A stretch of DNA of 64,000 nt, taken from contig NZ_PEFL01000001.1 in the NCBI RefSeq assembly GCF_002754475.1, positions 1,674,001-1,738,000 of the forward strand, read 5' to 3'. The position numbers were made by a program, and so were the translations under genes. Position 1 is the first letter of the stretch. Every line of letters starts with the position of its first letter. A model generated the notes under the pieces. It had not been told where the DNA came from. It made no database searches and saw only the letters and a program-made list of their open reading frames with translations. Positions 1 to 64,000 of this stretch are shown piece by piece. This stretch comes from Comamonas sp. 26. Lineage in GTDB: Bacteria > Pseudomonadota > Gammaproteobacteria > Burkholderiales > Burkholderiaceae_C.

Positions 1-654
1 GGGCTTGAGGCGTGTGGCCTGAAGCCAGGCCAAAAAATCTGCACGCGCAGGGTGCGCGGCCCGCAAGTGACTGATTGATTGAGTGGCGGTTGCCGGGTTG
101 GCGGCGGTGCCGCAGCCATCAATGGCGCACCAGGCAAGACCGGCAAAAGCCCAAGGCTCGCGCCCTTTGCGCGCCGCGCGTTCAAACCACTGCAAAGCGA
201 GTGGCTGGTCGATGCGCACGCCTGTGCCATGCAGATATATCAGGCCCAGCAGCCACGCGGCCTGCGCACTGGCGCTGCTGCTGCCGTAGCCGCTGGCAGG
301 CGAGGCTGTTTTTTGCAGCTGCTCAATTTCTCGGTTCAGCAGCATGCCTGCTGCGGCCTTGGGCATAAGTGTTTCGCCCGGAGAGGGGAGTGGAGGGGCG
401 CTGATGCCGGGTGTCAGAGGCGTGGCCGGTGCCTCAATGCGAGGGCTATCGGTGGTGAGGGGTGGGATGCTCTGCGCAGGCAATGGGGTGCTGGCGATGG
501 GAACTGGTTGAGGTCGCAGAGCGCCCCAGTGGGCAGCCTCCGCAGAGCGGGTGCGAGCCTCTGCCGCCTCGGCACAGACCAAGACCAGGATCAACAGCGC
601 AAGCCCTTGGCTGACTGCCGCGAGGCCACAGAGCTCAGGCTGCTGCCGGGGCAT
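1..654 (-). CDS. Sel1-repeat secreted or periplasmic protein, 3' end outside window
   Basis: The frame is open from an ATG at 654 to the window edge (218 codons), so the C-terminus is missing. A hydrophobic N-terminal stretch (about residues 10-30) looks like a signal peptide or anchor. A Pro/Ser/Thr-rich linker follows. One clear Sel1-like repeat (about residues 130-165, core LGLIYLHGTGV then ALQWFERAARKG) leads into a weaker second one (LAWCAIDGCGT). Sel1 repeats are alpha-helical protein-binding modules. The start codon overlaps the TAA stop of the CsgG-like gene by one base (TAATG), so the two are very likely translationally coupled. A scaffold or accessory role in fibre export is inferred from position only. 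Confidence 0.7.
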   Translation of the reverse strand, partial: MPRQQPELCGLAAVSQGLALLILVLVCAEAAEARTRSAEAAHWGALRPQPVPIASTPLPAQSIPPLTTDSPRIEAPATPLTPGISAPPLPSPGETLMPKAAAGMLLNREIEQLQKTASPASGYGSSSASAQAAWLLGLIYLHGTGVRIDQPLALQWFERAARKGREPWAFAGLAWCAIDGCGTAANPATATQSISHLRAAHPARADFLAWLQATRLKP

Positions 655-2351
655 TACTTCGCTCCTTTTTCGGCGGCTTCAGCGGGCGGGGTCTTGCGGG
701 CGATCACGTTCCAGTTGATGTTTTGCACGACATGTCCCTCGCTGCCCAGCGCTTGCTGGAATCGATCCAGAACACCCTGGGTACCGCGCACATCCTTCAT
801 CACCGTGAGTGCCGGGCCCTGCATGTCCGCAGACAGTCTTGGCATGGCGTCATGGGCCGTCGCGATGCAGATCACGTTTTCGCTACCTGGCTTGCCTGCA
901 TCCAGAATGAAGCCGGGGCTGGGGCTCATCCAGTCTGGAATGCGCACGGCTTGGTCTGCCGATAGCAGCGTGCTGGTCTGCAGAGCATTGGGCAGCAGAC
1001 GTGTGACGGTGCCGGCGCTGTCAACGTAGTAGCAATAAAGGTGCGATGCCTTTGAAACCGTGGCTGACAGGAAGATTTGCTCGCCTTCGGTGAAGGCCGG
1101 GCGGGCGCCAGCGGGCTGGGGGTTTTCCAGCTGCAGGTTGATGTTCCAGGACGGCCAAGGTGAGCGAGATGCCGTGCTGGTCTGCATGCTGTCATTGTTC
1201 CAGCCGATGCGCGTCAGCGTTCCCTCTTGATCGAGACCTACAAAGTTACGCAGCGCGGCTTCGTAGGTGGGAAAAGTGATGGTGCCGCTGACGATCACAC
1301 CTTTGTCCGCTTGAAATTGGGCAAGGGCTTCGCGCAGGGCTGGCGCATTGGCGTTCAGGTTTTCCTGGCTGTTGGGCAGATAGCCGCGGCTGATCAAGGA
1401 GGAGCGCACCAGGCGCAACTGGCCCTCGGGGCCGCTTGCATCAAACCAGTCGCGCATCTGGCGCTGAAAACTGGGGTTGGTCTGATCGAGCATCAGACAT
1501 TGCCAGTAGGGTACGCGAGCCCATTTCCCCACCAGTTCGATCATGGCCAGATCGACCAGAGTGCGCAAAGCGCCTCCGGTTCCCATGGCATAGTCGCGCC
1601 CTACATTGAACCGTACGCCGTAGCTTCCGATGCGGCCTGCGAGATCAAGCCCGTCGCCAGCGCCGCCGATCACCACCTCATTGGCGGAATCCAGCCCCGG
1701 GATGATGGTGCGGGTACGAAAATCTCCCAGATGGGCTTCGAGTGCGACGACGGTGGCGGTGTTGCTTTTGCTGTGTCCAAGATCCACGCGGTCGCCAGAA
1801 ATCCCGGCGGTTCTGCGCTGACTGATCACGTTCTGATCCACAAACGCGATAGCGCCAGAGACGTACAGGGCAGGGCGCTGCAGCTGCATCTGGTTGTTGT
1901 TGAGCAAAATCGTGGTCAGGTTCTGAACAGTGTCCTGACGGGCGATGTCTACTTCGTAATCCACATATCGGAAGGCATTGCTCAGGTGCGACATCTGCGA
2001 AAGCGATGTCACCACCATGTCCTTGACGGCGACCGGCACCTTGCCCGAGAAGTCCGGGAATTGTTTGCTACTGATCAAGGTCGTAGGCAGCTCAGCCGCT
2101 CGCAGCATGTGATCCATGCAGCTGAGCGATTCGGAGAAGCTGGAGATGGAGCGAACCGGGCGAACCACAGGCCGGTTTACCGTGGTTGCCATTTCGTGAG
2201 CGTCAATATGGCGGCGGGCATCTAGTTGGCCGCAGCCCGTATTGGCCAGTATCAGCGCCGAGCCCAGCCAATACCAGAGTTGGGTGATGCGGCCTTTCTG
2301 CAGGCCTTGCCCGGCTTTGAATGTCACTGTCCCCACTTCAGTGCGTTCCAT
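654..2351 (-). CDS. CsgG-like outer-membrane lipoprotein with DUF4384-like C-terminal domain
   Basis: A 565-residue protein. The N-terminus has a hydrophobic segment ending at Cys40 (LILANTGC), an imperfect lipobox. Residues about 55-300 resemble CsgG/HfaB, the nonameric outer-membrane pore that exports curli-type subunits. Visible CsgG traits are a conserved segment before GDFRTRTI and a later block G-A-L-R-T-L-V-D-L-A-M-I-E-L. Residues about 315-375 look like a peptidoglycan-binding-type helical domain. Residues about 415-510 resemble DUF4384 (FTEGEQIFLSATVSKASH). The start is supported by AGAGG six bases upstream of the ATG. At about twice the usual CsgG length of ~280 residues, it is a CsgG fused to cell-wall-type modules. 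It sits in an operon behind a secreted repeat protein, which fits an export role. The fold assignment comes from sequence pattern only. Confidence 0.75.
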   Translation of the reverse strand: MERTEVGTVTFKAGQGLQKGRITQLWYWLGSALILANTGCGQLDARRHIDAHEMATTVNRPVVRPVRSISSFSESLSCMDHMLRAAELPTTLISSKQFPDFSGKVPVAVKDMVVTSLSQMSHLSNAFRYVDYEVDIARQDTVQNLTTILLNNNQMQLQRPALYVSGAIAFVDQNVISQRRTAGISGDRVDLGHSKSNTATVVALEAHLGDFRTRTIIPGLDSANEVVIGGAGDGLDLAGRIGSYGVRFNVGRDYAMGTGGALRTLVDLAMIELVGKWARVPYWQCLMLDQTNPSFQRQMRDWFDASGPEGQLRLVRSSLISRGYLPNSQENLNANAPALREALAQFQADKGVIVSGTITFPTYEAALRNFVGLDQEGTLTRIGWNNDSMQTSTASRSPWPSWNINLQLENPQPAGARPAFTEGEQIFLSATVSKASHLYCYYVDSAGTVTRLLPNALQTSTLLSADQAVRIPDWMSPSPGFILDAGKPGSENVICIATAHDAMPRLSADMQGPALTVMKDVRGTQGVLDRFQQALGSEGHVVQNINWNVIARKTPPAEAAEKGAK

Positions 2352-2449
2352 GATGACCTCTTGAATTTGCTTTTATGGAGTGGATCTGTTTTGTGAGATT
2401 CATTCAGCCCTGAATGAGTCGTGACGCAGCGCTGGCTACCACTTCTTAT

Positions 2450-2848
2450 TCAATTGCAGATATTGATGACATCGCCACGCAGCACCACGACTTGCTCGTT
2501 ATTTCCCATGCCTTTAGGCGCGACAACGCTTCCAATGGACTGATAGCAATTGGTCTGCATGCCCTTGGTCTGCACGGACTGCACAACATCTTTTTCTGTT
2601 TTGATCTCACCGAGGTTGTTGCTATAGGCCTTGGCGGTATAGCGGCTGATTTTGGCGGCGGCATCATCGGGCATCTGCTGGAGATACTGAACGCTGGTAG
2701 AGCGTGTGACGGGCGCAAGAGGGAGCTGCAGATAATTGACGCGTCCGGTAATTGCGACCGGGTCTTCGCCCGGAGCAGCCCAGGCGCTGATATGCGTGGT
2801 CAGCAGAGCCGCCATGAAGGTGCAAAGAATTCGGATAGAGGAAGTCAT
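2450..2848 (-). CDS. Small secreted protein of the fibre operon, unknown function
   Basis: A 132-residue protein with a clear signal peptide (likely cut after ISAWA, about residue 24). It starts behind an excellent ribosome site, TGGAGG six bases before the ATG. The mature part has no family I recognise. It has two Cys (one in QTNCYQS, one in the C-terminal VINICN). It lies between the repeat protein and the CsgG-like exporter, about 99 bp from each, in the same direction. By position it could be a minor subunit, nucleator or chaperone, comparable to CsgB/CsgE/CsgF or HfaD in known systems, but I see no sequence match to those. Confidence 0.75.
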   Translation of the reverse strand: MTSSIRILCTFMAALLTTHISAWAAPGEDPVAITGRVNYLQLPLAPVTRSTSVQYLQQMPDDAAAKISRYTAKAYSNNLGEIKTEKDVVQSVQTKGMQTNCYQSIGSVVAPKGMGNNEQVVVLRGDVINICN

Positions 2849-2947
2849 GACAAGCCTCCAGGCAGTCGCGGTGGATGGCCGTATCGCGTGCGCAAGTACG
2901 GATGCATGTTCAGCCAGCCCATGGCTGGGCCGGCTGAGTTCGCTTGC

Positions 2948-3724
2948 TTAGCGCATTGCGTATGGGCCGCAGGCCGGGCCTACGCAGACCACTGGGGGAG
3001 GATCGCAGGAGTCGTTCGACGCGATGTTTTGATAGGCATGTGCAAAAGCACCGTTGGCCAGATTCGCCACAATCGACGCGCCGTAGATGGATGTGGTCTG
3101 GCTCGAGTTGCCAGAGATGTTCACCTTGCCGTAGTTGGATGACATGTTCTGCACTGCTACAGTGTTGGCGCCCTTGGCGGTGTTGCTGACTGTCGTTCCC
3201 GAGCCGCTGATGCCAACAACTTGGGTGCTGATACCGCTGATGCTCACTTCACCCATATTGCTTGCCGCATTCTGATAGGCAAGCGCTCCATCCCGGCAAT
3301 CTGGTCCAGAGCAGCTGTTGCTGCTGCTGTTGGCCTCGTTCTTCAGCGTTGCACCCACGACATTGGCCGTTTGATTGGAGGTGCCCGTGAAATGGATGCT
3401 CTTATCAATACTCACGGTCCCGACATTCGAAGCCAGGTTCTGTACTGCAACGTCTCCAGCCGATTGGGCCTTGTTGGTGACCACAGCATTGTCAACGATC
3501 GACGTTTGGGTCGAATTACCGCTGACAGTGATGGAGCCTTTGTTGGAGGCGATGTTTTGATTGGCGTAGGCCTTGGATTGCGCCGTGTTTTCGACTCGGC
3601 TGCCATTGACACTGGCGGTTTGCGTAGAGCTACCCGTAATGTTGATGGTGGCCGTGCCATAAGAGCTCGCAGCCATGGCTGCGGTTGCTACAAGACTAAG
3701 AGCAAAGATTGCAATCGATTTCAT
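2948..3724 (-). CDS. Secreted five-repeat protein, candidate amyloid-like fibre subunit
   Basis: A 258-residue protein with a signal peptide (MKSIAIFALSLVATAAMA). I start it at the ATG at 3724 because GGGGAG lies nine bases upstream; a start six codons earlier has no such site. The mature part is five imperfect repeats of about 39-56 residues. Each carries an S-x-Q-T type motif (SSTQT, NSTQT, TSNQT, ISTQV, NSSQT), then V-x-N-x-A, and ends QN-[IALM]-[AS]-SN. Regular Ser/Gln/Asn spacing is typical of beta-solenoid amyloid subunits such as CsgA, although the repeat is about twice the CsgA length. Repeat 3 contains CSGPDC and the tail contains CVGPAC. It is first in the operon with the CsgG-like gene, which suggests it is the exported substrate. 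Function is inferred. Confidence 0.8.
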   Translation of the reverse strand: MKSIAIFALSLVATAAMAASSYGTATINITGSSTQTASVNGSRVENTAQSKAYANQNIASNKGSITVSGNSTQTSIVDNAVVTNKAQSAGDVAVQNLASNVGTVSIDKSIHFTGTSNQTANVVGATLKNEANSSSNSCSGPDCRDGALAYQNAASNMGEVSISGISTQVVGISGSGTTVSNTAKGANTVAVQNMSSNYGKVNISGNSSQTTSIYGASIVANLANGAFAHAYQNIASNDSCDPPPVVCVGPACGPYAMR

Positions 3725-4100
3725 GAGAAGGCTCCCCTGCAAGTTTGAAAGTACCTCTAGCCGTGACGGCTAGAGACAGAGCACCACTGGCATTGCCACC
3801 AACCCTCTGGCTACTTGCTTGTGTTTGCTCAATTCCAGTTTCTGGCCGAAGTTCCATCTTCGATATCACCTTCAGCAGCTACCCAACCAGTAGCAAGCAG
3901 GAACCCTCAATTTCTGAAGTGCCTACAAGAGCAGCGTGTTTCAAAATGAAATCTTGGCCACTTTTTTAAGTGGTAGCTACTAGTTGTAATCTTTGCAATA
4001 TTTGTAATTTGCAATTCATTTTTTCTATCTATCTCGTACTGTCACTGCATCGAAGACTATTGTTTACATTCGATTTCTGCTTTTCTCGAAGGGCGTGATC
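3725..4100. promoter_or_regulatory. Divergent control region of fibre locus 1
   Basis: This 376-bp gap separates the repeat-protein operon (leftward) from the response-regulator gene (rightward), so it must hold both promoters. The right third (about 3950-4085) is clearly more AT-rich than the surroundings. A perfect 8-bp stem (CTCTAGCC and GGCTAGAG, loop GTGAC) lies at 3755-3775, in the probable 5' leader of the repeat-protein mRNA. The palindrome TTTCAAAATGAAA lies at 3939-3951. No convincing -35/-10 pair could be fixed by eye. Confidence 0.5.
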
Positions 4101-4901
4101 ATGGATTTATTTAAATTAGGAGCAAACTTTGTTGCTGCTAAAAGTAAAAGTGATGAATGTGGTGAGGGAGGGCGCGAGATTTTTGATGTCTTTCAAAATC
4201 CCCCATCAATCTGGCCCTCATTCCTGGTGGGGCAGCGCAGTCGGCCCGTGCGCACCGCCATCGTGGATGCAGACTCCCACTTTTTGAAAGTGCTGCATCA
4301 GGAGTTGTGTCAGGACGAGCGCATCCAGATCGTGGGCGAGGCACAGGGGCTCAAGGAAGGTAAGCGGCTGTGCCGTGGGCTGGAGTTCGATGTGCTTCTG
4401 GTGGATGTCAATCTGGCAGATGGATCCGGCTTTCAATTGCTCAGCTATTTGCAGCTGCACAGAGCAAGCTGCCAAAGCATTGTGATTACATCGATGGATC
4501 AGGATGAGAATGTGATCAAGGCGCTGGAGCTGGGTGCATCTGGCTATTTGGTCAAGCATTCCTGGTTTGGCAATTCGGCGCAATCTGTTCTGCAAGTCGC
4601 CAATGGCGGCGCTGCCTTTGCGCCGCATGTGGCCAAAAGATTAATCAAAAATTTTGATACCAAAATATCGGAAATGCGCGGGCGCATGGGCGAAAAGCCC
4701 AAAATTGCAGAGCGATTATCAGACCGTGAAAAAGATATTCTGCGCATGGTTGCAAGTGGGCATACCAGCGCAGAAGTTGGAAAACGACTCAATATAAGTG
4801 CTCTGACAGTAAACACCCATGTCAAAAATATTTATCGAAAACTGCAGGTTCGATCGAGAGCGCAAGCCGTGAATCACGCTTCTATATTTGGAATGCTCTG
4901 A
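4101..4901 (+). CDS. LuxR/NarL-type response regulator, divergent from fibre operon
   Basis: A 266-residue DNA-binding response regulator. An unusual ~50-residue N-terminal extension precedes the receiver domain. The receiver has the acidic pair region VDADS (D56, D58), phospho-acceptor D102 (LLVDVNLADG) and K152 (GYLVKHS). The C-terminal LuxR/GerE helix-turn-helix spans about residues 203-246 (LSDREKDILRMVASGHTSAE ... NTHVKNIYRKLQ). The ATG at 4101 is preferred over a GTG at 4095 because GAAGGG lies seven bases upstream of it. No kinase gene adjoins it. It is a paralogue of the regulator at 48446-49210, sharing the Trp-Pro/VGQ-x-S-x-PVR lead-in and the SWFG(N/D)-S-Q-VLQVANGGA block. By position it probably controls the fibre operon, like CsgD. 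Confidence 0.9.
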   Translation: MDLFKLGANFVAAKSKSDECGEGGREIFDVFQNPPSIWPSFLVGQRSRPVRTAIVDADSHFLKVLHQELCQDERIQIVGEAQGLKEGKRLCRGLEFDVLLVDVNLADGSGFQLLSYLQLHRASCQSIVITSMDQDENVIKALELGASGYLVKHSWFGNSAQSVLQVANGGAAFAPHVAKRLIKNFDTKISEMRGRMGEKPKIAERLSDREKDILRMVASGHTSAEVGKRLNISALTVNTHVKNIYRKLQVRSRAQAVNHASIFGML

Positions 4902-4905
4902 TCTT

Positions 4906-5799
4906 TTAATTATTTCGATGGATGGCGAATAAAGGAATATCGTTTTTTTGTGCCAGTTGCGTGAGTTGCACGCTGCTGAGGGCGGCTAGAAACTGCGCCA
5001 CGCCCACATGGGTTTCAGGTTTGCGCATATCGGTGGGGTGGCTGAAGGGCAGGCCTGCGGCTTCGCACAGGCGCTGGGCAAAGTGCGGCTCCAGCGCGGC
5101 CACGGCCACAATGCCGTCCGCGCAGGGATAAATCTGGTAGCCCGCATGAGCACCGCCCACGTCGCCGTCGGGCTGGGTCAGCCCCCAGTGCCACGGCAGA
5201 GACAGCCATTGCGCAGCCTGCGCCAGGCCAATCTCCTGAAAAACGCCATGTCCGCTGCGGCTGCTGATCAGCATGGCTTTGAGTACGGCTTCGCTGGCCA
5301 TGAGTGCGCCTGCCATGTCGGCAAACAGGCTGGGTGGCAAATGGGTGCTGTGCACCAACCCGGCTTCGGCCTGATAGGTGAGGTCATGGCCGGGCACATC
5401 TGCCAGCTCGCCTGCGCTGCCGACTACGCGTACCAGCGATAGTTTGGGGTAGCGCTGCTGCAAGGCCTCCCAGCCCAGACCCAGCTTGGTCAAGGCGGAG
5501 GGGCGAAATGAGGTCAGCAACACATCGGTTTCTGCCAGTAGCGCATGCAGCGTCTGCTGGCCTGCTTCGGTTTTGAGGTCGGCCTGCTGGGTCTGAACGC
5601 GCTCATGCATTTGCGCATAGGCGCTGGGGCAATACAGGCCCATGGGGTCGGCGCCACCGCCGCCGGGAGCCAGTGGCTCTAGCTTTCTGCAGTCAGCCCC
5701 CATATCGGCGCAGCGCCACAGGGCGGCGGGACCTGGCAGATTCAGGGCGAGGCTGAGAATGCGAACCCCTTGCAGGGGCTGAATGGCGGCAGTGGGCAT
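4906..5799 (-). CDS. CaiB/BaiF family protein, alpha-methylacyl-CoA racemase-like
   Basis: A 297-residue member of the class III CoA-transferase family, shorter than the usual ~350-400. PGHDLTYQA carries the His-Asp pair seen in alpha-methylacyl-CoA racemases. FADMAGALMAS supplies the second acidic position, at the place of the catalytic Asp in that group. The N-terminus has the family opening GVRILSLALNLPGP. The racemase group epimerises 2-methyl-branched acyl-CoAs, and other members move CoA between acids. The start has AAGGA about 12 bases upstream, a little far. It ends four bases past the convergent response-regulator gene and has no obvious pathway neighbours. The family call is solid; the substrate is unknown. 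Confidence 0.85.
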   Translation of the reverse strand: MPTAAIQPLQGVRILSLALNLPGPAALWRCADMGADCRKLEPLAPGGGGADPMGLYCPSAYAQMHERVQTQQADLKTEAGQQTLHALLAETDVLLTSFRPSALTKLGLGWEALQQRYPKLSLVRVVGSAGELADVPGHDLTYQAEAGLVHSTHLPPSLFADMAGALMASEAVLKAMLISSRSGHGVFQEIGLAQAAQWLSLPWHWGLTQPDGDVGGAHAGYQIYPCADGIVAVAALEPHFAQRLCEAAGLPFSHPTDMRKPETHVGVAQFLAALSSVQLTQLAQKNDIPLFAIHRNN

Positions 5800-6094
5800 G
5801 GCTTGCTGATTTCCTTTTGTTTTGACTCGCTAACACCGCCCTTGATGCGTCGTTATTTCGCCTTGGCATACGGCTTTCACGGCTTGCGGCTTTACGCCTC
5901 GTTTTAGCCAAAAGTCTGCGATTTGCTGGATGGTGTTTGCGCCTCTTGTGCTGTTGTAGTGCATGCGCGGCTCAAGCGCTGGCACTTTCAGGACAGTCTG
6001 TTTCGGAATTGGCGCTGTAAAAGGCTTTTGCGCTGTGGCAAGCTTGTCCTATCTGTAAAAAAGCGCTGGTATTGGGCGCGATCGATTGACTGTG

Positions 6095-7039
6095 ATGCGT
6101 AGACGTACGCTTTTTTTCCTGAGCGCTGCCACTGCGGTGGTGACTGTTGGGAGCTGGAAGGCCTATTCCATGAATTCTGTTTCTTCTTCGGTGCTGCCAG
6201 AGCATTTGCTGCAGCAACTCAAACCTTCGCCCCGCATGCCGGTGATGTTCATCGGTCACGGCAGCCCCATGAATGTGATTGAGGACACGCACTGGCGTCA
6301 GAGCTGGAAGGCGCTGGGCCAGGAGCTGGGTGCCAAGGGCATTGCGCCGCAACTGATTCTTTGCGTCTCGGCCCATTGGCTGACGGAGTCCGACTGGTCG
6401 CTGACCGGCATGGCTCAGCCGCGCACCATTCATGACTTTGGCGGCTTTCCGCAAGAGCTGTTTGACCAGCAATATCCAGCCCCCGGTGCACCCGAGGTGG
6501 CCAAGCAGCTGGCGGCCGAGCTGCATTCGCCGCTCGATGGATCGGCCTTGCTGGTCGATCACAAATGGGGCTTTGACCATGGCACCTGGTCGGTGTTGCT
6601 GCCCATGTTCCCCGAGGCGAAGATTCCGGTGATGCAACTGAGCCTGCCCTATGGCCTGCCGCCTGATAAGCACTTCGAGATGGGTCGCCAGCTGCGCGCG
6701 CTGCGCGAGCGCGGCGTGTTGATTGTGGGCAGTGGCAATGTGGTGCACAACCTGCGCGCCATGCAGCGCGGTGCGGCGGACAATCAGGCGTACGACTGGA
6801 CAGTTCAGTTCGACACCGAGGTGCAGCAGCGCTTTGACAGCGGTAATTTGGCGGACTTGAGTACGTTTCTGGACTGGGGCCCGCAGGCACGACTGGCCCA
6901 CCCCACGCATGACCACTATCTGCCCTTGCTCTATGCCGCTGGTGCAGTGCAGGAGGGAGAGGTGCCGCGTGTCTTTAACGATTCTTACCAGTACGCAGCA
7001 CTGTCCATGCGCTCTGCGATCTGGGGTTTGAATACCTGA
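6095..7039 (+). CDS. ygiD: DODA-type class III extradiol dioxygenase
   Basis: A 314-residue protein of the LigB/4,5-DOPA extradiol dioxygenase family, which uses a non-haem metal to open catechol-type rings. Motifs in order are VMFIGHGSPMN, LCVSAHWLTE, TIHDFGGFPQELF, DHGTWSVLLPMFP and GSGNVVHNLR. These contain the His residues expected as metal ligands. The N-terminus (MRRRTLFFLSAA...) reads as a signal peptide with a twin-arginine flavour, which is less common in this family. The ATG at 6095 was chosen; GTG 6092 and TTG 6086 lie just upstream, and an ATG at 6170 would remove the signal. None has a strong ribosome site. The natural substrate cannot be read from sequence. Confidence 0.85.
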   Translation: MRRRTLFFLSAATAVVTVGSWKAYSMNSVSSSVLPEHLLQQLKPSPRMPVMFIGHGSPMNVIEDTHWRQSWKALGQELGAKGIAPQLILCVSAHWLTESDWSLTGMAQPRTIHDFGGFPQELFDQQYPAPGAPEVAKQLAAELHSPLDGSALLVDHKWGFDHGTWSVLLPMFPEAKIPVMQLSLPYGLPPDKHFEMGRQLRALRERGVLIVGSGNVVHNLRAMQRGAADNQAYDWTVQFDTEVQQRFDSGNLADLSTFLDWGPQARLAHPTHDHYLPLLYAAGAVQEGEVPRVFNDSYQYAALSMRSAIWGLNT

Positions 7040-7048
7040 TGCTCAGGA

Positions 7049-7136
7049 TTTGATAGCTGTTAGCGCATGAATCTATAAGGTTTTTTGGTCTTAATGGCTT
7101 GGAATTAAGGCTAATAAGGCGTAAGCAGCTATCAAA
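7049..7136. repeat. Intergenic repeat family B, copy 1 (TGATAGCT ... AGCTATCA ends)
   Basis: About 88 bp bounded by the inverted ends TTTGATAGCTGTTAGCGC and GCGTAAGCAGCTATCAAA. Related units lie at 22051-22099, 34643-34746, 40373-40428 and 46628-46676, all between genes. This is the longest well-bounded copy and its inner part is AT-rich. Confidence 0.6.
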
Positions 7137-7168
7137 ATAAATAGTCTGAACATTGAGCAGGGCACAAA

Positions 7169-7210
7169 AAAAGAGCAACGGGTTAAAAATCCGTTGCTCT
7201 TTGTTTTTCA
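7169..7210. terminator. Bidirectional Rho-independent terminator
   Basis: A stem of about 12 bp (AAGAGCAACGG with CCGTTGCTCTT) and a 9-base loop. It is flanked by an A run on the left and T-rich sequence on the right. It can end transcription of both the dioxygenase gene and the convergent aminotransferase gene. Confidence 0.85.
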
Positions 7211-7240
7211 GGGCTGCCGAAGCAGCCCCGGGGTGTGACT

Positions 7241-8437
7241 TTAGATCACAGCGGCAATGGCCTTGCAGACATAGTCGATGTTCTTGCTGTTCAGCGCAGC
7301 CACGCACATGCGGCCGGTGTCGGTGCCGTACACGCCGAACTCGGAGCGCAGGCGCACCATCTGTTCCTTGGACAGGCCGGAGTACGAGAACATGCCGATC
7401 TGGGTGGTGATGAAGGACATGTCTTGCTGCACGCCGGCAGCTTTCAGGCCGTCGACCAGCTTCTTGCGCATGGCCTTGATGCGCACGCGCATCTCGCCCA
7501 GTTCCTTTTCCCACAGAGCGTGCAGCTCGGGGTTGTTCAGAACTGCAGCCACCACAGCGCCACCGTGTGTAGGTGGGTTGGAGTAGTTGGTACGGATGAC
7601 GATCTTCAGTTGCGACAGCACGCGAGCGGCTTCGTCCTTGTCAGCAGCGACCACGGACAGGGCGCCCACGCGCTCGCCATACAGGCTGAAGCTTTTGGAG
7701 AAGGAGGTGGACACAAAGATGTCCAGACCAGCGGCCACGAACTTGCCGATCACGGCGCCGTCTTCGGCGATACCGTGGCCAAAGCCTTGGTAGGCCATGT
7801 CCAGGAAGGGAACCAGACCCTTTGCCTTGACGACTGCAATCACTTTATCCCACTGAGCGGCAGTGATGTCATAGCCGGTTGGGTTGTGGCAGCAGGCGTG
7901 CAGCACGACCACGGTGCCAGCAGGGGCAGCGTTCAGGTCGGCCAGCATGCCGGCGAAGTCGATGGAGCGGGTGGCTGCATCGTAGTAAGCATAGGTGCCG
8001 ACTTCAAAACCAGCGTTGGTGAAGATGGCCTTGTGGTTTTCCCAGCTGGGGTTGGAGATCAGAACCTTGGCGTTGGGGTTGAGCTTCTTGAGGAAGTCAG
8101 CGCCAATCTTCAGGCCGCCAGTGCCGCCGATGGCTTGCACTGTGGCCACGCGACCGGACTTGACCACGTCGGACTCAGCACCGAACACCAGCGCCTTGAC
8201 GCCGTTGTCATAAGCAGCGATACCGTCGATGGGCAGGTAGCCGCGGGCGCTGGGCTTTTCCATCATGGCCTTTTCAGCGGCCTGCACGCACTGCAGCAAA
8301 GGCAGCTTGCCGTTATCGTCAAAATACACGCCCACGCCCAGGTTCACTTTGCTGGGGTTGGTGTCAGCATTGAATTGCTCGTTCAGACCCAGGATGGGGT
8401 CGCGGGGGGCCATTTCGACGGCGGTAAACAGAGACAT
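7241..8437 (-). CDS. Aspartate/aromatic aminotransferase (class I, PLP)
   Basis: A 398-residue class I aminotransferase of the AspC/TyrB type. It transfers the amino group between aspartate or aromatic amino acids and 2-oxoglutarate in the cytoplasm. Visible family sequence includes DPILGLNEQF near the N-terminus, NLGVGVYFD, HACCHNPTGYD (Asn binding PLP), and STSFSKSFSLYGERVGAL with the PLP-binding Lys and phosphate-contacting Arg. The C-terminus holds GRMCVAALN with the substrate-carboxylate Arg. Length is normal. The start has AAGGA about seven bases upstream. It is divergent from uvrB. I cannot separate aspC from tyrB by eye, so no symbol is given. Confidence 0.93.
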   Translation of the reverse strand: MSLFTAVEMAPRDPILGLNEQFNADTNPSKVNLGVGVYFDDNGKLPLLQCVQAAEKAMMEKPSARGYLPIDGIAAYDNGVKALVFGAESDVVKSGRVATVQAIGGTGGLKIGADFLKKLNPNAKVLISNPSWENHKAIFTNAGFEVGTYAYYDAATRSIDFAGMLADLNAAPAGTVVVLHACCHNPTGYDITAAQWDKVIAVVKAKGLVPFLDMAYQGFGHGIAEDGAVIGKFVAAGLDIFVSTSFSKSFSLYGERVGALSVVAADKDEAARVLSQLKIVIRTNYSNPPTHGGAVVAAVLNNPELHALWEKELGEMRVRIKAMRKKLVDGLKAAGVQQDMSFITTQIGMFSYSGLSKEQMVRLRSEFGVYGTDTGRMCVAALNSKNIDYVCKAIAAVI

Positions 8438-8628
8438 GAAAAAATCCTTGAGGGATGGAAATAAGTCAGGTCACCCCCAGCTATTGCCTGCGGTAGCGTG
8501 TTGACGAGTGCGACACGCGCGAACCTCGAAAAAACGCACCAGCCTAGGTTAGGCTTGAGGGTTGGTCTGCCATTCTACTCCGCGCTAACCCTATGCGTCA
8601 TGGACATGACATCATGCAAGAAGAAAAT

Positions 8629-10680
8629 ATGACTGCTGAGCCACAAGGCCGTTTTGTGCAATATCCAGACTCGCCGTTCGAGTTGTTCCAGCCTTATCCG
8701 CCTGCGGGAGATCAACCGACGGCGATTGAGCAACTGGTGGAAGGCGTCAATGACGGCGAAACTTACCAGACGCTGCTGGGTGTGACGGGCTCGGGCAAGA
8801 CTTTCACCATGGCCAATGTGATTGCGCGGTTGGGCCGCCCGGCCATTGTGTTTGCGCCGAACAAAACGCTGGCGGCGCAGCTGTACTCTGAGTTCAGAGA
8901 GTTTTTCCCAAAAAATGCGGTCGAGTACTTTGTTAGCTACTACGACTACTACCAGCCCGAAGCCTATGTGCCCCAGCGCGATCTATTCATTGAAAAGGAC
9001 AGCGCGATCAATGAGCACATCGAGCAGATGCGTCTGTCTTGTACCAAGAGCATTATGGAACGGCGCGATGTGATCATCGTGGCCACGGTCTCGGCCATTT
9101 ACGGTATTGGTGAGCCCGAGAGCTACCACCGCATGATCATGACGCTGCGCACAGGCGACACGCTGAACCAGCGCGATGCGATTGCGCAGCTGATTCGCAT
9201 GCAATATCAGCGCAACGATCAGGATTTCTCACGCGGTACTTTTCGGGTGCGTGGCGACACGATTGATGTCTTCCCGGCCGAGCATTCGGAGCTGGCCGTG
9301 CGCATTGAGCTTTTTGACGATGAGGTCGAAAGCCTTCAGCTTTTTGACCCGCTGACGGGCCGCGTGCGCCAGAGCATTCCGCGCTTTACCGTCTACCCCA
9401 GCAGCCATTACGTCACGCCCCGCGACAAGGTGTTGGCAGCGGTGGAAACCATCAAAGAAGAGCTGTCTGAGCGCTTGAAGCAACTGGTGGGCATGGGCAA
9501 GCTGGTCGAAGCGCAGCGGCTTGAGCAGCGCACCAGGTTTGATCTGGAAATGCTCAGCGAAGTAGGGCATTGCAAGGGTATTGAAAACTACACCCGCCAT
9601 CTCTCCGCATCCAACCCCGGTGATCCGCCCAGCACGCTGACGGACTACATGCCGCGCGACTCCATCATGTTTCTGGATGAGAGCCACCAGATGATTGGTC
9701 AGCTCAACGCCATGTACAACGGCGACCGGGCGCGCAAGACCACATTGGTGGAATATGGCTTTCGTTTGCCTTCGGCGCTGGATAACCGCCCGCTCAAGTT
9801 TGAAGAGTTTGAACAGCGCATGCGCCAGGTGGTGTTCGTGTCTGCCACGCCGGCTGATTATGAAAAGACCCATGCCGGTCAAGTGGTAGAGCAGGTGGTG
9901 CGCCCTACGGGCTTGCTGGATCCGCTGATCGAGGTGCGCCCCGCCACTCATCAGGTGGACGATGTGCTGCAGGAAATTCGCCTGCGTGTAGAAAAAGAAG
10001 AGCGCGTGCTCATCACCACATTGACCAAGCGCATGGCCGAGCAGCTTACGGAATATCTGACGGACAACGGTGTCAAAGTGCGCTATCTGCACTCCGATGT
10101 GGATACGGTGGAGCGTGTGGAAATCATCCGCGATCTGCGTCTGGGCGCTTTTGATGTGCTGGTTGGCATCAACCTGCTGCGCGAAGGGTTAGATATTCCC
10201 GAAGTATCACTGGTTGCGATTCTGGACGCTGACAAAGAAGGCTTTTTGCGGGCCGAGCGCAGCCTGATTCAAACCATAGGCCGTGCGGCGCGTAACGTGA
10301 ATGGCAAGGCGATTTTGTATGGCGACCGCATTACGGAATCAATGAAAAAGGCCATGGGCGAGACGGAGCGGCGCAGGGAAAAGCAGAGGCTTTTCAATGA
10401 GGCGAATGGAATTGTGCCAAAGCAGATTGTCAAGAGGGTAAAAGACCTGATTGATGGCGTGTACAGTGAAAAAAGTGGTAAAGAGGCTGAGCGTTTGCAG
10501 GATCAAGCCCTGCAAAAGGCTCGTGTCGAGGATATGTCTGAAAAAGATATCGCCAAAGAAATCAAACGCTTGGAGAAACAGATGCTGGAGCATGCCAAGA
10601 ATCTGGAGTTTGAACAGGCGGCCCGGGTGCGCGATCAGTTATCACTGCTTAAACAACAGCTGTTTGGTGCAACTCCGTAG
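8629..10680 (+). CDS. uvrB: Excinuclease ABC subunit B
   Basis: UvrB is the damage-verifying helicase-like subunit of nucleotide excision repair. It is loaded by UvrA and recruits UvrC. Visible are Walker A ([13 protein letters not shown]), the beta-hairpin Tyr-rich segment ([15 protein letters not shown]), the DEAD-like box (FLDESHQ), helicase motif VI (QTIGRAARN) and the C-terminal UVR motif ([13 protein letters not shown]) that contacts UvrC. I start at the ATG at 8629 because a purine-rich AAGAAGAAAA lies just upstream; in-frame ATGs at 8614 and 8593 have nothing comparable. That gives 683 residues, a normal length. It is divergent from the aminotransferase gene. Confidence 0.97.
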
Positions 10681-10734
10681 GACGGAACCTTCGGTTTTGT
10701 CAGGGTTATTACGTGAGTGCACGCTGTTACCCGA

Positions 10735-10761
10735 CAAAATTGATGGGGAATGTGATATACT
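10735..10761 (+). promoter_or_regulatory. Probable promoter of the isc operon
   Basis: An extended -10 element, TGATATACT (10753-10761), lies about 150 bp before iscR with a weak GACAAA -35 about 17 bp upstream. In other bacteria IscR with its cluster represses its own operon at such a site. I could not identify an IscR operator with confidence. Confidence 0.5.
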
Positions 10762-10909
10762 CCGGTCAAACACTCAACAACAAACTTCCCTCACAGAAGG
10801 GCTCTGAACCTAATTGCAGGACGGAGTAAGGGCGGAGACTGTGCTCGTCTAGGTAGCTGTGGCCAAGCGGGCGTTTCTGTAACTAACAATCCTGACTGAA
10901 GGAGCTCAT

Positions 10910-11446
10910 ATGCGTCTTACGACCAAAGGCCGCTTTGCGGTCACCGCGATGATCGACCTGGCCCTGCGCCAGAACAACGGCCCTGTCACGCTGGCAGCCA
11001 TCAGCCAGCGTCAGCAGATTTCGCTGTCCTATCTGGAACAGTTGTTCGGCAAGCTGCGTCGTCACGAGCTGGTGGAGTCCACCCGTGGCCCCGGCGGCGG
11101 CTACACCTTGGCCCGCAAGGCAACAGACATCACAGTGGCTGACATCATCGTTTCGGTGGATGAGCCGATTGATGCCACACAATGCGGCGGCAAAGAAAAC
11201 TGTCTGGGCGAAGCAGGTCGCTGCATGACCCATGAACTGTGGGCAGCACTGAACCAGCGCATGGTGGAGTTCCTTGATTCCGTCACGCTGCAAAAGCTGG
11301 TGGATGAGCAACTGGCCAAGGGCATCCAGATTGAGGATAAGCCTGTGGTGCGCCGTGCAATCTCCACTGCTCCTGTGGTCAAGCCTATCCGCGTGAATGC
11401 ACCTAACTCGGTGTTTGCGCTGGGTAACGCCTTCGCTAAATCCTGA
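10910..11446 (+). CDS. iscR: Fe-S cluster-sensing transcription regulator IscR
   Basis: A 178-residue Rrf2-family regulator that senses Fe-S cluster supply and controls the isc operon. The N-terminal winged helix runs from MRLTTKGRFAVTAMIDLAL. The cluster ligands expected of IscR are present: C92, C98, C105 and H108 in QCGGKENCLGEAGRCMTHEL. A good GGAG ribosome site precedes the ATG. First gene of the complete iscR-S-U-A-hscB-hscA-fdx cluster. The tail beyond residue ~135 has the length usual in betaproteobacteria. Confidence 0.97.
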   Translation: MRLTTKGRFAVTAMIDLALRQNNGPVTLAAISQRQQISLSYLEQLFGKLRRHELVESTRGPGGGYTLARKATDITVADIIVSVDEPIDATQCGGKENCLGEAGRCMTHELWAALNQRMVEFLDSVTLQKLVDEQLAKGIQIEDKPVVRRAISTAPVVKPIRVNAPNSVFALGNAFAKS

Positions 11447-11453
11447 TCTGGTG

Positions 11454-11476
11454 CCGCACAAGCTTGGCTTGTGCGG
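11454..11476 (+). other. Strong hairpin just after iscR
   Basis: A perfect 10-bp stem (CCGCACAAGC and GCTTGTGCGG) with a 3-base loop starts eight bases after the iscR stop. There is no T run, so it is unlikely to be a plain terminator. It could protect the iscR 3' end or set the iscR/iscS expression ratio. Confidence 0.6.
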
Positions 11477-11620
11477 TAACTTGATCGGCATGAACCTTGA
11501 TTCCGATTGTCAGGGCGGAGAGGCATGCATGGCTGTGCGGCATGTTCTCTCGCTCGGGCGGCACCTTTGGGTGCATCGATTTCCTCACGATTTGTCAGCC
11601 AAAAACAAGACGAGCCAGTC

Positions 11621-12841
11621 ATGGACATGACCCCGCACTTTCCCATTTATCTCGATTACGGCGCAACGACTCCCATGGACCCCCGCGTGGTAGACGCGAT
11701 GATTCCTTGGTTGCGTGAGCATTTCGGTAATGCTGCCTCGCGTAGCCATGCCTGGGGCTGGGAAGCTGAAGAAGCTATCGAGAATGCCCGCAAGCAAGTG
11801 GCCGAGCTGATCAATGCTGACCCCCGCGAGATCGTGTGGACCAGCGGTGCGACAGAGTCCGACAATCTGGCGATCAAGGGTGCAGCACACTTTTACCAAG
11901 GCAAGGGCAAGCACCTGATCACGGTGAAGACCGAGCACAAGGCTGTGCTGGACACCATGCGTGAGCTGGAGCGTCAGGGCTTTGAAGTTTCTTATCTGGA
12001 CGTCAATGAGAATGGTCTGCTGGATCTGGACGTATTCAAGGCTGCAATTCGCCCTGACACCATCCTCGCCAGCGTGATGGCAGTGAACAATGAAATCGGT
12101 GTGGTTCAGGATCTGAACGCCATCGGTGCTCTGTGCCGTGAAAAGGGAATCATCTTCCACGTGGATGCCGCTCAGGCCTCCGGCAAGATGGTTCTGGACA
12201 TGCAGACCATGCCTATCGATCTGATGAGCCTGGCTTCGCACAAGACTTATGGCCCCAAAGGTATCGGTGCTCTGTACGTGCGCCGCAAGCCTCGAGTGCG
12301 CCTCGAAGCGCAAATGCACGGCGGTGGTCACGAGCGCGGCATGCGTTCGGGCACGCTGGCTACGCACCAGATCGTAGGCATGGGCGAAGCTTTCCGCATC
12401 GCCAAGGAAGACATGGCCAAGGACATGGATCACGCACATGGTCTGCGTCAGCGCCTGCTCGACGGCCTCAAGGATCTGGAACAAGTCTTTGTGAACGGCG
12501 ACATGGAAAATGGCGTCCCTCACTACCTGAACATGAGCTTCAACTACGTCGAAGGCGAGTCGTTGATCATGGGTATCAAGGGTCTGGCTGTTTCCTCCGG
12601 CTCTGCCTGCACGTCTGCCAGCCTGGAGCCCAGCTATGTGCTGCGTGCCCTGGGCCGTAGCGACGAGCTAGCTCACAGCTCGCTGCGCATGACTTTTGGT
12701 CGCTTCACGACTGAAGAAGAAATTGACTACGCGATCAAGACAATTCGTGAAAACGTATTGAAGCTGCGCGAGCTGAGCCCTCTGTGGGAGATGTACAAAG
12801 ACGGCATCGACCTCAGCACTATTCAATGGGCTGCACACTAA
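11621..12841 (+). CDS. iscS: Cysteine desulfurase IscS
   Basis: A PLP enzyme that takes sulfur from cysteine and passes it as persulfide to IscU for Fe-S cluster assembly; it also supplies tRNA thiolation. Starting at the ATG at 11621 gives 406 residues, the standard IscS length. The open frame runs further upstream, but that would add an unneeded ~38 residues. Motifs are [12 protein letters not shown] near the start, [19 protein letters not shown], the PLP Lys in [15 protein letters not shown], and the catalytic loop [21 protein letters not shown] with the active Cys. The ribosome site (GACGAG) is modest. Lies 174 bp after iscR and 34 bp before iscU. Confidence 0.96.
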
Positions 12842-12875
12842 GTACAGATTACAAAGAGTTCAAGAGGTAGACACC

Positions 12876-13271
12876 ATGGCTTACTCCGAAAAAGTTGTTG
12901 ATCACTATGAAAACCCCCGCAACGTAGGTTCGTTCGACAAGAGCGATGACTCCGTGGGCACGGGCATGGTGGGCGCGCCCGCTTGCGGCGACGTGATGAA
13001 ACTGCAGATCAAGGTCAACCCCGCCACTGGCGTGATTGAGGATGCACGTTTCAAGACCTATGGCTGTGGCTCTGCCATTGCTTCGTCTTCTCTGGTGACA
13101 GAATGGGTTAAGGGCAAGACGCTGGACGAGGCTGCGGCCTTGAAGAACAGCCAGATCGCTGAAGAATTGGCATTGCCACCTGTCAAGGTTCACTGCTCCA
13201 TTCTGGCTGAAGACGCCATCAAGGCTGCGGTGAACGACTACCGCGCAAAGCGCACCACGACGGAAGCTTGA
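12876..13271 (+). CDS. iscU: Fe-S cluster assembly scaffold IscU
   Basis: A 131-residue scaffold on which 2Fe-2S clusters are built from IscS sulfur and then handed on with HscA/HscB. All conserved ligands are present: C37 and D39 ([11 protein letters not shown]), C64 ([12 protein letters not shown]) and C107 ([11 protein letters not shown]). The HscA-recognised motif LPPVK lies at 100-104. Length and position are canonical. Confidence 0.97.
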
Positions 13272-13275
13272 GGCC

Positions 13276-13599
13276 ATGGCTATTTCAATGACCGAGGCGG
13301 CCGCCCGTCATGTGAATCGCTACCTCTCACGTCGCGGTAAGGGTGTTGGCGTTCGTCTGGGCGTCAAGACCACAGGCTGCTCCGGCTTGGCTTACAAGCT
13401 GGAGTATGTCGACGAGATACTGCCCGATGACGTGGTGTTTGAAGACCACGGCATCAAGGTGCTGGTGGATCCCAAGAGCCTGGCTTATATCGATGGCACT
13501 GTGCTCGACTTTGTGCGTGAAGGCCTGAACGAAGGCTTTAAGTTCGGTAACCCCAACGAGCGTGATCGTTGTGGTTGTGGCGAGAGTTTTAGAATTTAA
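13276..13599 (+). CDS. iscA: A-type Fe-S carrier IscA
   Basis: A 107-residue A-type carrier that delivers Fe-S clusters to target proteins. The three conserved Cys are seen in [13 protein letters not shown] and the C-terminal [10 protein letters not shown]. It starts only five bases after the iscU stop, so the two are co-translated or nearly so. Immediately after its stop comes an intergenic repeat and then a terminator-like hairpin, so it may be the last gene of a strongly expressed sub-operon. Confidence 0.96.
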
Positions 13600-13601
13600 A
13601 C

Positions 13602-13692
13602 TCCCCCTGAGCCGCTTTGCGGCTTCCCCTGAGGGGACGACACCTTCGCCGCAAGGCGGCTTTGCTTGGTGTCTCTGGCCTTGGCCAGCTCC
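13602..13692 (+). repeat. Intergenic repeat family A, copy 1
   Basis: GC-rich unit starting two bases after the iscA stop. It has CCCCCTGAG, a small hairpin (GCCGCTTTGCGGC), then CGCCGCAAGGCGGC, GCTTGGTGTCTCTGG and a tail. Similar units follow the stop codons of fdx (16581) and the oxidoreductase gene (35821). Confidence 0.7.
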
Positions 13693-13711
13693 CTGGTTTT
13701 AAGTAAAGGAA

Positions 13712-13742
13712 GCCGCCTCAGTCCTGCTGAAGGCGGTTTTTT
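13712..13742 (+). terminator. Rho-independent terminator between iscA and hscB
   Basis: An imperfect stem (CCGCCTCAG with CTGAAGGCGG, one bulge) is followed by a run of six T. It lies seven bases before hscB, inside what is otherwise one operon. It may lower hscB-hscA-fdx expression relative to iscRSUA. Confidence 0.75.
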
Positions 13743-13748
13743 AATGCC

Positions 13749-14267
13749 ATGAATCTGCAATCTGACGACTTTGAATTGTTTGGTCTGCCGCGCAAGTTTG
13801 CCCAAGAGCGCAGCCAGATTGATGCACGCTGGAAAGAACTTCAGCGCGAAGCGCATCCCGACCGCTTTGCTGCGCAGGGCGCAGCCGCGCAGCGCGTGGC
13901 CATGCAGTGGTCTGTGCGCATCAATGAGGCCTATCAACGCCTGAAAGACCCGCTCAAGCGCGCAGCGTACTTGTGCGAGTTGCTGGGCGCGCCTGTGCGG
14001 GCTGAAGACAACACCGCCATGCCCACCGCATTTCTGATGCAGCAGATGGAGTGGCGCGAGTCTTTGGACGACGCTTCTTCTGAGGCGGCGCTTGATGCGC
14101 TGGATGACGAAGTGCTGAGCGCCAAAAAGCAGATGCTGGCTGAATGCGGCCGTTTGCTGGATGAGGTGAATGACCCCGCCGCAGCTGTGCAACAGGTAAG
14201 AGCCCTCATGTTTGTTGCGCGATTTGCGCAGGATGTGGAGCGCCGCCGCGAGCAACTGGGACAATAA
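13749..14267 (+). CDS. hscB: Fe-S co-chaperone HscB
   Basis: A 172-residue J-domain protein that binds IscU and stimulates the HscA ATPase. The J domain has the essential HPD in REAHPDRFA. The segment after it (VRINEAYQRLKDPLKRAAYL) is typical, as is the C-terminal three-helix part that binds IscU. It starts right after a terminator-like hairpin with no clear Shine-Dalgarno except GCCATG context. It is followed by hscA after 94 bp, which contain a perfect 8-bp hairpin (14319-14337). Confidence 0.95.
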   Translation: MNLQSDDFELFGLPRKFAQERSQIDARWKELQREAHPDRFAAQGAAAQRVAMQWSVRINEAYQRLKDPLKRAAYLCELLGAPVRAEDNTAMPTAFLMQQMEWRESLDDASSEAALDALDDEVLSAKKQMLAECGRLLDEVNDPAAAVQQVRALMFVARFAQDVERRREQLGQ

Positions 14268-14361
14268 GACCCAGAGCACCGTTCGCGGCATTGTCCAGAG
14301 GACGTATCCATCTTGAAAAGGCCAGCCCCGCTGGCCTCTGACATTTCAAAAGAAGAATTTC

Positions 14362-16224
14362 ATGGCGCTTTTGCAGATTTCCGAGCCCGGCCAATCCCCC
14401 GACCCTCATCAGCGACGCATTGCCGTAGGTATTGACCTTGGCACCACGCATTCTCTGGTCGCTTCCGTGCGCAATGGCGTGGCCGAGTGCTTGCCTGACG
14501 ATCAGGGCCGCGTGCTGTTGCCATCCGTGGTGCGCTACATGGACATGGGCCGCCGCCAGATCGGTTTTGACGCCAAAGCCGCGCAGGCTGTGGATGCCGC
14601 CAACACGATCAGTTCTGCCAAGCGCTTCATGGGCCGCAGTCTGGCCGATATCGAATCGCCTGAAAACCTGCCCTACCACTTCAAGACGGATGGCGACGGC
14701 AGCGTTATTTCCATAGAGACGGTGGATGGTGCCAAGACGCCCATCGAAATCAGTGCCGAGATTCTGGCTACCTTGCGTTTTCGTGCTGAAGACACGTTTG
14801 ATGACGAGCTCTACGGCGCTGTCATCACCGTGCCTGCGTACTTTGACGATGCCCAGCGTCAGGCCACAAAAGATGCGGCCAAACTGGCTGGCATCAACCT
14901 GCTGCGCTTGATTAACGAGCCCACGGCGGCTGCCATTGCCTACGGTCTGGACAATGCCGCAGAGGGCGTCTACGCTGTGTACGACCTGGGTGGCGGCACC
15001 TTTGATATTTCCGTGCTGCGACTGTCGCAAGGCGTGTTTGAAGTCATTGCCACTGGCGGTGACTCGGCACTGGGTGGCGATGACTATGACGACGCCTTGG
15101 CTGCATGGGTAGCAGAGAAGACCGGCACGCAGCTGCAAAGCGCCGCAGACAAAACCATCTGGCGCATTGCCGCGCGCCATTGCAAGCAGGCCTTGACGGA
15201 TGCAGAAATCGTAGCGTTTACCGCTGATCTGTCGTCGGGTTCAGTCACTTTTGATGTCAAACGTGATGAATTCATTGCGCTGACTGCTCACTTAACAACT
15301 AAGAGCCTGTCTGCCGTGCGTCGTGCGCTCAAGGATGCCGAACTGAGCCGCGACGAAGTGCAGGGCGTGGTGATGGTCGGTGGCTCCACTCGCATGCCGC
15401 AGATCCGTCAGGCCGTGGCCGACTTCTTTGGCAGCGAGCCACTGACTAACCTCAACCCCGATGAAGTAGTGGCGCTGGGTGCTGCCATTCAGGCCAACCA
15501 GCTGGCGGGCAACAGCACTGCGGGTGATTTGCTGCTGCTGGATGTGATTCCGCTCTCGCTGGGTGTGGAGACCATGGGCGGCCTGGTCGAGCGCATCATC
15601 ACACGCAACGAAACCATTCCCAGCGCACGTGCGCAGGACTTCACCACGTACAAAGACGGCCAGACCGCTCTGGCTATCCACGTAGTGCAGGGCGAGCGTG
15701 ACCTGGTGGCAGACTGCCGTAGCCTGGCGCGCTTTGAGCTGCGCGGCATTCCCCCCATGGCCGCCGGTGCAGCGCGCATTCGCGTGACCTTTACGGTCGA
15801 TGCCGATGGTCTGCTTGCCGTTAGCGCCAAAGAGCAACTCAGCGGCGTGGAGGCGCACATCAACGTCAAGCCATCCTATGGTCTGTCTGACGATCAGATT
15901 GCCCAGATGCTGCAAGATGGTTTCGCCACCGCCCAGCAAGACATGAAGGCCCGCGCACTGGTGGAAGCCCGTGTGGATGCCGATCGCATGATTCTGGCAA
16001 CCAACAGTGCACTGGCTGCCGATGGCGATGTGCTCAGCAGCGCAGAGCGCGAGCATATTGATGCGCTGATGGCTGCCTTGCATGCCGCCGTCTCCAGCGA
16101 AGACCCTGCGGTGGTGGAAGCTGCGACACAGGCCTTGGCCAAGGGCACAGAGGCGTTTGCCGCTGAGCGCATGAACCGCAGCATCCAGAAGGCGCTGGCA
16201 GGCAAAGATTTGAACTCTATTTAA
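14362..16224 (+). CDS. hscA: Fe-S assembly chaperone HscA (Hsp70 family)
   Basis: A 620-residue specialised Hsp70 that uses ATP to drive cluster release from IscU. The N-terminal ATPase begins [13 protein letters not shown]. Other Hsp70 signatures present are [33 protein letters not shown] and [11 protein letters not shown]. The substrate domain follows ([15 protein letters not shown]), then a helical lid. Length matches HscA rather than DnaK. AAGAAG precedes the ATG. Confidence 0.96.
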
Positions 16225-16241
16225 TTCATAAGCAGAACAAT

Positions 16242-16580
16242 ATGCCCATCATCAAAATTCTTCCCCATGCCGAGTACTGCCCCGAAGGCAAAGAAATCGA
16301 CGCACCCGTTGGCACATCGATCTGCGAAGCCATGCTGGACAACGGCGTCAATATCGAGCACGCCTGTGATATGAGCTGCGCCTGCACGACCTGTCACGTC
16401 ATCATCAAGGAAGGCTTCAACTCGCTGAATGAAGCGGAAGAAGAAGAGGAAGACTTGCTGGATCGTGCCTGGGGTCTGCAGCCTCAGTCGCGCCTGTCTT
16501 GCCAGGCCATTTTGTCGCGTGAGGGTGTGACGGTGGAGATTCCTAAATACTCCATCAATCACGCCAAAGAGAACCATTAA
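16242..16580 (+). CDS. fdx: ISC-type 2Fe-2S ferredoxin
   Basis: A 112-residue adrenodoxin-type ferredoxin that gives electrons for cluster building on IscU. The 2Fe-2S ligands are in ACDMSCACTTCH plus the later Cys in RLSCQAIL. Last gene of the isc cluster. Its TAA is followed directly by a family A repeat. Confidence 0.96.
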   Translation: MPIIKILPHAEYCPEGKEIDAPVGTSICEAMLDNGVNIEHACDMSCACTTCHVIIKEGFNSLNEAEEEEEDLLDRAWGLQPQSRLSCQAILSREGVTVEIPKYSINHAKENH

Positions 16581-16700
16581 CCCCCCTGAGGCGCTTTGCG
16601 CCTTCCCCCTCTCTCGCTTCGCGGGCGGGGGGATGCTGCCATCGCTGCGGGGCGGCCCTTGCTCGGCAGCTCTGAGTTGGGACGGTGCCAGTTGTTTGGC
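16581..16700 (+). repeat. Intergenic repeat family A, copy 2
   Basis: It begins at the base after the fdx stop: CCCCCCTGAGGCGCTTTGCGCC, then CTCTCTCGCTTCGCGGG and a more diverged right half ending near TTGGGACGGTGCCAG. Same order of elements as the copy at 35821. Contains a GGCGC/GCGCC hairpin. Confidence 0.7.
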
Positions 16701-16750
16701 AATGAAGGCGATGTCAGCGTCGCGGGTCGCAGGTAACAGAGAGAAAACGA

Positions 16751-17482
16751 ATGTCGCGCCAAATTTTTCTGGATACGGAAACCACGGGTCTGTCTGCCAT
16801 CGACGGCGACCGCCTGATTGAGCTTGGCTGTGTGGAAATGGTCAACCGCAAGCTCACCGGCAACAATCTGCACTTGTACTTCAATGCCGGCCGCGACAGC
16901 CATCCTGATGCCTTGCGTGTGCACGGCATCACGACAGAGTTCCTGAAAGACAAGCCGCGTTTTGCCGACAAGATTGATGAAATCTGGGACTACCTGCAAG
17001 GGGCCGAAGTCATCATTCACAATGCGCCGTTTGACTTGGGGTTTCTGAACAACGAACTCAAGCTCGCCAAGCGCCCTCCCATCAAGCAATGCATCGGCAG
17101 TGTCATCGACACCTTGGTCATGGCCAAGGAGATGTATCCAGGCAAGCGCAACTCGCTGGACTCCTTGTGCGACCGGCTGGGCGTTGACAACTCCAACCGC
17201 ACGTTGCACGGCGCCTTGCTGGACTCGGAGTTACTGGCGGATGTCTATATCAACCTCACGCGTGGGCAAGAAGCCCTGCTGATGAGTGATGAGCCAGCTG
17301 ATTCCCCCGCTGCAGGCGCTATCGTCATGCCTATGGTGGACCTCAGCACTTTCAAACTACCCGTGCTGCGCGCCAATGAACAGGAGCAGCAGGCGCACGA
17401 CGATGTGCTCAAGCAACTGGACAAATCCAGCGGCGGCAAGACAACTTGGCGCAGCTTTGAAAATGTGAGCGCCGAAGCGTGA
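16751..17482 (+). CDS. dnaQ: DNA polymerase III epsilon subunit (3'-5' exonuclease)
   Basis: A 243-residue DEDDh exonuclease, the proofreading subunit of the replicative polymerase. Exo I is LDTETTGL (D8, E10), Exo II is HNAPFDLGFLNNEL, and Exo III is HGALLDSELLADVYINL with the His and Asp. The C-terminal tail (ERASVSEQQ-like, Gln-rich, about residues 205-243) matches the part that binds the alpha subunit. GAGAG precedes the ATG. The tRNA-Val gene begins 15 bp after its stop. Confidence 0.95.
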   Translation: MSRQIFLDTETTGLSAIDGDRLIELGCVEMVNRKLTGNNLHLYFNAGRDSHPDALRVHGITTEFLKDKPRFADKIDEIWDYLQGAEVIIHNAPFDLGFLNNELKLAKRPPIKQCIGSVIDTLVMAKEMYPGKRNSLDSLCDRLGVDNSNRTLHGALLDSELLADVYINLTRGQEALLMSDEPADSPAAGAIVMPMVDLSTFKLPVLRANEQEQQAHDDVLKQLDKSSGGKTTWRSFENVSAEA

Positions 17483-17497
17483 GAGAATAACGCTCTC

Positions 17498-17572
17498 GGG
17501 TGATTAGCTCAGCGGTAGAGCACTGCCTTCACACGGCAGGGGTCACAAGTTCGAACCTTGTATCACCCACCA
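17498..17572 (+). tRNA. tRNA-Val (anticodon CAC)
   Basis: Complete cloverleaf of 75 nt including an encoded CCA. Acceptor GGGTGAT pairs with ATCACCC. The D arm is GCTCAGCGGTAGAGC. The anticodon stem CTGCC/GGCAG encloses TTCACAC with anticodon CAC, reading GTG. The T arm is CAAGTTCGAACCTTG. Directly downstream of dnaQ. Confidence 0.97.
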
Positions 17573-17579
17573 AACATGC

Positions 17580-17616
17580 AACCCTCTTGGATCATTGATC
17601 TAAGAGGGTTTTTGTT
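17580..17616 (+). terminator. Terminator after tRNA-Val
   Basis: Stem ACCCTCTT with AAGAGGGT, extended inside by a GGATCA/GATCT arm, followed by a T-rich run. It ends dnaQ/tRNA transcription. Confidence 0.9.
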
Positions 17617-17902
17617 TTTTGCATTTCATGGCCCATCTCATTGATGCATGGTTGGCGGGTCACTTTGTGACTCGGTGCCAATTTTGCGCCAATGAACTCC
17701 TTAAACAGAGGAAAAGATCATGGGCGAGCGCTGTGAGTGCTGGGGTCAAGTCCAAACTGAGCAGCCGCGCTTTTGTTGAGGCCTCTCGCCGATATGTTCG
17801 TATCCCGTTGAATTTACTCAGCGATTCCAGCAACCTGAACCAGTGGAAGCTACTGGTGGCTCTCAGCTAGGAGCGGACTATTTACAAGAGATGCCAATCG
17901 CT
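17617..17902. other. Gene-free stretch between tRNA-Val and beta-lactamase gene
   Basis: I find no credible gene here. A short open frame around 17619-17870 has no recognisable domain, although its end (RRYVRIPLNLL) could be residue of a lost gene. No integrase fragment or repeat of the tRNA 3' end was found. Downstream of a tRNA and next to an accessory gene, it may be the scar of an insertion. Confidence 0.35.
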
Positions 17903-18703
17903 TTATGGCGCAGTAGATAGCGCGTTAATGGAGCGCAGAACGCCGCGTGTGATGCTCTGACGCTTGGCAAGGTCGTCGAGCCTGTTCGGAGTGTCGATGT
18001 TCAAGGCGAAGAAGACGGGGCCGCTGGGCCACTCGACCCAGCCAACCCACCAGCCGATTTTCCCGGTCCAGCCCGTTTTGGCACGGAGTATCCAGTCAGG
18101 GCCCGCTTCATTGACCATCACGTCCTTCACAAGCCTCTGGTGTTCAACCTGAAAAGGTAGTTGATTGCGGTAAAGCCGCTGCAGGAAAGCAATCTGCTCG
18201 AAGGATGAGATGGCGAGGTCGCCTTCAACCCAGAATGGCTTGTCGCCCGTGGCGACCGCATTGCCATATCCGATCTTGTGCATATAGGCGGTCTCACGTT
18301 CATCGCCGAGTTCCTTGGCGAAGCGTTCATATACCCAGACCGTGGAATTCCTCATCGCGGAGCGCAGATTTTGGTCCGCGTTCCACGCCGCAGCAGATCG
18401 CTTCACGCCATCCCACGGAATGAGCTGAAATTCGTCACGCAGCAGCCCTGCATCAAGCGCGAATAGACTGTGCGGAATCTTGAAGGTAGAGGCTGGCGAG
18501 TAACGTTGATGCGCACGAGATACGTTGTAGACGTGGGTCGTTTCAGATTTACCTCGGGCATCGAGAACGACGATGCTTCCTTGTGCATCGGCATCTGTAA
18601 AAAACCGAGACCATTCGGTCATTTCTTGAAACTGCGGACCAGCTATTGCTCCTTGAGCAAACCCTAGGGCCAGGGCGGATAGCACCAAACTTCGTCGATT
18701 CAT
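17903..18703 (-). CDS. bla: Class D (OXA-type) beta-lactamase
   Basis: A 266-residue periplasmic serine beta-lactamase. The signal peptide ends near AQGAIA (residue ~21). Class D motifs are complete: S72-T-F-K75 (carboxylated Lys), S120-T-V122, Y146-G-N148, K209-T-G211, and the following WTGKIGWWVGW stretch. This predicts hydrolysis of penicillins; the spectrum (oxacillin, carbapenem) cannot be read from sequence alone and I do not assign an allele. It lies alone between tRNA-Val and an Lrp-type gene, reading against both neighbours, with a poor ribosome site. It could be intrinsic or acquired; no integron or insertion sequence is visible next to it. Confidence 0.95.
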   Translation of the reverse strand: MNRRSLVLSALALGFAQGAIAGPQFQEMTEWSRFFTDADAQGSIVVLDARGKSETTHVYNVSRAHQRYSPASTFKIPHSLFALDAGLLRDEFQLIPWDGVKRSAAAWNADQNLRSAMRNSTVWVYERFAKELGDERETAYMHKIGYGNAVATGDKPFWVEGDLAISSFEQIAFLQRLYRNQLPFQVEHQRLVKDVMVNEAGPDWILRAKTGWTGKIGWWVGWVEWPSGPVFFALNIDTPNRLDDLAKRQSITRGVLRSINALSTAP

Positions 18704-19097
18704 GTGAGCAGTTTAAAGGTCAAGGGAGCTCGTTTTTTGGATGGCTGGCCTATGCACACTATGAAAAGCGGGCTTCGGACAGTGGCAAAAGCGTGGGCAT
18801 CACCGCTGGTGTGAAGCGAGTCAGGTCATTCGCAAGTAAGTCTCTGAAAAATCAACAGGCCGCGCCACTGTGCTTAAGTGGGGCGGCCTGTTGTGTATGC
18901 GGTTAGCAGATCAACCAACCGGGGGCTGATGGTAGACAGCGCGGTATGTTGAATGGGTTTGCTGCGTCGATCAACGTGCTTCCATGGGTTCCAGTTTGCA
19001 TGTTGCACTGCAGAAAAGGTTGCTTCAATTTCTGCAAATATGGCTTTGCTACAAAAAATTCTTCTGCTAAATACTGATTGGCAGTAAATTCAAGGTT
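18704..19097. other. Gene-free stretch before Lrp-type gene, with long hairpin
   Basis: No gene is supported. A 16-bp inverted repeat with one mismatch (18854-18869 and 18877-18892, AACAGGCCGC... and ...GCGGCCTGTT, loop GTGCTTA) is the only clear structure. It has no T run. The right part (18990-19090) is AT-rich and likely holds the promoter of the Lrp-type gene. Confidence 0.5.
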
Positions 19098-19553
19098 ATG
19101 GATACGTTGGATAAAAAGATTCTTGCTGAGCTGCAAGCCAACGCACGCGCCAGTTTGCAAGAAATTGGGGCGGCGGTGGGCCTGAGCGCATCACCTTGCT
19201 GGACACGCATTAAAAAGATGGAAGAGGCTGGCGTGATCGAGGGCTACACGGTGCGGTTGAACCCGCAGGCGCTGGGGCTGGCTGATTCGGTGCTGGTCAT
19301 GGTCACGCTCGACAGCCACTCCGACAACACGCTGGAGAAATTTGGCGAGGTGCTGGCCACCATTCCCGAAGTAGTGGAGGCGCACTTGGTCTCGGGTGAT
19401 TACGACTATCTGCTGCGCATTGTCGTTAAAGACACGCGAGACTACGAGCGCCTGCTGCGCGAGAAGCTCTACAAGATCAAAGGCATACGCCATAGCCAGT
19501 CCAGCTTTGTGCTGCGTACGCTGAAGCGTGCTGATCTGCCCTTGGGTGTCTGA
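19098..19553 (+). CDS. Lrp/AsnC family transcription regulator
   Basis: A 151-residue regulator of the feast/famine family, which binds amino acids or other small ligands and works as an octamer. The N-terminal helix-turn-helix is typical (LDKKILAELQANARASLQEI, then GLSASPCWTRIKKMEEAGVI). The C-terminal RAM ligand domain ends with the usual IKGIRHSQSSFVLRTLK. Length is normal. The nearest genes, on the opposite strand, encode a phosphonate-type transporter, so no target is implied. Confidence 0.93.
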   Translation: MDTLDKKILAELQANARASLQEIGAAVGLSASPCWTRIKKMEEAGVIEGYTVRLNPQALGLADSVLVMVTLDSHSDNTLEKFGEVLATIPEVVEAHLVSGDYDYLLRIVVKDTRDYERLLREKLYKIKGIRHSQSSFVLRTLKRADLPLGV

Positions 19554-19559
19554 CTGAAG

Positions 19560-19594
19560 TACTGAGCACACCCAAGGTGCTCAGAGTATTTTTC
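19560..19594 (+). terminator. Terminator after Lrp-type gene
   Basis: Stem CTGAGCAC with GTGCTCAG, loop ACCCAAG, followed by AGTATTTTTCG. It lies between two convergent genes. Confidence 0.75.
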
Positions 19595-19622
19595 GTAGTA
19601 TCAAGGCTCGTGCTGGTGCGTC

Positions 19623-21203
19623 TTAGCGCATGGCCCGGCGCAGTGCTGCGCTGCTCCAGTCCACGGCAATGCTCAATAAAAGCATAGCAATAATCACTGT
19701 GCTGGCTTGCGCGTAGTGGAATAAAGACAGCTCAAAGTACAGCAACTGACCTAGCCCTCCAGCACCCACAAAGCCCAGAATGGCGGCCATGCGGATATTC
19801 ATCTCCCAGCGGTATAGCGTGTAGGCCAGCAACTGCGGTGCCGCGCCGGGGAAAGTGCCGTAGCAAAACGCCAGCAAGCGGCTGCTGCCGGACAGGCGCA
19901 GCGCATGGGCGGGCGCTGCGGGGGCATTTTGCAGCGACTCTGCATATAGCCGTCCCAGCACGCCGGTGGTGTGCAGGGCGAGGGCCAGCGCACCGGCAAA
20001 CGGCCCCAGACCCACGGCCAGCGCGGTGATGGTGGCCCAGACCAGTTCAGGCACGGAGCGCAGCACGTTCAGCACCGCATTCCATGGCGCACGCCAGCGC
20101 GGCAGGGACAGCAGCAGGCCGGCCACGGCGGCCAGCAGCGTGCCGATGATGGAAATCGCTAGCGTCTCCCACACGCCTTTCAGCACTTTCAGCAGCCAGG
20201 GCTGGCTCAGGTCCGGCGGGAAGAAGCCGCGCACAAACTCGCCCATGCTGTTGGCGGCGTCTTGCGTGAACAAGGCCGGTAAATCCATATCCAGCAGGCG
20301 CAGACTGCTCAGCAGGCCTGCGAAAGCTGCTATCAAAAATGCTGAAGTGCGCCAGCCAAAGGGCAGGGCGCGGGCGGCAGGTGCCGTATCCAGCGCACGG
20401 CGCAGCCACCACGACAGCAGATCGGCAGCGGCTACCAGCACCATGAAGGCCAGCAGGATGCTGGCCGCCTCGCCGCCGTTGAGCATCTTCATGGCCTGGT
20501 CCATGAGCTGGCCCAGACCGCCTGCGCCCACAAAGCCCATGACCACCGAGGCGCGAATCGCGCATTCCCAGCGGTACACGGTGTAGGACGTTAATTCTTT
20601 GGCCGCCTGCGGCAGCAAGCCATAGAGCAGGGCTTGCAAGCGCCCTGTGCCGCTGGCACGCAGGGCGCGGGCAGGGGCGGGGTCGGTGGATTCCAGAATT
20701 TCGGCATAAACCTTGGCCAGCATGCCGCCATAGGTCAGTCCTAGCGCCAGCACGCCAGCAGCGGGGCCGAGGCCAAACACGCGCACAAAGACCAGCGCCC
20801 AGACCAGCTCCGGTATGCCCCGCAAGATGGTGAGCACGCCACGGGCAATGGGGTTGAGTGTGACCCGCTCACGCGCTGCGCCACTCGATAGATAGGACAT
20901 GGGCACGGCAATGACAAAGGCCAACACCATGCCTGCCGTGGCAATGGCCAGGGTCTCCAGCGTGGCCTGGCCCAGATAGCCGAGGAACTCGCTGCCTGTT
21001 TCGGGTGGCAGAAAGCCTGCGAGAAAGCCGCCAATCACCTTGAGATTGTTGGCGTCAAAAAAGGGTTCCAGCGAAAAGCCCGAGGTCTGCAGCATGGGCC
21101 ACAGCACGATCAGCGCGACGACCAGCCAAGTCAGGCGGCCACGTGCAGCGGGGTCGCGCATCGAAGTCTGTGCAACCCGAGTCGGCACAGCGCTTACCGG
21201 CAT
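19623..21203 (-). CDS. phnE: Phosphonate-type ABC transporter permease, two PhnE units fused
   Basis: A 526-residue protein, about twice the usual PhnE length of ~270. It contains two homologous halves (about 1-265 and 275-526). Each half carries the same block: [15 protein letters not shown], then YAE(I/S)L, an EAA-type cytoplasmic loop, YTxYRWExxIR and [11 protein letters not shown]. Each half has about six predicted membrane helices, so one chain could form the whole transmembrane channel. It overlaps the 3' end of phnC by 10 bases (ATGCCGGTAA), so the genes are coupled. Substrate may be phosphonate, phosphite or another oxyanion. Confidence 0.92.
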
Positions 21204-22036
21204 GCGATCACCTGAACGGGAGTAGCGGCGCCCGGTTCAATGCTGGGGGCCGCCGGCAGATTGTGCAGTGTGGGCAGGGCCACAGCACTGCCATCGGCAT
21301 TGGCGTACAGGGCTTGCAGCAGCGTGTCGGTGACCTGGGCGGCGGGCAGGTCAAAGGCCACACGCCCATCGCGTATGCCGACGATGCGAGCAAAGTGGCC
21401 CAGTGCCAGATCGACGGCGTGAAGGCTGGCCACCAGCGTGGCATTGCGAGCGGCGGCTTCTTGCACCAGCAGTTGCACGGTGGCCTGGGACAAGGCGGGG
21501 TCGAGGGCGGAGACCGGTTCGTCCGCCAGAATCAGCTCGGCCTGCTGGTAGAGCACGCGGGCAATGCCCACGCGCTGCAGCTGCCCGCCGGAGAGCTGGT
21601 CGCAGCGGGCAAAGAGTTTGTCTTCCAGCTGCACGCGGGCTAGCGCATCGCGTGCGCCGGGCAGGTCTTGCGGGTAGGCAAGCGATGCCAGCGCCTTCCA
21701 CAGCGGCCATTGCCCCAGCTTGCCTGCCAGCACGGCGGTCACCACGCGCTGGCGCATGGGGATGGGCGCGCTTTGGTGCACGGTGCCGATGCGGCTGCGC
21801 AGCGCTTTCAGGGCGCTGACCGATGAATGGGCGGACGCGACATGGCCCAGCACCTGCATGCGGCCTGCTGTGGGCAGGTGGCTGGTGCCAAGGGTGTTGA
21901 GCAGCGATGTTTTGCCCGCGCCCGAGGGGCCGATGAGCGCAATGCTTTCGCCCTGCGTGGCAGACAAATGAATATGGGACAGGGCAACAAAGCCGTTGCC
22001 GTGGGTCAGGCCCACGTCGTCCAGCATGAAGCTCAT
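21194..22036 (-). CDS. phnC: Phosphonate-type ABC transporter ATP-binding protein
   Basis: A 280-residue ABC ATPase. Walker A is GPSGAGKTS, the signature is [15 protein letters not shown], and Walker B is [13 protein letters not shown]. It follows phnD after 76 bp and overlaps phnE. The intervening gap carries a 12-bp hairpin that may reduce phnC-phnE expression relative to the binding protein. The ribosome site is weak, and the next in-frame Met (three codons on) is an alternative start. Confidence 0.92.
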
Positions 22037-22050
22037 GAGACGAATACTCT

Positions 22051-22099
22051 AAAAATAGTAGCTGCCAGCGCTTTATTTATAAGCGCTGGCAGTCAAAAA
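22051..22099. repeat. Intergenic repeat family B, copy 2 (perfect hairpin)
   Basis: A compact copy: AAAAATAGTAGCTGCCAGCG... with a 12-bp stem (CTGCCAGCGCTT and AAGCGCTGGCAG) and loop TATTTAT, between phnD and phnC. It could act as an operon-internal attenuator or mRNA stabiliser. Confidence 0.7.
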
Positions 22100-22112
22100 G
22101 GCCTGAAGTTTT

Positions 22113-22997
22113 TTACTTCAGCAGACCTGCCGACTTGCCGGCGGCTTCAATACCGTCGTAGTTCTTGGACTCGGTCGCCACGAACTTGGATGCGCGCTGC
22201 AGGTCCATGATGGCCTTGTGCTCGGGCTTGGAAGGGTCCAGCGCCAGGAAGGCGTCTTTCAGCTTCTTGATGATGGCGGGGTCCAGATCACCGCGCACCG
22301 TCCAGTTGTAGTCAAAGTAGGTGGGGGTGGTGGCAAACACGCGGACCTTGCTGGTGTCGACCTTTTTGGACTCGACCAGCTTGTCCCACACGGAGGTGTT
22401 CAGCACGCCGGCATCGGCCTTGCCTGCGGCCACGAAGGCTACGGTCGCATCGTGCGCGCCGGAGTAGGCCACGGTCTTGAAGTCTTTTTCAGGGTTCAGG
22501 CCGTCTTGCTGCAGGAAGAAGCGGGGCATCAGGCTGCCCGAGGTGGAAGATGGTGCGCCAAAGGCGAAGGTCTTGCCCTTGAGGTCAGCTAAGGTCTTGA
22601 TGGCAGGGTCTGCCGTGATGAACTTGCTGGTGAAGACCGCATCTTCCGCACGCTGCACGATAGGGATGGCCGTGCCGTTGGTGCGGATCTTGGCCTGCAC
22701 ATAGGTGAAGCCGCCCAGCCATGCCAGATCCAGCTTCTTGGTGGCCAGAGATTCGACCACGGCGGCGTAGTCGGAGACGGGGGTGAACACCACCTTCATG
22801 CCGGTGGCTTGCGAGAGGTACTCGCCCAGGGGCTTGAACTTGCGCTGCAGCTCGGTGGGGGCTTCATCGGGGATGGCCGAGACGCGGAGCACGGCGGGGG
22901 TGTCGGCGTGGGCGCTGAAAGTTGCCAGAGAAGAAGCGGCCATAGCTGCCACGGCCAAGCCGCGCAGCGCCCTGCGGCGAGCGAAAGATTGCGTCAT
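22113..22997 (-). CDS. phnD: Phosphonate-type ABC transporter substrate-binding protein
   Basis: A 294-residue periplasmic binding protein starting at MTQSFARRRALRG; the open frame runs 33 codons further upstream, but that part is not signal-like. The signal peptide ends near TFSAHA and has an Arg-rich start that may be twin-arginine. The mature protein opens with RVSAIPDEAPTELQRKFKPL and contains DLAWLGGFTYVQ and GAPSSTSGSLMPR, typical of the PhnD/PtxB group. Proteins with this pattern have been given various substrates, including phosphonate, phosphite and selenate. No C-P lyase or phosphonatase gene is in the window, so the ligand is open. Confidence 0.9.
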   Translation of the reverse strand: MTQSFARRRALRGLAVAAMAASSLATFSAHADTPAVLRVSAIPDEAPTELQRKFKPLGEYLSQATGMKVVFTPVSDYAAVVESLATKKLDLAWLGGFTYVQAKIRTNGTAIPIVQRAEDAVFTSKFITADPAIKTLADLKGKTFAFGAPSSTSGSLMPRFFLQQDGLNPEKDFKTVAYSGAHDATVAFVAAGKADAGVLNTSVWDKLVESKKVDTSKVRVFATTPTYFDYNWTVRGDLDPAIIKKLKDAFLALDPSKPEHKAIMDLQRASKFVATESKNYDGIEAAGKSAGLLK

Positions 22998-23161
22998 TGA
23001 AGTGTTCCGTTCAAAAAGCCACCGCCGTCCGGTTACACGGCGGTTTAATAGGCCCAAGCCTTGCTTGTGGCGAATGAAAGACCATAGGCAGTACACCGAC
23101 TGCTGGGCTCATTGTTACGTATTTGCTAAAACCACGGTGCACTCTTTACTTAGATTGAATA

Positions 23162-23187
23162 GCAAAAAACCCCGTAAAGACGGGGCT
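23162..23187 (-). terminator. Terminator of MFS transporter gene
   Basis: On the minus strand GCCCCGT CTTT ACGGGG is followed by TTTTTTG, a standard Rho-independent terminator about 70 bp past the MFS stop. Confidence 0.88.
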
Positions 23188-23258
23188 TTGAGCGCAAGCA
23201 GCTACTCGGCTTAATGCTTTTTTGCTGAAGACTAAGTGAGTCGCCGCTGCAGCCGCCA

Positions 23259-24482
23259 TCAAGGCTGGCGCATCTCCCGCGCATAGTGCTTGGGGTTGAA
23301 CTGCGCCACCATCAGGCACACCAGGGCGGCAATGCCGGCGTGATAAAGCCAGCCCACCGTCCAGCTGCCGCTGAGCTGCTGCAGTTGCGCCACGATCCAT
23401 GGGGCAAGTGCCGCCAGAATAAAGCCGCCGCCCTGCATCAGCGCATTGAGAGCGCCTGCCTGGGTGGGAGATGGCAGATGGTCCAGCGCCACCAGCATGT
23501 AGAGCGAGAAGCAGCCGCCCAGACCAATGCCCAGAATCACAATGCTGAGCGTGGGGGCTGCCGTAGGCCACAACGCCATCAGCGTAAAGCCGACGGCTTG
23601 CAGCAGCAGGGCCACGATGATCCAGAGGCGGCGGTCTGCGCTGCGCGCCGCCAGCGCGGGCATGGTCAGGGCGGATGCGGCCTGAGCCACTGAAAGAATA
23701 GCCACCAGTGAGCCGCTTTGCGTAGCCGTCCAGCCATGGGTTTGATAAAAGGGTGCCAGCCACGCAACGGTGGAGGCATAGCCGCCATTCATCAGGCCAA
23801 AGCTCAGCACCAGCAGCCAGGTGCGGCGGCGACGCATAAGCCATGCGGTGTCGTTGGAGACGGGTTGGCTATGTTTTGCAGCCGTCGCAGGCAGGGGCAA
23901 GCCGATGCGGCCCAGCGCATAAAAGGCCAGCGGCAGGGCGATGACCACGGGAACGGCCCACATGGCCAGTGAGGCTTGCCAGCTCATGCCCCATTGAATG
24001 GCCAGCGGCGAGAGCTGCGCTCCAAAGGCACCGCCGCCCATCAGTGCTGCGGAGTACAGGCCCATCATGAAGGGCACGTTATGCGGCGACTGACGCTTGA
24101 TCAGACCCGGCAAAATGCTTTGCACCAATGCCACGCCCGCGCCACACAGGCCTGCTGTGGCAATCAGCACCATGCTGCTGGCGCCGGCGATACGTAGCGC
24201 GCAGCCCAGAGCAATCAGCACCAGCGCGCTGACGATGGCTTGGCGCGCCCCCAGCCGCTGCAGGGCCGTGGGCGCAAGCCAGCCGCCCAGCCCCATCAGC
24301 ACCATGGGCAGCAGCGTGAGCCAGGAGAAGGCACGCAAATCCATGCCTGTGGCGTTCTGTATGACTGGGCCCAGCGGGCCGGGAGCCGAGAGAAATGGAC
24401 GCAGATTGATGGTGATGAGCACCACCACGGTCAGCCACAGCAGTGGCGAGACGCGTTGAGGATATGAGGACGATGCAGTCAT
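23259..24482 (-). CDS. MFS transporter, CynX/NimT (cyanate-type) family
   Basis: A 407-residue 12-helix major facilitator. The start is the ATG at 24482 (MTASSSYPQRVSP), since the 49 codons upstream in frame are hydrophilic and unlike the family. The first helix reads LITINLRPFLSAPGPLGP, the hallmark of CynX/NimT proteins. Members carry cyanate, 2-nitroimidazole or other small solutes. The nearby deaminase gene reads in the same direction 156 bp upstream, which hints at a nitrogen compound, but this is weak inference. Confidence 0.9.
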   Translation of the reverse strand: MTASSSYPQRVSPLLWLTVVVLITINLRPFLSAPGPLGPVIQNATGMDLRAFSWLTLLPMVLMGLGGWLAPTALQRLGARQAIVSALVLIALGCALRIAGASSMVLIATAGLCGAGVALVQSILPGLIKRQSPHNVPFMMGLYSAALMGGGAFGAQLSPLAIQWGMSWQASLAMWAVPVVIALPLAFYALGRIGLPLPATAAKHSQPVSNDTAWLMRRRRTWLLVLSFGLMNGGYASTVAWLAPFYQTHGWTATQSGSLVAILSVAQAASALTMPALAARSADRRLWIIVALLLQAVGFTLMALWPTAAPTLSIVILGIGLGGCFSLYMLVALDHLPSPTQAGALNALMQGGGFILAALAPWIVAQLQQLSGSWTVGWLYHAGIAALVCLMVAQFNPKHYAREMRQP

Positions 24483-24638
24483 GAAAATTCCGGCCCGGCC
24501 GCTGCGCTTGTGAAGTGACAAGGCTGCGATCAAAGGGCTTGCTGGCTTGTTGTATTCGTTTGTATGCCGAGGCACTGCGTGCTTGTAGCCGCTGCGCAGT
24601 GCATCCATGTCTTGCCCGCTGCGGGGCATCAGCCTGTT

Positions 24639-25100
24639 TCAGGCGCAGGGCCAGGCGGCATCGCCGTACAGCTGCTCTGGGCTGATTCCTGTGTCAATAC
24701 GGATGATGGGCAAGGGCGGTGGTGTCAGCGACAGGCGCAGGCGCTGATAAGTGCCTTCGCTGGACACGCCGTAAGGCGCTGCATCGTTGTTGTCGAAGGC
24801 ATAAAACACCTGCTCGGCACCATTCATGACCAGCGCCGCCAAGCACATGGGGCAGGGGTGACCACTGGCGTAGATGGAGAGGCCTGCGAGGCTGGGATTG
24901 GCGCGCTTTTGCGTGCCCGCGCGAATGGCTTCCATCTCCGCATGGGTGCTGGGATCATTGCTGGCAACGATGTTGTTGACGCCCTGGGCAATGATCTGCC
25001 CGTCTTTGGCAAGGATGGCGCCGAAGGGACGGCCACCGTTCAAGCGATTTTCATGCGCCAGGTCAACGGCTTGACGCATGAGGTCTATGTGAGATGTCAT
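24639..25100 (-). CDS. Nucleoside/guanine deaminase, cytidine deaminase-like fold
   Basis: A 153-residue zinc deaminase. The zinc site is complete: HAEMEAI (His and catalytic Glu) and HPCPMCLAAL (two Cys). The motif set and length match the guanine deaminase/tRNA-adenosine deaminase superfamily, closest to small GuaD-type enzymes (FDNNDAAPYG region near the C-terminus). It would convert guanine or a related base to the keto form, freeing ammonia. It is followed in the same direction by the MFS gene, so a purine or heterocycle salvage pair is possible. Confidence 0.88.
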   Translation of the reverse strand: MTSHIDLMRQAVDLAHENRLNGGRPFGAILAKDGQIIAQGVNNIVASNDPSTHAEMEAIRAGTQKRANPSLAGLSIYASGHPCPMCLAALVMNGAEQVFYAFDNNDAAPYGVSSEGTYQRLRLSLTPPPLPIIRIDTGISPEQLYGDAAWPCA

Positions 25101-25310
25101 TGCAATGGAAAGAGAACTCCAAATGCCGCGAAGGAGTGCATTTGAATGTCATAGGGTAATTCGATCAGGTGTTCTTCAGAATACACCTGTGATGGGGTTT
25201 ACAAGCGCATGCCGGGCACAAAGCTCATTTGTGCTGAGCAGCACATTGGGTGCGTGTCTAGGGGTTCTTCGGTATTGGGCTGGAGTCCTCGGAAGGTACC
25301 GATGCGTTGC

Positions 25311-26762
25311 TCAAGTTGCTGCGGGGCGCGTGTGAAAGGCCACTGTAATGCGCAGCCCCGGCCGGCCTTCCTCGCTGGGCATTGGCTGGCCAGACTCCAG
25401 CGAAATGGTCGCCTGGCAGCTGCGCGCCACTTCCTGCACGATGGCGAGGCCAAGGCCCGTTCCTTGGGTATCGGTGGCAATGCGGTAAAAACGCTCGAAC
25501 ACTTGGTCCCGGCTTTGTGCAGGGATGCCAGGGCCATTGTCTTCCACAAACAAAGCCACGTTCGCCTCCGATGCCCGCAGCCCCAGCGTGACCCGGCCTT
25601 GGTCGGGCGTGTAGCGAATCGCGTTGTCCAGCAGATTGGCTATCAGTTCTGGCAGCAAATGGGTGGCTGCGGTAATGGTATAGGGCGCCGTACCAGCATC
25701 GCTGCTGTGTCGCGCCTCCCAGCCCAGGTCGATGGATTTATGCTCGGCCGCCGGGGCAAAATTTTCCAGCGCCTGCAGGCATAGGGACTGTAAATCTACG
25801 CTCACAGCTTGCTGCGAGGCGACTGCCTGTTCGGCCTGGGCCAGCAGCAGCAACTGGTGGGTGATATTGACCAACTGCTGGTTGCTGCGCTGCAGCCGTT
25901 GCCACAGGGCGGCTTGCTGCTGCGATGGCAACTGGCTGAGCTGCGCGGCATCGGGTGTTAGCGTGTTGGCCTGAATGGCCAGCGGTGTGCGCAGCTGGTG
26001 GGCCGCGTCCGAAATGAACTGGCGCTGGCGAGCCACCTGGGCGCGGATGGTACGGGCGAACTGATTGACGGTCTCGGCCAGCGGGCGCAGCTCTTGTTGC
26101 AGAGGGCGGGCGTCGAGGTGAAAGTCCAGGTCTTGCAGGGCTTGGGGCTGGTTTTGCCGCTGGGCCAACTGCTGAGTCATGGCCAGCAGGGGGCGCAGCT
26201 CCAGCGTCAGCGCCGTGGCGCTGACCAGTACGGCCAGGGCCAGTGCCCACAGCAAATACTCCAGCGTAGGCAGCCACAGGCTTTGCAGCATGGCGTCTCG
26301 GCTGTGCGTGGTTTTGCCGACGATGATGGTAATGGGGCGAGCGCCCGCCACATCAAACATGGCGCGGCGCGTGATGACGGCGCGGATAGCCTGCCCCTGC
26401 CAGCTGGCGTCATACCACTGGGCGGCATCGCTGCCCTCCAGGCTCAATGGCGTGGGTTGCGGGAAGTCCGGCTGGCCGGCCAGCAATTGGCCCTGGTCGT
26501 CGGTGACGCTCAGGTAGATTTGGTCGTGCTGGGGTGACATGAACAGCGACAGCGCAGAGGGCGGCACGCTGGCATGGATATCGCTGCCTTCCCAGATCAG
26601 GCGGTCTGCCAGGTTCTTGGCCGACGATAGCAGGTCATGGTCTTGCACATAGTCGGCCACCTCTTCGGCATGTTCATGGCTGAAATACGCGCACACGGCC
26701 ACCAGTGCGGCCAGGGGCAGCAGCAGCCACAGAGCAAGGCGGGCACGCAGACTGTTGAGCAT
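25311..26762 (-). CDS. Sensor histidine kinase, TctE-like
   Basis: A 483-residue membrane kinase. TM1 is about residues 8-27. A periplasmic sensor of the 2CSK_N type follows (about 28-165, with DRLIWEGSDIHASVPPSAL). TM2 is about 170-190. Then come a HAMP-like linker and the H box SDAAHQLRTPLAIQ. The N box is ELIANLLDNAIRYTP, and the G boxes are VEDNGPGIP and GTGLGLAIVQEV. It follows its response-regulator gene by 10 bp. The pair is divergent from an SsuABC-like transporter operon, so it may sense that transporter's substrate, as TctE senses tricarboxylates. Confidence 0.93.
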   Translation of the reverse strand: MLNSLRARLALWLLLPLAALVAVCAYFSHEHAEEVADYVQDHDLLSSAKNLADRLIWEGSDIHASVPPSALSLFMSPQHDQIYLSVTDDQGQLLAGQPDFPQPTPLSLEGSDAAQWYDASWQGQAIRAVITRRAMFDVAGARPITIIVGKTTHSRDAMLQSLWLPTLEYLLWALALAVLVSATALTLELRPLLAMTQQLAQRQNQPQALQDLDFHLDARPLQQELRPLAETVNQFARTIRAQVARQRQFISDAAHQLRTPLAIQANTLTPDAAQLSQLPSQQQAALWQRLQRSNQQLVNITHQLLLLAQAEQAVASQQAVSVDLQSLCLQALENFAPAAEHKSIDLGWEARHSSDAGTAPYTITAATHLLPELIANLLDNAIRYTPDQGRVTLGLRASEANVALFVEDNGPGIPAQSRDQVFERFYRIATDTQGTGLGLAIVQEVARSCQATISLESGQPMPSEEGRPGLRITVAFHTRPAAT

Positions 26763-26772
26763 GGGAGAAGAT

Positions 26773-27483
26773 TCAGGAGGTTGGGTGCGTGGACGATATA
26801 TCGCCTTCGCTCGTCGCCAGCTTTTGCTTGAGCAGATAGCCCACGCCGCGCAGCGTCATGATGGTCGCGTCGCTGGGCTCCAATTTTTTGCGCAGGCGGT
26901 GCACATACAGCTCCAGCGCGTCTTCGCTGGCGTCCTCGTCCATGCCGTAGACGGCATCCAGCAGCTTGGTTTTGGAGACCGCGCTACCATGCGCCAGCAT
27001 CAGCGCTTCCAGAACGCCGCGCTCGCGCGGGGGCAGGGCCAGCTCTTCGCCCTGCACGGCAAACAAGCGCGTGCGCAAATCCAGTTGCAGATTGCCGCAG
27101 CGCACCAGGTTCTCGCGCCCGGGCCTCTGGCGCCGTGCAATGGCCTGCATGCGCGCCAGCAGCTCGCGCACTTCCACGGGTTTGACGAGGTAGTCGTCGG
27201 CGCCGATTTCCAGGCAGATCACCTTCTGGTCCAGCGAATCCGAGGCCGTGAGCACGATGACGGGCAGGGCGTCGCCACGCTCACGCAGGCGCCGTAGCAG
27301 TGCCTTGCCGCTGAGCTGGGGCAGATTCAAATCCAGCAGCAGCAGGTCATAGTGCGACTGCTGCAGCAACTGATCGGCAGCGTCGCCACGCTCGGCCAGG
27401 TCCACCACAAAACTGTGGGCACGCAGCAATTCGGCCAGGGACTGGGCCAGCTCATGGTTGTCTTCGACCAAAAGAATCTTCAT
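26773..27483 (-). CDS. Response regulator, OmpR/TctD type
   Basis: A 236-residue regulator starting MKILLVEDNHELAQS behind a GGGGG ribosome site; upstream in-frame codons are not needed. The receiver has the DN acidic pair, the phospho-Asp in LLLLDLNLPQ and the conserved Lys in ADDYLVKPVE. The OmpR winged helix ends with the usual VYGMDEDASEDALELYVHRL and RGVGYLL. Partner of the downstream kinase. Probably acts on the divergent promoter region 27484-27688. Confidence 0.94.
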   Translation of the reverse strand: MKILLVEDNHELAQSLAELLRAHSFVVDLAERGDAADQLLQQSHYDLLLLDLNLPQLSGKALLRRLRERGDALPVIVLTASDSLDQKVICLEIGADDYLVKPVEVRELLARMQAIARRQRPGRENLVRCGNLQLDLRTRLFAVQGEELALPPRERGVLEALMLAHGSAVSKTKLLDAVYGMDEDASEDALELYVHRLRKKLEPSDATIMTLRGVGYLLKQKLATSEGDISSTHPTS

Positions 27484-27688
27484 AAGCCCCCAGCGTAAAG
27501 CCTGGGCACAGCGCGGCGCCATGGTGGAAAAGCGTCCTCGGGATAACCCCTAAAAATATTGCAGTGCAGCGAAAGCGGACCGAAAGCGCATGTTTTTTAC
27601 AGTGGACGCATCGAAGACGAGAAGGCCCTGCGCAAGCGGTGCCTGTCACCTCGTCGATCAGATGCCACCACTTTCAGGAGACAGAACC

Positions 27689-28717
27689 ATGACTTTGAAT
27701 GCTTGCTCCCGCCGCAGCATATTGGCCTCGGCGGTATCGGCCGCCGCGCTTTCCCTGTGCGCCGGCTTGCCCGCTGCCCATGCCGCCGACAGTGACACGG
27801 TCACCATCATGGTGGGCGGCATCAACAAGATCATTTACTTGCCGGCCAAGCTGACCGAGGCCCTGGGCTACTTCAAGGACGAAGGCCTGAAGGTGGAGCT
27901 GCAGTCCCAGCCCGCCGGCGTGGACGCGGAGAATCAACTGATCGCCGGTGCCGTGCAAGGCGTAGTGGGCTTTTATGACCACACCATCGATCTGCAAGCC
28001 AAGGGCAAGGAGATCGAAGCCATTGCCGTATTTGGCAAAGTGCCCGGCGAGGTGGAGCTGGTCTCGGCCAAGGCCGCTCCGACCTTCAAGACCATGGCCG
28101 ACGCCAAGGGCAAGACTCTGGGCGTGACGGGTCTGGGTTCATCCACCGAGTTTCTGACCCGCTATCTGGCCGACCGGGCCGGTGTGGCTTCCAAAGACTA
28201 CTCGCTGTTGCCTGTGGGAGCGGGCAGCTCCTTTATCGCGGGCATGAAGCAAGACCGCATTCAGGCTGGCATGACGACCGAGCCCACAGTCTCGCAGATG
28301 CTCAAGACCGGCGAAGCCAAGGTGCTGGTGGACTTGCGGGCGGAAGAAGGCACGCGCGCTGCGCTGGGCGGTCTCTACCCCGCTGCCAGCCTCTATGTGC
28401 GCAATGAATGGGCGGCTTCGCACAAGGATCAGGCCACCAAATTGGCCCACGCCTTTGCCAAGACCATGGCCTATATCCAGACCCATAGCGCCGAGCAGAT
28501 TGCCGAGCTAGTGCCCAAGGATTACTACGGTGCCGACAAGCCCTTGTATGTGGAAGCGCTCAAGGCCTCGCTGCCCATGTTCACCAAGGACGGTGCCATG
28601 CCTGCTGGCGGACCGGAGACCGTGCTCAAGGTGCTCTCTGCCTATAAGCCCCAGGTCAAGAGCGCACACATCGACCTGGGCAAGACCTATAGCAATGCCT
28701 ACCTGACGGGCAAATGA
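27689..28717 (+). CDS. ABC transporter substrate-binding protein, SsuA/NMT1-like
   Basis: A 342-residue periplasmic protein. The ATG at 27689 has AGGAG nine bases upstream and begins a twin-arginine-like signal (SRRSILASAVSAAAL ... AAHA). The mature part opens IMVGGINKIIYLPAKLTEAL and fits the SsuA/ThiY/NMT1 fold that binds sulfonates, taurine, nitrate or thiamine precursors. Tat-type signals are common in this group. First gene of a three-gene operon with an ATPase and a permease, divergent from a TctDE-like system. The ligand is not readable. Confidence 0.9.
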   Translation: MTLNACSRRSILASAVSAAALSLCAGLPAAHAADSDTVTIMVGGINKIIYLPAKLTEALGYFKDEGLKVELQSQPAGVDAENQLIAGAVQGVVGFYDHTIDLQAKGKEIEAIAVFGKVPGEVELVSAKAAPTFKTMADAKGKTLGVTGLGSSTEFLTRYLADRAGVASKDYSLLPVGAGSSFIAGMKQDRIQAGMTTEPTVSQMLKTGEAKVLVDLRAEEGTRAALGGLYPAASLYVRNEWAASHKDQATKLAHAFAKTMAYIQTHSAEQIAELVPKDYYGADKPLYVEALKASLPMFTKDGAMPAGGPETVLKVLSAYKPQVKSAHIDLGKTYSNAYLTGK

Positions 28718-28778
28718 ATTCTGACCCCAATCATGCCTGGGCCGCCGCATATGCGGACCGGGTGCAAGGAGTGCATCC

Positions 28779-29630
28779 ATGTCTTTATCCGTGAACACCG
28801 CAGGCATTGAGCAGAAATTCATGCCAAATCAGGCTTTGGCGAATGCTGCATCAGCGCAAGCTGCTATTGAGTTTGATGATGTCTCGCTGCGCTTTATCTC
28901 GCCAGACGGCACGGCGACGCTGGCGCTGCGTAACTTTTCCATGAGCGTGGCTAGGGGCGAGTTCATTGCCATCGTTGGCCCTACAGGCAGTGGCAAATCG
29001 ACCACGCTGAATCTGGTCACCGGCCTGCTGCAAGCCACCGTGGGCCAGGTGCGAGTGATGGGAAAGCCCGTGGACGGCATTGATCCGCGCATCGGCTTTG
29101 TGTTCCAGGCCGATGCAGTCTTTCCCTGGAAATCGGTGCGCGACAATGTGGCCGCCGGCCCCATCTTTCGTGGTACACCCAAGGCCCAGGCAATGACGCT
29201 GGCCGATGAATGGATTCACCGCGTAGGCCTGGCCAACTTTGGCAACCACTACCCGCACCAGCTCTCGGGTGGTATGCGCAAACGGGTGGCTCTGGCCCAG
29301 ACCTTCATCAACAAGCCCGAAATTTTGCTCATGGACGAGCCGTTCTCGGCTCTGGACATGCAGACCCGCACGCTGATGCAGGACGAGCTGCTGCGCCTAT
29401 GGTCGGGCACCGGTGGCTCGGTGGTGTTTGTGACCCACGACCTGGAAGAAGCCATTGCCCTGGCCGACCGCGTGTTCGTGCTCACGGCCCGGCCGGCCAC
29501 ACTCAAGCGTGTCTACGACATCGACCTGCCGCGCCCCCGGGTGATGAGCCAGGTGCGCTATGACCCGCACTTTATCGACCTGTCCAAGCGCATATGGGAT
29601 GACTTGCGCGAAGAGGTTGTGATTCAGTAA
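28779..29630 (+). CDS. ABC transporter ATP-binding protein, SsuB/TauB-like
   Basis: A 283-residue ATPase with Walker A GPTGSGKSTTL, Q-loop VFQADAVFPWKSV, signature LSGGMRKRVALAQ and Walker B ILLMDEPFSALD. The PW after the Q-loop is typical of the nitrate/sulfonate/taurine group. AAGGAG lies upstream of the ATG. The N-terminal ~25 residues are extra relative to SsuB. Confidence 0.93.
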   Translation: MSLSVNTAGIEQKFMPNQALANAASAQAAIEFDDVSLRFISPDGTATLALRNFSMSVARGEFIAIVGPTGSGKSTTLNLVTGLLQATVGQVRVMGKPVDGIDPRIGFVFQADAVFPWKSVRDNVAAGPIFRGTPKAQAMTLADEWIHRVGLANFGNHYPHQLSGGMRKRVALAQTFINKPEILLMDEPFSALDMQTRTLMQDELLRLWSGTGGSVVFVTHDLEEAIALADRVFVLTARPATLKRVYDIDLPRPRVMSQVRYDPHFIDLSKRIWDDLREEVVIQ

Positions 29631-29678
29631 CGGCGCCCTAGTCAGCACCGCGCGTCATTCGATATTCAGGAGAACACC

Positions 29679-30581
29679 ATGTCTGCAATGGTTTTGAACA
29701 CCACGCCGGAAAAGTCTCCGGCACTGGACGCCGCCCTGGCCGTGCCCAACGCGGTCAGCGATGCCGCATTGGCCCAGGAATCCACCGTGGCCCAGGCCGC
29801 GCTCAAGCGGCGCAAGTCCCTGATCATTGCCCTGCGGCTGGCAGTGCTGGTCATCGTGCTGGGCGGTTGGGAGCTGTCGGCGCGCATGAAGTGGATTGAC
29901 CCGTTTTTCTATTCCATGCCCAGCATGATCTGGAACCAGATTGTGGAGTGGCTGCGCGACGGAACCTCCCAGGGCCCGCTGTGGCAGCAGGTGCTGGTCA
30001 CGCTCGAAGAAACGGTGATCGGCTTCTTGATCGGTGCCGTGGCCGGCGTGATCTGCGGCATCGTACTGGGCCGCAACAAGCTGCTGTCTGATGTGTTCAG
30101 CATCTATATCCAGATCGCCAACTCCATTCCCCGCGTGGTGCTGGGTTCGGTGTTCGTGATTGCGCTGGGTCTGGGCATGGCATCCAAGGTGGCGCTGGCC
30201 GTGGTCATGGTGTTCTTTGTGGTGTTTGCCAACGCCTTCCAGGGCGTGCGGGAAGCCGACAAATACATGATTGCCAATGCCCAGATTTTGGGAGCCTCGC
30301 CACGCCAGGTGACGATGTCGGTGGTGATTCCTTCGGCCATGTCCTGGATTCTGGCCAGTCTGCATGTGAGCTTTGGCTTTGCGCTGGTTGGTGCCGTGGT
30401 GGGCGAGTTTCTGGGCGCCAAAGAGGGCATTGGCCTGCTGATTTCCACGGCACAGGGCGCATTCAACGCCAGCGGCGTGTTCGCCGCCATGATCGTGCTG
30501 GCAGTCGTGGCCCTGGCAGCCGACTTCTTGCTGACCCGGCTTGAAAAACGCCTGCTCAAGTGGCGGCCCGCAGCGTTTTGA
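29679..30581 (+). CDS. ABC transporter permease, SsuC/TauC-like
   Basis: A 300-residue inner-membrane protein with six predicted helices after a ~45-residue cytoplasmic lead. The EAA loop reads EADKYMIANAQILGASPRQV, and the end GLLISTAQGAFNASGVFAAM matches SsuC/TauC. AGGAG lies upstream of the ATG. A terminator follows at 30609, closing the operon. Confidence 0.93.
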   Translation: MSAMVLNTTPEKSPALDAALAVPNAVSDAALAQESTVAQAALKRRKSLIIALRLAVLVIVLGGWELSARMKWIDPFFYSMPSMIWNQIVEWLRDGTSQGPLWQQVLVTLEETVIGFLIGAVAGVICGIVLGRNKLLSDVFSIYIQIANSIPRVVLGSVFVIALGLGMASKVALAVVMVFFVVFANAFQGVREADKYMIANAQILGASPRQVTMSVVIPSAMSWILASLHVSFGFALVGAVVGEFLGAKEGIGLLISTAQGAFNASGVFAAMIVLAVVALAADFLLTRLEKRLLKWRPAAF

Positions 30582-30608
30582 TTCGCTGCGTCCATCTCTC
30601 TTCCTTTG

Positions 30609-30632
30609 GCCATCGCTTGCGGTGGCTTTTTT
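30609..30632 (+). terminator. Terminator of SsuABC-like operon
   Basis: Stem GCCATCGC with GCGGTGGC (one G-T pair), two-base gap, then six T. Confidence 0.85.
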
Positions 30633-30690
30633 GCAGAGTCTTTTAAATGGATAGCTGGCTGCGCATGCCAGAAAATCGCAGCAAGGGAAT

Positions 30691-31641
30691 TTAGCTTGAG
30701 GTTTCCAGTGCTGGTGCGCGGTACACCAACACCTTCAGGCTGCACTCTTCGTTCACGTCGGCAAACACGGGCGGGTTTGCCAGACGCTCCACAAACTTCA
30801 GCTCGGGCGCGATTTCGGTCATCTGCTCGCGCAGGAAGGCGGTTCCTAGCTCGGGGGCGTTCAGGCACAACAGCACATGCCCTTCGGGTGCCAGCAGATC
30901 GGGCAGGCGGCGCATCAGGCGGGCGTAGTCCTTGGTGGCGATAAAGCTGCCTTTTTGGTAGCTGGGTGGGTCCACCACAATCAGGTCATACAGGCCGCCA
31001 CGGGTGATCTTGCCCCAACTGCTGAAGATGTCATGCGCCGCAAAGCTGGCTCCAGCCTTGACGCCGTTGATCTGGTGGTTGTGCTGGCCGGTGGCCAGCG
31101 CGGTCTTGCTCATGTCCATATTGAGCACCTGACCGGCACCGGCCAGTTTGGCGACGACGGAGAAAGCGCAGGTGTAGGCAAACAGGTTAAGCACCTTCAT
31201 GCGCTCTGGCTGGGTGTGGGCCAGCACCTGCTGGCGCACCCATTCGCGGCCAGCGGCCATGTCGAGGAACAGGCCGTGGTTTTGTCCGCGCGAGATATGG
31301 ATGAGGTATTTGGCGCCGTTTTCGGTCACCACATGTGGCTCGGGCAGCTCGCCGCTCATGACACGTGTTTCGACCCTGCCGCCGCTTTCGCGGGTCTGGA
31401 AGGCCCAGATCAGCGGCTGGTCTGCAGGGGCAATTTGCTGCCAGCGCTGCTCAAGTGCCTGACCAATGACGGCCAGTTGTGCCTCATCCATGGGTGCAAA
31501 GCTGGTCAGCACTATGACGGGCGGGAACGCATCCAGAGAGATTTGTTCGCAGCCCGGATAAAGCCCGCCCCGACCGTGAAAGATGCGCTGGGCATCGGTG
31601 CAATAGGGCATCTGGGCAATGGCGGCTAGCAGGGCTTGCAT
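30691..31641 (-). CDS. Class I SAM-dependent (rRNA-type) methyltransferase
   Basis: A 316-residue methyltransferase. The SAM-binding motif is VLNLFAYTCAFSVVAKLAG, and the catalytic-type motif is VVDPPSYQKGSF. This combination resembles RlmI/RlmK-like 23S rRNA cytosine or guanine methyltransferases without their PUA domain. Upstream is IWAFQTRESGGRVETRVM. The target base cannot be told from sequence. The ribosome site is weak. Converges with the SsuABC-like operon across a terminator. Confidence 0.85.
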   Translation of the reverse strand: MQALLAAIAQMPYCTDAQRIFHGRGGLYPGCEQISLDAFPPVIVLTSFAPMDEAQLAVIGQALEQRWQQIAPADQPLIWAFQTRESGGRVETRVMSGELPEPHVVTENGAKYLIHISRGQNHGLFLDMAAGREWVRQQVLAHTQPERMKVLNLFAYTCAFSVVAKLAGAGQVLNMDMSKTALATGQHNHQINGVKAGASFAAHDIFSSWGKITRGGLYDLIVVDPPSYQKGSFIATKDYARLMRRLPDLLAPEGHVLLCLNAPELGTAFLREQMTEIAPELKFVERLANPPVFADVNEECSLKVLVYRAPALETSS

Positions 31642-31819
31642 GGAATAAGACTTGGCGTATTGATCACTAAAGGGCGCCAGTGTATGCAGTTCAGCGCGCC
31701 TGGGCGTGTTGCTGAGTCATTCCTGTTGCTCAATCCAGACTCGCCAAAGCTCAATGACGTTGGAAGTACGCCGCAGCGTTACCAGGCAACTGCCCATCGA
31801 GTCCCTTCTTGAAGGCGAG

Positions 31820-31957
31820 TTGCTCGCGCATGGAACTGCCCCACTGGCTTCCTGCAAAAAGCCTCAGCGTGTGGTTTATGTGCAGGAAGTGGCCAAGACG
31901 GCGGCAGGCAAGTTCAACCGCCGGGTGATGAGAGAGCGGCTCAAGCAGGCTCAGTGA
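31820..31957 (+). pseudogene. Remnant of an AMP-dependent acyl-CoA synthetase (C-terminus only)
   Basis: About 45 codons read LLAHGTAPLASCKKPQ, then RVVYVQEVAKTAAGKFNRRV. This matches the last segment of acyl-CoA/acyl-AMP synthetases, where Lys of T-x-x-G-K is the adenylation-step catalytic Lys. The rest of the enzyme (~500 residues) is absent: upstream is only ~180 bp of unrelated sequence before the divergent methyltransferase gene. It is therefore a decayed or deleted gene end. A short open frame from 31706 runs into it without a ribosome site. Confidence 0.65.
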
Positions 31958-32262
31958 TAAACACGCCGCACATCAAAAAAGCAGCTTTCAGTGCCACCAA
32001 TACCTTGCAGACCGGCTTCTGCGGCGGCACGGGCGGCTTTCATCCAGCGGCCAAACATAAGTTTGGCTTCTTCGCTGATTTCATCGGGTGGTGTGTCCTC
32101 CAGCCCTTGAACCAGAGAAAGCGCCTCGTTGACCTGATCTTCCCCCCCGAGCTGGCGTGTCAGTACGCGGGCGTAGCGAGCTTCGGCTTGTTGGCGCTTG
32201 TCTTCGGGCAGTTCTGGGTAGTCGCAGAGGGAGACGGTGAAGTGGGCTTCTTGCATGTCCAT
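31951..32262 (-). CDS. Conserved-type small cytoplasmic protein, unknown function
   Basis: A 103-residue acidic protein without signal or membrane segment, predicted mostly helical (PEDKRQQAEARYARVLTRQL, then EEAKLMFGRWMKAARAAAEA). I do not recognise the family. Its 3' end overlaps the acyl-CoA synthetase remnant by seven bases on the other strand. An ATG two codons further in is an alternative start. Coding is likely because the codon usage and amino-acid make-up are like those of its neighbours. Confidence 0.6.
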   Translation of the reverse strand: MDMQEAHFTVSLCDYPELPEDKRQQAEARYARVLTRQLGGEDQVNEALSLVQGLEDTPPDEISEEAKLMFGRWMKAARAAAEAGLQGIGGTESCFFDVRRVYH

Positions 32263-32386
32263 ATATCCACAGTGTTTAGGCTGTTTAAATATACAGCAAA
32301 CAACTGTTTTTGTATCCAGTGACTATAAAATTTTTGCACTGCTGCCAGTGGGTGATGGTCAATGCGCACCGCGTAGACTGGTCTGC

Positions 32387-33127
32387 ATGGATCAAGTCGC
32401 TCCCTTGCCTTTCTTTGCCCATGCCTTGTTTGTCACGCGTATTGGCGTGTGCGGTATGGCCTGGAATGCTCACGCTATTACGGCAGTGCAATTGCCGGAA
32501 GCGAGCTGCGCCGAAACACGCGAGCGCATGCTGCTGGGCCTGCACAAACGCCATGCGCTGCAGCCTGAGCGCGGGCCAGCGTCTTATGGCGCGCTCACAT
32601 CCCCATCAGAGGTGCCGATGTTTGCGTTGCAGGCCATGTCGGGTGTGCAGCGCTTGCTGGCAGGAACAAACGCCGTGCTTGAGAGGGACTGGGTTGATGT
32701 GTCCGCTGAAGATGCCTCTGTGGGTGTCTTGGGTGATATGCGCGATGTGTACCAGCCTTGCGCGGCAGATCTGGCTCAGGCCAATGGCCTCACGGCCTTG
32801 CCTGCACTGGAGCAGATTGCGCTTGATGAATTCGCAGTGCCTGAGTTTCATTCGCGGGTCTATGCCTTTACGCGTGCGCTTAAGCCGGGGCAGACCGCCA
32901 CTTATGGTGAGGTGGCCACGGCTTTGGGCGCTCCTGGCGCTGCGCGGGCCGTGGGGCAGGCGCTGGGGGCCAATCCGTTTGCGCCGATTGTTCCCTGCCA
33001 TCGCGTGCTGGCGGCGGGTGGCAAGCCCGGAGGCTTTTCAGGCGGGCAGGGGGCCTTGACCAAGCTGCGCATGCTGGAGATTGAAGGCGGTGCCTGGGGC
33101 GGCACGCTGTCCTTGTTTGCGGATTGA
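32387..33127 (+). CDS. ogt: Methylated-DNA-[protein]-cysteine S-methyltransferase
   Basis: A suicide repair protein that moves alkyl groups from O6-alkylguanine to its own Cys. The C-terminal domain is complete: RALKPGQTATYGEVATALG, then AVGQALGANPFAPIVPCHRV with active Cys204, and GGFSGGQGALTKLRMLEIEG. I start at the ATG at 32387 (MDQVAPLPFFAHALF); the frame is open 50 codons upstream but that part looks random. The N-terminal half is longer than usual (246 against ~170 residues), with an insertion around residues 80-130. No AlkA or Ada-type regulator domain is attached. Confidence 0.88.
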   Translation: MDQVAPLPFFAHALFVTRIGVCGMAWNAHAITAVQLPEASCAETRERMLLGLHKRHALQPERGPASYGALTSPSEVPMFALQAMSGVQRLLAGTNAVLERDWVDVSAEDASVGVLGDMRDVYQPCAADLAQANGLTALPALEQIALDEFAVPEFHSRVYAFTRALKPGQTATYGEVATALGAPGAARAVGQALGANPFAPIVPCHRVLAAGGKPGGFSGGQGALTKLRMLEIEGGAWGGTLSLFAD

Positions 33128-33270
33128 GCAGCGTGTTGCCACCTGCGGGACAGCACCGACACGCAGGTGACAAGTGCGCGCTTTTGCCGCCCGCACAATC
33201 CATTCAGCCACCCATGCAGCCATAGAGCGCATTGGTCTTAGTTTTTGATTCTTGATAACAAGCAGGAGAC

Positions 33271-34068
33271 ATGGCAATGACACGTACGGTGCAGCAACTT
33301 TTTGACCTCTCGGGCAAGACCGCTCTGGTGACCGGTGGCTCGCGCGGGCTGGGTTTGCAGATGGCGCATGCGCTGGGTGAGGCGGGGGCCAAGGTCCTGC
33401 TGACTTCGCGCAAGGCGAATGACTTGCAGGAGGCCGCTGCCGAACTCAAGGCCGCAGGCATCGAGGCGGACTGGATTGCCGCCGACTGCGCCGACGAGGC
33501 CGATATTGATCGACTGGCCAAAGAGGCAGTGCAGCGCCTGGGTCATGTAGACATTCTGATTAACAACGCGGGTGCCAGCTGGGGCTCGCCTGCGGAAGAC
33601 CACCCGACAGCGGCCTGGGACAAGGTGATGAACCTGAACGTGCGCGGCTACTTTTTGCTGAGCCAGCGGATTGCCCGCCTGTCCATGCTGGAGCGCAAGA
33701 GCGGCCGTATCATCAATCTGGCGTCGATAGCCGGGCTGGGCGGCAACCCCACGGGCATGAAGACGATTGCCTACAACACCTCCAAGGGGGCGGTGATCAA
33801 TTTCACGCGTGCGCTGGCGGGCGAGTGGGGCGAGCATGGCATCACCGTGAACGCGATCTGCCCCGGTTTCTTCAAGACCAAGATGGCAGCCATCTTGATT
33901 GAGACGTTGGGCGAGGACGAGATGAAGTCCCATGCCCCACTGCGCCGTCTGGGCGACGACGAAGATCTGAAGGGCCTGACCCTGCTGTACGCCAGTGACG
34001 CGGGCAAGCACATCACCGGTCAGTGGATGGCGGTGGATGGCGGCGTGAGCGCGCTGGTAGGCGGCTGA
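33271..34068 (+). CDS. SDR family oxidoreductase
   Basis: A 265-residue classical short-chain dehydrogenase. The cofactor motif is TGGSRGLG, followed by NNAG. The active site is S (INLASIAG) with YNTSK, and the fold ends ITGQWMAVDGG. The Arg after the glycine motif and the SRK at the end of beta2 suggest NADP(H). An AGGAGAC site precedes the ATG. It is 131 bp before a PaaI-type thioesterase gene and upstream of an oxidoreductase and a second SDR gene, a grouping usual in acyl or alcohol metabolism. Substrate unknown. Confidence 0.92.
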   Translation: MAMTRTVQQLFDLSGKTALVTGGSRGLGLQMAHALGEAGAKVLLTSRKANDLQEAAAELKAAGIEADWIAADCADEADIDRLAKEAVQRLGHVDILINNAGASWGSPAEDHPTAAWDKVMNLNVRGYFLLSQRIARLSMLERKSGRIINLASIAGLGGNPTGMKTIAYNTSKGAVINFTRALAGEWGEHGITVNAICPGFFKTKMAAILIETLGEDEMKSHAPLRRLGDDEDLKGLTLLYASDAGKHITGQWMAVDGGVSALVGG

Positions 34069-34199
34069 GATTGAGGAAAGGTGAAGCCGTATTTTTGCGC
34101 CGCGTTGCCTTTTACCCAAGTCTGGCGCGCTTACATTCACGGCTTTGCTGCCGCCTGCTGTAGTGCTTGCGGTGCTTCACTTTCCTGAAAGGTCTTGCG

Positions 34200-34634
34200 G
34201 TGTTGTCATTTGGTCCTGATATTCCTTTTGTGCATGAGCTGGGTTTTGTCCTTATCAAGGCGGAAAACGGCGAGTCTGAGCTGCAGTACACACCGCGCCC
34301 CGAGCATCTGAACTCCTTCGGCGTCACGCATGGCGGCGCGTCGATGACTCTGCTGGATGTGACCATGGCCGTGGCCGCGCGCAGCGTGGATTTTGAGCAG
34401 GGCATTGTCACCATCGAGATGAAGACTTCCTTCATGCAGGCCGCTAACGGCCCGCTGGTAGGCAAGGGCGTGATGCTGCACCGCACGGGCACCATGGCTT
34501 TTACCGAAGGCCGTATTTACGACGCGCAAGGCCGACTTTGCGTGCATGCCACGGGCACCTTCAAATACATGAAGCGCAAGCCCAAGGTGGATGGCGATGT
34601 GAATGGCGAATTGCGTCCGCTGGCCACGGATTGA
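34200..34634 (+). CDS. PaaI-type hotdog thioesterase
   Basis: A 144-residue hotdog protein likely to hydrolyse acyl-CoA. The core motif is HLNSFGVTHGGASMTLLDVT, where the Asn/His/Gly-Gly and Asp fit the PaaI group. The GTG at 34200 is chosen because AAAGG lies seven bases upstream; the frame is also open from a TTG at 34167. Follows the SDR gene in the same direction. Confidence 0.88.
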   Translation: MLSFGPDIPFVHELGFVLIKAENGESELQYTPRPEHLNSFGVTHGGASMTLLDVTMAVAARSVDFEQGIVTIEMKTSFMQAANGPLVGKGVMLHRTGTMAFTEGRIYDAQGRLCVHATGTFKYMKRKPKVDGDVNGELRPLATD

Positions 34635-34642
34635 GTGCAGGT

Positions 34643-34746
34643 ATATCGCTCCTGTTTCAGGAGCTGGTAGCGCTGTCTCTATATGGGCTTGATATGAATT
34701 GAGCTGTAAGTGCCTTATGAATCAGGCGCTGGCAGCTATCAAAATT
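34643..34746. repeat. Intergenic repeat family B, copy 3
   Basis: A diverged, longer copy ending GGCGCTGGCAGCTATCAAAA. Its left end is degenerate (GGAGCTGGTAGCGCTG). It sits between the thioesterase and the oxidoreductase genes. Confidence 0.5.
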
Positions 34747-34780
34747 GAATTTCAACGTAAGTTCACACAGGAGACAGGTC

Positions 34781-35797
34781 ATGACGGTCAATCAGCAAAT
34801 CCTTCTGGATAACCGCCCTCAGGGCGAAGCGGTGGAGAGCAATTTCAAGCTGGTGCAATCGCCGCTGCCCACAGTAGGCGAGGGTGAGGTGCTGGTGCGC
34901 CACCACTATCTGAGCCTGGACCCCTATATGCGTGGCCGCATGAATGACTCCAAGAGCTATGCCCAGCCCCAGCCGCTGGGTGAAGTCATGCAGGGCGGCA
35001 CGGTGGGCGAGATTGTGGAAAGCCGCCACCCCAAGTTTCAGGTGGGCGACAAGGTGGTGGGCATGGGCGGCTGGCAGGAGTATTCGGTGGTCAACCCCAG
35101 CGTGCCCGGTGCGCTGCGCAAGGTCGATACCACCCATGTGCCGCTGTCCTACTACCTGGGCGCTGTGGGCATGCCCGGCGTGACGGCTTGGTATGGTCTG
35201 GTCAAGATCATCAATCCCAAGGCCGGTGAAACCGTTGTCGTCAGCGCCGCCACTGGTGCCGTGGGCAGTGCCTTTGCAGCGCTGGCCAAGGCGCGTGGCT
35301 GCCGCGTGGTGGGTATTGCGGGCGGGGCTGAGAAATGCCGCTATGCCGTGGAAGAGCTGGGCTTTGACGCCTGCATCGATTACCGCGAGCACCCTGACAC
35401 CAAGACCATGGCCAAGGCATTGAAGGACGCCTGCCCGAACGGTATCGACGGCTATTTTGAAAACGTGGGCGGCTACATCTTCGATGCCGTGCTGCTGCGC
35501 ACCAATGCCTTTGCGCGCGTGGCCCTGTGCGGAATGATTGCGGGCTACGACGGCCAGCCTTTGCCCATGGCCAATCCTGCACTGCTGCTGGTGAACCGCA
35601 TCAAGCTTGAAGGCTTTATCGTCAGCGAGCACATGGAAGTCTGGGCCGAAGCGCTGACCGAGCTGGGTGGTCTGGTTGCCGCCGGCAAGCTCAAGCCGCG
35701 CGAGACGATTGCCCAGGGTCTGGCAGCTGCACCCGCCGCATTTCTGGGCCTGCTCAAGGGCAAGAACTTTGGCAAGCAGCTGGTGAAGTTGGTTTAA
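34781..35797 (+). CDS. NADP-dependent oxidoreductase, CurA/leukotriene B4 reductase type
   Basis: A 338-residue zinc-free medium-chain reductase that reduces activated double bonds with NADPH. Typical are SLDPYMRGRM near residue 50, the nucleotide motif VVSAATGAVGSAFAALAK, and GYFENVGG. AGGAG lies upstream of the ATG at 34781; the 12 codons before it lie in the repeat. In the gene set with two SDRs and a thioesterase. Its stop runs directly into a family A repeat. Confidence 0.92.
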   Translation: MTVNQQILLDNRPQGEAVESNFKLVQSPLPTVGEGEVLVRHHYLSLDPYMRGRMNDSKSYAQPQPLGEVMQGGTVGEIVESRHPKFQVGDKVVGMGGWQEYSVVNPSVPGALRKVDTTHVPLSYYLGAVGMPGVTAWYGLVKIINPKAGETVVVSAATGAVGSAFAALAKARGCRVVGIAGGAEKCRYAVEELGFDACIDYREHPDTKTMAKALKDACPNGIDGYFENVGGYIFDAVLLRTNAFARVALCGMIAGYDGQPLPMANPALLLVNRIKLEGFIVSEHMEVWAEALTELGGLVAAGKLKPRETIAQGLAAAPAAFLGLLKGKNFGKQLVKLV

Positions 35798-35820
35798 CCC
35801 CCTGAGGCTGGAAAAGATTA

Positions 35821-35937
35821 CCCCCTGAGGCGCTTGGCGCCTTCCCCCTCTCTCGCTTCGCGGGAGGGGGACGATGCCTTCGCCGCGAGGCGGCTCTTGC
35901 TTGGCATCTCTGATCTAGAGTGCGCCAGTTGCAGGCG
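35821..35937 (+). repeat. Intergenic repeat family A, copy 3, with partial duplicate
   Basis: The fullest copy: CCCCCTGAGGCGCTTGGCGCC, then CTCTCTCGCTTCGCGGGAGG, then CGCCGCGAGGCGGC, GCTTGGCATCTCTGATCT and GTGCGCCAGTTGCAGG. A partial copy of the head (CCCCCTGAGG) precedes it at 35798, right after the oxidoreductase stop. Confidence 0.75.
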
Positions 35938-35970
35938 CTACCCCCATATAAAAAATATTCGGAGACAAGA

Positions 35971-36876
35971 ATGATCACGAATTTCGCGGGAAAGACGGCG
36001 GTTTTGACCGGGGCTGGCTCGGGTTTCGGGCTGGAGTGCGCGCGTATTGGCGCCAGCAAGGGCATGAATCTGGTTCTGGTCGATGTGCAGCAAGAAGCGC
36101 TGGACAAGGCCGAGGCCGAGCTCAAGGCTGCGGGTGCCAAGGTGCTGGCGCGCAAGGTCGATGTCTCGGATGCAGCGCAGATGGAGGCGCTGGCCGCTGA
36201 AGTGAAAGCCACGTTTGGTGCCCCGAACTTTGTGTTCAACAACGCAGGTGTGGGCGCGGGCGGTCTGGTCTGGGAAAACTCCGTGGCTGACTGGCAATGG
36301 GTGCTGGGCGTCAACGTCTGGGGCGTGATTCATGGCGTACGCCTGTTCACTCCCATGATGCTGGAAGCCGCCAAGGCCGATCCCAGCTTCGAGGGCCATA
36401 TCGTCAACACGGCCAGCATGGCGGGCCTGCTGGCGCCGCCTAATATGGGCATCTACAACGTCAGCAAGCATGCGGTGGTGTCGCTGACCGAGACGCTGTA
36501 TCAGGACTTGGCTCTGGTGTCCGATCAGATCAGCGCAAGCCTGCTGTGCCCGTTTTTTGTGGCCACCGGCATAGGCCATAGCGAGCGCAATCGCCCGCAA
36601 ACGCTGGAATCCCAGCCGCTGACGGCCAGCCAGAAGATTGGTCAGGCGATGACGGACAAGGCGGTGGGCTCAGGCAAGATCACGGCGACCGAGGTGGCGC
36701 AGAAGGTGTTTGATGCCATCGGCACAGGCCAGTTCTATATTTACAGCCATCCGCAGGCGCTGGGCTCGGTGCAGGTGCGTATGGAAGATGTGGTGCAGGG
36801 CCGCAATCCCACTGATCCGTTTGCGCACAAGCCGGAGCTGGGCGTGAGCCTCAAGGCGGCATTGCGGGCCGCTTGA
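35971..36876 (+). CDS. SDR family oxidoreductase
   Basis: A 301-residue short-chain dehydrogenase, longer than the classical ~250. The cofactor motif is TGAGSGFG, with NNAG(V) after it. The active site is Ser in NTASMAG with YNVSK. VLVDVQQ at the end of beta2 points to NAD(H). The extra C-terminal ~50 residues (PTDPFAHKPELG) are seen in some alcohol-type SDRs. GGAGA lies upstream of the ATG at 35971. Ends in a strong terminator. Confidence 0.92.
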   Translation: MITNFAGKTAVLTGAGSGFGLECARIGASKGMNLVLVDVQQEALDKAEAELKAAGAKVLARKVDVSDAAQMEALAAEVKATFGAPNFVFNNAGVGAGGLVWENSVADWQWVLGVNVWGVIHGVRLFTPMMLEAAKADPSFEGHIVNTASMAGLLAPPNMGIYNVSKHAVVSLTETLYQDLALVSDQISASLLCPFFVATGIGHSERNRPQTLESQPLTASQKIGQAMTDKAVGSGKITATEVAQKVFDAIGTGQFYIYSHPQALGSVQVRMEDVVQGRNPTDPFAHKPELGVSLKAALRAA

Positions 36877-36890
36877 TCAAGCACTGAAAA

Positions 36891-36924
36891 CAAAAAGCCT
36901 TGCCTTATCAGCAAGGCTTTTTTC
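36891..36924. terminator. Bidirectional terminator
   Basis: Stem AAAAAGCCTTGC with GCAAGGCTTTTT and loop CTTATCA, between two convergent genes. Confidence 0.9.
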
Positions 36925-37525
36925 ATGGTGCCGGTTTGAGTTCGGCTTCAGTCGCGGGACGTACCAGTCTGAGCAGCAAGGCATTGCCCTTGCCCATATC
37001 GGGCGTGGCCTGTAGTGTTTCGGTGTTGACGGCCCATGCCTGCTGGGCGGACAGGCTGGAGAGGTTGTTGGACCGGTCCACCTGGCTGTAGTTGTAGCTA
37101 TTCACCCGCGCCGAGTTGACGGAGGCCGTGCCCGTCCAGTGCCAGTCGCGCGGGGCGCTGGGGAAGAGGGCGGGGTTCAGGCCCTGCGGTTTGCTGCTGC
37201 GGTCCAGCAGACGTTTGAGCTCGTTGACACGGGGCAGACGCCAGCGCTGATCTTCGGCCTTGCTACGCTCGGCTGCATGGGTCTGGGCTTGTTTGTAGTT
37301 GAAGACCTCGGCGTTGCCGGTGCAGGCCTTGCCATTCCAGTCCATACCCTCAGCGCAGCGGGCCCAGGCCAGCTTGGCGCGGGTGTCGATCACGGATTTT
37401 CCGTCGGCAGCAATCTGAAAAGCAGAGGGCGCAGGCGTGGGCGCTGAATATTGCGCGATGGCGGCGTTGCTCAGACTGCTGAGCAGGCCAAGAAGAATCA
37501 CAGGAGCGAAAACAGTTGTGAGCAC
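36923..37525 (-). CDS. Secreted DUF1566 (Lcl C-terminal-like) protein
   Basis: A 200-residue protein from a GTG start; no ATG/GTG/TTG lies upstream before an in-frame stop. The first 24 residues are a hydrophobic signal-like segment without a positive start. The mature part has the DUF1566 pattern: VIDTRAKLAWARCAEGMDWN, then QRWRLPRVNELKRLLDR, and a Trp/Ser-rich end with NALLLRLVR. DUF1566 is a C-type-lectin-like extracellular module, function unknown. Divergent from an MFS exporter gene. Confidence 0.8.
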   Translation of the reverse strand: MLTTVFAPVILLGLLSSLSNAAIAQYSAPTPAPSAFQIAADGKSVIDTRAKLAWARCAEGMDWNGKACTGNAEVFNYKQAQTHAAERSKAEDQRWRLPRVNELKRLLDRSSKPQGLNPALFPSAPRDWHWTGTASVNSARVNSYNYSQVDRSNNLSSLSAQQAWAVNTETLQATPDMGKGNALLLRLVRPATEAELKPAP

Positions 37526-37721
37526 GGCGACAGCAGAGGGTGAAGTAGATGCCTGATTGTGCGCAGATCGGGCGTCGGCGTTGGTCTGATGACGGCCATG
37601 AAAGCGGCGCTATTGCTCAGACTTTGAGCCAGACCCAAGTGGCTTTCTAGAGTCAGAGCTAGCCGCCCCAAGAAAACAGCGCTCAGCACAAAAATCAAGT
37701 TACCACGACAATTGCCTCCCT

Positions 37722-38927
37722 ATGCAAGCTTCTGTTTCCCTGCGTCTGGTCTTGATTCTGGGCCTGTTATCGGCCATCGGGCCGTTCGCCATTGATATGT
37801 ATTTGCCCGCACTGCCTCAAATTGGCAGCAGCCTGGGTGCCGAGGTGGGGGCGGTGCAAGCCAGCCTGACCGCGTTTTTTCTTTCCATCGGTGTGGGTCA
37901 GCTGCTTTACGGCCCGGTCTCCGACATGGTGGGCCGCAAGCCGCCGCTGTACTTTGGCCTGACCGTGTTTGCCGCCGCCAGTGTGGGCTGTGCGCTGGCT
38001 CCCAATATTGAGACGCTGGTGGCCTTTCGTTTTGTGCAGGGTCTGGGCGCTGCCGCCTGCATGGCTGTGCCGCGTGCAGTGGTGCGCGATCTGCACACGG
38101 GCCATGCCGCGGCTCGCATGATGTCTTTGCTGATGCTGGTGTTCAGCGTCTCGCCGATTCTGGCGCCCCTGGTCGGCAGCGGCGTGATTGCCGTGGCTGG
38201 CTGGCGTGCGGTGTTCTGGGTGGTGGCTGCCGCGGCCGTGCTGGGCTTGATCGCGACCTGGCGCGGTGTTGAAGAGACCCGCACCGCTGAGGCACGACTG
38301 GACAGCAGTCTGGGCGGTGCGTTGAAGGCTTATCTGCGCCTGCTGCGCGACTGGCATTACATGGGCCTGGTATTTCTTGGCGGCTGCGCCATGGCGGGCT
38401 TTTTTGTCTATCTGGCGGGCTCGCCCTTTGTACTGATCAATTACTACGGTCTGTCCTCCACCGAGTACAGCATGGCGTTTGCGCTCAATTCCATCGCCTT
38501 TATTGGCGCGTCGCAGCTGACGGGGCGACTGGGTCAACGCTTTGGTCTGGTCAATGTGGTCAAGGCCGCGGCGTCGGCATCGGGCGTGACCATGGTGGCT
38601 TTGCTGATGTACTACGTGATGGGCGGCGAGCAGTTGATAGTGCTGATCGTGCTGTATTTCATTGCCAGCGCTTTCATGGGGCTGGTGATTCCCACGACTT
38701 CGGTGCTGGCGCTGGAAGAGCATGGCGAGATTGCCGGCACGGCATCGGCTTTGCTGGGCACGCTGCAGATGCTCAGCGGCGCGGCGGCCATGCAGATCGT
38801 GGGTCACTTCTCCAACGGCAAGCCCCTGCCCATGGTGACAGGCATGGCACTTGGCGCTCTGGTTGGCGTGGCGCTGACTTGGATCACATTGGGCAGGACT
38901 GCTGGGGTACGAGTAGCGCATGACTGA
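37722..38927 (+). CDS. MFS drug exporter, Bcr/CflA family
   Basis: A 401-residue 12-helix exporter. The first helix IGPFAIDMYLPALPQI with its Asp is the Bcr/CflA hallmark, followed by GPVSDMVGRKPPLYFG and RFVQGLGAAACMAVPRAVVRD (motif C region). These proteins pump bicyclomycin, chloramphenicol or related compounds by proton antiport. Its end overlaps the next MFS gene by eight bases (ATGACTGA), so the two are coupled. Confidence 0.92.
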   Translation: MQASVSLRLVLILGLLSAIGPFAIDMYLPALPQIGSSLGAEVGAVQASLTAFFLSIGVGQLLYGPVSDMVGRKPPLYFGLTVFAAASVGCALAPNIETLVAFRFVQGLGAAACMAVPRAVVRDLHTGHAAARMMSLLMLVFSVSPILAPLVGSGVIAVAGWRAVFWVVAAAAVLGLIATWRGVEETRTAEARLDSSLGGALKAYLRLLRDWHYMGLVFLGGCAMAGFFVYLAGSPFVLINYYGLSSTEYSMAFALNSIAFIGASQLTGRLGQRFGLVNVVKAAASASGVTMVALLMYYVMGGEQLIVLIVLYFIASAFMGLVIPTTSVLALEEHGEIAGTASALLGTLQMLSGAAAMQIVGHFSNGKPLPMVTGMALGALVGVALTWITLGRTAGVRVAHD

Positions 38928-40368
38928 TAGCGCTACTAAAGCAGGCACCAAGCCTTACGACGGCTTGCCAGATGGTGTGCGTGGCCGCGCCATGCTGGTC
39001 ATTATTCTGGGCCTCACGCTGTCAGTGCTGGACAGCAGCATCGTCAACCTGGCCTTGCCTGCCATTGCCCGCGAGCTGCAAGCCAGCTCTGCACTTACGC
39101 TGTGGGTGGTCAACGCCTATCAGCTGGCCGGGCTGGTGCTGCTGTTGCCTCTGGCTGCCTTGGGTGAACGCATGGGCTACCGGCGCATTTACCTGATGGG
39201 CATGGTGGTGTTCGTGATCGCCTCCGTGGCCGCCACGCTGGCCAATTCACTGAGCACGCTGATTGCTGCCCGGGTGTTTCAAGGGATTGGCGCTGCCGGC
39301 GTGATGAGCGTGAACGCTGCACTGGTGCGCCTGACTTATCCGCGCGCCATGCTGGGGCGGGGCATGGCGATTAACTCGCTGGTGGTGGCCACGTCTTCCA
39401 TGGCCGGACCTACGGTGGCTGCGGGCATTTTGTCGGTGGCCAGCTGGCCCTGGCTTTTTGCCATCAACGTGCCGCTGGGCTTGCTAACGCTGTGGATGGG
39501 CCGCAAGGCCTTGCCCGCCAATCCTGTGGTGAACAGCCAAAGCGAGTCAATTGCGCTGCTGGATGTGGTACTCAATATTCTGATGTTTACGCTACTCTTT
39601 CTGGGGGGCGAGCAGCTTGGCGTGCGCATGGGGCAAGAAAATGCAGCGGGCAGCTCGTTCATGCCTTCCGGCTGGTGGCTGTTGGGTGCGGGTGTGGCGG
39701 TGGGTTATGTCTACCTGCGCCGCCAGTGGCACAAGACAGCACCGCTGTTTCCGGTGGATTTGATGCGAATTCCGGTGTTCAGGCTGTCCATGTGCGGCTC
39801 GGTCTCGGCCTTTTGTGCGCAGATGCTGTCGTACCTGGCCCTGCCATTTTTGCTGCTGGAGGCACGAGGTCTGTCTCCCATTGAGGCAGGCATGCTGATC
39901 ACGGCCTGGCCGCTGGCCACCATGCTCACCGCCCCCGTGGCCGGGCGGCTGATTGGCAAGTACCCCGATGGGCTGCTGGGCGGCATTGGCATGGCCATGT
40001 TTGCCACAGGCCTGTGGTTGCTGGCCGCCATGCCGGTAGATGTGGTGCACTGGGACATGGTCTGGCGCATGGTGCTGGCGGGTAGCGGTTTTGCGCTTTA
40101 CCAGTCGCCCAATAATCACACCATCGTCACCTCGGCCCCCATGTCGCGCAGCGGAGCGGCTGGCGGCATGCTCAGCTCTGCCCGCATGACGGGTCAGACA
40201 TTGGGTGCGGTGGTGCTGGCCACGATTTTTGCAATCTCTGGCGGGCATGGCGGCAGTGCTGAAACACTGGCTCTGGCGATTGCCGGGGGCTTTGCCGCAC
40301 TGGCCGGTGTGTTCAGCATGATGCGCGTGGGCAAGGCTCCGGCCGCAGCAGGTGCTCATAAACACTGA
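38920..40368 (+). CDS. MFS drug exporter, DHA2 (EmrB/QacA) family
   Basis: A 482-residue protein with about 14 predicted helices. The hallmark in helix 1 is VLDSSIVNLALPAIA; then GERMGYRRIYLMG (motif A) and GAAGVMSVNAALVRL follow. No EmrA-type adaptor gene is next to it. Co-translated with the preceding exporter gene and followed after 285 bp by an RND pump operon. Confidence 0.92.
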   Translation: MTDSATKAGTKPYDGLPDGVRGRAMLVIILGLTLSVLDSSIVNLALPAIARELQASSALTLWVVNAYQLAGLVLLLPLAALGERMGYRRIYLMGMVVFVIASVAATLANSLSTLIAARVFQGIGAAGVMSVNAALVRLTYPRAMLGRGMAINSLVVATSSMAGPTVAAGILSVASWPWLFAINVPLGLLTLWMGRKALPANPVVNSQSESIALLDVVLNILMFTLLFLGGEQLGVRMGQENAAGSSFMPSGWWLLGAGVAVGYVYLRRQWHKTAPLFPVDLMRIPVFRLSMCGSVSAFCAQMLSYLALPFLLLEARGLSPIEAGMLITAWPLATMLTAPVAGRLIGKYPDGLLGGIGMAMFATGLWLLAAMPVDVVHWDMVWRMVLAGSGFALYQSPNNHTIVTSAPMSRSGAAGGMLSSARMTGQTLGAVVLATIFAISGGHGGSAETLALAIAGGFAALAGVFSMMRVGKAPAAAGAHKH

Positions 40369-40372
40369 TTTT

Positions 40373-40428
40373 GATTCAAAAATAGCGATAACTCTTTGGT
40401 GTAAAGCGCTAGCAGCTATTGATCTGGT
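40373..40428. repeat. Intergenic repeat family B, copy 4
   Basis: Ends TTTTGATTCAAAAATAGCG and AGCGCTAGCAGCTATTGAT; the left end is degenerate. It directly follows the DHA2 exporter stop. Confidence 0.5.
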
Positions 40429-40491
40429 AGCAAACTTGGGGCGGCTCTCTAGTCCGTTGAGATGACGTACGAGTAGCCGCCGCCATTTATA

Positions 40492-40503
40492 TTGACGAGT
40501 CAA
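40492..40503. promoter_or_regulatory. Small palindrome upstream of RND operon, possible operator
   Basis: TTGAC-GA-GTCAA lies in a wider imperfect dyad (ATATTGAC / GTCAAATAT), 150 bp before the adaptor gene. It could be a site for the TetR-type regulator encoded at the other end of the operon, but no matching site was found by eye in front of that regulator. Confidence 0.3.
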
Positions 40504-40653
40504 ATATCAAGCGCTGCATGGCGTTTTCAGCAGCGGCCAGGGGTACGCGTATTAGCTCCATGTCGTTGTTAGGTCGCCTGCTTTACATTTGATTCATATT
40601 GACGGCGCACAATGTTGATAAGTTCTTTAGATCAGACCGCACGATAGACAAGT

Positions 40654-41964
40654 ATGACGATTGACCAGCACGCTTCACTGAGCCCGCGCCGCAAGGCGCA
40701 TTTTTCTTATCTGCCCAGTGCCAGCCCGCTGAGTTCTCACCGCCCTAGATGGGCGCTGGCGCTGGGGGCCGTGCTGATTGCCGGTGCACTGGCCGCTTGT
40801 TCCAAGCCCGCAGATGAACAAAAAGGCCCGCCTAAGACGGAGCCCAAGGTCGGCGTGGTGACCTTGCAGCCGCAAAGCCAGCAGCTGGATGCCAGCCTGC
40901 CTGGCCGCACCAAGGCCTTTATGACCGCTGAGGTGCGCCCCCAGGTCTCGGGCATCATTCAAAAGCGCTTGTTTACCGAAGGTGCTGTGGTCAAGCAGGG
41001 CCAGCCTCTGTATCAGATTGACCCTGCCTCATTAAAGGCAACGGAAGCCAGCGCCATTGCTGCCGTGGCCAAGGCCGAGGCCAGCCAGCGCACGCTGGCC
41101 GCAACGGCTCGCCGCAATGCGGAGCTGGTGAAGATTGATGCCATCAGCAAGCAAGCGTTTGATGAAAGCCAGGCGGCTGCGGCGCAGTCGGCATCCGATG
41201 TGGCGGTGGCCAAGGCCAATCTGGATACTGCGCGCATCAACCTCAAATACAGCCGCATTGAGGCGCCCATTGGTGGCCGCATCACCTTGTCTGCCGTCAC
41301 GCCCGGTGCACTGGTGACGGCCAATCAGGCGACTGCGCTCACCACCATCGTGCAGCTGGACCCCATGTATGTGGACTTCACCCAATCTAGCAATGACCTG
41401 ATGCAGCTCAAGCGTGATCTGGAGTCCGGCCGTTACCAGAAGGTGGATGGCGACAAGGTCCCCGTGCGCATTCAGTTTGACGACGGCAGTGACTATGCCC
41501 AGCAAGGCAAGCTGGCGTTTGCGGGCGTGATCGTTAACGACACCACCGGCACCTTGACGCTGCGCGCTGAAGTGCCCAACCCCGATGGCCTGCTGATGCC
41601 GGGCATGTATGTGAAAGCCTTGCTGCCCACGGCACTGGCCCCTGATGCGCTGCTGCTGCCCCAGCAAAGCGTGACGCGTGACCTGGCCGGCAAGCCCAAT
41701 GTGATGGTGCTGACCGAAGGCGATGCGGTGGTAAAGCGTGAAGTGCAACTGGACCGCGCCGTGGGTGCGTACTGGCTGGTCAAGAGCGGCCTGAAAGCGG
41801 GCGAGCGTGTGATGGTGGACGGCTTTCAGCGCACCAAGGCCGGTGACAAGGTCAAGCCCGAAGAGGTGGACATGAAGGCGAATGCCGAGCGCAAGAGCGT
41901 ACGCGGCGAGCCGCCTGTGCAGGGCGCAGCCGATGCTCCTGCCGCCAAGGCGCAAGCCAAGTAA
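40654..41964 (+). CDS. RND efflux periplasmic adaptor (AcrA/MexA type)
   Basis: A 436-residue lipoprotein linking inner and outer membrane parts of a tripartite pump. The lipobox LAAC lies about residue 49 after a long, Ser/Arg-rich start; a shorter start is possible. Family segments: VRPQVSGIIQKRLFTEGAVV (lipoyl half), the helical hairpin with ASQRTLAATARRNAELV, and YSRIEAPIGGRITLS. The Pro/Ala/Lys tail is unstructured. First gene of the operon adaptor-pump-outer-membrane factor. Confidence 0.93.
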   Translation: MTIDQHASLSPRRKAHFSYLPSASPLSSHRPRWALALGAVLIAGALAACSKPADEQKGPPKTEPKVGVVTLQPQSQQLDASLPGRTKAFMTAEVRPQVSGIIQKRLFTEGAVVKQGQPLYQIDPASLKATEASAIAAVAKAEASQRTLAATARRNAELVKIDAISKQAFDESQAAAAQSASDVAVAKANLDTARINLKYSRIEAPIGGRITLSAVTPGALVTANQATALTTIVQLDPMYVDFTQSSNDLMQLKRDLESGRYQKVDGDKVPVRIQFDDGSDYAQQGKLAFAGVIVNDTTGTLTLRAEVPNPDGLLMPGMYVKALLPTALAPDALLLPQQSVTRDLAGKPNVMVLTEGDAVVKREVQLDRAVGAYWLVKSGLKAGERVMVDGFQRTKAGDKVKPEEVDMKANAERKSVRGEPPVQGAADAPAAKAQAK

Positions 41965-41979
41965 GGCGGGACAGCAGTC

Positions 41980-44900
41980 ATGGCTCAGTTCTTTATCAAC
42001 CGGCCCATTTTTGCGTGGGTCATTGCCATCGTCATCATGCTGGCGGGCGCGTTGTCTATCTCTTCGCTGCCGCTGGAGCAGTACCCCGACATTGCACCGC
42101 CGCGCGTGACGATCTCGTCGCAATACACAGGTGCTTCGGCCGAGACCGTGGAAAACTCGGTCACGCAGATCATCGAGCAGCAGATCAAGGGCATCGACAA
42201 CATGCTCTATATGAGCTCGACCAGTGATGCGTCGGGCCGCTCGCGCACCACGTTGACCTTTGCGCCGGGCACGAATATCGACGTGGCTCAGGTGCAGGTG
42301 CAAAACAAGCTGCAGGCCGCGATGAACCGCCTGCCCGATGCCGTGAAAAGCCGGGGCGTGTTCGTGAACAAGGGTGGCCAGGATTTTCTGGTCACTTACA
42401 GCTTCTACTCGCTGGACCCATCGGTGACCGATGTAGCCATTGGCGACTATCTGAACAGCAATCTGATCGATGTGATCGGCCGTCTGGAAGGCGTGGGCGA
42501 CATCAACGTCTTTGGCTCCCCCTATGCCATGCGCATCTGGATGGACCCCGCCAAGATGGAGAAGTACGCGCTGATCCCTTCTGATCTGGTCAGCGCGCTC
42601 AACTCGCAAAATGCCCAGGTCTCTGCCGGTCAGCTTGGCGCTTTGCCTGCCGTGCAAAACCAGCAGCTGAACGCGACTATTACGGCGCGCACCAAGCTGC
42701 AGACGCCTGAGCAGTTTCGCGACATCGTGCTCAAGTCGGCCACCGATGGCTCTGTGGTGACGATGGGCGATGTGGCGCGTGTAGAGCTGGCGGCAGACAA
42801 TTTGAATATTCAGGCCAAGCTCAACGGCATGCCCGGCGCGGGTATGGGCGTGATTCTGGCTGACGGTGCCAATGCCATGCAGGTGGCCGATGCGGTGGCG
42901 GCCAAGCTGGCTGAACTCAAACCCTTTTTCCCCAACCAAATTGATTATTTTGTAAGTTCGGACTCCACGCCTTTTGTGCGTGCATCGATTCATGAAGTGG
43001 TCAGCGCTTTGGGCGAGGCCATGGTGCTGGTGGTGATCGTGATGTTCATCTTCCTGCAGAACTTCCGCGCCACCCTGATTCCGGCCATTGCCGTGCCCGT
43101 GGTGTTGCTGGGTACGTTTGGCGTGCTGTCGATTGCCGGTTACTCCATCAACACACTGACCATGTTTGGCATGGTGCTGGCCATTGGCTTGCTGGTGGAT
43201 GATGCGATTGTGGTGGTCGAGAACGTCGAGCGCGTGATGCACGAAACGGGCAAGTCGCCCAAGGAGGCCACGCGCCAGTCCATGACGGAAATCACGCCCG
43301 CGCTGGTAGGTATTGGCGTGACGCTGTCTGCTGTGTTCATTCCCATGGCCTTCTTCGGCGGCTCTACGGGCGTGATCTATCGCCAATTCTCCATCACCAT
43401 CGTCGCGGCGATGGCGCTTTCGGTGTTTGTGGCGCTGACCTTGACGCCGGCGCTGTGCGCCACCTTGCTCAAGGCCCCCGAGCACCATGGCGGTGAAGGT
43501 CATGCGCGCCCCGTACGCTCAGGCCCGCTGGGGCTGAGCGACAAATTCTTCAACTGGTTTAACCACAGCTTTGATCTCACGGCCTCGCGCTATCAGGGCT
43601 CGGTGGCCTATATGCTGCGCCGCTCAAAGCGGATGATGCTGGTGTTTCTGGCCATCTGCGCGGCCGTCTGGCTGCTGATGGCGCGACTTCCTACCTCGTT
43701 CCTGCCTGACGAAGATCAGGGCTTTGTCTATGTCAGCGTGAATCTGCCCTCGGGCGCCTCGGATGCGCGCTTGCAGCAGGTGCTGGACGAGGTGCGCAAC
43801 TACCTGCTCAAGCAGCCGGAAGTTACCAGCTTCAACCAGGTCTCCGGTCTTAATGGTGACCAGAGTTCGGCACGCGGTTTTGTGCGCTTGAAGCCCTGGG
43901 CCGAGCGCACCTTGTCTTCTCAGTCTTCGATTGCCGTGGCCCACCGCGCAACCAAGGAGCTGGCTTCCATTCGCGATGCCCGTGTGTTTGTGATGAACCC
44001 GCCTGCCGTGCGGGGCCTGGGTGCGAATGCGGGTTTCAATTTCATGCTCAAGGACATCAACGGCATTGGGCACGATGCTTTGTTGGCTGCCAGCAAACAG
44101 GTGGAAGATGCTGCCCGCAAGAGTCCTGAGCTGACATCGGTACGTACCACCAACCTGGAAGACGCTGCTGAGTTGCGCCTGGATATCGACGACCTCAAGG
44201 CGGCAGCGTTGGGCCTGTCGTACACAGACATCAACAGCGTGCTTTCCAGCGCCATGGGCGGCACTTATGTGAACGATTTTTTGAACAACGGCCGTGTCAA
44301 GCGTGTCTACATTCAGGGCGATGCACCGCATCGCATGTTGCCGCAGGACATTGCCAAGTGGACGGTACGCAACAAAAGTGGCGAGATGGTGCCTTTCAGC
44401 GCCTTCTCACGCACGTACTGGGCCTATGGCTCGCCCCAGCTGATGCGCTACAACGGCGCGCCTACCTATGAATTCATCGGCAGCGCAGCGCCGGGCGTCA
44501 GCTCGGGTGTGGCCATGAAGGTGGTCGAAGACATTCTCAAAACTCTGCCGCAAGGCATTGGCTATGAGTGGACGGGTGCATCACTGCAAGAGCGCCAGTC
44601 GGGGGCTCAGGCTCCCATGCTGTATGCCATCTCGATTCTGTTCGTGTTCCTGTGCCTGGCAGCACTCTATGAAAGCTGGACGGTGCCGCTGTCCGTCATG
44701 CTGGCCGTGCCTCTGGGCGTGGTGGGCGCGCTGCTGGCCACCTATACGCGGGGCTTGACTAATGACGTGTACTTCCAGGTGGGTCTGTTGACCACGGTGG
44801 GGCTGGCATCCAAAAACGCGATTCTGATTGTCGAGTTTGCGGTGCAGCTGCAAGAGCAGGGCAAGAGCGTGTTCAACGCCACGGTGGAAGCCGTGCGCCT

Positions 44901-45144
44901 GCGCCTGCGCCCCATCTTGATGACATCGTTGGCCTTTGGCTTTGGCGTGATTCCGCTGGCCATTGGCACCGGTGCTGGCGCAGGTGGCCGTAATGCCATC
45001 GGCACAGCCGTGCTGGGCGGCATGGTGGCATCGACGGTGCTGGGCATCTTCCTGGTGCCGGTGTTCTTCCTGCTGATTCGCAGCTGGTTCAAGAGCCGCC
45101 TGCGCACTGACGACGAAGCAACAACCAAGGAGAGCGCAGCATGA
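41980..45144 (+). CDS. RND multidrug efflux pump, HAE1 (AcrB/MexB) family
   Basis: A 1054-residue proton-driven pump, the usual length. N-terminus FFINRPIFAWVIAIVIMLAG. The proton relay is intact: LLVDDAIVVVENVERVM in TM4 (two Asp) and GLASKNAILIVEFA in TM10 (Lys). The hydrophobic exporter motif GASAETVENSVTQIIEQQ is present. Overlaps the next gene by four bases (ATGA). Confidence 0.96.
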   Translation: MAQFFINRPIFAWVIAIVIMLAGALSISSLPLEQYPDIAPPRVTISSQYTGASAETVENSVTQIIEQQIKGIDNMLYMSSTSDASGRSRTTLTFAPGTNIDVAQVQVQNKLQAAMNRLPDAVKSRGVFVNKGGQDFLVTYSFYSLDPSVTDVAIGDYLNSNLIDVIGRLEGVGDINVFGSPYAMRIWMDPAKMEKYALIPSDLVSALNSQNAQVSAGQLGALPAVQNQQLNATITARTKLQTPEQFRDIVLKSATDGSVVTMGDVARVELAADNLNIQAKLNGMPGAGMGVILADGANAMQVADAVAAKLAELKPFFPNQIDYFVSSDSTPFVRASIHEVVSALGEAMVLVVIVMFIFLQNFRATLIPAIAVPVVLLGTFGVLSIAGYSINTLTMFGMVLAIGLLVDDAIVVVENVERVMHETGKSPKEATRQSMTEITPALVGIGVTLSAVFIPMAFFGGSTGVIYRQFSITIVAAMALSVFVALTLTPALCATLLKAPEHHGGEGHARPVRSGPLGLSDKFFNWFNHSFDLTASRYQGSVAYMLRRSKRMMLVFLAICAAVWLLMARLPTSFLPDEDQGFVYVSVNLPSGASDARLQQVLDEVRNYLLKQPEVTSFNQVSGLNGDQSSARGFVRLKPWAERTLSSQSSIAVAHRATKELASIRDARVFVMNPPAVRGLGANAGFNFMLKDINGIGHDALLAASKQVEDAARKSPELTSVRTTNLEDAAELRLDIDDLKAAALGLSYTDINSVLSSAMGGTYVNDFLNNGRVKRVYIQGDAPHRMLPQDIAKWTVRNKSGEMVPFSAFSRTYWAYGSPQLMRYNGAPTYEFIGSAAPGVSSGVAMKVVEDILKTLPQGIGYEWTGASLQERQSGAQAPMLYAISILFVFLCLAALYESWTVPLSVMLAVPLGVVGALLATYTRGLTNDVYFQVGLLTTVGLASKNAILIVEFAVQLQEQGKSVFNATVEAVRLRLRPILMTSLAFGFGVIPLAIGTGAGAGGRNAIGTAVLGGMVASTVLGIFLVPVFFLLIRSWFKSRLRTDDEATTKESAA

Positions 45145-46580
45145 GGCGCCTGAGAATGAATATTTCTGCTGTCGCTGCTGCCTGTGCGGCAGCGCTGCTG
45201 GCCGGTTGCAATCTCGCGCCTGTCTACAAAACGCCCGATCTGCCCGTGCCTGAAACCGTTTCGGCCAACGCCGCGCCGGTGCAGGCCAGCGAAGCCGCTT
45301 TGCAGCAGGCGCAAGCCCTGCAATGGCTGCAGTCACCCCAGCTGCGCGATGTGGTGGCGCTGGCGCTGAGCAACAACCGCGATCTGCGCGTGGCGATTGG
45401 GAGCATAGAGAAAGCACGCGCCCAATACGGCATCACGCGGGCTGATCTGCTGCCGGGCATTACGGCTCAGGCGCAGGGCAACCGCACGCGCAGCGCGGCG
45501 GATTTGACGACGACTGGGCGCAGCACTATTAATGAGCAATACACAGCCCAGCTGGGTTTTGCCAGCTATGAGCTGGACCTGTGGGGGCGGATTCGCAACC
45601 TCAGCGAAGCATCGCTGCAGCAGTTTTTGCTGAGCCAGGAAAACCAGCGCAATGTGCAGATCAGCCTGGTGGCTGATGTGAGCAATGCCTGGCTGACGCT
45701 GGCTGCCGATCAGGCTCGCCTGCAACTGGCAAAAGACACGCTGGACAGCCGCATCAAGGCCTTCGAGCTGACACGCAAGATGTATGAGCTGGGCTCTACA
45801 TCGGGTCTGGTTCTGGCCCAGAACCAGACCACGGTAGATACGGCGCGAGGCGATGTGGCCAGCTATACCTCGCAGGTGGACAGAGACCGCAATGCGCTGC
45901 AACTGCTGGTCGGTGGCCCTGTGCCGGCTCCGTTGCTGCCCACAGCGCAGACTCTGATGAATGACGCAGATACGGCGGCGCTGAAGGCCGTGCCCGTGCC
46001 TCTGCCATCTAACGTGCTGCTCAAGCGCCCGGATGTGCAGGCGGCTGAGCGTAATCTGCAAGCCATGAATGCCAATATTGGTGCTGCACGGGCGGCCATG
46101 TTCCCCAGCATCACGCTGACGGGCAGCATAGGTACGGGCAGCAGTGATCTGGATCGCCTGTTTGGTAACAGCAATAGCACCTGGAGCTTTATTCCGCTGG
46201 TGCGTCTGCCCATCTTTGATGCTGGCCGTAACCGTGCCAATGTGCAGGTGGCCGAGAGCAATCAGCGTATCGCACTGAACCAGTACGAGAAGTCCGTGCA
46301 GACGGCTTTCAGAGAAGTGGCTGACGTTCTGGCAGACCGCGCCCAGTGGGATGAGCGCCTGTCAGCCCAGACCAGCATGGTGGCCAATACGCAAAAAGCG
46401 TTTGATTTGTCGAACGCCCGCTTCAAGGCTGGCGTGGATAACTACTTGTCTGTGCTGGATGCACAACGCAGCCTCTACACCGCGCAGCAGACCTTGATTG
46501 GCCTGCGCCTGGCTGAGCAACTCAACCGCGTGACCTTGTGGAAGACGCTGGGCGGCGAGGAGGCTGCGCAGCAAAGCTGA
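45141..46580 (+). CDS. Outer-membrane efflux lipoprotein (OprM/NodT family)
   Basis: A 479-residue outer-membrane channel. Lipobox LLAGC (about Cys23), then LAPVYKTPDLPVP as in OprM/CusC. Two repeated TolC-like halves follow, each with a helix pair; the second includes KRPDVQAAERNLQAMNANIG and SYLSVLDAQRSLYTAQQ-like sequence (here NYLSVLDAQRSLYTAQQ). Start overlaps the pump stop (ATGA). A strong terminator follows at 46597. Confidence 0.95.
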   Translation: MRRLRMNISAVAAACAAALLAGCNLAPVYKTPDLPVPETVSANAAPVQASEAALQQAQALQWLQSPQLRDVVALALSNNRDLRVAIGSIEKARAQYGITRADLLPGITAQAQGNRTRSAADLTTTGRSTINEQYTAQLGFASYELDLWGRIRNLSEASLQQFLLSQENQRNVQISLVADVSNAWLTLAADQARLQLAKDTLDSRIKAFELTRKMYELGSTSGLVLAQNQTTVDTARGDVASYTSQVDRDRNALQLLVGGPVPAPLLPTAQTLMNDADTAALKAVPVPLPSNVLLKRPDVQAAERNLQAMNANIGAARAAMFPSITLTGSIGTGSSDLDRLFGNSNSTWSFIPLVRLPIFDAGRNRANVQVAESNQRIALNQYEKSVQTAFREVADVLADRAQWDERLSAQTSMVANTQKAFDLSNARFKAGVDNYLSVLDAQRSLYTAQQTLIGLRLAEQLNRVTLWKTLGGEEAAQQS

Positions 46581-46596
46581 TCTTTGTGCGCGCTCT

Positions 46597-46632
46597 AAAA
46601 AAAGCCGCAGTTCGAAAGACTGCGGCTTTTTT
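46597..46632. terminator. Terminator of RND operon
   Basis: Stem AAAGCCGCAGT with ACTGCGGCTTT, loop TCGAAAG, with A and T runs on either side, so it may also serve the convergent tetR-type gene. Confidence 0.92.
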
Positions 46633-46676
46633 GATAGCACCTAGCGCTTTATCAGTAAGCGGTTGGAGCTGATTTT
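46628..46676. repeat. Intergenic repeat family B, copy 5
   Basis: TTTTTGATAGCACCTAGCGC, loop TATCAGT region, then AAGCGGTTGGAGCTGATTTT. It joins the T run of the RND terminator. Confidence 0.6.
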
Positions 46677-46691
46677 GTGTGAAATTCAGAT

Positions 46692-47330
46692 TCAGGGCAT
46701 CTTGAACAGCAAAGCGACCTGGAGTTCAAACAGGGTCTTGGCATTCATCGGTACTTCGGGGTGAATGACCGTGTTGTTCATCATGGCCATCCAGAGGGGG
46801 GCGAGCAGCAAAGCCGGGTGCTCAATCAGTTCAGGGGCCTTAAGCTCCCCGCGTTCAGCGGCCAGTTGGGCGAGCCTGCTGAAATGCTCCAGCAGGGCAT
46901 CGTTCACATAGCGGCGATACATTTGCGCCAGAAGCGGAAATTCCAGTCCTTCAGCGATAACCAGTCGCGCAGTCGCAGAGCGGCCACTGCTGTCAATGAC
47001 CTCTGCGGCTGCGCCCACTGTACGAAGCAGATATTCACCTACAGATTCATGCTCAAGCATGGGGCTGGATTGCAAGGCTACAGCTGCAGAGGCTATATGG
47101 GTCTGTATCACCGCTTCAAATAAGGCATCTTTGCTATCAAAGTAGCGAAAAAGGGTGACTTTAGATAGACCTGCGCGCTGCGCGACCGATGCGGTGGTAC
47201 CACGCGCATAGCCATGTTCCAGAAATTCCTCAAAGGCTGCTGCGACGATGGTACGGCGCGTCGCCTGAGTCTTTTGTGGGCTGGGGCCGCGCGGTGTGCG
47301 CTTGGGGCGGTCGAGGTCTAGTTGAGTCAT
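46692..47330 (-). CDS. TetR/AcrR family transcription regulator
   Basis: A 212-residue repressor-type protein. The N-terminal tail is Arg/Pro/Lys-rich. The helix-turn-helix reads RRTIVAAAFEEFLEHGYARG, then VAQRAGLSKVTLFRYFDSKD. The C-terminal ligand domain is of the AcrR/AefR-like kind. It is convergent with the RND operon, a common arrangement for its local repressor, but control is inferred only. Confidence 0.92.
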   Translation of the reverse strand: MTQLDLDRPKRTPRGPSPQKTQATRRTIVAAAFEEFLEHGYARGTTASVAQRAGLSKVTLFRYFDSKDALFEAVIQTHIASAAVALQSSPMLEHESVGEYLLRTVGAAAEVIDSSGRSATARLVIAEGLEFPLLAQMYRRYVNDALLEHFSRLAQLAAERGELKAPELIEHPALLLAPLWMAMMNNTVIHPEVPMNAKTLFELQVALLFKMP

Positions 47331-47518
47331 GGCGCGAGAGAACTTGATATAGAGCTTCTGGGCTTGTTCGATATGGCCGCGAGGCGCTGACTGAGCTTGG
47401 CAAGACTGAACGAAAAGAAGAACGCCTTACCCTGCTTGGCCAGAGATCATTTTGATATACGGCACTCACCCAATGATGGCACATTCGTCAAATTAGTTTA
47501 CTGGGGAGAAGCCATAGT

Positions 47519-48379
47519 TCAGGCTCGCCAGCGCATCACCACCTGTGTGCCGCCCCCTTGCCTTGGGTGAATGTGCAGATCCCCCCCAATTTCGCGCATA
47601 CGCTTGAACATGTTGATGACGCCGTGGCCGGATTGGGATACATCGCTAAGAACGGCACGAAGATCAAAGCCTTTGCCGTTGTCTTCAACGCTGAGGCACC
47701 AGTCCCAGCCAAAACATTCGGGGTCATCGCTCTCGTAAGGCTCCAGAGTGACCCAGATGTCACTCGCATGCGCGTGCTCCAGCGCATTGCTGAGGCTAGT
47801 CTGCACCACGGCCAGAATTTGATTCGCAACGCGGCCTTTGGGTAGGGTACGGCTGGTGTGTCGACCGATACCTAGTTCAGGATCGCAAAGCTGCCAGTGC
47901 AGTGCCAGACCTTTGCGTTGCAGCACCGGGTTCAGCCTGTGGCGCAGCCGAGCCAGACGCATGGTGAGACTGTCGTCTTGCGCGTCCATGGAGTCCACAA
48001 TAAGGCGCAAATCCAGCAACGACCGCTCAAGTACCTCTTTGATGGGGCTGCCTTCGGCAAGCGCTTGTCCATCCATCAAGGTCAAGGCCTGCACCAGCTG
48101 ACTGCCCAGTGTGTCGTGCAGGTCAGAGGCGATGCGCTTTCTTTCCTCCTGCACCTCTTTGGAGGGGTGTACGCTCAAGCGCATTTTGGCTTTGATGACA
48201 CGATAGATTCTGGGCATATAGCGCAATGCCATCACCAAGCCGGTTAATGCAGCAAAAATGCTGATAAAGATAAACCAATTTTTATCTCGGATAGAGATAA
48301 TGAAACACCAGCATAGTATTATGCAGGTCTGCAGCATATTAGCTGCAGACCTGCATCCAAGGCTGCGTAGAGATTCCAT
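47519..48379 (-). CDS. Short NarX/DegS-type histidine kinase of locus 2
   Basis: A 286-residue kinase. Two membrane helices (about residues 15-30 and 34-52) lie with almost no periplasmic part, so the signal is likely sensed in the membrane or cytoplasm. HisKA_3 dimerisation domain with phospho-His H88 (ERKRIASDLHDTLGSQL). The HATPase has N box LSNALEHAHA and G box SVEDNGKGFDLR plus SGHGVINMFKRM. Such kinases pair with LuxR-type regulators; its gene follows one after 66 bp. A second matching regulator at 4101 has no kinase of its own. GAGG lies five bases before the ATG. Confidence 0.92.
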   Translation of the reverse strand: MESLRSLGCRSAANMLQTCIILCWCFIISIRDKNWFIFISIFAALTGLVMALRYMPRIYRVIKAKMRLSVHPSKEVQEERKRIASDLHDTLGSQLVQALTLMDGQALAEGSPIKEVLERSLLDLRLIVDSMDAQDDSLTMRLARLRHRLNPVLQRKGLALHWQLCDPELGIGRHTSRTLPKGRVANQILAVVQTSLSNALEHAHASDIWVTLEPYESDDPECFGWDWCLSVEDNGKGFDLRAVLSDVSQSGHGVINMFKRMREIGGDLHIHPRQGGGTQVVMRWRA

Positions 48380-48445
48380 ATCAACCTCAAAATGGCTGAT
48401 TGACGGCTGAGCTGATTCGGCTCTGGCGAGCCTATCTGAGTATTT

Positions 48446-49210
48446 TTATATCAGTCCTCGCAAAGAGGCTGCTCTGACTGCATGGGCTCTTGTTTTGGCT
48501 TGCAACTTTCTATACATATTTTTTACATGTGTTGAAACGGTGAGCGTGCTTATTTTTAAGTAGCTTGCTATCTCCGGCGAACTATACCCGCAGGCAATCA
48601 GCTTCAATATTTCAATTTCTCTTTCGGAGAGTTTTTCTTCTTCCAAATAATTTGAAGCTGGCATGCTTGAGGGGTGGGTTTTCTCTAGGCGGGAAAGCAT
48701 TTTTTTGGCCAGCGATGGCGTGATGGATGCACCGCCATTCGCAACTTGCAGAACCGCTTGCGAATAGTCTCCAAACCAGGAGTTTTTTAACAAGTATCCC
48801 ACAGCACCTTTTTCAAAAGCCTGAAAAACCTTGTCATCACGCTCCGTCACCGACACCACAATGCTCAGCACATGCGGGCGGGTCTGGTGGACAAGATCGA
48901 GCAGCTCCAGGCCTTCTCCGTCGCCAAGGTTCAAGTCCACGATTAGCACATCGAAGTCCTGAAGCGGGATGTTTTTGCGCGCTTCTCTCAAACTGGAGGC
49001 CTGTCCCACGAGCAAGGTTCGAGAGTCACCCATGAGCTCCTGGGCAATCACTCTGCGGATGTGGCTGTCATCGTCGACCACGAAGACTCGCACAGGCTGG
49101 CTTTGCTGCCCCACCATGTGCATGGGCCACATATGTGTGTTTGCAGGGAGTGCGGAGTCTCCTGTTCCACTGAAGGATGCAGGGCAAAAAGATGTTTGAA
49201 CAGCCGACAT
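48446..49210 (-). CDS. LuxR/NarL-type response regulator of locus 2
   Basis: A 254-residue regulator with a ~40-residue N-terminal extension before the receiver. Receiver: acidic D46-D48 (FVVDDDSH), phospho-acceptor D92 (VLIVDLNLGDG), K142 (GYLLKNS). LuxR helix-turn-helix: LSEREIEILKLIACGYSSPE ... STHVKNMYRKLQAKTRAHAV. Paralogue of the regulator at 4101 across the whole length, including SWFGD-YSQ-AVLQVANGGA. GGGAG precedes the ATG. Divergent from the secreted-protein operon at 49876. Confidence 0.93.
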   Translation of the reverse strand: MSAVQTSFCPASFSGTGDSALPANTHMWPMHMVGQQSQPVRVFVVDDDSHIRRVIAQELMGDSRTLLVGQASSLREARKNIPLQDFDVLIVDLNLGDGEGLELLDLVHQTRPHVLSIVVSVTERDDKVFQAFEKGAVGYLLKNSWFGDYSQAVLQVANGGASITPSLAKKMLSRLEKTHPSSMPASNYLEEEKLSEREIEILKLIACGYSSPEIASYLKISTLTVSTHVKNMYRKLQAKTRAHAVRAASLRGLI

Positions 49211-49875
49211 GGTTCACTCCCTGCTGAAAAGTAGAAATTCATGACCTGTTTTGGAAATTAAATTATGAAATTTTAAAAATCTATAAAAATTGTTAATTCA
49301 ATGTTTTTTTTACCAAAATTACAAAAAATCACTTCAAATATAGGTATTTGGTATTTAAAAATACTATTGATTTATTATTTTTAGTTAAATTATTTAATTT
49401 ATCTATCGAATTATATTCAGTTGCGATTTATTGAACCTTTGAAGAAAATATTGACTAGTCTTAAAAGGCTGAGAGATTTTTATTTTTCTCTGCATTGAGG
49501 AAAGTGGATTTTTTGATATTGATGTGGGAAGTTTATTAAATCTGATTTCTTAAAGATAAGAAATTTACATTTTTATACTTTACCTATTCAAGCATCTAAA
49601 AATGCAAACTGCATAGCATGAAGATGCCGCCTATCAAAGGCTGTAGAGGTTTATTTAGCAGTCTTCAAAGATTGAAAAAAATTCTTTCGATCAAGGTATT
49701 CCTGATTTTTTCACCTGTGCTGAAACTGGCGCTGACCGAAAGCAAGTTTTGAAACGGAACTTAAGACATTTCAAAAGTTGCAGACGGTTTATGGGAGGTG
49801 TTGCAGTGAGATGCAACAGCTCTGTTGCCTCAACTCTCTCAGTGTTCTGGGAACTGGCTAATCAAAGGGTCTATC
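49211..49875. promoter_or_regulatory. AT-rich divergent control region of locus 2
   Basis: A 665-bp gene-free stretch, by far the most AT-rich part of the window (about 49250-49740), with many A and T tracts. It separates the regulator gene (leftward) from the secreted-protein operon (rightward). TTTTGAAA (49747-49754) and TTTCAAAA (49769-49776) form a spaced inverted pair; the 9-mer TTTTGAAAC also occurs in the control region of locus 1. Long A/T-rich leaders often bind H-NS-type silencers. No clear promoter boxes could be fixed. Confidence 0.55.
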
Positions 49876-50574
49876 ATGAAAAAATCTCTGATTGCAATGG
49901 CTGTCGTCGCTTTGGCTGGTGTTGCATCTGCTGCTGTTAGCAGCAGTAGCATTGCTGCAACGAACACGTCGTCCAGTGCCGGATCGGCTACGTCGTCAAA
50001 TGCTGCGAGTGCAGGCAACGGAAGTGCCTTGAGTTTCAATAGTGCTACTTCGGCTGCTAATGCAACCGCAGGTGCTACTGGTGGAGCAGGCAACATTGGC
50101 CATACTGCTATCGGCGGTGCAGCCGTCGGCGGTAGCGCTACAACCACAGGTTCTGTGCAAAGCCTGGCTGCAACGTCCGGAAACGGCGTAGCTGCAGGCG
50201 GCGGCGTCACCAGTGCCAACGCGCATTCGGGCGCAGCTGCCGGTTACGGCGCTAGTGCACCTGGCGGTGCCGCTGTAGTGGGCGGTGCAGCCGGTCAGGC
50301 AAATTCGCACACCAACAATGCCGCAGGCACTTATGCAGGCCCTGGCGGCGGTATTGCGGCAGTCAGCAGCACGGCAGGTACGCAATCCAACTACGGTGCC
50401 ACCTCGGGAGCCATTTCCGGCCCTGGCGGCACTTGGACCAACAACACCTCCGGTGCTAGTTCGGTCGGACACGTCAACACCAGTGGCGGTGCTCTGGGTA
50501 ATGCCGGCGGCTTCTCTAACGGTGGCGGCACTGGCGGTAGTGCAGGAGCCGGATCGGGTTCCCTCGCTTTCTGA
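49876..50574 (+). CDS. Secreted Gly/Ala/Ser/Thr-rich protein, candidate matrix or fibre component
   Basis: A 232-residue protein with a signal peptide (MKKSLIAMAVVALAGVASA). The ATG at 49876 follows AAAGGG. The mature part is almost only G, A, S, T, N and V in low-complexity runs (SSSSIAATNTSSSAGSATSS; later GGAAVGGSATTTG). There is no Cys, and charged residues are almost absent. I recognise no family. Such composition fits a flexible or beta-rich extracellular structural protein. It is the first gene of a three-gene operon opposite a LuxR-type regulator, the same place the repeat protein holds in locus 1. Confidence 0.8.
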   Translation: MKKSLIAMAVVALAGVASAAVSSSSIAATNTSSSAGSATSSNAASAGNGSALSFNSATSAANATAGATGGAGNIGHTAIGGAAVGGSATTTGSVQSLAATSGNGVAAGGGVTSANAHSGAAAGYGASAPGGAAVVGGAAGQANSHTNNAAGTYAGPGGGIAAVSSTAGTQSNYGATSGAISGPGGTWTNNTSGASSVGHVNTSGGALGNAGGFSNGGGTGGSAGAGSGSLAF

Positions 50575-50650
50575 TAGTTATCCACCCTAGTTATGCTTGT
50601 CCCCGGGTCTTGCTGCTCAAGGCAAGACTCGGTGTCAAAGGAGAAAAAGC

Positions 50651-51376
50651 ATGAAAGTCTCAATAGCTTTATTAAGCCTTTGTGTTCCTTTGTGTAGCGT
50701 TGCGCAGAATGCCGATAGCAGCGCGCAAAGCTCCTCGTCCTCATCTTCCGTTGGGGCCCAGCAAAATCAATCGATCACGTTCATTACGCCTGCAGCAAGT
50801 CCGGCGGTGGAGTCTCGGTCTGCATCAACCATGGACAGTCGATCTACTCAGACCGTGGATAGTCGCTCAGACCAAAACATTACGACGTCTGGGACGACAA
50901 CCCAGAACATCAACAGCAACATTGGTGGAACGTCTAAGAACATTGTGGAGTACACGGGGTCGTACACCATGAAGAACGTGCCCAGCGTCAATGGTCCAAA
51001 CCTGACAACCAGCAATGACACCTGTATGGGCAGCAGCAGCGGCAGTGCTAACGGCCCTGGCTTCGGTGTGAGCTTTGGCACGACTTGGTCAGACGATCAT
51101 TGCAAGCGCCTGAAAATGAGTCGAGAACTCTGGAACAAAGGTATGAAGGCTGCATCTCTGGCCATGGATTGCATGGACCCAGCAGCGCGTGTCGCACTGG
51201 AAATCACGGGCTCGAAATGCCCTCAATCCATGACGGCGGATGAGCGCCGTAGCAACTACGGTGTAAATGCCTCTGCCGAAGGTAGCGCAGCTATGCCGCC
51301 AGAGCAGCAGACGGCTTCCAGCACTCCGGTTGGTCAAGTATCGGAACTACAGCCTTCGGCGCTCTACCCAAACTGA
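50651..51376 (+). CDS. Secreted Ser/Thr/Gln/Asn-rich protein with Cys-containing C-terminal domain
   Basis: A 241-residue protein with a signal peptide (MKVSIALLSLCVPLCSVAQ), AAGGAG eight bases upstream. Residues about 20-110 are Ser/Thr/Gln/Asn-rich with short repeats (ESRSAST, DSRSTQT, DSRSDQN) and TTQNINSN. A second part (about 118-200) has four Cys in TCMGSSSG, DDHCKRL, MDCMDPAAR and SKCPQ and looks folded. The STQT and QN motifs recall the repeat protein of locus 1. Family unknown. Likely a fibre-associated or surface protein. Confidence 0.8.
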   Translation: MKVSIALLSLCVPLCSVAQNADSSAQSSSSSSSVGAQQNQSITFITPAASPAVESRSASTMDSRSTQTVDSRSDQNITTSGTTTQNINSNIGGTSKNIVEYTGSYTMKNVPSVNGPNLTTSNDTCMGSSSGSANGPGFGVSFGTTWSDDHCKRLKMSRELWNKGMKAASLAMDCMDPAARVALEITGSKCPQSMTADERRSNYGVNASAEGSAAMPPEQQTASSTPVGQVSELQPSALYPN

Positions 51377-51406
51377 TGGGCGCTGAACAGAATTCAGGAG
51401 GCTGCT

Positions 51407-51739
51407 ATGTATAAGGCTCTCGTTTTTGTCGCGGCAGTCGCTGGCTGCATTCCTGTATGGTCTGCATCAGCTCCTGTCGTTGCCAATGTGCCATTGAGCA
51501 TTCAACGTCAGATTTTTGGCAGTGGCGAGCAAGGTGCCGGGGGTGAGGAGCAGGCTCAGCCCGTAGGCAACTACGGTGTATGGCATGTGCCTCAGTACCT
51601 GCCAGGCTACCCGACCGCTGCAACTATCTGGCCACGGGCCATCCCCGTAAAGTGTAAGAACGGCAGTTGTGAAGGCTACGTGATCACCCCGCAAATGGGG
51701 CCCGGTGAGTATCTGTTTTTTATTCCGGTTGAGGAGTAG
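51407..51739 (+). CDS. Small secreted protein of locus 2, unknown function
   Basis: A 110-residue protein with a signal peptide (MYKALVFVAAVAGCIPVWSA), AGGAGG seven bases upstream. The mature part is Pro/Gly/Tyr/Trp-rich (NYGVWHVPQYLPGYPTAATI) and has one close Cys pair (KCKNGSCEG). No family recognised. It ends the operon; the pair of Cys suggests a disulfide in the periplasm or outside. Confidence 0.75.
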   Translation: MYKALVFVAAVAGCIPVWSASAPVVANVPLSIQRQIFGSGEQGAGGEEQAQPVGNYGVWHVPQYLPGYPTAATIWPRAIPVKCKNGSCEGYVITPQMGPGEYLFFIPVEE

Positions 51740-51807
51740 ATTCTGTAATCCCTCGCAACAAGGCATGAGGCATGCCTGCGGCTGATGAGCGGTAGCTTGC
51801 AGGCAAG

Positions 51808-51848
51808 GATTTCCCGCAAACATTTAGTGTTGGGCGGGATTTCTTTTT
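51808..51848 (+). terminator. Probable terminator of secreted-protein operon 2
   Basis: Imperfect stem (ATTTCCCGC-AAACA with TGTTGGGCGGGAT) followed by TTTCTTTTTTG. Confidence 0.6.
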
Positions 51849-51861
51849 TGCTGCTTCATCC

Positions 51862-52362
51862 TCAGAAAATTCCCAGGGCTAGCCCCGCCGCCAATGATTG
51901 GCCCAGTTCCTCGCAGCGCTGCAAGTCGGCCGGATCAATATGTTTGGGCGCGAGGATGGCCTCGGGTGTCTGCGCATAGGTGCAGATGATGAGGGGTTCA
52001 GCCACAGCCTTCAGACGCCAACCTGTGGCAATGCGCTCTATCTGTCTGGCGGCGTTTCGGCCGTCGCTGCCCGCACAGATCAGGCTGGCATAGGGGTGAC
52101 CCTGAATTTGATCGAGTACGCCGTAGTAGCTGCGATCAAAAAAGTCCTTCATCAAGCCGCTGATCGCCGCCAGATTCTCAGGTGTGGCAAACAGGTAGCC
52201 TTGGGCGCTCAGCAAGTCCTGCGCACCCGCCTGGCTCGCATGAAGCAAGTGCACATCGACAGACTCTTCACGCCGGGCGCCCGCACATGCTGCCTCAGCC
52301 ATCTGGCGAGTTCCGCCAGTATGAGTGTGGTAGACGATCAGTAAAGCAGGGCGTAGAGGCAT
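51862..52362 (-). CDS. Flavodoxin-like FMN protein
   Basis: A 166-residue protein of the flavodoxin/NADPH-FMN reductase fold. The FMN phosphate loop is YHTHTGGTRQMAEA; the second loop is YLFATPENLAAISGLMKDFF, as in flavin-binding NAD(P)H:quinone-type proteins. No second domain. It is read against the neighbouring locus 2 operon, so a link is not implied. Confidence 0.85.
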   Translation of the reverse strand: MPLRPALLIVYHTHTGGTRQMAEAACAGARREESVDVHLLHASQAGAQDLLSAQGYLFATPENLAAISGLMKDFFDRSYYGVLDQIQGHPYASLICAGSDGRNAARQIERIATGWRLKAVAEPLIICTYAQTPEAILAPKHIDPADLQRCEELGQSLAAGLALGIF

Positions 52363-52780
52363 AACGGATGGTCTGATCAGAGGAGCCTATCAAGCAAATT
52401 TGCAGTGTAATAACCTACTGAAATATATTGGCTCTCTGTAGTTGTTGTTTTCAACAGACGATCTGATACTGCTTTATTGAGGCTAAAAAAGTGACTAAGC
52501 ATTGAAAAATATTGACGTTTATCAATTTTTTCAGGTTTGATGTGCTCTTGATTTTGCAGCGCTTTGCACTCGCTGCATGTGGTTTTACCTATGATTTGAA
52601 ACATGTGTGAAAACCTGAATATCGAATCACTCAGGGTATTCACTTGGCACAAATTCTCTGTGGTTTGTAGGAGTATTCTTACAAACCATGACAAAGCTTT
52701 GTTGTCGCCGCGGAGACCGCAAGCGTGTTTCAGAGCGTGTCTGTAGCAACTTCATAACTCAGGACTCTTGTGTTTTTGGC
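52363..52780. promoter_or_regulatory. Gene-free stretch upstream of GGDEF-EAL gene, with inverted repeat
   Basis: AT-rich, no supported gene (a 105-codon minus-strand frame at 52377-52694 has no ribosome site or recognisable protein). A perfect 8-bp inverted repeat, GGTTTGTA (52662-52669) and TACAAACC (52680-52687), lies about 95 bp before the cyclic-di-GMP gene and could be an operator. Confidence 0.45.
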
Positions 52781-55700
52781 ATGTCCCCATTTGCGACTCA
52801 ACCGACGATAAAGGCAGGCCGCCGCTGGCTGGCTCTGCTGGCATTGGCGCTGGGGGTTTCTGGCGGTGCGCTGGGAGCCTGGGTTTTGCACCACCAGCAT
52901 GAATTGCGCATGGAGAAGCGGCTGCAGTTCAGCGCTGATATGGCGACGCGCTTGCTGGAGCAGCGATTGGCTGACTATGTTCAGCTGCTGACAAGGCTGG
53001 CAGAAGATGTGAGCGGTATTGAGGTGCTGAACCAGCAGGTGTTTGCCCAGCATGCGCATGCCCAGCTCAGCCAAAGCTGGTTGGTGGGCCTGCAAGCTCT
53101 GAGCCTTACCCGGACCATGGTCGAGGACAAACATGTCAACCTTGAGCAGGGTTCGCAGGCGTTTGAGGTTGCTTATGTCTGGCCATTAGTGGGCAATGAG
53201 GCGCTGGTTGGAACCAACGCGCGCCAGCCTGCCGAGGCTTTTCATTCTTTGATGGCGGCCTGGCATTCACGCCAGATGTCCATGTCCGCGCCATTTCGCT
53301 TTTTGCAGCTTCCGGGTAGCCCGGATGGGGTGATTTTGCGCATGCCTTTGCGCTCCGTTGCCGATGTCCGCTCTGGCGGTGCGCAGCAACTGATGGGTAC
53401 GGTGAACGCCAGTATCAGATTGGATGATCTGATCAGAGGGGTGGTGCCAAGCAATCTCTACCCGCAAGTCGCCATGCGCCTGCTGGATGTGAGTCCTGCA
53501 GCGTTGCCCAAAAAACCTTTTGTAGTGGGGGGCAGGGATCTCTTGCAGAAGGTGGATACGCTTGGCCAGCCTTCACAGACACTGTTTACTGGAAAATTAT
53601 GGGAGGCGTCTGAACGCCAGCAGGAGTTTGATTTGATCAAGCCGCTGGAGCGGCAGATACAGGTGAATGACAGGGTCTGGGCGTTGCAGTTCAAGCCCGC
53701 GCTCAGCAGTCAGCACAAGCTGGAAAAAATACTGCCCTGGCTGATACTGGCTGCCGGTGTACTTGTTGGTCTGGCGCTGGCCGCCGGGGTTTCGGGCTGG
53801 TTGCAGAGCCGTTGGAGTTGGCGCAAGCGCATCAAAGTCAGCGCGCAGGCCCGCCACGAGAGCGATGCACGCTTTCATGCCATGTGCGAGCAGGCCGCCA
53901 TGGGCGTGATTGAAATGGATGTCGAGACGCGCAGCGTGCTCAAGGTCAATCAGCATCTCTGTCGCATGCTGGGTTACGAGGCCCATGAAATTCATCATTG
54001 CAATGCGCTGGATCTGGTAATGCCTGAAGACCAGGCACGTTGTGCACAACTGCTGGAAGGCCTTGATCTGCAGCAGTTTCAGCACAATGCTGCAGAATTC
54101 TGCCTGCGTGCCAAGGATGGGTCGCCAGTCTGGGTTGAGCTCAACGCTTTTTTGACGGGCCGGCAAGAGACCAAACGTTTGCAGCTACTGGTGAACGACA
54201 TCAGCGAGCGCAAGCGGCTGGAGCAAATGGAGCGCTTGGGCCACAAGCAGCTGCGCAACCTGATGCAGAGGCTGCCTGTGGGGGTGGTCATGGAAGACCT
54301 GAGCGGTCGCCTTGTTTACTGGAATGAAGAATTCCTGCGCCTGGCGGGCCATGGCGGAAAACCCGGTATCACCACCTTGCAATGGTGGGAATGCATGTTC
54401 CCCGACGCGGCGGAGCGTGAGCGCGTGGTTCAGCGCTGGGAGTCTGCCAAAGCCCAGGCCAGCCAGCTGCTGAAGGCACAGCAGGCCGTTCGGGTTGCGG
54501 ATGATGGCACGGAATGGGAAGAGATCTTTATCCATTCAGCAGCCAGCATGATTGCTGCTCAGCAGCTGGTTCTGACAGGCGTGGATGGTGAGCGCCGCAC
54601 CGTGGCGGTTAGCGCAGTACTGCAAAACGACGGCTGCCTGATGGTGATGCAGGACCAGAGTCAGCGCATTGCAGCCGAGCAGGAAGTCAAGCGCCTAGCC
54701 TTCTACGATGCGCTCACCGCTCTGCCCAACCGCCGCCTGCTGGCGGATCGACTGCAGCATGCGCTGGTTATTGCGCAGCGCAAAGCGCATTTCGGCGGTG
54801 TCGTGCTGCTGGATATTGATAACTTTAAGGCCTTTAACGAGACCTATGGTCTTGAGCAGGGCGACTTGCTGCTGCAGGCGCTGAGCCAGCGTATTCTGGG
54901 CTTGCTGCCCCCGGGGGCCACGATTGCACGTCAGGGCGGCGATGATTTTGCATTGCTGATTGAAAATCTGGGCGGGGACTCTGTTGCCGCCGCTGCCCGG
55001 CTGGAGAAGGAAGCCAATCAATGGCTAACCCGGCTGCGCGAGCCGATGGTGACAGGGGGCGTGACGCACTCCATCACGGTGAGCATGGGCCTTAGCCTGT
55101 TTGGCGAGCAGGCGCTGACATCTGAAGAAGTACAGCGGCGCGCCGAAATGGCCATGTACCAAGCCAAGAATCTGGGCCGCAACCTCAGCTGCTTTTTTGA
55201 CCCGTTGCTGCAATCCGCTCTGCAAGAGCGCCGCTCCATGGAGCATGACATGCGCGCCGGGCTGGAAGCGGGAGAGTTTGAGCTTTACTACCAACCTCAG
55301 GTAGAAATGGGCAAAGTGATTGGTGCCGAAGGCCTACTGCGCTGGAAGCACCCAGAAAAAGGCTTTGTGCCACCGGCACAGTTCATTCCTCTGGCAGAGG
55401 AAACCGGCGTCATCTTGCCGCTGGGCGAGTGGGTGCTGCAAGCTGCGTGCAAACAGTTGGCGAAATGGGCCAGACACCCGCGTTATAGCCAGCTGGTGCT
55501 CGCTGTGAATGTCAGCCCCAAGCAGTTTCATCAGAGTGGCTTTGTCGAGCAGGTGCTCAAGGCGCTGGCCGAGCATGGGGCCAATGCCAAGTTCCTCAAG
55601 CTGGAGCTGACCGAAGGCATGCTGCTCTCCGATATGGATGACACCATCGCCAAAATGAACCGCCTGAAGTCGTACGGCATCAGCTTTGCGCTGGATGATT

Positions 55701-56038
55701 TTGGTACGGGCTACTCGTCCCTGTACTACCTCAAACGTCTGCCGCTTGATCAGCTCAAGATCGACCGCAGCTTTGTGCGCGATGTGCTGACCGACCCTAA
55801 CGACGGGGTCATCGCCCGGACCATCGTGGGGCTGGCCAAGAGCCTGGGTCTGCATGTCATCGCTGAAGGCGTGGAAACGCAGGCACAGTGCCGCTGTCTG
55901 GAAGAGATGCGCTGCTACGCCTGGCAGGGATTTTTGATGAGCCCGCCTGTGGAAGTAGCCGAATTTGAGCGACTGGTGACCTTCGGCAATGTGCCGAGGG
56001 CATTGGCACCGGCACTCAGCCCCGCCTCTTTGCGCTAG
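52781..56038 (+). CDS. Membrane cyclic-di-GMP protein: sensor, PAS, GGDEF and EAL domains
   Basis: A 1085-residue protein from the ATG at 52781 (a 31-codon upstream extension is open). TM1 is about 15-37, then a ~290-residue CHASE-like periplasmic region, TM2 about 318-340, PAS domains at about 365-490 and 500-640, GGDEF at about 650-820 and EAL at about 830-1075. The GGDEF site reads GGDDF. The EAL site reads EGLLRW, with metal and catalytic segments VNVSPKQF, LELTEGML, DDFGTGYSSL and IAEGVET intact. So it should at least degrade cyclic-di-GMP; synthesis is uncertain because of the GGDDF variant. Lying beside locus 2, it may tie cyclic-di-GMP to matrix production. Confidence 0.9.
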   Translation: MSPFATQPTIKAGRRWLALLALALGVSGGALGAWVLHHQHELRMEKRLQFSADMATRLLEQRLADYVQLLTRLAEDVSGIEVLNQQVFAQHAHAQLSQSWLVGLQALSLTRTMVEDKHVNLEQGSQAFEVAYVWPLVGNEALVGTNARQPAEAFHSLMAAWHSRQMSMSAPFRFLQLPGSPDGVILRMPLRSVADVRSGGAQQLMGTVNASIRLDDLIRGVVPSNLYPQVAMRLLDVSPAALPKKPFVVGGRDLLQKVDTLGQPSQTLFTGKLWEASERQQEFDLIKPLERQIQVNDRVWALQFKPALSSQHKLEKILPWLILAAGVLVGLALAAGVSGWLQSRWSWRKRIKVSAQARHESDARFHAMCEQAAMGVIEMDVETRSVLKVNQHLCRMLGYEAHEIHHCNALDLVMPEDQARCAQLLEGLDLQQFQHNAAEFCLRAKDGSPVWVELNAFLTGRQETKRLQLLVNDISERKRLEQMERLGHKQLRNLMQRLPVGVVMEDLSGRLVYWNEEFLRLAGHGGKPGITTLQWWECMFPDAAERERVVQRWESAKAQASQLLKAQQAVRVADDGTEWEEIFIHSAASMIAAQQLVLTGVDGERRTVAVSAVLQNDGCLMVMQDQSQRIAAEQEVKRLAFYDALTALPNRRLLADRLQHALVIAQRKAHFGGVVLLDIDNFKAFNETYGLEQGDLLLQALSQRILGLLPPGATIARQGGDDFALLIENLGGDSVAAAARLEKEANQWLTRLREPMVTGGVTHSITVSMGLSLFGEQALTSEEVQRRAEMAMYQAKNLGRNLSCFFDPLLQSALQERRSMEHDMRAGLEAGEFELYYQPQVEMGKVIGAEGLLRWKHPEKGFVPPAQFIPLAEETGVILPLGEWVLQAACKQLAKWARHPRYSQLVLAVNVSPKQFHQSGFVEQVLKALAEHGANAKFLKLELTEGMLLSDMDDTIAKMNRLKSYGISFALDDFGTGYSSLYYLKRLPLDQLKIDRSFVRDVLTDPNDGVIARTIVGLAKSLGLHVIAEGVETQAQCRCLEEMRCYAWQGFLMSPPVEVAEFERLVTFGNVPRALAPALSPASLR

Positions 56039-56087
56039 GCCGTGGCAATGCAGACACAATGCTGGCTTTGCCTGATGAGAGATTTGC

Positions 56088-56417
56088 GTGCCTGATATCA
56101 AGACCCTGCTGCTATTCGCCTTGACTGCTGTTGCCGAAATTGTGGGCTGCTATTTGCCCTGGCTCTGGCTCAAGCAAGGCTGTAGCGCCTGGCTACTGCT
56201 CCCTGCCGCAGCCAGTCTGGTGCTGTTTGTCTGGCTGCTGACCTTGCACCCCTCGGCCTCGGGGCGCATCTATGCGGCATATGGCGGCATTTACATCAGT
56301 GCGGCACTGGTGTGGCTTTGGCTGGTGGATGGCATCAAGCCCAGTGTCTGGGATATGGGCGGCGTGGCCGTCTGCCTGCTGGGCGCGGGCCTCATTGCAT
56401 TTCAGCCGCGCGGCTGA
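56088..56417 (+). CDS. YnfA/UPF0060 family small membrane protein
   Basis: A 109-residue protein with four predicted helices from a GTG start. [15 protein letters not shown] and [20 protein letters not shown] are the family hallmarks. The family is distantly like small multidrug transporters; its role is not settled. Confidence 0.92.
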
Positions 56418-56671
56418 GAGTGACGGATTAAATTAAAATACGAATCAAAACTGCGTCAAGCCCATGCCAATCAAGCACAGGCTGCTATGGTTTGTGTGTT
56501 TGCCCCAATCTTGGCTGACCATAGGGCAGGGCGCGTTATGATTCCTGCTGTTATCGGTTGCACGCAAGGCTTGGGTTTCTCAAGGCTTTCGTCTGCGCAA
56601 CCGGTTTTTGCGTTTCTGCTTTCCCCCACACAAAGCCTTCACAGGCCAGCCTCTAGACCGACCCTGACACC

Positions 56672-59600
56672 GTGCGCCTGAATACCATCAAGCTCTCCGG
56701 CTTCAAATCCTTTGCCGAGCCCACCAATTTCGTTCTGCCCGGGCAGATGGTCGGCGTGGTGGGCCCTAACGGTTGCGGCAAATCCAACATCATGGATGCG
56801 GTGCGCTGGGTGCTGGGCGAGAGCAAGGCCAGCGAGCTGCGTGGCGAGTCCATGCAGGACGTGATCTTCAACGGCACAACGCACCGTAAGCCGTCGAGTC
56901 GCGCCAGTGTTGAGCTGTCGTTCGACAACAGCGATCACCGTGCCGGCGGTCAGTGGGGGCAGTTTGGCGAAATTGCTGTCAAGCGCGTTCTCACGCGTGA
57001 CGGCAACAGCAGCTACTTCATCAATAACCAGCCCGTGCGTCGACGAGACGTTCAGGACGTGTTTCTGGGCACCGGGCTTGGCCCGCGCGCCTACGCCATC
57101 ATTGGCCAGGGCACGATCAGCCGCATCATCGAGTCGCGCCCGGAAGAGCTGCGTCTGTTCCTCGAAGAAGCGGCCGGGGTTTCCAAATACAAGGAGCGCC
57201 GACGTGAGACGGAAAACCGCCTCTCGGCCACGACCGAGAACCTCACCCGTGTGGAAGACATTCTGCGCGAGCTCAACGCCAATCTCGATAAATTGGAAAA
57301 GCAGGCCGAAGTTGCGGCCAAATACAACGGCCTGAACGCCCAGGTCACGCTCAAGCAGCAGCAGCTGTGGTTTATGAAGCGTGCCGAAGCCGAGGGTGAG
57401 CAAGACCGCGTGCGTGTTGAAGGTCTCAAGGTCGTCAATGAGCTGGAAGAGCGCATGGCCGATATCCGCAACAACGAGAGCGGACTCGAAACCCTGCGCC
57501 AGTCGCATTACGACGCCAGCGATCAGGTCAACCAGTCGCAAAGCAAGCTATACGAAGCCACGGCCGAAGTCGGCAAGCTGGAAGCCGAAATTCGTTACGT
57601 GGTCGAAGGCCGCCAGCGCGTGCAGCAACGCCTGCAGCAGCTGGCCGAGCAATTGCTGCTGTGGAGCAGCCGCAGCGAAGAGGCTCAGGGCGAGATTGAG
57701 AACATCGAAGGTGCAGGCATGGATGCCGAAGAGCAGGCCGAAATGCTGGCCGCTCAGCTCGAAGAGCAAAGCATCCGCCTGCCCGACCTGGAAGATGCGC
57801 TGCGCAATGCGCAAAAGGCCGACTCGGACCAGCGCGGCTCTGTTGTGCAGGTGCAGCAGCAAATTCAGGTGCTGGCCGCCGAGCAGCGCAGCCTGGATGA
57901 GCAGCGCCGTCAGTTTGAAACCCGTTACGAGCGCTTGCGCGCCGACCGCAATGCGCTGGAAACGCCCGACGAAGCGCGCTTGAGCAATTTGCAGACGCAA
58001 CTGGCTGAAGCGCAGGAATTGGCCGAGATGGCCGATGCCGTGCTCAACGAGCTGCAAGACAGCGTGCCCCAGCTGGACGAAGACCGCCGCACTCGCCAGC
58101 AAACCGTGAATGCCGAAAGCAGCCGCCACTCTGACCTGTCGGCGCGGCTGGAAGCGCTCAAGGCGTTGCAGGAAAAAGTCAAGACCGACGGCAAACTCCA
58201 GCCTTGGTTGGCCAAGCATGGCCTTGAAGGCATGCAGGGCCTGTGGAGCCGCATCGCCATTGAATCTGGCTGGGAAAATGCGCTGGAAGCCGCACTGCGC
58301 GAGCGCCTTGGGGCTTTGGAAGTCGGCCGCCTTGATATGGTGCGCGGCTTTTTGGGCTCGGGTGGGCAAGATGCACCGCCAGCCCGTCTGGCTTTTTTCA
58401 GCACCGCACAAGCAGCTGGAGCATCGTCCACGGCTCGCTTTGCCCGTCTGAGCGATCTGCTCAAGATCAACGACGCCGGTCTGCGCGCCGTCTTGGTGGA
58501 CTGGCTCTCGGGCTGCTACACCGCACCCTCACTCGATGAAGCGCTGGCCAAGCGCGCTGAGCTGCAGGCCGGTGAAACCATTTATGTGCCCACGGGCCAC
58601 GCCGTGACTGCGCACAGCGTGACGTTTTATGCGCAGGACTCCGAGCAGTCGGGCCTCTTGGCACGCGCGCAGGAAATTGAGCATCTCGAAAAAGAAGTAC
58701 GCGCCCAGGTGCTGATTGCAGACGAGTCGCGCTCGGCACTGGTGCGGGCCGAAAGCGCCTATGCCGATGCCTCGCAGCGTCTGATAGCCGCTCGCCGCGA
58801 AGCCACTGAGTCGCAAGGCCGTGCGCATGAGCTGCAGGTCGAGACCCTGCGCCTGTCGCAACTGGCCGAACAAGCCCGTGCGCGCAATGCCCAAATCTCT
58901 TCCGATCTGTCCGAGGTCGAGGTCCAGCTCTCCGATATCGAAGAGCGCAAGATTTCTGCCGAAGGCCGCTTTGAAGAGCTGGACATGCAGCTGGCCGATA
59001 GCCAGGAGCGCCACGCCCAGCTGGGCGACCGCGTGCTCGAAGCCGAGCGCCGCCTGAACGAATCACGCGAGCAACTGCGCACGCTGGAGCGTCAATCCCA
59101 GGAAGCCACCTTCTCACAGCGCACTTTGCATGCCCGTCGAGGTGAGCTGTCGCGCACCATTGAGACGGCCAGTCAGCAAGCCAAGTCGCTGGCCGAAGAG
59201 CAGAAGCGGGCACAAGACGAGCTGACGCGCCTGACCGATGCCGCGGCCCAAGGTGGCCTGCAGGATGCGCTGGACTTGAAAATGCAGCGCGAAAAAGACG
59301 TGGCCCAGCGCCGCAGCGAATATGAAGACCTGACCAACAAGCTGCGCGCCAGCGATGAGCGCCGCCAGAGCCTTGAAAAAGCGCTGGACCCTCTGCGCCA
59401 GCGCATTACCGAATTTCAGCTCAAGGAGCAGGCCGCGCGTCTGGGTCTTGAGCAGTACAGCAATCTGCTGACCGAAGCCAATGCCGATCTGGCCGCCGTC
59501 TCGCAGTCCATCGCCGAGGGCAATGTGCGTATGCACGGCTTGCAGGGTGAAATTGACCGCCTGCACCGCGAAATTGCCGCTCTGGGCGCCGTCAACTTGG

Positions 59601-60199
59601 CTGCGCTCGATGAGCTGACGCTGGCCCGAGAGCGCAAGACCTTCCTTGATGCGCAGATGGACGACCTGACCCAGGCCATGCAGACGCTGGAAGACGCCAT
59701 CCGCAAGATTGACGCCGAAACGCGTGATCTGCTGACCGGCACGTTTGACATCGTTAACCAGCACTTTGGCCGCATGTTCCCCGAGCTGTTTGGCGGGGGG
59801 CAGGCCAAGCTGGTGATTACCGGCGATGAAATTCTGGATGCCGGCGTGCAGGTGATTGCCCAGCCTCCCGGCAAGAAGAACCAGACGATTCACCTGCTCT
59901 CGGGCGGGGAGAAGGCGCTCACGGCGATCGCGCTGGTGTTTGCCATTTTTCAGCTCAACCCTGCGCCTTTCTGTTTGCTCGATGAGGTGGACGCGCCGCT
60001 GGACGATGCCAATACCGAACGCTATGCCAAGCTGGTCCACAGCATGAGCAAGAGCACACAGTTCCTGTTCATCAGCCACAACAAGATTGCCATGGAAATG
60101 GCGGAGCAGTTGATCGGCGTGACCATGCAGGAGCAGGGTGTTTCACGAATTGTTGCAGTGGACATGGAGTCCGCACTGTCCATGGCTGAGCTATCCTGA
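56672..60199 (+). CDS. smc: Chromosome segregation ATPase SMC
   Basis: A 1175-residue condensin core from a GTG start (MRLNTIKLSGFKSFAEPT). Walker A is GPNGCGKSN. The arginine-rich early segment is SRASVELSFDN, and the hinge is near residues 510-640 after about 330 residues of coiled coil. A second coiled coil follows, with the ABC signature LLSGGEKALTAIAL and Walker B CLLDEVDAPLDD at the end. It organises and separates chromosomes with ScpA/ScpB. The next gene, zipA, starts 38 bp on. Confidence 0.97.
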   Translation: MRLNTIKLSGFKSFAEPTNFVLPGQMVGVVGPNGCGKSNIMDAVRWVLGESKASELRGESMQDVIFNGTTHRKPSSRASVELSFDNSDHRAGGQWGQFGEIAVKRVLTRDGNSSYFINNQPVRRRDVQDVFLGTGLGPRAYAIIGQGTISRIIESRPEELRLFLEEAAGVSKYKERRRETENRLSATTENLTRVEDILRELNANLDKLEKQAEVAAKYNGLNAQVTLKQQQLWFMKRAEAEGEQDRVRVEGLKVVNELEERMADIRNNESGLETLRQSHYDASDQVNQSQSKLYEATAEVGKLEAEIRYVVEGRQRVQQRLQQLAEQLLLWSSRSEEAQGEIENIEGAGMDAEEQAEMLAAQLEEQSIRLPDLEDALRNAQKADSDQRGSVVQVQQQIQVLAAEQRSLDEQRRQFETRYERLRADRNALETPDEARLSNLQTQLAEAQELAEMADAVLNELQDSVPQLDEDRRTRQQTVNAESSRHSDLSARLEALKALQEKVKTDGKLQPWLAKHGLEGMQGLWSRIAIESGWENALEAALRERLGALEVGRLDMVRGFLGSGGQDAPPARLAFFSTAQAAGASSTARFARLSDLLKINDAGLRAVLVDWLSGCYTAPSLDEALAKRAELQAGETIYVPTGHAVTAHSVTFYAQDSEQSGLLARAQEIEHLEKEVRAQVLIADESRSALVRAESAYADASQRLIAARREATESQGRAHELQVETLRLSQLAEQARARNAQISSDLSEVEVQLSDIEERKISAEGRFEELDMQLADSQERHAQLGDRVLEAERRLNESREQLRTLERQSQEATFSQRTLHARRGELSRTIETASQQAKSLAEEQKRAQDELTRLTDAAAQGGLQDALDLKMQREKDVAQRRSEYEDLTNKLRASDERRQSLEKALDPLRQRITEFQLKEQAARLGLEQYSNLLTEANADLAAVSQSIAEGNVRMHGLQGEIDRLHREIAALGAVNLAALDELTLARERKTFLDAQMDDLTQAMQTLEDAIRKIDAETRDLLTGTFDIVNQHFGRMFPELFGGGQAKLVITGDEILDAGVQVIAQPPGKKNQTIHLLSGGEKALTAIALVFAIFQLNPAPFCLLDEVDAPLDDANTERYAKLVHSMSKSTQFLFISHNKIAMEMAEQLIGVTMQEQGVSRIVAVDMESALSMAELS

Positions 60200-60236
60200 G
60201 CTTGGTTGCCACTTTTTTGAAGAACTGTTTTCTCAC

Positions 60237-61595
60237 ATGAGTAATTTGCAAATCAGTCTGGCTGTTCTGGGTGTGGTGCTCTTGGCTCTGATCGTTGCCT
60301 ACAACTCCTGGTCTGCGCGCCGCAATGCGCCCAAGCGCGCAGAGCCCGTCGAGGAAAGCGCCGATCCGCAGCGCTATGAGCCTGGTATGAACACCGTTGG
60401 CCATGGTGCCGATCTGACCAAGTACCAAAGTGAGCCCGTGCTGGGCGACTTTGGTCAGGCCATTCCCGGCTCCGACCCCGTACAGATGCCCGAGCCGGGT
60501 GGCCGCTTTGCCGAAGCCGATGCGGAGCTGGCTCGCTTGGTGGCCCGCGAAGCGCATGAAGAAGCCCAGCGCCAGGAAGCTCTGGCTCAACATGCGTCTG
60601 ATCAGATTGAGCCAGAAGGCGAGGTCACCGCCCAGCGCACCGATGCCGAGATTGCCGCAGTCACGACTCAGGCCGCGCCTGCGCCCAAGCCACTCAAGGC
60701 CGACCCAGTGGAGCCGGTGCTGACCGCTGAGTCTTTGTCCGTTTCCATTCCGCCTGCATCGTCGGTAGAGCGCCGTGGCCATCTCGATGAGCTGATCGAC
60801 GCGATCACTCCCATCACCGTGGCGCAGATGGTGCCCGGTGAAGTGGCGCTGCAGGCCCAGCCCAGCACACGCCGTGCGGGCAACAAGCCGTTTGCCATTG
60901 AAGGCATGAATCAGGACAGCAAACAGTGGGAGCCTTTGCAGGCCGGTCAGCGCTATCTGGGCTTTCAGGCCGGTGTGCAACTGGCCAACCGCACAGGCTC
61001 GCTCAATGAGATTGAATTTTCGGAATTTGTCACCAAGATTCAGCGCTTTGCCGATGCACTGGGTGCCATGGTTGATGTGCCTAATATGCTCAATGAAGTC
61101 TCTCGCGGCCGTGAGCTGGACCAGTTCGCCAGCGAGCACGATGCGCAGCTGAGCTTCATGCTGCGCGCCCGTCAGGCCTCGTGGAGCGCTGGCTATGTGC
61201 AGCAAAACGCACAGCGTCTGGGCTTTGTCACGACGCCCATGCCCGGCCGCATGCTGCTGCAGTCGCCTATTCATGGCCTGCCTCCCGTGTTGGTACTCAG
61301 CTACGACCCGCAGGCCGCCATGGGCGATGACCTCGATCAGTCCGTAGTGCGTGAATTTTTGCTGAGCCTTGACGTCGCCCAGGTGCCGCGCGGCCAGCAG
61401 CCGTTTGTGCGACTGCGCCAGGTGGCCGAGCAGCTGTGCCAGACCATGGACGGCGTACTGTGCGACCAGAACGGCTACCTGCTGCCTGTGTCCGCGCTGG
61501 ACCCGATTCAGCATGACCTGGAGCTGCTCTACGACAAGCTCGACAGCCGTGAACTGTCAGCAGGATCGCTTCTCGCCAGAAGGCTTTTCAGCTAA
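60237..61595 (+). CDS. zipA: Cell division protein ZipA
   Basis: A 452-residue protein starting at the ATG at 60237 (MSNLQISLAVLG); the frame is open 33 codons further up inside smc. One N-terminal helix (about 5-22) anchors it in the inner membrane. An acidic, Ala/Pro/Glu-rich linker follows to about residue 230. The C-terminal FtsZ-binding domain runs about 235-445 (RYLGFQAGVQLANRTG ... AGYVQQNAQRLGFVTTPMPG). It tethers FtsZ to the membrane. smc-zipA-ligA is a usual order in this group. Confidence 0.9.
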   Translation: MSNLQISLAVLGVVLLALIVAYNSWSARRNAPKRAEPVEESADPQRYEPGMNTVGHGADLTKYQSEPVLGDFGQAIPGSDPVQMPEPGGRFAEADAELARLVAREAHEEAQRQEALAQHASDQIEPEGEVTAQRTDAEIAAVTTQAAPAPKPLKADPVEPVLTAESLSVSIPPASSVERRGHLDELIDAITPITVAQMVPGEVALQAQPSTRRAGNKPFAIEGMNQDSKQWEPLQAGQRYLGFQAGVQLANRTGSLNEIEFSEFVTKIQRFADALGAMVDVPNMLNEVSRGRELDQFASEHDAQLSFMLRARQASWSAGYVQQNAQRLGFVTTPMPGRMLLQSPIHGLPPVLVLSYDPQAAMGDDLDQSVVREFLLSLDVAQVPRGQQPFVRLRQVAEQLCQTMDGVLCDQNGYLLPVSALDPIQHDLELLYDKLDSRELSAGSLLARRLFS

Positions 61596-61599
61596 ATAA

Positions 61600-63788
<2,189 letters not shown>

Positions 63789-63816
63789 AAAGCGCTGAGT
63801 GCGGTAGAAAGCAAGC

Positions 63817-64000
63817 ATGAATAAATTGCGACGCAAACCGGTTGTGGGTCTGGCATTGGGCAGTGGCTCGGCCCGTGGCTGGGCGCATTTTGGTGTGCTG
63901 CATGCGCTGCGCGAGGCCGGAATCAGCCCTGACATCATCTGCGGCACATCCATAGGCTCGCTGGTCGGCGCAACCTATGCAGCGGGCGAGGTGGATGCGT
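63817..64000 (+). CDS. Patatin-like phospholipase (RssA-type), cut by window end
   Basis: Only the first 61 codons are in view. [17 protein letters not shown] carries the oxyanion glycine motif (G-S-G-S-A-R-G), and [11 protein letters not shown] carries the G-x-S-x-G nucleophile Ser. This is the start of a patatin-type serine hydrolase that acts on lipids, like RssA/NTE proteins. The catalytic Asp lies beyond the window. Confidence 0.88.

Follow-up and report, generated by a model that had tools for sequence, protein, structure and literature searches.

The first 4,901 nt of the 64,000-nt window analysed here (Comamonas sp. 26, contig NZ_PEFL01000001.1, positions 1,674,001–1,738,000) carry a locus that we consider likely to encode a self-contained surface-fibre assembly system that uses a divergent outer-membrane pore of CsgG type. 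Its fibre subunit is probably amyloid-like and non-curlin; export by the lipoprotein and fibre formation are predicted functions. A sequence-only reading had proposed an operon with a divergent NarL/LuxR regulator, and ORFs and Pfam domains bear out this layout: all five genes are present in the ORF list at the positions given beforehand, comprising a four-gene operon on the minus strand (repeat protein, small secreted protein, exporter lipoprotein, Sel1-repeat protein, in that order) and a response regulator gene facing it from the opposite strand. The proposed interpretation was supported as well, with the correction that the Sel1 and LuxR genes belong to the Comamonadaceae form (Sel1 also to that of Lysobacter) and are no part of the core of more distant relatives. 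We placed the signal peptides and the Cys of the lipoprotein by eye. The features are as follows.

1–654, minus strand: Sel1-repeat protein with a signal peptide (by eye), cut at the window edge (Sel1 repeat, 4.9e-09 on the fragment)
654–2351, minus strand: predicted CsgG-like outer-membrane exporter lipoprotein, 565 aa (ORF, profile comparison, model)
855–1094, minus strand: DUF4384 domain, exporter residues 420–499 (PF14326, 8.1e-17)
1257–1415, minus strand: peptidoglycan-binding-like domain, exporter residues 313–365 (PF01471, weak here at 0.011)
1452–2162, minus strand: CsgG-like domain, exporter residues 64–300 (hhalign and model)
2450–2848, minus strand: small secreted protein, 132 aa, proposed CsgE/CsgF-like accessory (ORF)
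2910–2937, minus strand: RNA hairpin of 12 pairs with a 4-base loop and no U-run, directly after the subunit gene (z −3.3)
2948–3724, minus strand: secreted repeat protein, proposed fibre subunit, 258 aa (ORF; ATG at 3724, end at 2948)
3014–3655, minus strand: five tandem units of the repeat protein (motif positions and unit consensus)
4095–4901, plus strand: NarL/LuxR-type response regulator, divergent (Response_reg 1e-16, GerE 7.1e-20)

The repeat in the 258-aa protein, which has a signal peptide at about residues 1–18 (by eye) and belongs to a family of 78 proteins found (window's own counted), is real. Its units carry QNx(A/S)SN and are spaced by 39, 56, 41 and 40 residues, the 56 corresponding to a Cys-bearing insertion. 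Q[NS]x[AGS]SN, a motif picked after inspection, occurs five times, a count reached by 0 of 20,000 shuffles. The unit of ~40 residues is, as had been claimed, about twice the length of the curlin repeat (23 ± 5 residues; PMC10192328). A unit consensus built from 207 units of 34–44 residues (199 after removal of duplicates), whose Q and final N columns were set by the pattern that cut the units, displays ladders of Ser, Gln and Asn along the units. AlphaFold2 models the protein as an all-beta solenoid (pLDDT 80.8, pTM 0.79), the fold that the sequence-only reading had put forward for structure prediction of 2948–3724.

Such a solenoid could also describe a folded adhesin or matrix protein, released or displayed by the CsgG-pore system with no amyloid-like polymer, an alternative that we regard as unlikely. 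The matches listed by VIA for the model, mostly generic beta-helix adhesins and lyases, agree with it, as do the Cys insertions of the Comamonas-type subunit, which fit a disulphide-bonded folded protein, and the weakness of the structural matches to FapC (first in Foldseek, E 1.4e-3, prob 0.23) and, likewise, to CsgA. Subunits elsewhere argue the other way: they are encoded by two genes per operon and have just two units each of ~33–38 residues, which is small for an adhesin and recalls CsgA/CsgB. The Ser/Gln/Asn ladders running through the units also speak for a fibre, and a pore of CsgG width suits unfolded subunits, as in curli.

In the fibre-assembly reading that we favour, the subunit would enter the periplasm unfolded via Sec and pass through an oligomeric outer-membrane barrel formed by the exporter lipoprotein, the peptidoglycan-binding-like part of which may tie it to the cell wall, with the DUF4384 part oriented to the periplasm. 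Exported subunits would then build an amyloid-like fibre by end-to-end stacking. A surplus of subunit might be secured by the hairpin behind the first gene; z falls below −2 within the 93 bases that follow the subunit stop in 25 of 43 loci, and after the small gene in 3 of 43 (mononucleotide shuffles).

The small secreted protein belongs to a family of 66 proteins found (window's own counted) and matches no credible Pfam family. C101 and C131 are invariant in the 31 aligned members and its C-terminal end is VVVLRGDVINICN. Comparison of its profile with E. coli CsgE and CsgF gave P values of 0.30 and 0.38, respectively. This Cys-paired protein may act as gate, chaperone or nucleator (CsgE- or CsgF-like), and the Sel1 protein, 414 aa when complete (L002:11410–12654), may assist it. 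In all 45 loci whose flanking sequence is long enough, the Sel1 gene comes after the exporter. The divergent regulator, present in 35 of the 38 loci with sufficient flank, appears by eye to have the customary Asp, Thr and Lys positions in its receiver and may control the operon, comparable to csgD opposite csgBA. These neighbourhood counts drop loci short of flank (subunit, 6 of 48; small protein, 4; Sel1, 3; regulator, 10).

On profile comparison and predicted structure, the N-terminal domain of the exporter is remotely related to CsgG. Aligned to E. coli CsgG plus four relatives with hhalign, the exporter matches colinearly over 162 columns (score 40.4, probability 63%), and to a 29-member CsgG family over 99 columns (score 42.5, probability 74%), with both CsgG hairpin regions inside the alignment; the best of 100 column shuffles scored 21.5 and 16.3, and reversed alignments 14.2. 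When the 29 CsgG-family members were compared singly with the exporter profile, E. coli CsgG was best (28.8), against a top background score of 18.9 among 135 ORFs of 200–450 aa from six loci, a set in which shadow frames were kept and exporters were removed by length only. With a low-confidence AlphaFold2 model of the exporter, Foldseek returned CsgG or the CsgG–CsgF complex at ranks 1–8, so that no non-CsgG fold emerged for 654–2351; CsgG was not among the matches listed by VIA-align for the same model. The Pfam CsgG model (PF03783) gave 0 matches in the Comamonas genome and 0 in 38 aligned exporters, in a search whose control matched 4 of 14 genomes, including E. coli and Caulobacter. The proposed CsgG relationship was thus upheld by Foldseek and hhalign but not by the Pfam HMM. 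Among aligned members Cys40 is nearly invariant, and two long beta hairpins are predicted at residues 166–210 and 215–256 in the low-confidence monomer model. The additional C-terminal parts ascribed to the exporter are confirmed, DUF4384 clearly (PF14326 in 38 of 38 aligned exporters, own counted, E up to 1) and the peptidoglycan-binding-like part, weak in this protein, through its relatives (PF01471/PG_binding_1 in 37 of 38, E up to 1, best 6.3e-08).

The Hfa holdfast anchor likewise pairs a CsgG-like protein with a secreted one that resembles CsgA; in PMC6707917, HfaB is described as CsgG-like and HfaA as CsgA-like and forming SDS-resistant multimers. An HfaABD-like role, in which exporter and repeat protein would fix polysaccharide to the outer membrane and for which the peptidoglycan-binding-like part would be a fitting anchor, nevertheless seems very unlikely, as Pfam CsgG matches Caulobacter and not the Comamonas genome, and no polysaccharide genes were recognised among the neighbouring genes read. 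Least probable, and likewise very unlikely, is an envelope- or peptidoglycan-sensing lipoprotein operon with a non-pore, LpoB-like CsgG domain and a periplasmic repeat protein: the CsgG superfamily does contain non-pore lipoproteins, and peptidoglycan-binding-like and Sel1 parts are frequent in envelope proteins, but E. coli LpoB scores 11.4 against the exporter profile versus 28.8 for E. coli CsgG, both CsgG hairpin regions are aligned, with long strands in the low-confidence model, and the repeat protein was met only with the exporter in the genomes searched.

Exporter (>500 bits), repeat protein and small protein occur in an identical 20 of 150 family genomes, three 150-genome draws being taken as one set, judged from the genome handles listed. 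All 20 repeat-bearing genomes of the family and all four of the order (300 searched) have the exporter, so that a repeat protein without it, named beforehand as evidence against the system, did not turn up; the searches scored part of the first-look candidates and misses are possible. Of 48 public loci, 41 contain all four operon genes, in the same order in 41 of 41; in the other seven the cassette is interrupted by a contig end. Subunit, small protein and exporter are also kept in five loci outside the class (L119–L122 and L125).

The locus resembles curli in its CsgG-related lipoprotein exporter, in the secreted Gln/Asn/Ser/Gly-rich repeat subunit that shares the exporter's locus, and in a regulator divergent from the subunit genes, as on the E. 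coli csg map; linkage of subunit and exporter genes plus a LuxR-type regulator, a mark of curli, is present. It differs in an exporter of 565 rather than 277 aa with two parts added, in repeat units of ~40 rather than 23 residues, in the extra Sel1 gene, and in a receiver-plus-LuxR regulator that scores 50.7 against a CsgD model cut-off of 250 bits. The reported lack of a CsgE/CsgF-type gene extends genome-wide at Pfam level (0 matches each). Curlin repeats (PF07012) are likewise absent from the Comamonas genome, and QxGxxN from its subunit. On 17 distant subunits, chosen by eye from match lists, the curlin profile scored no better than shuffles, and two of them (L082, L087) have three QxGxxN each. 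The likeness to curli is remote, the Pfam models for CsgG, CsgE, CsgF and curlin all having no match in this genome.

Fap exports through FapF, and a CsgG-type exporter is not known to be part of it. N23, Q34 and N35 of the 39-residue unit consensus resemble the conserved Asn near 20–22 and Gln/Asn near 31–37 of FapC repeats (PMC12392863). In FapC the number of units is nearly always three (PMC12822426), and linkers of ~30 residues or longer join them (PMC12392863); here there are five units without long linkers, FapC being compared by description. According to PMC7738311, MafA of Neisseria is an outer-membrane lipoprotein oligomer that secretes a specific partner and that its authors consider possibly CsgG-like; that partner is of a type unlike the repeat subunit, and the likeness to MafA is drawn from its description.

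It is quite possible, if slightly short of an even chance, that curli and Fap are joined here by a third class of machinery for bacterial functional amyloids, a widespread one that spans several families and reaches beyond one class of the phylum. It would combine a CsgG pore to which peptidoglycan-binding and DUF4384 parts are fused, a small two-Cys partner ending G(D/S)xINxC, and repeats of ~32–41 residues, often in two adjacent genes; surveys with standard Csg profiles would miss it. If the fibre-assembly reading is right, Comamonadaceae, Lysobacter and other members of the phylum have an unnamed CsgG-type secretion branch that serves a subunit class of its own, and biofilm work on these bacteria gains a defined matrix protein to test. 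A CsgG pore would then be able to serve non-curlin repeats and bear its own cell-wall anchor, and, because the partner set has no recognisable CsgE/CsgF, the minimal needs of such a pore become askable. By title or abstract, no publication on the system was found in the literature searched, outside which most subscription journals lay, nor one joining DUF4384 and CsgG. CsgG and Sel1 together matched one publication, on Pseudovibrio genomes.

The locus at the start of the window is best read as a system that assembles, through a CsgG pore, a non-curlin and probably amyloid-like fibre. It comprises the following features:

3724-2948, minus strand: ORF encoding the secreted repeat protein (proposed fibre subunit)
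2910-2937, minus strand: 12-pair GC-rich hairpin without a U-run, 3′ of the subunit gene
2848-2450, minus strand: ORF encoding the small secreted protein
2351-654, minus strand: ORF encoding the exporter lipoprotein
654 to beyond the window edge, minus strand: ORF encoding the Sel1-repeat protein
4095-4901, plus strand: ORF encoding the response regulator

The exporter stop codon and the Sel1 start codon overlap by one base, and the remaining two intergenic gaps of the cassette (subunit, small protein, exporter, Sel1) are ~100 bases each. The source genome is 4.7 Mb; among named organisms, the nearest relative found is Comamonas suwonensis (99% exporter identity). Upstream neighbours of the cassette (L002:5862-10202, the window's own locus) resemble aromatic ring-cleavage catabolism genes.

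Of 150 genomes of the same family, 20 have a strong match to the exporter (>500 bits), and both subunit and small protein were found in these same 20 and in no others. Fifteen further family genomes carry only weaker exporter relatives (≤260 bits), with subunit and small protein unmatched. In 300 genomes of the order, the subunit was found in four, all with the exporter. All four cassette genes are present in 41 of 48 public loci, with order kept in 41/41; in the other seven the cassette is interrupted by a contig end. At loci with room on the contig, the exporter gene is preceded by the subunit gene (42/42) and the small gene (44/44) and followed by Sel1 (45/45), and a divergent regulator is found at 35/38, the exceptions being L036, L041 and L047. 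L005, which lay outside the regulator count, carries a LuxR-type gene (565-1380) co-oriented with the operon, in contrast to the usual divergent layout. In Diaphorobacter aerolatus (L046:7647-9715) the exporter appears in two overlapping reading frames, a sign of possible disruption or misassembly of this copy.

Across 43 loci, folding z-scores, based on mononucleotide shuffles, had a median of -2.3 for the 93-base stretch past the subunit stop (25 below -2) and -0.2 past the small gene (3 below -2). The hairpin would fit excess production of subunit over exporter.

CsgG is a nine-subunit, 36-strand barrel (PMC7738311). No match to the CsgG, CsgE, CsgF or curlin Pfam families was found across the window's genome. 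The N-terminal domain of the exporter is nevertheless related to CsgG as judged by profile comparison, though the Pfam CsgG model does not match it. With hhalign, the exporter plus distant relatives aligned to E. coli CsgG plus four relatives (score 40.4, probability 63%, 162 columns) and to 29 CsgG family members (42.5, 74%, 99 columns); in controls, the top of 100 column shuffles reached 21.5 and 16.3, and reversed alignments 14.2. When the 29 members were compared singly with the exporter profile, E. coli CsgG scored highest (28.8), against a maximum of 18.9 among 135 control ORFs (200-450 aa) taken from six loci and 11.4 for E. coli LpoB. Both CsgG hairpin regions are covered by the 162-column alignment. 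The AlphaFold2 model of the exporter, weak overall (pLDDT 62.5; residues 88-174 below 50), has two long hairpins at these regions. Foldseek placed CsgG entries at ranks 1-8 (best E 7.8e-4, low TM scores), followed by gasdermin and other beta-pores; CsgG was absent from the VIA-align list for this model.

The exporter has a clear DUF4384 match and a peptidoglycan-binding-like part, weak in the window's exporter and found in 37 of the 38 members aligned (E ≤ 1). This CsgG-type assembly system would carry a cell-wall anchor of its own, with an unrelated small partner taking the place of CsgE/CsgF. The analysis establishes homology, gene linkage and a predicted fold of the subunit; secretion of the subunit, pore formation by the exporter, the partner roles, regulation and fibre formation are what we infer. 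A GTDB-wide survey of curli and Fap relied on existing Csg and Fap profiles (PMC12822426), which we would not expect to detect this system, and no description of it was found in the literature searched, judged by title or abstract.

Exporter searches gave matches in 12/369 genomes of the class and 25/398 of the phylum, and long relatives (300-375 bits) occur in eight genomes beyond the family, seven of these beyond the class. A small protein ending G(D/S)x(I/V)(N/S)xC is encoded upstream in nine of the 28 distant or secondary loci that were fetched: four (L088, L089, L090 and L131) come from genomes with the full system, and the other five (L119-L122 and L125) lie outside the class. At the latter five, the exporter is followed not by an adjacent Sel1 gene but by other proteins that look secreted, or has no obvious partner after it, and no NarL/LuxR-type regulator was detected beside it. 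Several remaining loci have short secreted repeat proteins upstream without this small protein, and some (e.g. L124, L126, L127) have neither by the tests used. Seventeen distant subunits were chosen by eye: 16 of them repeat most strongly with a period of 32-39 residues, and a curlin profile scored the set no better than shuffles, although QxGxxN occurs three times in each of two. Two subunit genes per locus, resembling the CsgA/CsgB arrangement, are found in two Lysobacter loci (L045, L047) and 2/5 Polaromonas loci (L034, L035).

Genome G133, of the window's genus, has the full cassette (L131) and, on other contigs, three matches to the Pfam CsgG family, so two exporter kinds can coexist. 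Two copies of the system, L088 and L089, are present in G262; the subunit at L088 has two units, and upstream of it is a 243-aa protein (L088:4432-5163) that shows a clean period of 35 residues. 3′ of the exporter, L119, L121, L125 and L082 have in common a short protein of 101-119 aa that looks secreted and in which a CWQ stretch is conserved. Another protein, of 233-289 aa and with PP(S/N)xxE(I/L) early in its sequence, recurs 3′ of the exporter at L119, L120, L121 and L125. Genome G167 of the family has, at L093:5689-10995, a second and weaker relative of the exporter next to a 1190-aa ORF that begins like a secreted protein. This pairing suggests that far larger partners may be handled by other CsgG-like exporters of the family.
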